Below, in pieces: positions 1 to 36,032 of a DNA stretch of 36,032 nt. This DNA comes from Candidatus Rifleibacteriota bacterium (GTDB lineage Bacteria; Muiribacteriota; Ozemobacteria; Ozemobacterales; Ozemobacteraceae): contig JAAYVD010000085.1 in assembly GCA_012517355.1 (NCBI GenBank), positions 1 to 36,032 of the forward strand, in the 5' to 3' direction. Every line of letters begins with the position of its first letter. The stretch's first letter is position 1. Both the position numbers and the translations under genes were made by a program. The notes below the pieces were generated by a model. It made no database searches. It was given only the letters and a program-made list of their open reading frames with translations, and was not told where the DNA came from.

Positions 1-70
1 ACCCAGCCATCCGCTTGCGCAGCTGGCCGAGCTCTCTTCGTTCACACGACGAGTCAGATCTACTCATCAT
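1..70 (-). CDS. Start of a gene cut by the window edge, unknown product
   Basis: An open frame starts at tandem ATG codons (70-68 and 67-65) on the minus strand and stays open for 23 codons to the window edge. The visible residues are polar and basic (reading MSRSDSSCERRELG and on). A convincing minus-strand promoter lies upstream at 202-230, which argues that some gene is transcribed leftwards here. The ribosome binding site is weak and only 23 residues are visible, so no function is proposed. The frame could be chance. Confidence 0.3.
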   Translation of the reverse strand, partial: MMSRSDSSCERRELGQLRKRMAG

Positions 71-201
71 TACAACTCAAAGGCTCTTTGCAGAGCCCCC
101 TTACCTGAACGCTTTCTTGGCTCCCTCGATTTGCTTTTCAAGCATCACCGGCTCGGTCGCTCGCGCTTCCGGCGCCGTACCCTCGCGCGGAGGGTTCGGT
201 T

Positions 202-230
202 AGAATATCACCGACGAAGGTCAATGTCAA
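202..230 (-). promoter_or_regulatory. Sigma-70-type promoter reading left
   Basis: On the minus strand TTGACA (230-225) is followed by exactly 17 bp and TATTCT (207-202). Transcription would start near 195 and run to the partial gene at 70. The roughly 125-nt leader holds a 14-codon frame (about 138-94) and then a hairpin GGCTCT-GCAA-AGAGCC with a GNRA-type loop (about 91-76). Confidence 0.6.
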
Positions 231-304
231 GGGGTCGGTACAAAAAAATCCCGGTATTTCGCCCGATCGGGTCGGGAGAGCAAACCATTTTCCCTGACCT
301 GCGT

Positions 305-310
305 TATAAT
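305..310 (+). promoter_or_regulatory. Perfect -10 box upstream of the proline-rich exported protein
   Basis: TATAAT lies 35 bp upstream of the ATG at 346, which gives a leader of about 29 nt. No good -35 hexamer is present 16-18 bp upstream, so the promoter may need an activator. It is arranged back to back with the minus-strand promoter at 202-230. Confidence 0.45.
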
Positions 311-345
311 AGGAAAATCCCACCAATGAGGTTGGAGTGACACCT

Positions 346-1107
346 ATGCGCCGAGTCTCCCTGATGATGGTTGTGGCCCTTGCCTGGCTGGCGGCGGCGG
401 GGGTAGCCGTGGCGGAGTCCGACTCCCCGATCCTTCCCCTGCCCAAACACATCCATCCCGCCAAACCCGCCTCCTCGACCGCCCAGCCGGGAACTCCCGG
501 CCACACAACGGCCGCCGGCGGGGAAATCATCCCCTTGCCCCTCGATCGGCCCAAACCGCCGAAAACCCCTCCGAGAGCTCCTCCCCCGACCGGGGAAGGA
601 GCCCCCCTGATCGCCCTCCCTGCCGAACCCCCTCCCCCGCCCGACGAGCCCATTCCCCCGATGGAAGCCCCCGCCGAACCGGTCTCCCCCGACATTCCCC
701 CTCCCCCCCCCGGCAACATCAACATCCCAGGGGAAATCATCGTCGACGGGCAGACCCCTCCCGGCCCGCCTGCCGCTGCCACCCCTGCCGCCGCGTCCGC
801 CCCGCCCCTCCCGATCTTCCCAAAGGACACCAGTTCCGCCATTTTCATGGTCATGAAGACCTGGGAATGTGAGAACTACGACGGCAAGACCCTCCTGGAG
901 CACTCCCTCGGGGTCTACGGGCAGGAAGCGGAGGACCAGTTCACCGCCAAGGGGCTCGACCAGTTGCCGACCTTCGCCTTGTCCCTCAAAGAGGATGACA
1001 TCACCCTCGACGAACTGCTGGACATCGTCGCCCAAAAGAGCAATACCGACTGGGGAGTGGATATTTCCCAGAAGATCATCTATTTTTATCCCGCCCCCCG
1101 GCAATAA
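346..1107 (+). CDS. Exported proline-rich protein with STN/secretin-like C-terminal domain
   Basis: 253 residues. The ATG at 346 is chosen because GGAG (334-337) sits 8 nt upstream; an in-frame GTG at 337 overlaps that ribosome binding site. Residues 1-23 form a signal peptide (MRRVSLMMVV core, AVAE cleavage region). Residues about 25-155 are a low-complexity proline/alanine stretch with runs such as PPPPPG, likely an extended periplasmic linker. The last 90 residues are folded and contain a pattern like the secretin/TonB short N-terminal (STN) domain: an aliphatic strand, then LDELLDIVAQKS, then a final strand KIIYFYP. The STN assignment is an inference. A TPR gene follows after 24 bp and is probably co-transcribed, which fits an envelope assembly or scaffold role. 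Confidence 0.7.
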   Translation: MRRVSLMMVVALAWLAAAGVAVAESDSPILPLPKHIHPAKPASSTAQPGTPGHTTAAGGEIIPLPLDRPKPPKTPPRAPPPTGEGAPLIALPAEPPPPPDEPIPPMEAPAEPVSPDIPPPPPGNINIPGEIIVDGQTPPGPPAAATPAAASAPPLPIFPKDTSSAIFMVMKTWECENYDGKTLLEHSLGVYGQEAEDQFTAKGLDQLPTFALSLKEDDITLDELLDIVAQKSNTDWGVDISQKIIYFYPAPRQ

Positions 1108-1131
1108 TCTTCCTGACAGGAGTCAAAGGGC

Positions 1132-1482
1132 ATGTCCCCGACCATCGACGAACTGCTGAACGAAGGAAACGAGGCGTTCTCCAAGGCCAATTTCCACCAG
1201 GCGCTGAACCACTACCTGCGTGCCCTGGAAATGGATCCCCGGCACCAAGTGGCCCTGATCAAGACGGGATCAGCCTATTACAAGCTCCGCGACTTCCCCA
1301 ACGCGGTGAAACACCTGGCGCAGGCCCTGGAAACGGATCCCCAGAACCGCGACCTCCTCTCCATGATCGGAATGGTCTACGTGCGCAGCGGCGACAAACC
1401 GAACGCCCTGGCCATCTACGACAGGCTGAAGAAGGTCCATCCAGACAAGGCCGAACAACTGTACAAAGAGATCTACAAGTAG
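1132..1482 (+). CDS. Small TPR-repeat protein
   Basis: 116 residues made almost wholly of about three tetratricopeptide repeats, with the family spacing of small and aromatic residues (for example ALNHYLRALEMDPRH and AVKHLAQALETDPQN). Such proteins are protein-binding scaffolds. There is no signal peptide, so it is probably cytoplasmic. AGGAG (about 1118-1122) precedes the ATG. It lies 24 bp after the exported STN-like protein and probably shares its transcript. No enzyme motif is present; the partner is unknown. Confidence 0.85.
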   Translation: MSPTIDELLNEGNEAFSKANFHQALNHYLRALEMDPRHQVALIKTGSAYYKLRDFPNAVKHLAQALETDPQNRDLLSMIGMVYVRSGDKPNALAIYDRLKKVHPDKAEQLYKEIYK

Positions 1483-1495
1483 GGCCCCCGGCCCT
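1481..1495. terminator. Possible hairpin terminator between convergent genes
   Basis: AGGGCC-CCC-GGCCCT forms a 6-bp GC-rich hairpin overlapping the TPR stop codon and facing the convergent acetyltransferase gene. There is no T-run, so intrinsic termination is uncertain. Confidence 0.25.
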
Positions 1496-1520
1496 TAGAC
1501 GGCCCGCGCCGACCGCCCGC

Positions 1521-2159
1521 TCAGACCGCCAGCCAGCCTTTGACCGCCCAGAACTTCCTGGCCCGCTGGAACTCGTTTTCCAACAGGGTGTAGAAGAACT
1601 GGTCCTGCCAGAGGCCATTGATGAACAGCTCTTGGCGGTGCAGCCCTTCCCGCACGAACCCGAGTTTCTCCAATACCCGCTGGGAAGGCTGGTTGGCCGG
1701 CTGGACCCCCGCCCAGACCCGATGCAGCACCGCCTCTTCGAAAACCGCGCACACCAGCCGGGCCACCGCCTCGGTCATGTACCCGCGCCCGGCCTGGTCG
1801 GCAGCGACCCAATACCCGAGCCCCCCCGAAAAGCTCACCCCCCACTGGATGGAATGCAGGGCGATCCGGCCGATGAGGGAGGCGTCGGTCGCCCGGAAGA
1901 TGCCGAGATCGACCCGTTGCGAGCGGTTGACCTCATGGTGTTCGCAATCGATGATCTTCCTGAGATCCTGGAGGGAAAGGGGATGGGGAATCTCCGGCAT
2001 CCAGGGATGGACCCACAACCGGTTCTTTTCGAGGAGGTCGAGATAGGCGGGCGCATCCCCGCGGGTCAGGCGCCGAAGGAGTATCCTGGGCCCATGCAGC
2101 ACCCGGTCGATGGGAAAGACGGCGGCCAGTCCCGCCTTTCCTGGTTGTCGGCGATCCAC
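1521..2159 (-). CDS. GNAT-family N-acetyltransferase, RimJ/RimL-like
   Basis: 212 residues, in the size range of RimJ/RimL-type acetyltransferases that modify protein N-termini or small amines with acetyl-CoA. Family features are visible: an N-terminal LHGPRILLRRL strand, the acetyl-CoA binding turn near QAGRGYMTEA (the Q/R-x-x-G-x-G/A-like loop), and the late N-x-x-S-x-x-V-L-E-K-L-G-F block. The best start is GTG at 2159, with a GGGGGA purine run about 8 nt upstream. It is divergent from the HAD gene, whose ATG is only 28 bp away. The substrate cannot be read from sequence; ribosomal protein S5/S18 or an antibiotic are family possibilities. Confidence 0.85.
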   Translation of the reverse strand: MDRRQPGKAGLAAVFPIDRVLHGPRILLRRLTRGDAPAYLDLLEKNRLWVHPWMPEIPHPLSLQDLRKIIDCEHHEVNRSQRVDLGIFRATDASLIGRIALHSIQWGVSFSGGLGYWVAADQAGRGYMTEAVARLVCAVFEEAVLHRVWAGVQPANQPSQRVLEKLGFVREGLHRQELFINGLWQDQFFYTLLENEFQRARKFWAVKGWLAV

Positions 2160-2187
2160 TCATTTTCCCCCACTTTCGGAGGTTTCC

Positions 2188-2928
2188 ATGGCACATCCCA
2201 TCTCCCGTGATTCTACTCCCCCCCGTCGCTGGACCGGTATCTTTTTCGATGTCGGTGGCACCCTTCTGTATCCCGATCCCGTGGTGATCGGGGATCACCT
2301 CGAGGGCATCCTGGGCCGAGGCCTGCCCGAAGACCGCGTCTTCGCCGCCATCCAGTTCGGGTCGGTGGCTATCGATCAGGCCATCGCCCAGGGCCAATCG
2401 ATCGAGCGGTGGTGGCACCTCTTCTTCGGCAGCGTGCTGTGCCATCTGGGTTTCGATGGCGCGGCCACCCGCTCCCGACTGGATGCCCTGGTCAGCGATC
2501 TCCGGGCTTGCCACGAAAAGAAGAACCTGTGGTCATACCTGCTCCCCAGCACGCATGGGGTCCTGGAAACTCTGCAAGGGAAAGGCTTCCACCTGGGAGT
2601 GATCTCCAACAGCGACGGCAAAGTGCGCGGCCAACTGGAGGAGGCGGGACTGGCCCCCTTCTTCCCCTTCATCCTCGATTCCCACGTGGTGGGCTGCGAA
2701 AAGCCGGACCCCGCCATTTTCCGGCTCGCCCTGCAGGAAAGCGGACTGCCGGCATCGGAAGTCCTGTATATCGGGGACATCGTCGCCATCGACGCGGTGG
2801 GGGCCACCGGCGTGGGCATGAGCGCCCTCATCCTTGATCCTCTGAGGTTGCGGGCCGGGGCGGCCGTTCCCACGATCGCCGGGTTGGCCGACCTCCCCGC
2901 CTGGCTCGAGTCCCAGAAAGGGGCCTGA
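2188..2928 (+). CDS. HAD-superfamily hydrolase
   Basis: 246 residues. ATG 2188 has GGAGG (2178-2182) 5 nt upstream; a longer in-frame start at 2110 would overlap the divergent acetyltransferase and lacks support. Motif I is D21-V-G-G-T-L, with the nucleophile Asp present but Gly in the usual DxD acid/base position. Motif II serine is S140 in ISNSDG, motif III K172 in CEKPDP, motif IV D197 in GDIVAID. The missing second Asp is seen in many HAD subfamilies and makes the reaction (phosphatase, dehalogenase or other) uncertain. The gene ends 6 bp from the convergent transporter gene. Confidence 0.85.
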   Translation: MAHPISRDSTPPRRWTGIFFDVGGTLLYPDPVVIGDHLEGILGRGLPEDRVFAAIQFGSVAIDQAIAQGQSIERWWHLFFGSVLCHLGFDGAATRSRLDALVSDLRACHEKKNLWSYLLPSTHGVLETLQGKGFHLGVISNSDGKVRGQLEEAGLAPFFPFILDSHVVGCEKPDPAIFRLALQESGLPASEVLYIGDIVAIDAVGATGVGMSALILDPLRLRAGAAVPTIAGLADLPAWLESQKGA

Positions 2929-2941
2929 CGGGCCTCAGGCC
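2922..2941. terminator. Palindrome holding both convergent stop codons
   Basis: GGCCTGA-CGGGCC-TCAGGCC is a perfect 7-bp inverted repeat. Each arm contains the TGA stop of one of two convergent genes (HAD on plus, ABC transporter on minus). It is a plausible compact bidirectional terminator, though only a short CCTTTCT follows on the minus strand. Confidence 0.4.
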
Positions 2942-4347
2942 ACCAGGGAACCGGACAAAGGTTGGAGCCCGGTGGGGCCGACCTGGATGATCCGCCGGCA
3001 GAGGCGTTCCCCCAGGGTGCGATCGTGGGTCACCAGCAGAAGCCCGCCTCCGGCCTTCAGAAAGCCCTCCAGCACCTGGATGGCGCGGGCCAGGGAAACC
3101 GGATCGAGGTGTCCGAGGGTCTCATCGACCAGCAGCAGGTCGGGACAAGCCAGCAAAGCCCGGGCGAGGGAGACCCGGGCCGCCTCGCCCCCGGAAAGCC
3201 CCCCCACCTCACGGTCGAGAAGGTGGGCGATGCCCAGTTCGGTGGCCCGGGCCTGCATCCGGTCGCACGTTTTCCCCGCTTCCTCCGGCCTGCCCGGGTG
3301 GCCGATCAGGAGGTTCTCACGGACCGTTCCGGAGAACAGGAACGGGCGCTGGAACACCAGGATGGCCCGGCGGCCCTGGCGATCGACGGTCCCGGCCGAG
3401 GGGGGGATGACGCCGGCGATCACCTTCAGCAGGATGGTCTTTCCCGCCCCGGAAGCCCCCATCAGGGCGGTTCCGCCGGTCAGGGGCAGTTCGCCGGAGA
3501 GGCTGCCGAAAAGATCCCGGCCATGGAAGGAGACCGCCAGCCGATCGAGTTTCAGGGGAGGCACTTCGGGCAGGGAGGCGGCATCCGCGAACCGGTCCGT
3601 GATCGCCGGAGCCGGGAAACCCGCCGGTTCTTCGACGGCTTTTCCAGCCTGGCGGCGGGCTGCGGCGACCTGGAGGCCATGCACCAGGAGAGCGTTGCCG
3701 AGGGCGACTCCGAGCAGCATGATGCCCAGGGCGAGGGCGAGTTCGGTATCGCCTTTGGCGGTTTCCAGGGCGATGGCGGTCGTGAGGGTGCGGGTGAAGC
3801 CTTTGATGTTCCCGCCCAGGATCATGGCCACCCCGACCTCGGAGACGACCCGCCCGAAGCCGACACAGGCCGCGACACCGAGCCCGGAACGGCATTCACG
3901 CACGAGCAGGCGGAGAAGGGCCAGGCCACGGATCTCCAGGTTGACGGCGGTATCGATCAACCCAACCGGGATCTGGGCCAGGCTGGAATGCAGGAACACC
4001 GTGATCAAAGGCACGATCAGCAGGACCTCCCCGGTCACAATGGCGGAGGGGGTGAACATCATTTCCAACGCCCCCAGCGGCCCCCGCCGGGAAATGAAGA
4101 GGTAGACCAGGGTCCCGACGATGACGGTGGGTACCGAGAGCAGCATCTGGAACAGGATGAGGACCGGGTTCTTCCAGCGGGAAGGCAGGCAGAACAAGCC
4201 CCAGGCCAGGGGCAGCGAAACCAGCAGGCCGACCCCTGTTCCGAGAAGGCCGACCTTCAGGGTGAAGAAAAAGACCCGGAAGGCCTCCTCATCGAGAGCG
4301 AACAGCCGCGCGAAGGCTCCCGAGAAGACCTCCAGGAAAAAATCCAT
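2935..4347 (-). CDS. Tungstate-type ABC transporter, permease-ATPase fusion
   Basis: 470 residues joining two proteins that are normally separate. Residues 1-230 are a TupB-like permease with about five or six membrane segments and the typical GGNIKGFTRTLTTAIALETAKGD block, a hallmark of tungstate permeases by family knowledge. After a linker rich in A, P and R, residues about 262-470 are an ABC ATPase: Walker A GASGAGKT (near 296), Q-loop FQRPF, signature LSGGE (near 382), Walker B LLLVDE (near 401) and switch THD (near 418). It would import oxyanions (tungstate, perhaps molybdate) into the cytoplasm. No TupA binding protein is in the window. It starts 20 bp after metH on the same strand, so it is likely the last gene of the methionine operon. 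Confidence 0.85.
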   Translation of the reverse strand: MDFFLEVFSGAFARLFALDEEAFRVFFFTLKVGLLGTGVGLLVSLPLAWGLFCLPSRWKNPVLILFQMLLSVPTVIVGTLVYLFISRRGPLGALEMMFTPSAIVTGEVLLIVPLITVFLHSSLAQIPVGLIDTAVNLEIRGLALLRLLVRECRSGLGVAACVGFGRVVSEVGVAMILGGNIKGFTRTLTTAIALETAKGDTELALALGIMLLGVALGNALLVHGLQVAAARRQAGKAVEEPAGFPAPAITDRFADAASLPEVPPLKLDRLAVSFHGRDLFGSLSGELPLTGGTALMGASGAGKTILLKVIAGVIPPSAGTVDRQGRRAILVFQRPFLFSGTVRENLLIGHPGRPEEAGKTCDRMQARATELGIAHLLDREVGGLSGGEAARVSLARALLACPDLLLVDETLGHLDPVSLARAIQVLEGFLKAGGGLLLVTHDRTLGERLCRRIIQVGPTGLQPLSGSLVA

Positions 4348-4367
4348 GCTGCCCCTGACCGCCTCGT

Positions 4368-7300
4368 CTACATCGAAAAGTAGTGGGCACGGGGATTCAG
4401 AACGAGGAAACCCGACACCGAATGTTCGGGGACCATCTGCAGGTTGCGGGTGAGGCGAATGCCGATCCCGGGCCCATCGACCACCTTCAGAAGGCTCTTT
4501 TGCTGACCAAGATCAGGGCACGCCGGATACCCGAAGCTGAACCGGGCTCCCGAGGCGGGAAGCCGCAAGCTTTCGCGGTCCAGGGTCTCCAGGCGTGCCT
4601 TGGCCTGCACTTCAGCGGTCACCCACTTCTGTACATATTCCGCTCCGCAGTCGGCCAGTTCGGCCAGCAGCCCGTACCACAGGAAGTAATCCCGGTACCG
4701 GTCTTCACGGAACTGCTTTTTGGTGAAGGCTTCGACCTCGGGACCCATGGTTACCGCCCAGGGCACGATCAGGTCGTCCTCCTCCGCCGCGAAGAAATCG
4801 CTGACGCAGGGGTAAGGGGCCTTCGAACTCCTGGGGAATGTCCAGGTAAACGGCTTCCGGCCCGTCGCCGGATGCACGTGCACCCGGTCGCCGTCGGACC
4901 GGCAACGCAGATAGGCATACCGGGCTTTGGGTCCGGTCCAGTCGAGACGGCGGAGATCGGCGAGAAGGCGGTCGAGAGCCGGACGGGCCTCCCGGTCGAG
5001 CATGGCCTGATAATCGGCTTCGCCCAGATGGCCCCGCTCGAATTTCCAGCGGGCCTGAAAGAGGGTCTTGGGATCCAGGAGGGTGATCAGGGCTTCGGGA
5101 TCGATTTCGAGGGTGCGTCCACCCAGGAAGGGAGGCTCAGGTATGGGGTGCGTCGATGGGCAGGGGCCTCGTGGAATCTTCTGGCGATCTGGCGCGCAAG
5201 CCGGGGTCGGGCGGAGGGACCGCATCTCTGCGGGGGGCGTTTCCCGACCCGTCTCCGAACCGCCATCCCGGACCAGCCGGTCGAGGACGGCCAAGCCGTC
5301 GAAGGCATCCTGGGCGTAATGCACACGACCCTGGTATTCGGGTTGCAACTGCCCTTCCACGTAGTCGCGGGTCAGGGCGGCCCCGCCGAGAATGACCGTG
5401 AAGGGAAGGCCGCGCCGGTTCAGCTCGGCGAGATTCTCGCGCATCACCTGGGTGGATCGGACGAGGAGGCCGCTCATGCCGAGCACCGTGCTGCCGTGCT
5501 CCTGGGCGGCCCGGATCATGGTATCGACATCGACCTTGATGCCGAGATCGATCACCCGGTACCCGTTGTTCGCGAGCAGAATGTTCACCAGGTTCTTGCC
5601 GATGTCGTGGACATCCCCGCTGACCGTGGCCAGGACGATGGTTTTGCCGGCGGCCGAGTCAGGCTTTTTGGCCATCTGGGGTTCGAGATACCCCACGGCT
5701 GCCTTGACCACCTCGGCCGATTGGAGCACGAATGGGAGCTGCATTTCTCCCTTCCCGAAGAGGTCGCCGACCACCCGCATGCCCTTGATCAGGTGATCGT
5801 TGATGATCTCTTCCGGGGAGAATTCCTTTCGAAGGGTGTCCAACAAAGGCTCGAGACCGGCCTTCTCCCCTTCTAGAATCTTCAACCGGAGGTTCTCGGC
5901 GGGGGACCCGGTACTGCTCGCCGGGCGTCGCTGCCGGGTGCCTCCCCCACCCTGGAACAAGCCCATGAAGCGGGTGAGATCGGAGCCGTCTCCTGCACGG
6001 TTGAAGAGAACGTCCAGGCCAGCCTGACGGTGGTTCTCGGGGATCTTGTACGTCGGCTCGATACCGGCGGGATGGACGATGGCCAGAGACAGACCGCGAT
6101 GCACCGCCTCGGCCAGGAACAGGCTGTTGAGGACGACCCGGGCCTCCGGAGCCAACCCGAATGACACATTGCTGACGCCCAGGAGCGAGAAGGATTCGGG
6201 ATACTCCCTCCCGATGCGCTCGACCGCCTCCAGGGTGATCCGGGCGGCATCGCGCAGATCGGCATCACCACTGCCGACCGTGAAGGTGAGAGGGTCGAAG
6301 ATGAGGTCGGAAGGCTGGAAGCCGAGTTCGCGGATGAGCACGCCGAACATCCGGGCGATGACCTGCATCTTGCGGTCGACGGTCTTGGCCATACCCTGCT
6401 CGTCGATGGCGAGGCAGATCAGGGCAGCCCCGTATTCCCGGGCCAGGGAGGCCACCGAACGCAGTTTTCCCCCCCCGTCCTCGAGGTTCACCGAGTTGAC
6501 GATGCACCGGCCCCCGTGCGCTTTCAAAGCGGCTTCGATGGTGAAGGGGTCGGTCGAATCGATCACCAGGGGAAGCTTGACCTGACGGGCGAAAAGGGGC
6601 ACGAGAGTCGCCATGTCCGTCCGCTCGTCACGACCGACATAGGCGGTCGACAGGTCGAGAAGGTGTGCCCCGCCGCGGGCCTGGTCCTTGCCCAGGGCGA
6701 CCATTCCATCGAGGTCGTTCGCGAGCAGGAGATCGCGGAACTGCCTCGAACCGTTGGCGTTGGTCCTCTCGCCGACCAGGCAGGGGGCGGGATCCTGGCG
6801 GAGGGTCACGGCCCCGTACAGACTGGCCACCGCCGGCGGTGGGGTCACCGTCCGGGGGCGGGGCACCGAGTGCCCGACGGCCTGAACGACCGCCGCGAGA
6901 TGGGCGGGGGTGGTGCCGCAGCACCCGCCGACGATGGCGACGCCGTCCTGCTCGACGAAGGTGCGATGGTAGGAGGCCAGTTCCTCGGGGCGAAGCCGGT
7001 AGACGGCCTTCCCGCCCACGTTCTCCGGAAGACCGGCGTTGGGCATGACCGAGATGGGTTTGCGGGTGGAGGCGGCCAGAAATTTCACGTGCCGGACCAT
7101 CTCGAGGGGCCCGGTGGCGCAGTTGATGCCGATCACATCGACCCAGGGAAAGGGCTCGAGAACGGCCTGGACCACCCCGATGTCGGAGCCGACCAGCATG
7201 GTGCCGGAAGCCTCGAGAGTCACGGAAACCATGACGGGAAGGCGTTTTCCCTCCTTGCGGAAGACCTGACGGGCCCCGGCCAGGGCCGCCTTGGTCTGCA

Positions 7301-7802
7301 GCAGGTCCTGGCAGGTCTCGATCACCAGCAGATCGGCGCCGGCGTCCCAGAGGGCCTGGACCTGTTCGGCATAGGCGGCCGCCATCTCGTCGAAGGAGAT
7401 CTGGCCGAGAGTGGGAATCTTCGATGACGGTCCGATGGACCCGGCGACGAACCGGGGCCCGTCGGCGTGGGCGGCCTCCTCCACCGCCTCGCGGGCGAGG
7501 CGGACGGCCGCGCGGTTGATCTCGGCGACGCGGTCGGCCAGGCCGTGGTCCTGCAGGACGATCCGGGTGGCGCCGAAGGTGTTGGTCTCCACCGCCCGGC
7601 AGCCGACCGCGAGAAACTCGCGGTGGATGCGCCGAATGGCGGCCGGGGCATGCAGCACGAGCGCCTCGCTGCAGCCTTCGTGCCCTCCGAAATCATCGGG
7701 GGTCAGGCCCAGGGTCTGCAGGTTGGAACCCATGGCCCCGTCGAAAACGAGCACCCGTTCGTGCAGGTGGACCAGGAAGGATTCAGGGGTGGGTCGGGTC
7801 AT
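4368..7802 (-). CDS. metH: Cobalamin-dependent methionine synthase
   Basis: 1144 residues (E. coli MetH 1227), with all four modules. Residues 1-310: homocysteine methyltransferase barrel with zinc cysteines in GINC (near 226) and GGCCGTTP (near 292). About 340-600: pterin-binding methyltetrahydrofolate domain opening with GERTNANGS. About 640-870: helical cap and B12 domain with the lower-ligand motif DVHDIGKN (near 730) and later GMSGLL and GGAAL. About 898-1144: reactivation domain with [11 protein letters not shown] (near 1090) and PEHSVSG near the end; it is shorter than usual. It transfers methyl from CH3-THF to homocysteine in the cytoplasm. ATG 7802 has GGGAGG 7 nt upstream. It lies 30 bp after the MTHFR fusion gene, which supplies its methyl-THF. 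Confidence 0.95.
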
Positions 7803-7832
7803 GTCACAGCCTCCCGTTGCGATGGCCTGGGG

Positions 7833-9683
7833 TCACCTGGGGATCCCCTCGAGGACCTTGAGGACGATCTGGGCGCGGCCGAAGGGCACGCTGATCTGCA
7901 CCCCCTCCACCAGGGGACGGACCTTGGCCAGAGCCTCCCGGGCGATGGCGATGCCTTCCTCGCGTTGCGCCTCGGTGGTCGGGGCGGCGCGCATGCGTTG
8001 CATGAGGGGTTCGGGCACGGAGGCGCCTGGCACCTCGTTGTTCATGAACTCGGCGTTCTTCAGGCTGGCCAGGGGCCAGATCCCGGCGATGACGGGGATC
8101 CGGACATGGGCGACGCGTTCGAGGAACCGTTCCAGCAGCGTGATGTCGAAAACCGGCTGGGTGATGGCAAATTCGGCGCCGGCATCGACCTTCCATTCGA
8201 AACGCCGGATCTCGGTCTCCAGGTCGATGGCCCCGGGGTTGACGCCGACCCCGAAGAAATACCCGGTGGGTTTGCCGATGGGGTTGCCGCCGAGGTCCCG
8301 GCCGTGGTTGAGGCGGTGGACGACGTTGGTCAGACCGATGGCGTCGATGTCGAAGACGGCGGTGGCCTCGGGATAATTGCCGACCTTGGGGGGGTCGCCG
8401 GTGATGCAGAGGATGTTGCGCAGGCCGATGGCGTAGGCCCCGAGCAGGTCGGACTGGATGCCGAGGATGTTGCGGTCGCGGCAGCAGTAATGCAGGATGG
8501 TCTCGATGCCGACCTGCTGCTCGATCAAAGTGGCCATCGCCATGGGGCTCAGGCGGGCGGAAGCGCGGGGGCCGTCGGGGATGTTGATGGCATCGATGCC
8601 GTGTTCCTTGAGGGCGCGGGCCGCCTCGATGACGTTGGCGGGGTCGCAGCCCTTGGGCGGGGTCAGTTCGGCGCAGACCACGAACCGTTTTTCCAGGATC
8701 TTGCGGGCCAGGTCCGATTTTTCCGCCTGGGCGACCACGGCGACGGCGGGAGCTGGTTGCTCGACGCGGGCGGGTTCGGCGGCGGGGAAGTGGAAGGTCT
8801 TGCGGCTGGGGGATTCCAGGGCCTTGATCTCCCGGACGACCCACTTGATGTGGTCGGGGGTGGTGCCGCAGCAGCCGCCAATGAGGCGGACCCCGCCCTG
8901 GATGAACCGCTTGGCATACTCGCCGAAGTACTCGGGGCTGCACAGGTAGATCATGCGGCCGTCGATCGAGCGCGGCATACCGGCGTTGGGTTGGACGATC
9001 AGATGCTTGCGGGTGAGTTTGCGCATGCGCTCGATGGCCTCGAACATGGCCTTGGGACCGACCGAGCAGTTCAGGCCGATGATGTCGGCGCCCCATTCGT
9101 CGAGCTTGGGGGTGAAATCATCGGGAGTGGTGCCGTAGAGGGCGCAGCCTTCCTCGTTGATGGTCATGGAAGCGATCACCGGCTTGTCGCAGAGCTTCTT
9201 GACGGCGCGGATTGCCTGGCGGATCTCGTTGATGTCGTAGAAGGTCTCGAGGATGAACCCGTCGACGCCCCCGGCCAGAAGGCCGGCGGCCTGTTCCGAG
9301 AAGGCGGCTTCCGCCTCCTCCACCGAGGTCTTGCCCCAGGGCTCGATCCGGATGCCCAGCGGGCCGATCGATCCGATGACGTAGGCCTTCCCGTCGGCCA
9401 CGTGCCGGGCGTTCTTGGCCCCCTGGAAATTGATGGTCTCGATCTTTTCGGCCAGACCGTGGGGGGTCAGTTTGAATCGGTTGGCCCCGAAGGTGTTGGT
9501 CTCCAGGACCATCGCCCCGGCGGCCAGGTATTCCTGGTGGATCTGCTGGACCAGGGTCGGGTTGGAGAGATTGAGTTCCTCGAACACCTGGTTGATGAAC
9601 ACGCCACGTGAATAGAGCATCGTCCCCATGGCGCCGTCGAAGGCCACGAGGTTCTCATCCACGAATTTCCGGAAGTCTTCCAT
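7833..9683 (-). CDS. Homocysteine S-methyltransferase / methylenetetrahydrofolate reductase fusion
   Basis: 616 residues, close to the B. subtilis YitJ class (about 612). ATG 9683 has AGAGAGG about 6 nt upstream and starts right at the conserved FRKFVDENLVAFDGAMGTML-like barrel; an open extension to 9986 is non-coding leader. Residues 1-300: homocysteine methyltransferase barrel with zinc cysteines GLNC (near 204) and GGCCGTTP (near 270). Residues about 325-616: FAD-dependent MTHFR, with FVVCAELTPPKG, NIPDGPRASAR, the TGDPP motif and FEWKVDAGAEFAITQPVFD. It reduces methylene-THF to methyl-THF and can methylate homocysteine. First gene of the operon with metH and the tungstate transporter. Confidence 0.93.
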   Translation of the reverse strand: MEDFRKFVDENLVAFDGAMGTMLYSRGVFINQVFEELNLSNPTLVQQIHQEYLAAGAMVLETNTFGANRFKLTPHGLAEKIETINFQGAKNARHVADGKAYVIGSIGPLGIRIEPWGKTSVEEAEAAFSEQAAGLLAGGVDGFILETFYDINEIRQAIRAVKKLCDKPVIASMTINEEGCALYGTTPDDFTPKLDEWGADIIGLNCSVGPKAMFEAIERMRKLTRKHLIVQPNAGMPRSIDGRMIYLCSPEYFGEYAKRFIQGGVRLIGGCCGTTPDHIKWVVREIKALESPSRKTFHFPAAEPARVEQPAPAVAVVAQAEKSDLARKILEKRFVVCAELTPPKGCDPANVIEAARALKEHGIDAINIPDGPRASARLSPMAMATLIEQQVGIETILHYCCRDRNILGIQSDLLGAYAIGLRNILCITGDPPKVGNYPEATAVFDIDAIGLTNVVHRLNHGRDLGGNPIGKPTGYFFGVGVNPGAIDLETEIRRFEWKVDAGAEFAITQPVFDITLLERFLERVAHVRIPVIAGIWPLASLKNAEFMNNEVPGASVPEPLMQRMRAAPTTEAQREEGIAIAREALAKVRPLVEGVQISVPFGRAQIVLKVLEGIPR

Positions 9684-9804
9684 GATCTGCCTCTCTTGTG
9701 CAGGTATCCCGCCCGGCTGCCCCGGACGGGAGGGCCCGTCCACCGGGATCCCGACAGGACGGACACCCCGCCCCGCATCCCGTCCCGGCTGAGCCACCGA
9801 AGTG
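9684..9804 (-). promoter_or_regulatory. Long structured mRNA leader of the methionine operon
   Basis: About 120 nt lie between the expected transcription start and the ATG at 9683. The leader starts with GCCAC-UUCG-GUGGC (9806-9793). It then has a long-range CCGGGA (9788-9783) / UCCCGG (9748-9743) pair and a strong hairpin GGACGGG-CCCU-CCCGUCC (9741-9724), about 40 nt before the ribosome binding site. I compared it by eye with SAM-I, SAM-II, SAH, THF and cobalamin riboswitch cores and none fits, so its role in regulation is unproven. Confidence 0.4.
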
Positions 9805-9810
9805 GCGATC

Positions 9811-9839
9811 ATGATGGGGCAAGGCCGCCGGTTTGTCAA
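9811..9839 (-). promoter_or_regulatory. Promoter of the MTHFR-metH-transporter operon
   Basis: On the minus strand TTGACA (9839-9834), 17 bp, then CATCAT (9816-9811). Expected start near 9804, exactly at the first leader hairpin. Confidence 0.6.
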
Positions 9840-10207
9840 GGCGGGCCCACCGCCCAGAGTCTTCGATGGAACCGGGAAAACCCGTGCCCATTCGGGCAGG
9901 GGAGGACACGGGGGTCCCCCCCTGCTGGTGGACGCCGGATTGCCAAAAGCCATTCCGCGGCACATCTGACCGTCCTGATCGCCCATCCTGCGCCCCCCGC
10001 TCCGGGCCCGCCACGATGCCCGTTCCGGGGCTCGCGGGCAACGCGGTGGACTCGAGGTCGGCAGGGTGGCCCATTTGCCGCCACGGAAGGAGAAGGGCCC
10101 TGTCCCCTTTCGTACACCGCAGGGGCCGGCCTTGCCTTTCCCGGCTCTGGGCCCCCTGGCGCTGCCGGCATGGCGTTTGGGGGCCGGGTATGGTATCTTC
10201 GGGAACC

Positions 10208-10909
10208 ATGCGGCCCGACCTCATCAATACCCTCTCGCTGGACCTTCCTGCGTTCATCGTAGGCATCGGGTTCCACGAGTTCTGTCACGCCTTCGCGGCC
10301 GACCGGATGGGCGACCCCACCCCGCGCGAGCAGGGACGGGTGACCCTCAACCCCATCGAGCACCTCGACCCGATCGGCACCATCCTGCCGCTCGGCCTGT
10401 CGCTGATCGGATCCCCCGTGGCATTCGGGTGGGGAAAACCGGTCATCGTCGACCCCTCGCGATTCCGCGACCCCGTGATGGGATACGGCGTGGTGGCCCT
10501 GGCCGGGCCGCTGGGGAACCTGCTGGTCTGCGTGCTGACCGGCCTGTTCATCGGGTTCTCGGCGCACAGCCCCACCCTGCTGGACGCCATGGGCAACCCC
10601 ACCGGCAATTTCCTGTACCGGCTGTTGTTCCAGATCTTCCGCATGAACCTCGGCCTGCTGCTGTTCAACCTGCTGCCCTTCCCCCCCCTCGACGGTTCCA
10701 AGGTGCTGATGTGGCTGGGCGGGCAACCGGTCCGGGATTTCATGGCCAAGATGCAGGAATACAGCCTGTTCATCCTGATGATCCTGCTGTCGACCAACCT
10801 CCTCGACTGGTTCATCACCCCGCTGTACATCCGCGCGACGATCCTGCTGACGGGAGAGATGGCCCGGTTCGTCCTCCGGCCCGACCAGTTCGTCGCGAAC
10901 TTCCTCTGA
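10208..10909 (+). CDS. Site-2-protease-like membrane metalloprotease (peptidase M50)
   Basis: 233 residues, mostly hydrophobic, with about five membrane segments. The zinc motif is H23-E-F-C-H27 in the first transmembrane helix. The second active-site segment NLLPFPPLDG carries D162, the usual third ligand. RVTLNPIEHLDPIGTILP between them is typical of the short M50 group related to Rv1733/SpoIVFB-type proteases. It would cut substrates within the membrane; the target is unknown. ATG 10208 is preferred by alignment of the N-terminus; ATG 10190 in the same frame is possible, and neither has a strong ribosome binding site. An MFS gene follows after 37 bp. Confidence 0.88.
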   Translation: MRPDLINTLSLDLPAFIVGIGFHEFCHAFAADRMGDPTPREQGRVTLNPIEHLDPIGTILPLGLSLIGSPVAFGWGKPVIVDPSRFRDPVMGYGVVALAGPLGNLLVCVLTGLFIGFSAHSPTLLDAMGNPTGNFLYRLLFQIFRMNLGLLLFNLLPFPPLDGSKVLMWLGGQPVRDFMAKMQEYSLFILMILLSTNLLDWFITPLYIRATILLTGEMARFVLRPDQFVANFL

Positions 10910-10946
10910 CCCCCGCCGCCAACGCGGCCGGGCGCCCCCTTCCGCC

Positions 10947-12221
10947 ATGAAGTCGACCTACCTGCTGATGGTGATGACCTTTTCCCCCGCCTTGCGGCGG
11001 ATGCTGGCCGCGCAATGCCTGGTGGGTCTCGGGGGAGGCATCTTCTCGGTGTTGTTCAACCTCTACCTGAAGTCGGGCGGATTCCAGGAGGACGCGATCG
11101 GCCGGCTGCTGGCGCTGCAGTCGCTGGCCGCCGCCCTGGCCTCGATCCCGATGGGGTGGGTGGCCGACCGGACCTCGCGCCGGACCGCCTACCTGATCGG
11201 GCTGTCGGCCATTTCCACCGGGTATTTCCTGGCCAGCCAGACGGTGGAGACGCTGCCGATCGTGCTCGCTTCCGTCATCGCCGGGTGCGGGAACGGGGCG
11301 ATGATGGTGGCGGTGCAACCGTTCCTGCAGGAGCACAGCCACCGCCGGCAACGCCCCTACCTGTTCAGCCTGAATTTCTCGCTGGTGCTGGCCATGAACA
11401 TCCTGTCGGGATTCCTGGCCGGCTGGCTGCCCGGGTTCTTCCGCGCTTCCGGCTGGGTGGGGCCGATCGACGAGCACCGCAGCCTGCAGCTGTCGCTGGT
11501 GGCCGGGGCGGGATTCATCTTCCTGGCGTTGCTGCCGGGGGGCCGGCTGTCGAAAGCGGCCGCGCGCACGGTCGCCGGCGGGACGGCGGAGCCGGCGGCC
11601 GGCACGACCGCCGAGGCCGCCCAGGCCTGGGCGCTGGTGGGCAGGTTCATGCTGACCTCGGCCCTGATCGGGGCGGGAGCGGGCATGATCGTGCCGTATT
11701 TCAACCTCTACTTCCGCGACTGGACCGGGGCCAGCATTGCCCAGATCGGCACCGTTTTCGCCCTCGGCCAGATGGGGACCGCCATCGGCGGCATCTCCTC
11801 GCCATGGTTGGCCCGGCGCGCCGGACTGGCCAACGGGGTGGTGCTGACCCAGGCGCTGTCGCTGCCGTTCATGGTGATCATGGCCTGGCGGCACGAGTTC
11901 TGGCTGTGCGCCGTGTGCTTCATCTTCCGGGGGGCGTTCATGAACATGAGTTCCCCGTTGCGGCAGGAGACCCTGATGTCGACCATCCCCGCCCGGTTCC
12001 GGGCGCGGGCTTCGGCGGCCGACGCCATGGCCTGGAACCTGGCCTGGGCCGGCTCGATGTTCGTCTCGGGGGGGATCATCCGCCAGTGGGGCTACGCCCC
12101 CTGCCTGGGGGTCACCTTCGCCTGCTACCTGGCCTCCAGCATCTTGTACTATGCATATTTTTCTGATACGTACAAACACGCTTCCGGCGGGGCGCCCGGC
12201 GCAGCCCGAACGGTTTCCTGA
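10947..12221 (+). CDS. Major facilitator superfamily transporter
   Basis: 424 residues with about 12 predicted membrane helices in two halves, separated by a polar loop near residue 200-220 (rich in A, T, G). The MFS motif between helices 2 and 3 is visible as GWVADRTSRRTAYLIG. The substrate is not indicated; the overall look is like multidrug or small-molecule efflux members. The ATG at 10947 has a poor ribosome binding site. It is probably read through from the M50 protease gene 37 bp upstream. Confidence 0.85.
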   Translation: MKSTYLLMVMTFSPALRRMLAAQCLVGLGGGIFSVLFNLYLKSGGFQEDAIGRLLALQSLAAALASIPMGWVADRTSRRTAYLIGLSAISTGYFLASQTVETLPIVLASVIAGCGNGAMMVAVQPFLQEHSHRRQRPYLFSLNFSLVLAMNILSGFLAGWLPGFFRASGWVGPIDEHRSLQLSLVAGAGFIFLALLPGGRLSKAAARTVAGGTAEPAAGTTAEAAQAWALVGRFMLTSALIGAGAGMIVPYFNLYFRDWTGASIAQIGTVFALGQMGTAIGGISSPWLARRAGLANGVVLTQALSLPFMVIMAWRHEFWLCAVCFIFRGAFMNMSSPLRQETLMSTIPARFRARASAADAMAWNLAWAGSMFVSGGIIRQWGYAPCLGVTFACYLASSILYYAYFSDTYKHASGGAPGAARTVS

Positions 12222-12242
12222 CCGTGAGCGGGACCGCCCCGT

Positions 12243-12315
12243 GGCGAGGCGCGAAATGCCCGTTTCGCGCCGCCATCCTGGTCGGCCAGGGGGCACTTCC
12301 GACATCGTGTCGGTC
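12243..12315. repeat. Dispersed hairpin repeat, copy 1
   Basis: It contains a perfect 9-bp inverted repeat GGCGCGAAA-TGCCCG-TTTCGCGCC (12248-12271). This is followed by a G-rich block and CTTCCGACATC, and then CGACA-TCG-TGTCG (12300-12312). The arrangement and much of the sequence recur at 12391 and at 31157. Confidence 0.6.
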
Positions 12316-12390
12316 GGGTGCTTCGCGCCGACGGCCGGCGAGCCAACGGGGAAGGGCCGGACCCGGATCGGGCGGCTCCCCCGCGATGAC

Positions 12391-12465
12391 CGAGGTGGGC
12401 GTTTCGCCCGCCCGCCGTGGCGGCCACCGGGGGCCTTCCGATCTCGTGCGGGTCGCCCCGGACGC
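12391..12465. repeat. Dispersed hairpin repeat, copy 2 (diverged)
   Basis: It shares the TTTCGC...CGCC...GGCCA...GGGGG..CTTCCGA.CTCGTG order with copy 1, but the first hairpin has shrunk to GGGCG-TTT-CGCCC (12397-12409). Confidence 0.45.
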
Positions 12466-12691
12466 GGACCTCAACGGGGGAATGGCCCGATGACCGCCGC
12501 GTCGGTCCTGGCGGCCCCGGACGGCCAGGTGATCCGGGTCTTTCTCGACCCCCTGGTCCGCAACGGCGGCCGCCCGACCCCGCCAGAGCGGGACGAACAG
12601 CCGGAGCGAGGATCACGGGCCCGGCCGCGGATCGCGGAGGCCAGCGCCACGAGGGGGACACCGGGGCCGGTCGCGGGGAAGACCCCGACGA

Positions 12692-13447
12692 TCAAGGCCC
12701 GGCGAAAACCCCGACGTTCGGCACCGCGGCCGATGTGCCCTCCCGGGTCACCTTCGCATCGCGGGGGTAGGCGGCCGCGATCGTGACGGTGACCTTGGAC
12801 GGGACGTGCCCGGGGACGGCATCGATGGTGATGGATTCCACGTTCTTGACCAGTTCCATGCGGAAGGAGACCGGGAGACTGGTGGGATCGACGGCCAGCC
12901 CGGTCGAGTAGTCGGGGCCGGTGGTCGCGTACGTGGTCGCCCGTTCTTCGTAGATGAGGGTTCCCTGGTCCGCCTTTTCGCGGCTCTTTTCAAGGCGCAG
13001 CAGCAGGAAGGTCAGGGAACCGACCCGGTTCTCGCCGGCGGCAAACCCCTGCTTCTCCGGGGAACAGCGGGCCATGGACAGAAGGATGCGGTCGGGAAGG
13101 CCGAGCAGGGTCTTGGCCGTCTTCTTCCCGATGCCGCCCGGAATCCGCACGTAGAAAGCCGCGGAATTGGGGCCCGGGGTGGTGGTGGTGCCGCCGGCAT
13201 CGACCAGTTTGGTGGGCAGCAGGGTCGATGGGTACGAGGTGGTCTGGATGGCCCGGGTAATGGCCAATTCGGCCTGCCGGAGGTCGGCCGCGGTGTACTG
13301 CAACCAGGCAGCCTTGCCCGCCACCCGCTGCCCGCCGAAGAAAAGGGAATAGCCCACGGTCAAAAAGACCCCGAGGATCAGGGTGACGATCAGGACTTCC
13401 ACGAGGGTGAAGCCTGTTCCCGGCGACCGGCGGCGGCACGGGATCAT
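12692..13447 (-). CDS. Minor pseudopilin, GspJ/PilW-like
   Basis: 251 residues. A short basic leader ends in a prepilin peptidase site: cleavage after G in GTG|FTLVEVL, with Glu at +5 of the mature protein and a hydrophobic helix to about residue 33. The following domain is long and beta-rich, as in J/W-type minor pilins, with a loop rich in T, G and P. It would be processed at the inner membrane and join the tip of a type II secretion pseudopilus or type IV pilus. Its ATG overlaps the stop of the K-like gene by 4 bp (ATGA), so translation is coupled. It is the last gene of a three-gene pseudopilin operon. Confidence 0.85.
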   Translation of the reverse strand: MIPCRRRSPGTGFTLVEVLIVTLILGVFLTVGYSLFFGGQRVAGKAAWLQYTAADLRQAELAITRAIQTTSYPSTLLPTKLVDAGGTTTTPGPNSAAFYVRIPGGIGKKTAKTLLGLPDRILLSMARCSPEKQGFAAGENRVGSLTFLLLRLEKSREKADQGTLIYEERATTYATTGPDYSTGLAVDPTSLPVSFRMELVKNVESITIDAVPGHVPSKVTVTIAAAYPRDAKVTREGTSAAVPNVGVFAGP

Positions 13448-14289
13448 CGGCGTTTCACCCGGAGGATCTTCTCCATCTGGTGGGAATAGGCTTGCCGGGT
13501 CACGGGATCCCAGATGGTGGCGACCACGGAGAAGTTCACGGCTTCCTCGTTGAGGCGGCGCTGCCCCGCCACCGACAGGACCCGCAACTTGGTGACCTCG
13601 TACATGGCGGCGTAGGGCGAATCGGCATGGATGGCGGCATCGAACAGATGGGCCGGAACGGTGGTGTTGGTGGCAATGGTCAGGGCCGGCTGGATGGTGT
13701 TGCGGTTGGACAGGTCATACCGGTATTTCCACAGGTACAGATCGGAATTGGGCACCCGGGTGCGGCTGTCCTCCTCCATCGGCCAGCCGTCGGTACCGAA
13801 CCAGTCGCTGGCATGCGACAGGAAATTGGCGGCATCGGCATCGGCGGGGTCGAGGGCCTGGAGCCGTGACCACTTGAGGACGTTGTCGGTCATGAGGGTT
13901 CCGGCGGTGAGGAAGCGGGGCCCGGGGTTGAAAGGGCCGGCCTTGTGCACGTAGGGCTCGGCGCTGGCATACTCGGCCCGCCGGATGGGGTCGAGATTGT
14001 CGTATTCGGTCTTGGTGAGCTCGGTGAAATCGAAGTAGGGGTTCTTGCCCTGGCTGTATTCGCTGGCGTCATACAACTCGGTGGGGAAAAACCGCACCTT
14101 CAGCTCGGCATGCTGGATGGCGCCGGCCGCCAGGAACTGGGCCTGCAGCTCCCGGATCGCCTTTCCCTGTTGGAACCGGTATTCCCGGCCGGTCTTGAAG
14201 AGGTAGAGGGCGCTGATCATCATCACCGAGGCCAGGACCAGGGCGATGATGAGGGCCATGCCGCGCCGGGTCGATCGGTTCGGTGTCAT
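13444..14289 (-). CDS. Minor pseudopilin, GspK/PilX-like
   Basis: 281 residues. The leader RRG|MALIIALVL has a prepilin cleavage glycine but no Glu at +5, as is typical of GspK/PilX members that cap the pilus. A hydrophobic helix to about residue 32 is followed by a soluble domain. ATG 14289 overlaps the I-like gene by 4 bp and its stop overlaps the J-like gene, so all three are coupled. An apparent longer frame to 15498 is a shadow of the upstream gene and promoter region. The trio I-J-K forms the pseudopilus tip in known type II systems. No GspD, E, F or G gene is in the window. Confidence 0.82.
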   Translation of the reverse strand: MTPNRSTRRGMALIIALVLASVMMISALYLFKTGREYRFQQGKAIRELQAQFLAAGAIQHAELKVRFFPTELYDASEYSQGKNPYFDFTELTKTEYDNLDPIRRAEYASAEPYVHKAGPFNPGPRFLTAGTLMTDNVLKWSRLQALDPADADAANFLSHASDWFGTDGWPMEEDSRTRVPNSDLYLWKYRYDLSNRNTIQPALTIATNTTVPAHLFDAAIHADSPYAAMYEVTKLRVLSVAGQRRLNEEAVNFSVVATIWDPVTRQAYSHQMEKILRVKRR

Positions 14290-15149
14290 TGCAGGTTCGC
14301 CTTGTAGGTGATGACGTGGATCCGCTGGGGGCGGCCGGCGGAGGTGGTAGGCCGGCTGTATTCCTTCATCGCGAGGTTCCAGCGGATCTGCAGCAGGAGC
14401 CGTTGCATCAGGCAGAACCGGCCATCGGCGTCGGCCTGCACCACCTGCCGCTGGTCGACCCGGACCCGCGTTCCGGTGCGGAAATCGTGCTCCGGACCCC
14501 AGAGAGTGGTGTTGGCCGGCCCAGCCAGATAGCGATAGGGCGGGATCACCGCGCCGGGGTTGGTCGGTCCGCCGGTCTGGTAGATGGAAGGCTGGTTGTG
14601 GGTGACCTCGGTCACCGTGGCCTCCGCGGTCATCGTCGCCCAGCCGGGCTGGTCTTCGGGAGTCGGGTTGCGGAAAAAGGAGAAGTAGAACTCCCCCTCG
14701 GTGAAGTTGGGGGTGGTGTCTTCGATCGGTTCGGACCGCAGGTAGATGTGGTAATGGATGCCCCGCGGGTCGGTGGCGATCCCCTCGCAGGCATACCCGC
14801 CCCCCGCCTTCGCCCCGTTCGGGAACAGGAGGAGGGCCAGGGAGGCCGCCTGCGGCCCCACGAGGATGGCCGGGTTCCCGGCCCGCAGGTTGGAAAAAGG
14901 CACTTCGTCCAGCAGGGTGTTGAGCACCAACCGCGCCCGGTCGATGGCGAACGCCTGGCTGACCAGCGTGTCGGTGTCTTTCACGTCCTGGGTCAGCAAC
15001 CCGAAGATGGGAATGAGGGCCGAGGCCAGGACGAACATGGCCAGGACCACCTCGGGAAGGGTGATGCCGCAGTTTCCCGGTTTCACGACGCGGGGTGAAT
15101 AGAGCCCGGGACGGGCGTTCCTGCCCACCCCTGCCTGGATCTCCAACAT
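14286..15149 (-). CDS. Minor pseudopilin, GspI/PilV-like
   Basis: 287 residues. ATG 15149 gives a rather long leader (about 28 residues) ending in CG|ITLPEVVLAMFVL: cleavage glycine, Glu at +5, and a hydrophobic helix. The mature domain is large for an I-type protein (usual about 100-150) and contains aromatic, beta-like segments. AGGG lies 3 nt and AGGA about 12 nt before the start. First gene of the pseudopilin operon, with a good promoter at 15264-15292 on the same strand. The subtype name rests on gene order and N-terminus only. Confidence 0.8.
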   Translation of the reverse strand: MLEIQAGVGRNARPGLYSPRVVKPGNCGITLPEVVLAMFVLASALIPIFGLLTQDVKDTDTLVSQAFAIDRARLVLNTLLDEVPFSNLRAGNPAILVGPQAASLALLLFPNGAKAGGGYACEGIATDPRGIHYHIYLRSEPIEDTTPNFTEGEFYFSFFRNPTPEDQPGWATMTAEATVTEVTHNQPSIYQTGGPTNPGAVIPPYRYLAGPANTTLWGPEHDFRTGTRVRVDQRQVVQADADGRFCLMQRLLLQIRWNLAMKEYSRPTTSAGRPQRIHVITYKANLQ

Positions 15150-15263
15150 GTTCCCTACTTCCTGTCGTGCTGGGGACGACACCACGGTCGCGTGGGCCCC
15201 GAAATTCCGGGAGACTGACAAGTCGCGGCCGCCCCGGCCAGCCCCCATTCGAAGCCTGTCTTG

Positions 15264-15292
15264 ATTTTAGGTGAGAGCGGCGGAAAATGCAA
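15264..15292 (-). promoter_or_regulatory. Promoter of the pseudopilin operon
   Basis: On the minus strand TTGCAT (15292-15287), 17 bp, TAAAAT (15269-15264). It predicts a start near 15257 and a leader of about 108 nt to the ATG at 15149. Confidence 0.65.
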
Positions 15293-15660
15293 CGGAAACC
15301 GGCGAAAATCCCCTTCGGCAGGCCTGTGCCCGGCCTCGGTTCCAGAACATCACTCCGGCCGCCCCGGTGTTCCCCATCCCCTTGCCATTTCGAGAGCCAT
15401 CCTACAGGATTCATGCCTGTTTGCTTCACCCCTGACCTCAAGCACGATTCCCGTCCGGCGGAAAAATTCCTGTCTTCCGGTAAAAAAAACTGACGCAAGG
15501 CCCCGGTGGAACCTGGAATGGACAGCAGGTCCGACCGTTGCCCGGCCCCACCGTCGTCATGGCATCCCTGCGGGAGTAGTCAATCCAGAGCTTTCGCAGC
15601 GACGCCTCCCCGATCAAGGCCACCAGCGATGGCCAAATTTCCGGAACTTGCACAGGACCC
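15293..15660. other. Divergent control region
   Basis: About 370 bp between the pseudopilin promoter and the sigma-54 promoter. No credible gene is seen on either strand. The spacing upstream of a -24/-12 promoter is where an enhancer-binding activator would bind, but I could not identify a clear repeated binding site. Confidence 0.5.
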
Positions 15661-15681
15661 TGGCACCCTCCTTGCTACAAT
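15661..15681 (+). promoter_or_regulatory. Sigma-54 (-24/-12) promoter overlapping an extended -10 box
   Basis: TGGCAC (15661-15666), 5 bp, TTGCT (15672-15676): the invariant GG (15662-15663) and GC (15674-15675) are 12 bp apart, as in the RpoN consensus. The same bases carry TGC-TACAAT (15673-15681), an extended -10 for sigma-70. Both predict transcription starting near 15687. It drives the exported-protein genes to the right. Confidence 0.55.
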
Positions 15682-15753
15682 AAAGGGGGGGGTACAGAAA
15701 GAGAAATGAGTAGTCTTGCCAGACTCTCCAGCCAACGCCGCTCAGGAGGCGGC

Positions 15754-16476
15754 ATGGGTTTTCTCATTTTTCTCCTGACCCTCGCGGCCTCGCCTCAACT
15801 CCCGGGATGCGACGAAAATCTCCTGGCAGCGCTCCGCCCCCACCTTCCCGCGGCGGGGGCGGCCCGGAACCTGTTCAACCTGGCCGGCCAGACCGACCAA
15901 CTCGCCGATTCCCTGGGCAGTCTGCCATCGGCCCGGACGGCCTTTGCCCGTCTGGAATCGGAATGGCTGCAGGTGGAACGGAATTGGCAACGGGACGGCG
16001 CCGATCCTTCCCCGCGCCTTCGTGCCGGGCTGGCGGCGGCCCTCCTGGGCCTGCGGTTTTCCCTGGCCCGGGAAGACCTCGTTGCCGCGCACGAGGACAC
16101 GGAGCGGGTGTTTTTCGCCACCATCGGCCTCCTGCGGGCGGACGGCCTCCCGCCGCCCCAGGAATCGCTCCTGGAGGTCGCCCTGGGCATCGAAGCTCTC
16201 CTGGACGAGGCCCAGGCGAAGCGTCTGGCCGAATCCGGGCCCCGGATCGCCGCATTGATTCCGGCTTTGCAACAGGTGCGGGAAGCGTTTCCCGGGGTGG
16301 CCACCCTCCCGGCGACCAACCTGGTCGACCTGGCGACCAGCCTGGCCCAGGTCGACCCTGCCCAGGGAACGGGCGGCGAGAAGATCCAGGTGGGCATCGC
16401 CCTGATGAAGCAGGAGTTTTCGGTCTTTCTCAGGGTCCTGGCCGCGCACCTTGCTTCCAACCAGGAGGCCCGGTAG
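15754..16476 (+). CDS. Exported helical protein of unknown function
   Basis: 240 residues from ATG 15754, which has AGGAGG (15744-15749) 4 nt upstream. An in-frame ATG at 15706 would add 16 residues with a weaker binding site. The N-terminus is a signal peptide (MGFLIFLLTLAAS), and LPGC19 could be an imperfect lipobox. The remainder is predicted almost entirely alpha-helical, rich in L, A, E and R, without a motif I recognise. It is first behind the sigma-54 promoter, with an OmpH-like gene and the giant exported protein downstream. A helical periplasmic accessory of that locus is the simplest reading, but this is inference. Confidence 0.7.
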   Translation: MGFLIFLLTLAASPQLPGCDENLLAALRPHLPAAGAARNLFNLAGQTDQLADSLGSLPSARTAFARLESEWLQVERNWQRDGADPSPRLRAGLAAALLGLRFSLAREDLVAAHEDTERVFFATIGLLRADGLPPPQESLLEVALGIEALLDEAQAKRLAESGPRIAALIPALQQVREAFPGVATLPATNLVDLATSLAQVDPAQGTGGEKIQVGIALMKQEFSVFLRVLAAHLASNQEAR

Positions 16477-16561
16477 AATGGCTGGTGGAAGCCCGATACC
16501 ACGTTCCGGAAACGGCCCGACCCGGGTCCCCGGGTCCGGCCTCCAAGGAGGTCCCCCCCCT

Positions 16562-17626
16562 GTGAAAGCCCTTCGCCCAGGCCTGGTCAGCCTCTGGCTG
16601 ATCTCCCTGATGTTCGCCATCACTGGTTCCCCCGGCGCGACCGCCGCCCCCGCCATCCCCGTCGCCAGCAACACGGCCGCCCCGGCCGCCGCGGGTGGGG
16701 AATGGTCGGTGGTCACCGTGGATCTGCCGGTCTTGTTCACCTTCCACCCCGCCATGCGGAACTTCGATTACCGTTCCCGCAAGTTCATCTCCCAGGTTCC
16801 CTACAAGCCGCCCACGGGCGGCATGAAGGCCTGGACGGACCTGGCCGCGGAACGGGCCCGGCTGGCCGACCTGGAGAAGACGATGGCCGGCCAGCTCGGG
16901 AAGGTCAACGCCGAGATGGCGGCCAACAACAAGGCGGCCGCCGAGTCCCGCGACGAGCCTCCGATCCCGAGCTATACGGAATACCAGAAGTATGCGGAGA
17001 TGGCGCAGGACCATCGGCAGATGCTGATGGAACTGGCCCACCAGGTGGTGGGGGGGTTCCCCGACAGCCTGCTGGGGAACCTGCCTTCTTCTGACCTGCA
17101 GAGGGTGGCCAACGATGTCTTCGAGGCGGTGGAAGAGGAGGCCAGGAAGCAGAATGCGGCCGTGGTCCTCAATCTCCCGGCCCTCGACCTGGGGGTCCAT
17201 CCCGCCCAGGCCGCCCCGCCGCCGCCGCCCGGGACGGAGCCCGACCTTCTCGACCGCCTGAACATCAAGACCCTGTTCGACCTGGAATGCCTGGCCCAGC
17301 AGGCCTCGGGGAGTTCGCCGGTCCCCCTCGGCAAGGCGGCCCCGCCCAAGAAGGTCGAGGGCTACTGCGGCGGGCATTTCGAAAGCGTCAAGGATCCCGA
17401 GTTCCTCCGGACCCTGGTCGCCGAGTACTATGACAACCGGAATGCCTTCTGCGGACCCTTCGAGAACCTCGGCGTCCGCCGGCGGATCCTGAAGGGGGCC
17501 CTGGCCTTCCACGAGAAGGACATCACGACCGATGCCCTGACACGGATTTTCGACAAGTACAAGACCCGGAAACTGGAACGGGAAGCCGTTTTCGACATCC
17601 TCCGCCGCCGGCGCGGCGGCCAATGA
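16562..17626 (+). CDS. Exported OmpH/Skp-like coiled-coil protein
   Basis: 354 residues from GTG 16562, with AAGGAGG (16545-16551) 10 nt upstream; a longer frame from 16451 has no binding site. The signal peptide ends near ATAA (about residue 29). The mature start VVTVDLPVLFTFHP resembles the VDxxxVF strand of OmpH/Skp periplasmic chaperones. A charged helical stretch (about 95-150) could be a coiled coil, and DVFEAVEEEARKQNAAVVLNL resembles the closing strand-helix of the fold. A proline-rich linker (PPPPPG) leads to an additional C-terminal domain with several cysteines, not found in Skp. The likely role is a periplasmic chaperone or adaptor for the large protein encoded 36 bp downstream. 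Confidence 0.65.
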   Translation: MKALRPGLVSLWLISLMFAITGSPGATAAPAIPVASNTAAPAAAGGEWSVVTVDLPVLFTFHPAMRNFDYRSRKFISQVPYKPPTGGMKAWTDLAAERARLADLEKTMAGQLGKVNAEMAANNKAAAESRDEPPIPSYTEYQKYAEMAQDHRQMLMELAHQVVGGFPDSLLGNLPSSDLQRVANDVFEAVEEEARKQNAAVVLNLPALDLGVHPAQAAPPPPPGTEPDLLDRLNIKTLFDLECLAQQASGSSPVPLGKAAPPKKVEGYCGGHFESVKDPEFLRTLVAEYYDNRNAFCGPFENLGVRRRILKGALAFHEKDITTDALTRIFDKYKTRKLEREAVFDILRRRRGGQ

Positions 17627-17662
17627 GCTGAACGAGCCACAAACCTGGCTGGGAGGGGAAGT

Positions 17663-20600
17663 ATGAACCGTTTTGCGCAGCCCTGGATCCAGTGGGCCGT
17701 CCTCGCCGTCCTCGTCGCCGCCATCTGTCCCGTGGCGGGCGAAGCCGCCAACTTCTACCGGGAGAACCGCAACGGGAAGGTTTTCGTCCTGCAGGTCGAC
17801 CCGGTCACCCGCCTGGAAACGGTGTACAACCACGAGAAGACGAAGATCTTCGTCGCGCCCGGCGCGAAGCGTCTCGCGGTCCTGCCGACCGCCGGCTGGG
17901 GCGAATTCACCAGCAACCAGGTGCCCGCGGGGTCGCCTTCCGGTGCGGGCGAGATCGCGGGTGACCCGAACGGGATCATCACCCTGCGCCTGCAGCGCAT
18001 CGATGCCAACACGGTCCAGTTCGACATCTGCCGTGGGGCCACCAAGGTCCTGACCTCCCTTCAGGACAAGAGCAACGGCAAGGATTTCTTCGAGGACAAG
18101 GTTCCGCTGGACATCGCGGTCAGCCAGTACATGGGTGCCCCCAACGGGACGGTCAATGCGAAGGACAACCTGCGCGTCTACCTGTTCCTCGGCACCTACG
18201 GGGTGGGCAACAATCCGGCCATCTTCCGGTTCGACTTCAAGGACGACAATCTGGTGCGGACGAGCTTCAAAGCCCGCCTGCGGCCCGACGCGGGCTCCCC
18301 GCCCTTCAACACGACGACCATGCTCAACTGGACCGACATCGTCGAGTCGGGCGACATCAACGCCGCCCAGGCGATCGACGTCAACTGCATGTCGCCGATC
18401 GCCGACCTGCTGGTCTACCAGCCCACCCGCCAGTATTCTTTGCAACACGTCTGGATGCCCCAGACCAACAACGGCAACTCCTGGGGCATCAACTACCTGA
18501 TGTCCGACAACCGGGTCATGAAGGCCAATACCGCCACCCCTCTGACCAACATCATCACCCAGATGCACCAGATCTTCGACGTCGGCGTCGATCTCGGCGA
18601 CGCGTTCATCGACACCCTCTCCTACTCGCGGGCCTACTACAACACGGGCCTTACCATCTTCCAGAACAACGTCAACACCAACACCTCGATTTCGAACATC
18701 TACTACGACATCCATGACGATGCTGGAACCATGGTCGAGATCCGCGACGGCTCGCCCAACGGCTCCGTCCTCGAGACCGCCCGGGTCAGCCCCAACCCCG
18801 CCGTGTTCGGCCACGCCACCTGCCACCTGTTCGGCCTGTCGTGCCGCAACGCCCTGTCCGGCAAGGAACTGGTCGTCTACGAACCGGTCTACAAGATCAA
18901 TTCCGCCGCCGTGTCCGCGAACGAGATCAGCGACAACAACCGGAACAACGTGCCCGACCACATCGACGGCGACGGCAAGGGATACTACGGTTTCCGGGCT
19001 TCCTACCTCATCGAACGTACCGACGGAGCCACCTTCCCGACCGACATCGCGGGCAACAGCCTGCACACCGACTACGTCCTCGACTACGTGATCGCCCACC
19101 GCTTCCCCCTGGCCGGCGTGACCGCCAACACCGAGTTCACCTACCGGGAATACGCGATCGAGCGCGACCCGGCCACCACGCCCGCCGCCCTCATTCCGGG
19201 CGAAGTGGTCCACGTCCGGGTGGGGAACATCTTCCACCGGGACCCGGACGTCTACGGGGAATACAACCAGTTCGGCTGGAACGGGAACCCGGGAAACAAC
19301 GTCTTCTTCTGGGTGGGCAATCCCGGAGAGGCCTACAACGCCCAGAATGCGCCAACCAAGCGGAACAGCGGGCATGTCCTGGGCGTGATGATCCGCGACA
19401 CCTCCTACGCCACGGCCGACTTCTTCGGAGTGGTCGGCAACGACGACTTCAACCAGGGCCAGGGCGACCTCTACTTCCTGTCGAAGCAGTTCGGATCGTA
19501 TATCCGGCCCCGCATCGTCGCGACCAACAACCCGTACACGCCGCCGGTCACCGGGTATGGCCTCTGGTGGAAGTACCAGTATGACCGTGCCACCTATTAC
19601 GGCATCTCGCGCACCCAGTGGCTCGATGCCACCACGACCCTCACGACCTGGATCAACCGGGACGCCTTCTTCATCGGTGACTCGAAGTACAGCCAGATGG
19701 TCTACAACGTGAACTGCGGGTGTCGCGGCCAGCGGTTCGACAACTTCGTGCTCGACTACGAGGCGAGCGCGCCCCTCAACGACTTCGCCATCGTCAACAT
19801 CGGCGCTCCGCCCTGGGTGACGGGCGGCCTCTTCCCCACCATCCAGGCCAACACCGGCACCACCATCTTCGAGCCGGACGCGAAGGTCACCTTCGTCGGC
19901 AACTATACGGGACGGACCGACCTGCTGACGGCCGGTCAGGTCGGCTTCCGGTTCGTTGTCCTGAAAGACATGTTCATCGACTCGGGCAACCCCTTCACCG
20001 AGCCGTTCCTGGCAGATGGCGGCAAGAAGGTGGTCGATTCGTACGTCGAAACCGGCGATTACCTCCCCTCGCCGGTCTGGTCCTACACCTTCCGCCGGTC
20101 CATCCTTCCCACCGGCACCGACGTGGCCACCTTCAACGTCTACCTCGGCATCAAGTACAACTACCAGGACTACGGGCTGCTGCCCTACCCGGCGTATTCC
20201 TGGGATCCCATTCCGACCAAGGACTTCTTCGCCTGGAGCAACTCCATGGGCGGCTCCTTCGTCGACGGGCAGTATCACGAGATCCTCTCCGGCACGAAGA
20301 AGTTCGGCGCCCCCCTGCGGATCAACATCGATTCGCGCGAGAACCTGACCCCCGAGCATCCGTTGGCCATCTCGAAGCTCGAGGCCTGGAGGGTCGATGC
20401 CGCGGTTTCCGGCGGGGTCGGCCAGGTCGCCTACAGCGATATCGACAGGTGCTACGTAGCCTCCCAGACCCACAAGGTGAAGGTCAAGGCCTCCGGCAGC
20501 CTGATGTTCCTGTCCGAGATCCCCCTGCCGCGCGACACCTGGTTCCTGACCATGGGCGGCATCATGCCCCAGGCCGACAACTATCGGGTCCGGCTGGCTC

Positions 20601-22501
20601 CGGACAACAAGCAGTATCTCAAAGACACCATGACCCTCTTCCCGGATGACAGCTTCAACGGTGATCTGAACGGGATCTCCTACGCCTGGTATATCCGAGC
20701 CAAGGTCCAGCCGTACAATTCGTCGGCCCGGAACCTCACCGAGACCAATCCTGCCGTTCCCGGCCAGCACCTGCTCTATCGTGGAGCGGCGGCCGACATG
20801 GACGGCTACCAGTTGATCGCCCGCGGCACCCTGGACCCCCGGCCGGTCAACCAGCCCGAGAAGCTCGTTCCCAACCTCTTCGAGACCGAGAGTTCGCCCG
20901 CTTCGAAGGTCACCATCACTCCGGCCTACACCGCCGCCGACCCCAACCACCGCCGGTTCTCCTTCACGGTCGAGACTCCCTGGATGTATCTGCCGTTGCC
21001 CCTCGACGGCGGCCTCACCGCCACCGACCTGCGCGACAAGTATGAGTTCCGCATCGCCTTCCAGTACCGCATCGGCAAATGGAGCAAGGTCACGGTTCGA
21101 AACTACAACTCCAACCTGCTTACCGACAGCTTCAGCGCCGCTTCCGTGAACGATGTCGAGTTCACGGGCGACGACCCCCTGACCCAGGTGGAGCGGAGCT
21201 ACACCACCAGCCCCTCGCCCCTGCCCTATCCCACCTACCGCTGGCCTGCGGCCCAGACCTGCGCAGTACGGATCACCGACACCCTCGGCCCGCGGGTGGA
21301 AGGCTTCACGCTCGGCGGCCCGCTGACCTCGGGCGATCCATTCCCGACCGATCCCATCCACATCCGGCTGATCGACAACAACCCGCACGACTACATGAAA
21401 CGGTTCCCCCCCAGGCTCCGGATGGCCTTCGAAACCGGGGCCGACCAGTATCTGAAGATCAAGCAGCCCGAAAGCCTGCTCGGCTTCCCCTATACGAATT
21501 TCAACACGGGCGGGGCCTTCGACGGGGTCAGCGGGTTCCTGCGCGACACCGACGATTCGACGACGACCGACAACCTGTTCTACCAGGCATCGGCGGTGAG
21601 CCTGGCCAGTTGCACGACCTCCGTGCCCAGCACCTTTGCCCAGGTCTGCACCAGCCGGCTGCTGACCGACCGGCTGGCCACCATCACCTACGAAACCACC
21701 GGGGCGGCGCCCCTGGTGGCCGCCAAGACCCTTCATTCCCCCGCCTTCAACCCCGGGCCGCTGGCCACCAATCTGTTCCTGTATGAGAGCCCCGACCGCG
21801 ACCCGATCATCGACCGCAGCACCGGCCTGCCCGAGGAGCCATTGATCACTGACGGGTCAGGGAACAAGCTGGACAGCGGTCTGGCCTTGATCAGCGCCAA
21901 TGTCCAGGACAACGACCCGCCCCAGGTCCGCCTGTTCATCCAGGACCAGATGAACCTCGACGTCATGGTCGAAGTGACGGGCGGGGTGCGGGACACCGAC
22001 ACGGTCCATGCCCCGCGCACCCTCACGGTCAAGAACATGAAGGCTCTCGAAGACTACGTCTTCCAGGCCGAGGTGGCCACCACGACCCCGACCGGCCCGG
22101 GCCCGGTCATCGAGCGGTATGCCCTGGATGACCTGCTGGGCGCGATGCCGACGGGCTACACGGTTCTCAAGCCCCTGGCGGCCGGCAAGCTGCCCCTGCA
22201 GGTGTTCCCCGATTCCCGGTTCCGGATCACGGCCCAGGCCTTCGACCAGGCCGGCCCGGGCTCCCCGCTGGGCGTCACCCTGTCGGTCCCCGATTATTCC
22301 AGCCTGCCCGACGACAGCGGCATCGACCGCTACGACCTGGTCTTCCGGCGGGGCCTCACCGGCAACTCCTACCACGTCCAGGCGGAGGTGAAGGATTCCT
22401 CGGGCAACACCGTCATCATCCGGGTGCCCCTGGTGATCGGGGCGCCCGGCGCCATCGACGTACGGACCATCGAGGAGTCGACCCGCAAGGAGAACAATTA
22501 G
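17663..22501 (+). CDS. Giant exported protein, unknown family, with calcium-type loop
   Basis: 1612 residues. ATG 17663 has GGGAGGGG just upstream. Residues 1-29 are a signal peptide ending in GEA|ANF. The mature protein is rich in N, D, T, Y and P with short beta-like segments throughout and few cysteines, typical of surface-exposed proteins. At residues 424-437 a D-x-N-x-N-x-V-P-D...DGDG loop resembles thrombospondin type-3/EF-hand-like calcium loops. No C-terminal membrane anchor, autotransporter barrel or sorting motif is visible, and I recognise no known domain. It lies beside minor pseudopilins, as the calcium-binding tip adhesin PilY1 does in type IV pilus operons. A similar tip-adhesin role is an inference. 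A strong terminator follows. Confidence 0.75.
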   Translation: MNRFAQPWIQWAVLAVLVAAICPVAGEAANFYRENRNGKVFVLQVDPVTRLETVYNHEKTKIFVAPGAKRLAVLPTAGWGEFTSNQVPAGSPSGAGEIAGDPNGIITLRLQRIDANTVQFDICRGATKVLTSLQDKSNGKDFFEDKVPLDIAVSQYMGAPNGTVNAKDNLRVYLFLGTYGVGNNPAIFRFDFKDDNLVRTSFKARLRPDAGSPPFNTTTMLNWTDIVESGDINAAQAIDVNCMSPIADLLVYQPTRQYSLQHVWMPQTNNGNSWGINYLMSDNRVMKANTATPLTNIITQMHQIFDVGVDLGDAFIDTLSYSRAYYNTGLTIFQNNVNTNTSISNIYYDIHDDAGTMVEIRDGSPNGSVLETARVSPNPAVFGHATCHLFGLSCRNALSGKELVVYEPVYKINSAAVSANEISDNNRNNVPDHIDGDGKGYYGFRASYLIERTDGATFPTDIAGNSLHTDYVLDYVIAHRFPLAGVTANTEFTYREYAIERDPATTPAALIPGEVVHVRVGNIFHRDPDVYGEYNQFGWNGNPGNNVFFWVGNPGEAYNAQNAPTKRNSGHVLGVMIRDTSYATADFFGVVGNDDFNQGQGDLYFLSKQFGSYIRPRIVATNNPYTPPVTGYGLWWKYQYDRATYYGISRTQWLDATTTLTTWINRDAFFIGDSKYSQMVYNVNCGCRGQRFDNFVLDYEASAPLNDFAIVNIGAPPWVTGGLFPTIQANTGTTIFEPDAKVTFVGNYTGRTDLLTAGQVGFRFVVLKDMFIDSGNPFTEPFLADGGKKVVDSYVETGDYLPSPVWSYTFRRSILPTGTDVATFNVYLGIKYNYQDYGLLPYPAYSWDPIPTKDFFAWSNSMGGSFVDGQYHEILSGTKKFGAPLRINIDSRENLTPEHPLAISKLEAWRVDAAVSGGVGQVAYSDIDRCYVASQTHKVKVKASGSLMFLSEIPLPRDTWFLTMGGIMPQADNYRVRLAPDNKQYLKDTMTLFPDDSFNGDLNGISYAWYIRAKVQPYNSSARNLTETNPAVPGQHLLYRGAAADMDGYQLIARGTLDPRPVNQPEKLVPNLFETESSPASKVTITPAYTAADPNHRRFSFTVETPWMYLPLPLDGGLTATDLRDKYEFRIAFQYRIGKWSKVTVRNYNSNLLTDSFSAASVNDVEFTGDDPLTQVERSYTTSPSPLPYPTYRWPAAQTCAVRITDTLGPRVEGFTLGGPLTSGDPFPTDPIHIRLIDNNPHDYMKRFPPRLRMAFETGADQYLKIKQPESLLGFPYTNFNTGGAFDGVSGFLRDTDDSTTTDNLFYQASAVSLASCTTSVPSTFAQVCTSRLLTDRLATITYETTGAAPLVAAKTLHSPAFNPGPLATNLFLYESPDRDPIIDRSTGLPEEPLITDGSGNKLDSGLALISANVQDNDPPQVRLFIQDQMNLDVMVEVTGGVRDTDTVHAPRTLTVKNMKALEDYVFQAEVATTTPTGPGPVIERYALDDLLGAMPTGYTVLKPLAAGKLPLQVFPDSRFRITAQAFDQAGPGSPLGVTLSVPDYSSLPDDSGIDRYDLVFRRGLTGNSYHVQAEVKDSSGNTVIIRVPLVIGAPGAIDVRTIEESTRKENN

Positions 22502-22534
22502 CCCGCCAACCGCCCGCCTGACCTTCAATCCATC

Positions 22535-22566
22535 CCCCGCCGCGCTCTACGGCGGGGTTTTCTTTT
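22535..22566 (+). terminator. Intrinsic terminator after the giant exported protein
   Basis: A perfect 8-bp stem CCCCGCCG (22535-22542) / CGGCGGGG (22550-22557) with a 7-nt loop, followed by TTTTCTTTT. It is the clearest terminator of the window and closes the sigma-54-driven unit. Confidence 0.9.
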
Positions 22567-22611
22567 CCCGTGGGGGGTTTCCCGAAGGCGAGGGGAGCCC
22601 GGCAAGGGGCC

Positions 22612-22803
22612 GGATGTGGGACCTTCGGGCAACCGGATGGGGCAAAGGGGAAGGGAGGACACGAGGGAAGAGGCAGGATGTGGGAGTTCCGGGAGACCGG
22701 AAGAGGAGGAGCGGAAGGGGGGAAGCGGGGGAAGAGGCAAAATTCGGGAATTTCGGGAGACCGAAAAAGGAGAAGGGGAAGGGGAGAAGCGGGGGAAGGG
22801 GCG
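22612..22803. repeat. Three tandem 64-bp purine-rich units
   Basis: Units at 22612-22675, 22676-22739 and 22740-22803 share the order GGATGTGGGA / TTCGGG / GACCGG / AAGGGG / GAGGGAAGAGGCA, with divergence of perhaps 30 percent. The plus strand is almost all G and A, with many G-runs. Confidence 0.7.
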
Positions 22804-23004
22804 AACGGGGACAGGGCATACTGGCAAGGCAGGATGGCTCGAGGTTTGGATGGGAGGGGGACACACGACCACGGATTGTCTGGAAAGACGGCGCGAGGGG
22901 CGGAAAACACGGAGGAGATCGCCCACCGACCCCCGCTTTCGAGGCGGCCGAAGACAGCAGGGAAGGCCTGTCCAGCATGGTCCCGGATTGACCCCAGCCA
23001 TTTT

Positions 23005-23265
23005 CACCATGGGCTCTGAAGCGGTTTTCCGGGCTGTTTCGGCCTGCCGTGTTGATGGGGCATCGGCCGGCGGAAATCCCTGTTCAGCAGAAAGGCTTCG
23101 AATCGATGAGTGAATTCCAGGAAGGACCCCAGGAATTCACTATGGGCTCCGGAGCGGTTTTCCGGGCAACATCGGTCTGACTTGTTGATGGGGCCGATGT
23201 CTGCGGAAATCCCTGTTCATCAGAAGAGCTTCGGCACGATGAGGGGGAATTCCTGGATGGACCCG
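23005..23265. repeat. Two tandem 133-bp units with conserved pairing
   Basis: Copy A begins at 23005 and copy B at 23138. Both keep ATGGGCTC, GCGGTTTTCCGGGC, TGTTGATGGGGC, CGGAAATCCCTGTTCA and a CTTCG.ACGATGAG tail. GGTTTTCCG can pair with CGGAAATCC in each copy. Copy B also has ACATCGG (23169-23175) / CCGATGT (23194-23200). A perfect 9-bp inverted repeat GTGAATTCC / GGAATTCAC (23110-23118, 23132-23140) spans the junction. Confidence 0.7.
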
Positions 23266-23349
23266 GGAGGTGGTGCGTTTTTCGCGGAATTGTGGCACCT
23301 TGGAGGGGAACTGGCTTCACGGTATTTCGTCAAGCGAGGGGGGTTCGTC

Positions 23350-24135
23350 ATGAGATTCTTGGGGACTGCCGGGCTTCTGGTTTTTCTGGGCACCGTCCTG
23401 CTCCTGCTGCGTGGATGGGTGCGCCCGGCCGTGGCCGAGGGGCCCGCTGGCGACCGGCCGACCGCGCGGCGCCTCATTTCGCCGGCCTTTCGCCCCCCCG
23501 CGGCGGGCGGGAAGGTGCGGCTGGCGCTGTTCGACGCCGACAGCACGCTGCGGGTGGCGCCGAGCGGGAGTCCCTCGGCCAACACCCCTGACGACGTGGC
23601 GGTGCTTCCCCTGGTCGCCCCGGTCCTGGCCCGGCTGGCCAGCGAGGGCTACCTGATCGCCATCCAGTCGAACCAGGCGGGCATCGAGCACGGCTACATC
23701 ACCCTGGAGATCGCCGAGAAAGCCTTCCAGAACACCCTGGCGCAGCTGGCCGCCCAGGGCGGCGTGGTCCATTACTACGATTTCGCGGAGAAGAAGGACG
23801 GTGACCGCAAGCCCGGCACCGGGATGGGGGAACGGTTGGCCACCCTCGTGCAGGAGCGGCTCGGCCGCGAGATCGACTGGGAAGGTTCGTTCATGGTGGG
23901 CGACTCGGCCTGGAAGGCCGGGGTCGACCAGGAACCGGACGGGACGCCGGGCGACGACATCGGCAACAACGACCGCCAGTTCGCCGAGAACCTGCGGAAG
24001 AAGTTCGGCGGGGTGGCCTTCCACCACCCACGGGATTTCTTCGGCTGGGCGAAGTTCGGCGTGAAGAATTTCAAGACCTGGCAGGACCTGCAGGAAGCCG
24101 GCCGGAAGCATCCGGAACTGCGCACCACCCCCTGA
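23350..24135 (+). CDS. Exported or membrane-anchored PNK3P-like HAD phosphatase
   Basis: 261 residues. ATG 23350 follows a GAGGGGGG purine run. Residues 2-20 are a signal peptide or anchor (FLGTAGLLVFLGTVLLLL). HAD motifs are complete: D62-A-D64-S-T, S107-N-Q-A-G-I, K154 in RKPGTG and D185 in VGDSAW. The SNQAGI form is typical of polynucleotide 3'-phosphatase (PNK3P) and of HisB/GmhB phosphatases. The zinc cysteines of GmhB are absent, which favours the PNK3P-like group. Acting outside the cytoplasm it might remove phosphates from nucleotides, DNA ends or sugars; the substrate is not evident. It stands alone after a repeat-rich gap. Confidence 0.75.
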   Translation: MRFLGTAGLLVFLGTVLLLLRGWVRPAVAEGPAGDRPTARRLISPAFRPPAAGGKVRLALFDADSTLRVAPSGSPSANTPDDVAVLPLVAPVLARLASEGYLIAIQSNQAGIEHGYITLEIAEKAFQNTLAQLAAQGGVVHYYDFAEKKDGDRKPGTGMGERLATLVQERLGREIDWEGSFMVGDSAWKAGVDQEPDGTPGDDIGNNDRQFAENLRKKFGGVAFHHPRDFFGWAKFGVKNFKTWQDLQEAGRKHPELRTTP

Positions 24136-24294
24136 TTCCCGCTCCGGAGTGCCCTTCCGGCCGGTCCGTGTCCGGCAGCCGGTCGGGTTCCCCGGCCGGC
24201 CAGGGCGTCACGGCCCCGTCCATGGTCCGCCAGGGCCGGAGGCTGTGCCGACGTGAGCCGCGCCCCAACGCGGTTCCCGGGATCGGTTTCCAGC

Positions 24295-24323
24295 TTGCAT
24301 TTTCCCAAGGGTTGCGGTAGACT
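24295..24323 (+). promoter_or_regulatory. Promoter of the yicC cluster
   Basis: TTGCAT (24295-24300), 17 bp, TAGACT (24318-24323). The expected transcription start (about 24330) almost coincides with the ATG at 24332, so the mRNA may be leaderless. Confidence 0.5.
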
Positions 24324-24331
24324 TGCCGGAT

Positions 24332-25207
24332 ATGATTTCCAGTCTCACCGGGTTCGGGCGCGCCGAGCTGACTGACGCCCAGGGTCGCGTGGCCGCCGAG
24401 GTCAAATCGGTCAACAACCGTTTCCTCCAGATCGACCTGCACCTACCCTACGGGTTCAACTGGGCGGAAGGGCAGATCCGCAACCTTCTGCACGAGCGCA
24501 TCTCGCGGGGCAAGATCAACTTCCACCTCGAGGTGGTCGAGTATGCCCCAAGCGCCAAGCTGATCATCAACCGCTCGTTCCTGCAGAACATCCTGGCTCT
24601 CCACAAGGAACTTGAGGCGGAGTCCGGGCGCAGCCTGCCGTTGAACCTCGACGGGTGCCTGGCCCTGTCGGGGGCGGTGAAGGTCGACGCCGACCGCCCC
24701 GACTCCGACCAACTCTGGAACCGCATCCAGCCGGTGATCGAGCGGGCCCTGCAGGCGTTCCGCGAGAACCGGGAGCGCGAGGGGGCGAACATGGCGGCCG
24801 ACCTGCGCGAGCGACGCGAACGGCTGGCGGCCCAGGTGCAGGCGGTCGAGGAGCGGATCCCCTCCTTCAAGGAGGAGTTCGTGGCCCGGTTCGGCGCGCG
24901 CATCCGCGAACTGGCGGGGGTCAGCGGCGTCGACGACAACCGCCTGGCGGTCGAGACCGCCATCTGGGCAGACCGCTCCGACATCTCGGAGGAGGTCACC
25001 CGCCTCAAGAGCCATCTGAAGGAGCTCGACAAAGCCCTGCAGAGCAAGCAGCCGATCGGCCGCCGGCTCGACTTCCTGGCCCAGGAGCTCCACCGGGAGG
25101 TCAACACCATCAGCAGCAAGATCGGTGACCTTCCCATCCTGCAGCAGACCCTCGACATGAAGTGCGAAATCGAGAAGGTCCGCGAGCAGGTCCAGAACAT
25201 TGAGTAG
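24332..25207 (+). CDS. yicC: YicC-family endoribonuclease
   Basis: 291 residues, the usual length. The N-terminus MISSLTGFGRAEL matches the family signature (SMTGFGRAE), followed by EVKSVNNRFLQIDLHLP. The C-terminal DUF1732-like part includes RRLDFLAQELHREVNTISSKIGD, the strongest family block. YicC proteins are RNA endonucleases that promote turnover of some small RNAs. There is no ribosome binding site, and the promoter at 24295-24323 puts the transcript start at or next to the ATG. It heads the cluster with DUF370, rpoZ, a coaBC-like gene, priA, def and fmt, an order known from many phyla. Confidence 0.93.
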   Translation: MISSLTGFGRAELTDAQGRVAAEVKSVNNRFLQIDLHLPYGFNWAEGQIRNLLHERISRGKINFHLEVVEYAPSAKLIINRSFLQNILALHKELEAESGRSLPLNLDGCLALSGAVKVDADRPDSDQLWNRIQPVIERALQAFRENREREGANMAADLRERRERLAAQVQAVEERIPSFKEEFVARFGARIRELAGVSGVDDNRLAVETAIWADRSDISEEVTRLKSHLKELDKALQSKQPIGRRLDFLAQELHREVNTISSKIGDLPILQQTLDMKCEIEKVREQVQNIE

Positions 25208-25216
25208 AAGCCGACG

Positions 25217-25534
25217 ATGAAGGTACGGCTGTTGAACGTGGGCTTCGGCAACGTGGTGGTGGCCGGTCGCATCGTCGCCATCGTCAGTCCCGGTTCCGCC
25301 CCCATCAAACGCCTGAAGGAAGACGCCAAGGAACAGGGACGCCTCATCGACGCCACGTATGGCCGTAAGACCCGCGCCATCGTCGTCACCGACTCCAATC
25401 ACGTCATCCTGTCGGCCATCAACCCGGAAACCGCGGCCCTGCGCCTGCTGGGCCGGAAGATCGCCGACCAGGCCGAAGGGGAGACCCCCGACAAGGACAT
25501 CGTCCCAGAAGAAGAAACGGAGGTTGAATCATGA
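25217..25534 (+). CDS. RemA/DUF370-family regulatory protein
   Basis: 105 residues. The core matches the family: [28 protein letters not shown], then [28 protein letters not shown]. In B. subtilis RemA is a ring-forming DNA-binding activator of extracellular matrix genes and is encoded next to yicC, as here. The acidic tail (EGETPDKD...EEETEVES) is longer than in Bacillus RemA (about 87 residues). The gene starts 9 bp after yicC and its stop overlaps the rpoZ start by 4 bp. The gmk gene that often follows is missing. Confidence 0.9.
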
Positions 25535-25725
25535 AATTCCGCACCCGCTCCGACATCACCGTCAAGGTTCCCAACAAGTTCGACGCCGTCATGGCGGTTT
25601 CCAACCGTGTCAAGATGCTGGTCGACGGCAAGCGCCGGATGATCGAGGAACACGACGAGAACGTGGTCAAGGTGGCCATGGAGGAGATCGCCTCCGGAGC
25701 TCTCGTTGTCGACATCGAAGAATAA
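25531..25725 (+). CDS. rpoZ: RNA polymerase omega subunit
   Basis: 64 residues, in the short range for omega. [42 protein letters not shown] matches the conserved helices (usually R[YF]xLVxxAxxRAxxL ... AxxEIxxGxI). It binds the beta' subunit and helps polymerase assembly; in many bacteria it forms part of a ppGpp site. The ATG overlaps the DUF370 stop (ATGA). The coaBC-like gene starts inside its last 20 bp. Confidence 0.85.
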
Positions 25726-26710
25726 CCCTTCCAGCCACCGGCTCCTCCTCTTTTTCGATCAAGGGCTCGCCAGCACGCTGGCGAGCGATTTGTTGTTGCT
25801 GCTTTCCCAGGCGGGCTTCGACCTGCGGTGCCGCCTGGCCCCGGGAGCCGAACGCTGGCTCCCCGCCGAACCCATCCGGTGCCTGACCGGCCACCAGCCG
25901 GTCACCGGCGGCCCCCTTCCCGGCTGGAACGCCGCCACCGGCGGTGGGCCGGTGCTGGGCATCGCGGTGGTGCCGGACGGCACCGCTCTCGCCCTGGCCG
26001 GCGGCGCGCCCGGCGTGGGCTTCGCGGCCCCCGGGGCCGGCGGTGAGGGTTCCGAGGCGGGCGAGTCCTTTCCCTGGCTGGTCGTCACCCCGGGTCGAGC
26101 CACCACCGGCTGGGCGGCAGGTGCGGCCGGACGCCGGGTGATGGGGGTGATGGGGCTGGGCGACCACCCGGGCGGCTGGGCGGCGCGGTATGAAGAACTC
26201 TTCGCCCGGGTGATGCGGTTTTTGCGTCACCGGCAGTTGGCGGCCGGCCGCCCCGTGGCCGTCCAGCACCTGGTTCCAGAGGCCCTGGCCGGCGTCAGCG
26301 ACCAACCGCCCGGCTGGGTCGACGACCTGCGTCGCCACCTGGCCTGGCTTGGATTCCCGGCGACGGTGGGCCCAGAGCGGGGCGTGGCCCTGCGTTTCCT
26401 CACCTACGGCGGGCCGTTCCCGGCCCCCGGCCGGGCCACCGGCAGGCGGCTGGCCTTCTCCTTCCAGGCGGCGCAGGTGCCGCCGCCGCCCGCGGGAGGG
26501 CTGGCCGTCCAGTTCCTCACCCCGGCCACCCCCGCCGAGGAAGCCCAGGCCCTCGCGTCCCCCGGGCGGCTCCCCGTGCTCCGCGACGGGCAGGGGAACC
26601 TGACGGTCTTCGAGGCGGCGGGGCCGCGGCTGTTCCCCGACCTGACCGACCACCCCGCCCTGTTGCGGCTGGTGGAGCACCTCAGCGAGAAGCCCTTGAC
26701 TTCGGCCTGA
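25706..26710 (+). CDS. Diverged CoaBC-like protein in the coaBC position
   Basis: 334 residues. It starts at TTG 25706 with GGAG (25696-25699) 6 nt upstream, inside the end of rpoZ. The N-terminus (HRLLLFFDQGLAS, AxDLLLLLSQAGFDLRCRLAPGAERWL, then LTGHQPV) lines up by eye with the flavoprotein start of CoaBC (strand, GGIAAYKA, LVRLLxxxGxxVxVxMTxxAxxF, LSGxxV). The C-terminus (TVFEAAGPRLFPDLTDHPALLRLVEHL) resembles the CoaB end. The catalytic His, the PAMN motif and the active-site Cys region of CoaC are not present, and the middle is low-complexity G/A/P. It is likely a degenerate or repurposed paralogue; true CoaBC activity is doubtful. It lies between rpoZ and priA, exactly where coaBC usually sits. 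Confidence 0.6.
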   Translation: MSTSKNNPSSHRLLLFFDQGLASTLASDLLLLLSQAGFDLRCRLAPGAERWLPAEPIRCLTGHQPVTGGPLPGWNAATGGGPVLGIAVVPDGTALALAGGAPGVGFAAPGAGGEGSEAGESFPWLVVTPGRATTGWAAGAAGRRVMGVMGLGDHPGGWAARYEELFARVMRFLRHRQLAAGRPVAVQHLVPEALAGVSDQPPGWVDDLRRHLAWLGFPATVGPERGVALRFLTYGGPFPAPGRATGRRLAFSFQAAQVPPPPAGGLAVQFLTPATPAEEAQALASPGRLPVLRDGQGNLTVFEAAGPRLFPDLTDHPALLRLVEHLSEKPLTSA

Positions 26711-26732
26711 CAAAAGACCCATCCTGGGTCCG

Positions 26733-29123
26733 ATGCGCTGGTTCCTCGACGTCTCGCTTCCCCTCAACCTGGGGCGCACTTCCCTCACCTACCACCTCGA
26801 CGGCGGCGACCCCATCGGGCTTGAGGTCGGCAGCCGGGTCGTCGTGCCGCTCGTCAACCGCCTGGTCGTCGGCTACGTGACGGCCATCGGCACCGCCGCC
26901 CCCGCCTTCGCCACCACCGCGGTGCGCCAGGTGCTCGACCCGCTTCCCCTGCTGACTCCCGAACTGGTCGCGCTCGGCCTGTGGATGGCGGAGGCCTTCG
27001 TCTGCAGCCCGGGCGAGGCGTTCAACTGCATGCTCCCGGGGGGCCTGAAGCAGCAGGTGGGGCGGTTCGTCAGCCCCGGCCCGGAACGGCCGGTTCCCCC
27101 CACGCCGGAGCGGCTCTGGCTCGAGGAGCGCGGCCGCGCCCCCTGGAAGGCCTTCTGCGACGAGTTTCCGAAAGCGGGGCGGGCGATGGCCGACTGGGTC
27201 CGGCGGGGCTGGGTCGTGCTCGAGCACGAGGTCAGCAAGGCGGCGGGCCCCCGGCTGGTCACCGTGGTGTCGGTGCCCGCCGACACCCCGCTGGCGCTGG
27301 AATTACTGACTCCCAAGGAGCGGCTGGCCGTCGAGTGCCTGCTGCGGGTCAACACCCCCCTCCCCCCCACCTATCTGGCCCGCCAGGCCGGGGTCGGCGA
27401 AGGCGTGGTCAGGAACCTCGTGCGGAAGGGGATCCTCACCGCGCGCCAGGAGCGGGTTCTGCGGCAGGTCGACAATGCCCTGCGCGGCCCGGCCGCCGCC
27501 GACCCGCTTGTGGCCCTGTCGGCCGAGCAGGAGACCGCCCTGTCGGTGATCCGGGCGGCGGCCGCCGCCGATCGGAAACCGGTGCTGCTCCACGGGGTGA
27601 CCTGTTCCGGCAAGACCGAGGTCTACCTGCGGTGGGTGGCCGAGGAGATGGCGGCGGGACGCGGGGCGATCGTGCTGGTGCCGGAGATCGCGCTGACCCC
27701 GCAGATGGTGACGCGGTTCCGCAGCCGCTTCGGGAACCGGGTGGCCATCCTGCACAGCCGCCTGTCGGAAGGGGAGCGGTTCGACCAGTGGGAGCAGATC
27801 AGGCGCGGCGCCTCCCCGGTGGTGGTCGGGGCCCGGTCGGCCGTGTTCGCGCCAGTGCCGCGGCTGGGCACCATCATCCTCGACGAGGAGGGGGAGTCGA
27901 GCTTCAAGCAGGCCGACGTGCCCCGCTACCACGCCCGCGAGGTGGCCCGCCGCCGGGGTCTTCTGGAAAACGCTCTGCTGATCATGGGCTCGGCCACCCC
28001 TTCGCTGGACACCTACCATCTGGCGACCACCGGCACCTACCAACTGGTCGAGATGAAGCACCGGGTCGCCGATCGCCGGCCCCCGCAGGTCGAGGTCGTC
28101 GACATGCGCCACGAGCTGGTGACCAAGCAGAACCGGAGCATGTTCTCGGGCGCGCTGAGCCGGGCCCTCGAGCGCACCCTGGCCGCCGGCAAGCAGGCCA
28201 TCCTCTTTCTGAACCGGCGCGGGTTCAGCAGTTTCGTGTTCTGCCGGGCCTGCGGGCAGACCCTCGAGTGCTCGCGGTGCCAGGTCTCCCTCGTCTACCA
28301 CAGCGGCAGCCGCATCCTGCGCTGCCACTACTGCGGTGAGGCCCGCCCCCTCCCCACCACCTGCCCGTCCTGCGCCAGCACCGCCATCAAGTATTTCGGG
28401 GCCGGCACCCAGCGCATCGAGGCCGAGGCCCGCCGGTATTTCCCGCAGGCCCGCCTCGCCCGGATCGATTCCGACACCACCAGCGCGAAGGGCAGCCTGG
28501 AGGCCATGCTGTCGAAGTTCGGGGCCCGCGAGATCGACATCCTGATCGGCACCCAGATGGTGGCAAAGGGCCTCGACTTCCCCGACGTCACCCTGGTCGG
28601 CATCCTGGCGGCCGACAGCCTGCTGCGGCTGCCCGACTTCCGGGCGGCCGAGCGCAACTTCGCCCTGCTGTCCCAGGTGGCGGGGCGGGCCGGCCGCGGC
28701 GACACCCCCGGCACCGTCATCCTGCAGACGTATGCCCCTGGGCACCACTCGATCCGGTATGCCCTGACCGAGGACTACCTGGGCTTTTTCCGCGAGGAAC
28801 TGCCGCACCGCCAGGCGAGCGGGTTCCCGCCCTTCCGGCAGGTGGCCACCGTCCTGGTCCAGGCCCCGACCGCCGAACGCGGCGAGGCGGCGGCCACGGC
28901 CTTCCGCGACCGCCTGGCGGCCGGAGGGCGGCTGGACCCGGCCGGCATCCTGGGCCCCGCGCCCGCCCCCATCCCGCGGATCAACGAGTTGTTCCGCTTC
29001 CAGATCCTGCTGAAGGACGCCAGCCGCGACCGGCTGGCCGAAGCCCTGCGCCTGGCCATGGCCGAGCCGGTCCCCTCGGGCATCCGCCTCGCGGTCGACC
29101 TCGACCCCTGGTTCGCCCTCTGA
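26733..29123 (+). CDS. priA: Primosomal replication restart helicase PriA
   Basis: 796 residues, full length for the family. The order is: N-terminal 3'-DNA-end binding domain (about 1-100), winged helix, helicase lobe 1 with Walker A G288-V-T-C-S-G-K294-T, motif II D384-E-E-G, GSATPS, zinc-binding insert with paired CxxC (CRACG, CSRC, CHYCG, CPSC), and lobe 2 with GTQMVAKGLDFP and QVAGRAGRG. It reloads the replisome at stalled forks. The usual DEEH box is DEEG here (residue 387), and the Walker A glycine in GVTGSGKT is cysteine. All other motifs are intact. The gene starts 22 bp after the CoaBC-like gene. Confidence 0.95.
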   Translation: MRWFLDVSLPLNLGRTSLTYHLDGGDPIGLEVGSRVVVPLVNRLVVGYVTAIGTAAPAFATTAVRQVLDPLPLLTPELVALGLWMAEAFVCSPGEAFNCMLPGGLKQQVGRFVSPGPERPVPPTPERLWLEERGRAPWKAFCDEFPKAGRAMADWVRRGWVVLEHEVSKAAGPRLVTVVSVPADTPLALELLTPKERLAVECLLRVNTPLPPTYLARQAGVGEGVVRNLVRKGILTARQERVLRQVDNALRGPAAADPLVALSAEQETALSVIRAAAAADRKPVLLHGVTCSGKTEVYLRWVAEEMAAGRGAIVLVPEIALTPQMVTRFRSRFGNRVAILHSRLSEGERFDQWEQIRRGASPVVVGARSAVFAPVPRLGTIILDEEGESSFKQADVPRYHAREVARRRGLLENALLIMGSATPSLDTYHLATTGTYQLVEMKHRVADRRPPQVEVVDMRHELVTKQNRSMFSGALSRALERTLAAGKQAILFLNRRGFSSFVFCRACGQTLECSRCQVSLVYHSGSRILRCHYCGEARPLPTTCPSCASTAIKYFGAGTQRIEAEARRYFPQARLARIDSDTTSAKGSLEAMLSKFGAREIDILIGTQMVAKGLDFPDVTLVGILAADSLLRLPDFRAAERNFALLSQVAGRAGRGDTPGTVILQTYAPGHHSIRYALTEDYLGFFREELPHRQASGFPPFRQVATVLVQAPTAERGEAAATAFRDRLAAGGRLDPAGILGPAPAPIPRINELFRFQILLKDASRDRLAEALRLAMAEPVPSGIRLAVDLDPWFAL

Positions 29124-29171
29124 AAAGCGGTGGCACCACTGGAAAAAAGGTGATCCGGATTCAGGCATGCC

Positions 29172-29276
29172 GAAGGGGCTTCGCCCCTTCACCCCACCAG
29201 GGCCGACGGCCCTGGACCCTTTCTGCTGGCGGGGGGAACGCTGACGCGTTCCCCTCGCGGAAGTCCTGCTTCGCGG
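29172..29276. repeat. Array of four adjacent hairpins
   Basis: GAAGGGGC-TTC-GCCCCTTC (29172-29190), CCAGGGCC-GAC-GGCCCTGG (29197-29215), GGGGAACGC-TGAC-GCGTTCCCC (29233-29254), then CGCGGAAG-TCCTG-CTTCGCG with one bulge (about 29256-29275). None has a T-run. It looks like a hairpin-type intergenic mosaic repeat. Confidence 0.7.
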
Positions 29277-29510
29277 ACCGGTGGCTTTGGAACGGATCGT
29301 CGCTGGGAATCGGTGCCGCCAAAAGCATTCGTTTCCCTTTCTGACAGCCTGTTTGCCGTGAACGAGGGATCTCTTTTTTCCGGCCGGCGGGTAGGCGGAA
29401 GACGGGGGTGGAACGCCCCCGGAAAGGCCGGCGCCCCTCCGCGCCCCCTGAGATCCGCTTGGGAAGCGCATGAGCGAATTTTCCTGGTGGCGCGAGGTTG
29501 CGGGTTGTTG

Positions 29511-29516
29511 TATACT
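29511..29516 (+). promoter_or_regulatory. Candidate -10 box for def-fmt
   Basis: TATACT, 71 bp before the def ATG. No good -35 is found, so support is limited. Confidence 0.3.
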
Positions 29517-29587
29517 GGTGGCCGGTTTTCAAAGCGGAAGGCCGCCAGGAAAGGCGGGACCCCGGTCCAACCGACAGGAGACAGGTC

Positions 29588-30121
29588 ATGCAAAGACGCA
29601 TTCTGCACTACGGCGAGGAACCGTTGCGCGAGGATTCCCGGGAAGTGTCCGAGATCAACGACGAGATCCGGATCCTGGTGAAGGACATGTTCGAAACGAT
29701 GTACAAATCGAACGGCGTCGGGCTGGCGGCCCCGCAGGTCGGAGTCAACATCCGGCTGTTCATCATCGACACCGGCAACCAGCCCCTCGTGTTCATCAAT
29801 CCCCGCATCCTCAAATCGTCGGGGAAGGAGTGCGCCGAGGAAGGGTGCCTGTCCTTTCCCGGGTTGCGTGAAAAGGTCGAGCGGGCCCAGCGGGTGACCG
29901 CACGGGCGACCGACCTCGAGGGCGGCGAGTTCGAGGTGCAGGCCGAGGGGCTGGTGGCCCGGGCCATCCAGCACGAACTCGACCACCTCGACGGCGTGCT
30001 GTTCGTCGACCGGATCTCCAAGGCCCGGCGGCTGCAGATCAGGCGCGAACTCGAACTCCTGGCGGCGGGCGAGTCGCTGGAGACGGAAGAGGACCTCGAC
30101 CAGGAAGAAGACCAAGGCTGA
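29588..30121 (+). CDS. def: Peptide deformylase
   Basis: 177 residues. ATG 29588 has AGGAG (29576-29580) 7 nt upstream; the frame is open from 29498 but the family starts here (MQRRILHYGEEPLR). All three motifs are present: G43-V-G-L-A-A-P-Q-V-G52, E85-G-C87-L-S and H129-E-L-D-H133, giving the Cys/His/His metal site and catalytic Glu130. It removes the formyl group from new proteins in the cytoplasm. A charged C-terminal tail (EDLDQEEDQG) is extra. fmt follows after 19 bp, the usual pairing. Confidence 0.96.
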   Translation: MQRRILHYGEEPLREDSREVSEINDEIRILVKDMFETMYKSNGVGLAAPQVGVNIRLFIIDTGNQPLVFINPRILKSSGKECAEEGCLSFPGLREKVERAQRVTARATDLEGGEFEVQAEGLVARAIQHELDHLDGVLFVDRISKARRLQIRRELELLAAGESLETEEDLDQEEDQG

Positions 30122-30140
30122 AGGCCGGGCGGGCCACCTC

Positions 30141-31100
30141 ATGACCGTCTTTCCGCTGTTGCCGCCGCATTCCGTGGTGTTCATGGGATGCCCGGATTTC
30201 GCCGTCCCCTCCCTCGACGCCCTGCACGCGCACCCCGACTTCCGGGTGACCGCCGTGTATTGCATGCCGGATCGCCCCAAGGGCCGTGGCCACCGCGAGA
30301 CGATGACCCCGGTCAAGAAGCGGGCCCTCGAACTGGGTCTGCCCGTCCTGACGCCCGCCTCCTTCCGGCGAGACCCCGAGGCGGTGGCCCATCTCCGAGG
30401 GCTGGCACCGCGGTTCCTGGTGGTGGTGGCCTACGGGCTGATTTTGCCACGGGAGGTGCTCGAGGCGGCGAGCCTCGCCCCGGTCAACCTCCACGCCTCC
30501 CTGCTGCCCCGCTACCGTGGCCCTTCCCCGATCCACCACGCCATCCTGAACGGCGACCCGGTGACCGGGAACACCGTGATGGTGATGAACGAGAAGATGG
30601 ACGAGGGCGACATCCTCGCTGCCGAGGATCTGCCCATCGGCCCCGACGAATCGCTGGCCTCCCTGCATGACCGGCTGGCTGAGCGCGGGGCCCCCCTGTT
30701 GGTGGAATCCCTGCGCGGGCTGGCCGCCGGCGACCTGCGGCCGCGACCCCAGGACCACGCGCAGGCCACCTACACCGCCAAGATCACCCCCGAGCTGGCC
30801 CGCCTCGACTGGGCGAAACCGGCCGGGACTCTCCGCAACCTGGTGCGGGCCATGACCCCCTGCCCCGGCGCCTGGACGGAACACGCCGGCGAACGGCTGA
30901 AGATCGGCCAGGTGGCCGTCGGCGGGTCTACGGCCGCGACGCCCGGCACCATCCTGCGGGCCGACCCGGCCACCGGCCTGCAGATCGCCTGCGGGGAAGG
31001 GACCTCCCTCGAGATCCTCGTCATGCAGCGGCCGGGCAAGTCCCCTCAGCCGATCAGGGAGTTCCTCCGGGGGTTTTCCTTCCGCACCCCGGTCATCTGA
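30141..31100 (+). CDS. fmt: Methionyl-tRNA formyltransferase
   Basis: 319 residues, the usual size. The N-terminal domain has VVFMGCPDFAVPSLDAL and the formyl-THF catalytic segment VNLHASLLPRYRG (N116, H118, S120), with the catalytic Asp region MDEGDIL later. The C-terminal OB-like domain contains ITPELARLDW and VRAMTPCPGAW. It formylates Met-tRNA(fMet) for translation initiation. It is co-transcribed with def 19 bp upstream. A dispersed hairpin repeat and the rex promoter follow. Confidence 0.96.
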   Translation: MTVFPLLPPHSVVFMGCPDFAVPSLDALHAHPDFRVTAVYCMPDRPKGRGHRETMTPVKKRALELGLPVLTPASFRRDPEAVAHLRGLAPRFLVVVAYGLILPREVLEAASLAPVNLHASLLPRYRGPSPIHHAILNGDPVTGNTVMVMNEKMDEGDILAAEDLPIGPDESLASLHDRLAERGAPLLVESLRGLAAGDLRPRPQDHAQATYTAKITPELARLDWAKPAGTLRNLVRAMTPCPGAWTEHAGERLKIGQVAVGGSTAATPGTILRADPATGLQIACGEGTSLEILVMQRPGKSPQPIREFLRGFSFRTPVI

Positions 31101-31156
31101 CCGCGCCGCGGTCGCGGGCTGGGCCCCCACCCTCAGACCAGGCAGGAGTGCCCCCT

Positions 31157-31230
31157 TTGCGAGGCGCGAACCGGCTCTTTCGCTCCGCCATCCCTGGCGG
31201 CAAGGGGGAAGCCCTTCCGACATCCAGCTC
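31157..31230. repeat. Dispersed hairpin repeat, copy 3
   Basis: It aligns with copy 1 at 12243 over about 70 bp: TTGCGAGGCGCGAA, then TTTCGC.CCGCCATCC, then AGGGGG and CTTCCGACATC. GCGAA / TTCGC can still pair. It sits between fmt and the rex promoter. Confidence 0.6.
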
Positions 31231-31241
31231 GGCAGGGTTTC

Positions 31242-31270
31242 TTGAATTTGTCAGGCGGGTGTGGTACTTT
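31242..31270 (+). promoter_or_regulatory. Promoter of rex
   Basis: TTGAAT (31242-31247), 17 bp, TACTTT (31265-31270). The predicted start near 31277 gives a 25-nt leader to the CTG at 31302. No Rex operator palindrome (TTGTGA...TCACAA) is visible. Confidence 0.5.
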
Positions 31271-31301
31271 CTGCCTGCATCCCGCACTCGAGAGGCTTTT
31301 T

Positions 31302-31952
31302 CTGGGAACGAAGACCCCGCCCCCGCAGGCCACGATCCGGCGCCTGTCGATCTACCTGCGCTGCCTGAACAGCCTGGACGACGAGGGCATCACGGTCATC
31401 TCCTCCCGCGAGCTGGCCGAACGCCTCGATCTCAACCCCGCCCAGGTCCGCAAGGATCTCGCCCATTTCGGCGATTTCGGCAAGCGGGGCGTGGGGTACA
31501 CCGTGGCGAAACTGCGCGACCACCTCATCAAGATCCTCGGCCTGCAGCAGAAACGCCTGGTGGGCATCGTCGGCGCCGGTGGCCGGCTCGGCCATGCCCT
31601 GGCCTTGTACAAAGGGTTCGAGAAGCGTAATTTCAAGGTCATGGCCCTCTTCGACAAGGATCCCCACGTCATCAACCAGGTCTACGGCGAGGCGGGGCCC
31701 ATCCACCATGTCTCCGAGCTGCCGCGGCTGGTGAAGGAACTCTCGCTGGAGATCCTCGTGCTGTGCGTGCCGGCCGAGGCCCTGGCCGAGGTCTTCGACT
31801 ACGTGCGGCTGTCGGGCGCCAAGGCGGTGCTCAACTTCGCCCCGGTCAAACTGGCCTCGACCGACGGGGTCACCGTCCACAACGTCGATCTGGCCCTGGA
31901 ACTGGAGTCACTGAGTTACCACCTGGCAGCCCGGGAGGCCGGCCGACCGTGA
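31302..31952 (+). CDS. rex: Redox-sensing transcriptional repressor Rex, probable CTG start
   Basis: 216 residues from CTG 31302, matching the usual length of about 210-215. The winged helix contains ATIRRLSIYLRCLNSL, SSRELAERLDLNPAQVRKDLAHFGDFGKRGVGY, a clear Rex signature. The NAD(H)-binding Rossmann part follows with IVGAGGRLGHAL; compared with the usual GxGxxG (GVGNLG) it has one residue more. Rex senses the NADH/NAD ratio and represses fermentation and respiration genes. No ATG, GTG or TTG lies in frame between the promoter and the conserved domain; GAGAGG (31290-31295) is 6 nt before the CTG. TTG 31242 is an alternative but would overlap the promoter and add an unrelated N-terminus. Confidence 0.88.
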   Translation: MGTKTPPPQATIRRLSIYLRCLNSLDDEGITVISSRELAERLDLNPAQVRKDLAHFGDFGKRGVGYTVAKLRDHLIKILGLQQKRLVGIVGAGGRLGHALALYKGFEKRNFKVMALFDKDPHVINQVYGEAGPIHHVSELPRLVKELSLEILVLCVPAEALAEVFDYVRLSGAKAVLNFAPVKLASTDGVTVHNVDLALELESLSYHLAAREAGRP

Positions 31953-32010
31953 CCGCCCCCCGCTGCATCCGAACCAGCCTCCGGGCCGGCCCGCCCCCCG
32001 GTTCCGCCCC

Positions 32011-32036
32011 GCAACCCGCTTGACAGCCAGGGTTGC
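32011..32036. promoter_or_regulatory. Inverted repeat around a -35 box, possible operator
   Basis: GCAACCC (32011-32017) and GGGTTGC (32030-32036) are perfect 7-bp arms flanking TTGACA (32020-32025). A repressor binding here would block the STAS-rel promoter. Confidence 0.4.
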
Positions 32037-32048
32037 GGATGCTACTCT
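32020..32048 (+). promoter_or_regulatory. Promoter of the STAS-rel operon
   Basis: TTGACA (32020-32025), 17 bp, TACTCT (32043-32048); start near 32055, leader about 21 nt. Confidence 0.65.
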
Positions 32049-32075
32049 GAAGGGAGACCTTCTTTGGGAGATCCC

Positions 32076-32459
32076 ATGAGCCTTACCATCGAGTGCCAGG
32101 AGCGCGACCACCAGGTCGTCGTCGTCGAGATCCGGGGCGAGATCACCTTCGAAAACTCCGACCTGCTGCGCGACAAGATCAACGAGCTCTCCGACCAGGG
32201 CAAGTCCCGCCTGGTGATCGATCTGGCCAATCTCAAGTATATGAGTTCCGCGGGCATGGGCGTGCTGGTCCACGGCCTGAAGAAGACCCGGCAGGGGCAG
32301 GGCGACCTGCGGCTGGCCCACCTGAGCCCGAAAATGCGGCGGGTCTTCCTCATCACCCAGTTCACCCACCACTTCGCGGTCTACACCTCCCTCGAGGAGG
32401 CCATCCAGAGCTTCGCCAAGTCGGCGACAGGTGAGAAACCATTTCCCTCGCCGAGCTGA
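32076..32459 (+). CDS. STAS-domain anti-anti-sigma factor
   Basis: 127 residues. ATG 32076 has GGGAG (32066-32070) 5 nt upstream. The single STAS domain shows VVVVEIRGEITFENSDLL, SRLVIDLANL and the phosphorylation loop MS57-S58-AGMGVLV; S58 is the likely phosphorylated residue by comparison with SpoIIAA/RsbV. Such proteins release a sigma factor by binding its anti-sigma kinase. No kinase or sigma gene is in the window. The gene ends inside the start of rel (overlap 19 bp), so the two are translationally linked and probably share stress control. Confidence 0.88.
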   Translation: MSLTIECQERDHQVVVVEIRGEITFENSDLLRDKINELSDQGKSRLVIDLANLKYMSSAGMGVLVHGLKKTRQGQGDLRLAHLSPKMRRVFLITQFTHHFAVYTSLEEAIQSFAKSATGEKPFPSPS

Positions 32460-34642
32460 TCCAGGCCGTCAAGGCCTACAATCCCGACGCTGATTTCGCC
32501 CGCATCGGCGAGGCATACGAGTTCGCGGAAAGCTGCCACAAGGACCAGTTCCGCGCCTCCGGGGAAGCCTATTTCGTCCATCCCTACTCGGTGGCGATGA
32601 TCGTCGCCACCGAGCTCCGGCTCGACTCCACCTCGATCTGCGCCGCCCTCCTCCACGACGTCGTCGAGGACACGGCCGCCACCATCCAGGACATCGAGGA
32701 GAAGTTCGGCCCGACCATGGCCAAGCTGGTCGAGGGCGTCACCAAGCTGAACAAGGTCTTCTTCAGCTCGGCCAGTTCGGCCCAGGCCGCCAACTTCCGC
32801 AAGATGCTGTTCGCCATGACGAACGACGTGCGGGTCATCCTGATCAAGCTGGCCGACCGGCTCCACAACGTGCGCACCCTGCAGTTCCTGCCCCCCATCA
32901 AGCAGAAATACGTGGCCAAGGAAACCCTCGAGATCTACGCCCCGCTGGCCCACCGCCTGGGCATCTACAAGATCAAATCGGAACTCGAGGACCAGGCGTT
33001 CAAATTCCTGCAGCCCGACGTCGCCAAGCAGATCAACGACTTCCTGACCGAGAAGGGCCTGGAAGGCGAGGCCAAGCTGCTGGAAGCGATGGGCGAGGTG
33101 AAGAAGCACCTCGAGGAGGTGCACATCAAGGCCACCCTGTCGGGCCGGCCCAAGCACCTGCTGTCGATCTACAACAAGATGCAGAAGTATTCCCTTCCCC
33201 TGGAAGGACTCTACGACTACCTGGGCATCCGCGTCCTGACCCGGTCGGTGAAGGACTGCTACGGCGCCCTGGGCATCGTCCACAAGTTCTGGAAACCCAT
33301 CCCCGGCCGGTTCAAGGACTACATCGCGGTGCCCAAACCGAACATGTACCAGTCGCTGCACACGACCGTCCTGTTCGAAGGGAAGCCGCTCGAGGTGCAG
33401 ATCCGCACCGAGGAGATGCACGCCATCGCCGAGGAGGGCATCGCCGCCCACTGGGACTACAAAGAGCGGGGCGGCAAGGACGCCACCCCCGACTACAAGG
33501 AAAAGCTGTCCTGGCTGCGCAACCTGATCGACTGGTACCAGGACGTGAAGGACGCCTCCGAGTTCATGGAGGCGGTCAAGGTCGAGCTGTTCCAGTACCA
33601 CGTCTACGTGTTCACGCCGAAGGGCGAGGTGATCGAGCTGCCGCACGGCAGCACGCCGATCGATTTCGCCTATACCATCCACACCGACGTCGGCCACCGC
33701 TGCATCGGGGCCAAGGTCAACGGCCACATCGTGCCGCTCGACTACAGCCTGCAGAACGGCGACATCGTCTCGATCGTCACCAGCAAGACGCAGAAAGGCC
33801 CCAGCCGCGACTGGCTGAAGTTCGTCCAGAGCACCAACGCCAAGCGCAAGATCCGCAACTGGCTGAAGAAGGAGTTCCGCGACGAGTACATCGTCAGCGG
33901 CGAGAAGGAGTTCTGGGACACCTTCTCCCGCATGGGCGGCGACAAGGACCTGGAGAAGCAGCTCAAGGCCCCCGGCTCGGAAGAGGAGGTGAAGAACCTC
34001 GGCTTCCCCTCCTGGGAGGAACTCTTCGCCGGCATCGGCGCCGGCGAGGTCCGGGCGCAGCAGGTGCTGGGCAAGCTCTGCCCGCAACTGGTCAACCGGC
34101 CGCCCCCGACCCCGCCGCCGGTGTCGGCCAACGAACAGCTCCGCAAGCAGAAGCGATCGGGGAAGAAGGGCCCGCAGATCATCGCGGGCGGCCTCGATTC
34201 GGCGCTGGTCAAGGTGTCGAAGTGCTGCAACCCCATCCCCGGCGATCCGATCATGGGATACATCACGCGCGGCCGCGGGGTCACCGTGCACCGCACCGAC
34301 TGCCCCAACGCCCGGGCGCTGCACAACCAGCCCGACGGCCGGCTGATCGACGTCCACTGGGACATGGGCATGCCGGTCGAGCAGGGCGGAGCCGCCTACA
34401 CCGCCAAGATCCGCATCGAGGTGATGGACCGCACGGGCGTCTTGAACTCGATCACCAGCGTCATCGCCAACCAGGGCGTAAACGTGGTGACGATGAGCGC
34501 GCGCACGACGAAGAAGCGGACGGGAATGCTCGATTTCTGCGTCGAGATCCGCGACTCGAACCAGTTGATGACCCTGATCCGGGCCATCGAGCGGGTCAAC
34601 GGGGTGATCCGGGTCTTCCGTGAGGCCCCCCAGTCGGAATAG
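32441..34642 (+). CDS. rel: Bifunctional (p)ppGpp synthetase/hydrolase, probable ATT start
   Basis: 733 residues from ATT 32441, a normal RSH length. Domains: HD hydrolase with HPYSVAMIVATEL and H72-D73-V-V-E-D; synthetase with GRPKHLLSIYNKM, R290-F-K-D293 (the RxKD form of bifunctional enzymes, not the ExDD of RelA) and YIAVPKPNMYQSLHT; TGS from about 391 (VFTPKGEVIELP); a zinc-finger-like CCNPIPGD; and a C-terminal ACT domain. An in-frame TGA at 32432 bars any longer start. AGGTGAG (32429-32435) is 5 nt before the ATT, and the residues after it align with RSH N-termini (SLAELIQAVKAYNPDADF). The next ATG (32591) would delete the first helices of the HD domain. Confidence 0.93.
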   Translation: MSLAELIQAVKAYNPDADFARIGEAYEFAESCHKDQFRASGEAYFVHPYSVAMIVATELRLDSTSICAALLHDVVEDTAATIQDIEEKFGPTMAKLVEGVTKLNKVFFSSASSAQAANFRKMLFAMTNDVRVILIKLADRLHNVRTLQFLPPIKQKYVAKETLEIYAPLAHRLGIYKIKSELEDQAFKFLQPDVAKQINDFLTEKGLEGEAKLLEAMGEVKKHLEEVHIKATLSGRPKHLLSIYNKMQKYSLPLEGLYDYLGIRVLTRSVKDCYGALGIVHKFWKPIPGRFKDYIAVPKPNMYQSLHTTVLFEGKPLEVQIRTEEMHAIAEEGIAAHWDYKERGGKDATPDYKEKLSWLRNLIDWYQDVKDASEFMEAVKVELFQYHVYVFTPKGEVIELPHGSTPIDFAYTIHTDVGHRCIGAKVNGHIVPLDYSLQNGDIVSIVTSKTQKGPSRDWLKFVQSTNAKRKIRNWLKKEFRDEYIVSGEKEFWDTFSRMGGDKDLEKQLKAPGSEEEVKNLGFPSWEELFAGIGAGEVRAQQVLGKLCPQLVNRPPPTPPPVSANEQLRKQKRSGKKGPQIIAGGLDSALVKVSKCCNPIPGDPIMGYITRGRGVTVHRTDCPNARALHNQPDGRLIDVHWDMGMPVEQGGAAYTAKIRIEVMDRTGVLNSITSVIANQGVNVVTMSARTTKKRTGMLDFCVEIRDSNQLMTLIRAIERVNGVIRVFREAPQSE

Positions 34643-35044
34643 CGCCCCCCCGGCCAGGTCAGCATCCGAAGACATGGATTAGCCAGGAGTCGGCTCCCGC
34701 GGAGCGAAGAGAAACCACAGATGCACACCGATGAAGCCGAACACCAGCCTGAGGGCGAACGCCCCGATCACGAACAGCGCGCGCTGACCAAGCCATGCCC
34801 CAGTATCCTTCGATACGGCAAGGCATGCACCGACAGCCATCATCGGCCCTTTTGCTTGCCTTCCCCGCCACCTGACGGCACTTCCCATTCTTCTTTGAAA
34901 TCTGCTGTGTTCCCTTGTGGTCCTCTGTTTTCGCCTGTATTCGCCTGTGATTCCACCAGACCACGGTCGAGAAGTCTGTTGGAATCTCTGACGGAAGAAC
35001 GACATTCCTGAGCCGACCGCGGCTCTTCCCTGGAGGTACCTGCC
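34643..35044. other. Intergenic region with worn CACAGATG-type repeats
   Basis: 402 bp between rel and the glycosylase gene. At 34701-34735 GAAACCACAGATGCACACCG, and at 34889-34957 TTCTTTGAAATCTGC, TGTGTTCCC, TTGTGGTCC and two TTCGCCTGT units, resemble decayed copies of the CACAGATG / ATCTGTG intergenic repeats common in many bacteria. A minus-strand frame here is probably a by-product. I see no RNA gene. Confidence 0.5.
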
Positions 35045-35986
35045 ATGGCCAAACGCAAGAAGAAGGGGGAAGGGGAAGGCGATTCGCCGGCCGGAGCCCC
35101 CCCCGACCTGTTCGACCTGTTGACCCCTCCCGGCGAGGAAGGGAAGTACGACCGCGAGATCGCCGTGCCGACCGGAGCGCCGGGCGTGGTCCCGTTCGCC
35201 GACACCCTGCCGCCCCCCTGGTTCCGCACCGGGCCGCGGTCGGAGTCGCCGTCAGGGCGCGGTGAGCCAGGGAGAGGCGACCCCCCCGCGGGCGAAGAAC
35301 CAGGGATCGCCGGGGCAGGCGCGGTCGGGGCCGACGCCAGCGGTGAGGGCGGAACCGGACCGGGCGAGGGCGGGATCGGCGCGGTCGACGGTGCCGACAG
35401 CGATGGCGACTCGTTCGCGAAGATCCGGCGTGACGGCCTGGCCTGCACGGCCTGCGAGCTGTACAAGACCCGCACGCATTTCGTGCTGGGCGAGGGGCCG
35501 GCCCACGCCGACCTGGTGTTCATCGGCGAGGCGCCCGGCGCCGACGAGGACGCGACCGGCCGGCCGTTCGTCGGGCGGGCCGGCCAGCATCTCGACAAGA
35601 TCCTGACCGCGGCGGGGTTCCGGCGCGACGAGGTCTACATCTGCAACATCCTGAAGGACCGGCCGCCCGACAACCGCACCCCCACGCTCGAAGAGATGCG
35701 CGCCTGCACCCCGCTGCTGCAGCGGCAACTGGCCCTGCTGCGGCCGAAGCTGATCGCGCTGCTGGGCAACACCGCCGTCAAGTACGTGGTGGGGCCTGAC
35801 GCGCCGGGCATCACGAAGATCCACGGCCAGTGGTTCGAGTCGATCTTCGGGATTCCCTGCATGCCGATGTATCACCCCTCGTATCTGCTCCGGAACCAGT
35901 CGCGGGCGCCCGGCAGCCCCAACTGGGAGATGTGGCAGGATATCCAGGCGTTGAAGAAACGCTACGACGAGGAGAAGGGGAGGTAG
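35045..35986 (+). CDS. Family-4-like uracil-DNA glycosylase with altered Fe-S site
   Basis: 313 residues. ATG 35045 has GGAGG about 8 nt upstream. Residues 1-125 are a long basic then acidic, glycine-rich disordered extension not usual for the family. The catalytic domain has C134-T-A-C137, motif A GEAPGADED, FVGRAGQHLD, YICNILKDRPPDNRTP, C221 in RACTP, and motif B-like HPSYLLRN. The enzyme removes uracil from DNA. Three cluster cysteines (134, 137, 221) are in place, but the fourth position, KCRPP in typical members, is KDRPP (D205); the spacing to C221 is 16, as in the Thermus enzyme. A nearby C200 might substitute. Confidence 0.9.
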   Translation: MAKRKKKGEGEGDSPAGAPPDLFDLLTPPGEEGKYDREIAVPTGAPGVVPFADTLPPPWFRTGPRSESPSGRGEPGRGDPPAGEEPGIAGAGAVGADASGEGGTGPGEGGIGAVDGADSDGDSFAKIRRDGLACTACELYKTRTHFVLGEGPAHADLVFIGEAPGADEDATGRPFVGRAGQHLDKILTAAGFRRDEVYICNILKDRPPDNRTPTLEEMRACTPLLQRQLALLRPKLIALLGNTAVKYVVGPDAPGITKIHGQWFESIFGIPCMPMYHPSYLLRNQSRAPGSPNWEMWQDIQALKKRYDEEKGR

Positions 35987-36032
35987 GCGGCTTTCGGCGG
36001 CGGGGAGTCACCGACTTCTGGAACGGTCAGGG

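Follow-up and report, generated by a model that had tools for sequence, protein, structure and literature searches.

A multi-copy gene module of Riflebacteria couples giant exported proteins with OmpH-like proteins and I-, K- and J-like pseudopilins, suggesting a counterpart of the PilY1 pilus-tip system

Results

A giant exported protein encoded beside a pseudopilin trio

The 36,032-nucleotide stretch of Candidatus Rifleibacteriota DNA analysed here (the window) carries one of at least four modules of its genome in which a very large exported protein is encoded together with an OmpH/Skp-like protein and three minor pseudopilins, an association suggesting that Riflebacteria, an uncultured phylum, have their own, lineage-specific counterpart of the PilY1 pilus-tip system. 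At this locus (Table 1) the pseudopilin genes occupy the minus strand (12692-15149), where they are transcribed in the order I-K-J with I/K and K/J overlaps of 4 nt (ATGA), and they diverge from the genes for a helical protein, the OmpH-like protein and the giant on the plus strand (15706-22501). This confirmed the layout described in an earlier note on this DNA, which had placed coupled I-, K- and J-like genes facing three exported-protein genes. The other window genes checked encode an HAD hydrolase, an ABC transporter, methionine synthase, an MFS transporter, a PNK3P phosphatase and PriA, none of which is secretion or pilus machinery; in the genome as a whole there were 8 matches to secretins and 32 to the T2SSE family.

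Table 1 Features of the module in the window
Feature	Position	Strand	Remarks
J-like minor pseudopilin	12692..13447	-	251 aa; motif GFTLVEVLIV
K-like minor pseudopilin	13444..14289	-	281 aa; RRGMALIIAL, without Glu5; ATGA overlap on both sides
I-like minor pseudopilin	14286..15149	-	287 aa; GITLPEVVLA; start taken as ATG 15149
Sigma-54-type promoter-like site TGGCACCCTCCTTGCT	15661..15676	+	exact match
Exported helical protein	15706..16476	+	lipobox-like LPGC followed by DENLL
OmpH/Skp-like periplasmic protein	16562..17626	+	7 of 10 aligned relatives match PF03938
Giant exported protein	17663..22501	+	1612 aa; five full-length relatives and one truncated
Calcium-type loop DNNRNNVPDHIDGDG	18932..18976	+	giant residues 424-438
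Conserved giant C-terminal tail, DVRTIEESTRKENN	22457..22498	+	occurs in most of the giants and in several exported proteins of smaller size
Intrinsic-terminator-like hairpin and T-run	22535..22557	+	8 G-C pairs

The giant is single-copy in its own genome. Of six relatives found in the family, five are complete, showing 45-67% identity along their whole length, and the sixth is truncated at the end of a contig; Candidatus Ozemobacter sibiricus is among the named records. It had been described as a giant of no recognised family, and this was borne out: the window protein produced no Pfam match at E<=1 and no NCBIfam or PDB sequence family, the giants in general gave no significant Pfam or NCBIfam match and none in profile searches of the PDB, and a known unrelated family to which it might belong was looked for in these searches and not found. 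The PilY1 domain PF05567, a C-terminal beta-propeller, was tested for and not detected in six paralogous giants at E<=5, nor anywhere in the genome at E<=0.1, so that the giants were not filed as PilY1. The calcium-type loop noted earlier was located and, as a motif, it is present in all six class members. Profile comparison joined giant classes C, D and E (E values of 3e-176 to 1e-38), which were linked to B and F, class B entering the combined profile through its middle region (E 5e-8); class A, that of the window, joined the combined profile of the other giants through its C-terminal 200 positions (E 6e-12). Classes B-F are thus homologous by sequence, with class A linked to them by its last 200 residues. 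AlphaFold models of the N-terminal 714 residues reached a mean pLDDT of 28 (single sequence) and 39 (shallow alignment of seven sequences) and gave no structural support for docking or for a beta-propeller. A beta-propeller reading of the N-terminus was dropped and is not claimed, because profile self-comparison of the giant revealed no internal repeats.

All three members of the trio have prepilin-type N-termini, like GspI, GspJ and GspK, and the K-like protein lacks Glu5, as does GspK. The J-like protein matched the prepilin cleavage/methylation models (Pfam N_methyl, 1.7e-4; TIGR02532, 4.2e-5), and its orthologs (37-69% identity) adjoin the giant in 5 loci. The K-like protein, with orthologs at 43-75% identity, matched the NCBIfam GspK model NF037980 over the N-terminus only and far below the cut-off (1.2e-4). 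As for the I-like protein (orthologs at 44-71% identity), its assignment is a probable one based on its motif and on its relatives, 8 of the 13 aligned giving N_methyl matches. At E<=0.05, none of the aligned trio members matched the I, J or K families of T2SS in Pfam, and no full-length match to an I, J or K family model was found. The I and K assignments, made from N-terminal motifs only, should be taken as putative. The prepilin N-terminal motif has 107 matches in the whole genome, several of them clustered on one contig (C149).

For the OmpH-like gene, a GTG start behind AAGGAGG was adopted and a longer TTG frame from 16451 was rejected. As to the earlier OmpH/Skp-like call, 7 of 10 aligned relatives matched PF03938 (best value 3.7e-5) and the window protein alone gave no match. 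A PDB profile search with the family returned mostly coiled coils and one OmpH-like chaperone at E 0.083. For the helical gene, orthologs (about 34% identity) were found only in the two loci from the same genus (L016 and L017); GCD and NLL are invariant among them. The protein has no significant Pfam family, and a search for homology with proteins encoded at C96, C132 and C1 yielded nothing convincing.

Conservation of gene content across gene orders

The five complete orthologous loci were located using the giant alone. In all five of them the I-, K- and J-like, OmpH-like and giant genes have been kept, in three arrangements: divergent within the genus (L016, L017), colinear as I-K-J-OmpH-giant (L019, L020) and colinear as OmpH-giant-I-K-J (L018). 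Retention of the same content across three gene orders argues for selection on linkage. The neighbourhood thus recurs in related genomes, and its two halves, whose complete failure to co-occur in relatives was to count against the earlier proposal, were found together in these five loci and in most paralogous modules. Of the exported trio then described, the OmpH-like gene and the giant recur, but the helical gene was found only within the genus.

Further modules in the same genome were reached through other K-like genes, on C24 (giant of 1607 aa), C132 (giant of 1385 aa) and C54/C1. The C54 giant runs off the end of its contig and apparently continues on C1, both ends sharing the residues EYEIF (L035, 1-1435; L044, 4031-7075). 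For a phylum-wide search, a giant profile was built from classes B-F (1,250-2,200 aa); all its matches fell in Riflebacteria (37 of 40 genomes), with no match in about 340 other genomes, and an OmpH-like profile gave matches in 29 of the 40. Since the loci retrieved were picked by OmpH matches (L058-L097) or by giant matches (L110-L129), neither set was chosen by the presence of the trio. The loci retrieved gave 67 giant entries, a few of them fragments or repeat retrievals of one place; 41 had I-, K-, J- and OmpH-like genes nearby, being in this sense encoded with minor pilins as PilY1 is, and 3 more had the full trio. In the home family, Ozemobacteraceae, nearly every surveyed module combines the trio with one to three OmpH-like genes, the exceptions in which the trio was not present being L085, L120 and L125; 7 of the 9 home-family loci obtained with the second giant profile also have it, and the chance expectation is about 3% by our own estimate from the K-like density of this genome, whose 7.1 Mb hold about 11 such loci. 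No trio was detected in families f3, f4, f6 and f7, in which an OmpH-like gene often adjoins the giant, and more generally, outside the home family and f5, the two are adjacent at loci with no trio detected (e.g. L080, L081, L111-L113, L115 and L117). Because most other families show only this adjacent pair, the OmpH-like gene and the giant form the core and the trio is a frequent partner; across the phylum, the OmpH-like gene and not the trio is the giants' most constant companion. Absence of the trio at some loci means that it is not always needed, or that it need not adjoin the giant. No report of clusters of pseudopilin and OmpH genes in Riflebacteria was found in the open-access literature.

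At least two OmpH-like genes per module were seen in L067, L072, L085, L089, L095 and L121, with five in L085, possibly one for each client. A Flp/Tad-type pilin-like gene (3695-3940) lies near the OmpH-giant pair in L080, from family f7, where no trio was found.

Promoter-like and terminator-like sites

The sigma-54-type promoter reported ahead of the exported trio corresponds to an exact site, the sole perfect match in the window, and a site of this type is present at the same position in both congeners (11/11 in L017, 10/11 in L016), that is, in all three genomes of the genus. Near-consensus sigma-54 sites within 1 kb upstream of module operons numbered 11 in 53, against 0.8 expected, about ten times commoner than expected, although three of them are orthologous and not independent, so that the effective number is lower than 11. 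Expression in this genus and of some other modules thus appears to be under sigma-54, as judged from these site matches. The strong terminator described earlier does have its hairpin and T-run, but this is weak evidence alone, because 11 terminator-like sites were found in the region versus 8.9 expected by chance.

A C-terminal tail shared with other exported proteins

Most giants end in a terminal strand resembling GNxRxLxIPxxI and then a tail resembling IRTLDxxxxRK. The tail pattern fits 33 of 45 giants versus 21 of 897 other predicted genes (about 2%), and of these 21, four are further class A giant copies and one is a fragment of a broken giant. On C71, C96 and C166 (L033, L032, L036), pseudopilin genes, a full trio at C96 and C166, adjoin genes for shorter exported proteins (795 to >1,328 aa) whose only detected similarity to the giants is the same C-terminal tail. 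An exported protein family of about 860-970 aa encoded on C34, C6 and C182 (L031, L038, L039) has it as well. The tail was rejected as a signal exclusive to trio-linked proteins, since the C6 and C182 members of this family carry it with no pseudopilins near them. A class C giant in L095 (5274-9815) is broken by an in-frame TAG, and its downstream fragment ends in the usual tail.

Discussion

By analogy, we lean slightly towards the view that the module specifies a pseudopilus or pilus tip complex which carries or exports its giant in a PilY1-like manner, a new giant having taken the place of PilY1. The locus would then be one module of a multi-copy Riflebacteria system. Its giant would cross the inner membrane by means of a signal peptide, through Sec, and its own OmpH/Skp-like chaperone would keep it competent for export while in the periplasm; the I-, K- and J-like pseudopilins would cap a type IV-like filament (pseudopilus or pilus) whose machinery is encoded elsewhere in the genome. 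The giant might dock on this cap, most plausibly via its conserved C-terminal strand and tail, and be taken to the outer membrane, or through it, as a tip or surface protein, like PilY1 on minor pilins, possibly with a role in adhesion. Different modules would in this way supply the cell with different tips or surface proteins. This reading draws on what could be read from the sequences, namely gene content, recurrence, homology among the giants, the shared tail and the enrichment of promoter-like sites. The PilY1-like layout proposed earlier has gained from the multiple modules, the lack of detectable PF05567 in the genome and the conserved tail, but lost as regards the helical gene and the constancy of the trio.

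The closest functional parallel, by layout, is found in minor pilin/PilY1 clusters such as those of Myxococcus xanthus (PMC13190605, PMC11046646, PMC7541494). M. xanthus has three of them, each with its own tip protein (PMC13190605), and the PilY1 C-terminal strand has been modelled to complete the PilX sheet (PMC11046646). Both systems occur in several copies per genome, each copy pairing minor (pseudo)pilins of its own with a single very large exported protein, and in both the core machinery is located elsewhere. They differ, however, in that neither PF05567 nor any other known domain is detectable in the giant, its partners are I/K/J-type pseudopilins instead of FimU/PilV/PilW/PilX, and dedicated OmpH-like proteins are present. 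These last resemble OmpH/Skp chaperones (PF03938) in having a VDxxxxxxFHP region at the N-terminus with a coiled stretch after it, but at about 320-400 aa they are longer, and their genes accompany those for giant exported proteins.

The trio itself could be a dedicated type II secretion pseudopilus tip, with the giant as its substrate, released or left at the surface, and not a stable tip component. Its composition, the K-like protein without Glu5 (with its partial NF037980 match) and the overlapping genes are indeed those of the GspI/J/K tip, and the shorter, unrelated, tail-bearing proteins encoded beside pseudopilin genes at C71, C96 and C166 fit cargo with a common export signal. Known type II secretion tips, however, each handle many substrates and are not known to be encoded separately for each of them, whereas here there is about one orphan trio per giant, with no machinery genes around that of the window, and we regard a substrate role as unlikely, if well worth keeping in view.

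It should also be considered that the functional unit may be the OmpH-like protein and the giant, forming a surface or outer-membrane structure, with the trio a lineage-specific addition which uses the giant only indirectly. The pairs with no detected trio at L080, L081, L111-L113, L115, L117 and L119 favour this, but trio adjacency survives rearrangement within one orthologous class, which makes it a rather improbable account. That adjacency reflects nothing but common descent, the two operons being unrelated neighbours, would agree with the divergent halves of the window and its two congeners; it is contradicted by the co-directional genes of other genera, in two orders, and by the recurrence of the association in paralogous modules, and we consider it very improbable.

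Returning to the tip-complex reading, its fullest form would be a phylum-restricted, multi-cassette filament-tip system in which a new family of giants, unrelated to PilY1 in sequence and chaperoned by dedicated OmpH-like proteins, docks on interchangeable I/K/J trios through a conserved C-terminal strand, the same strand serving as a mark on other exported cargo, a proposal which we put forward tentatively and with some doubt. If true, the arrangement of minor pilins with a large tip protein would have arisen, or been rebuilt, around an unrelated protein family, the short conserved tail would offer a direct test of cargo recognition by type IV-like filaments, and an uncultured phylum would gain a defining multi-copy surface system.
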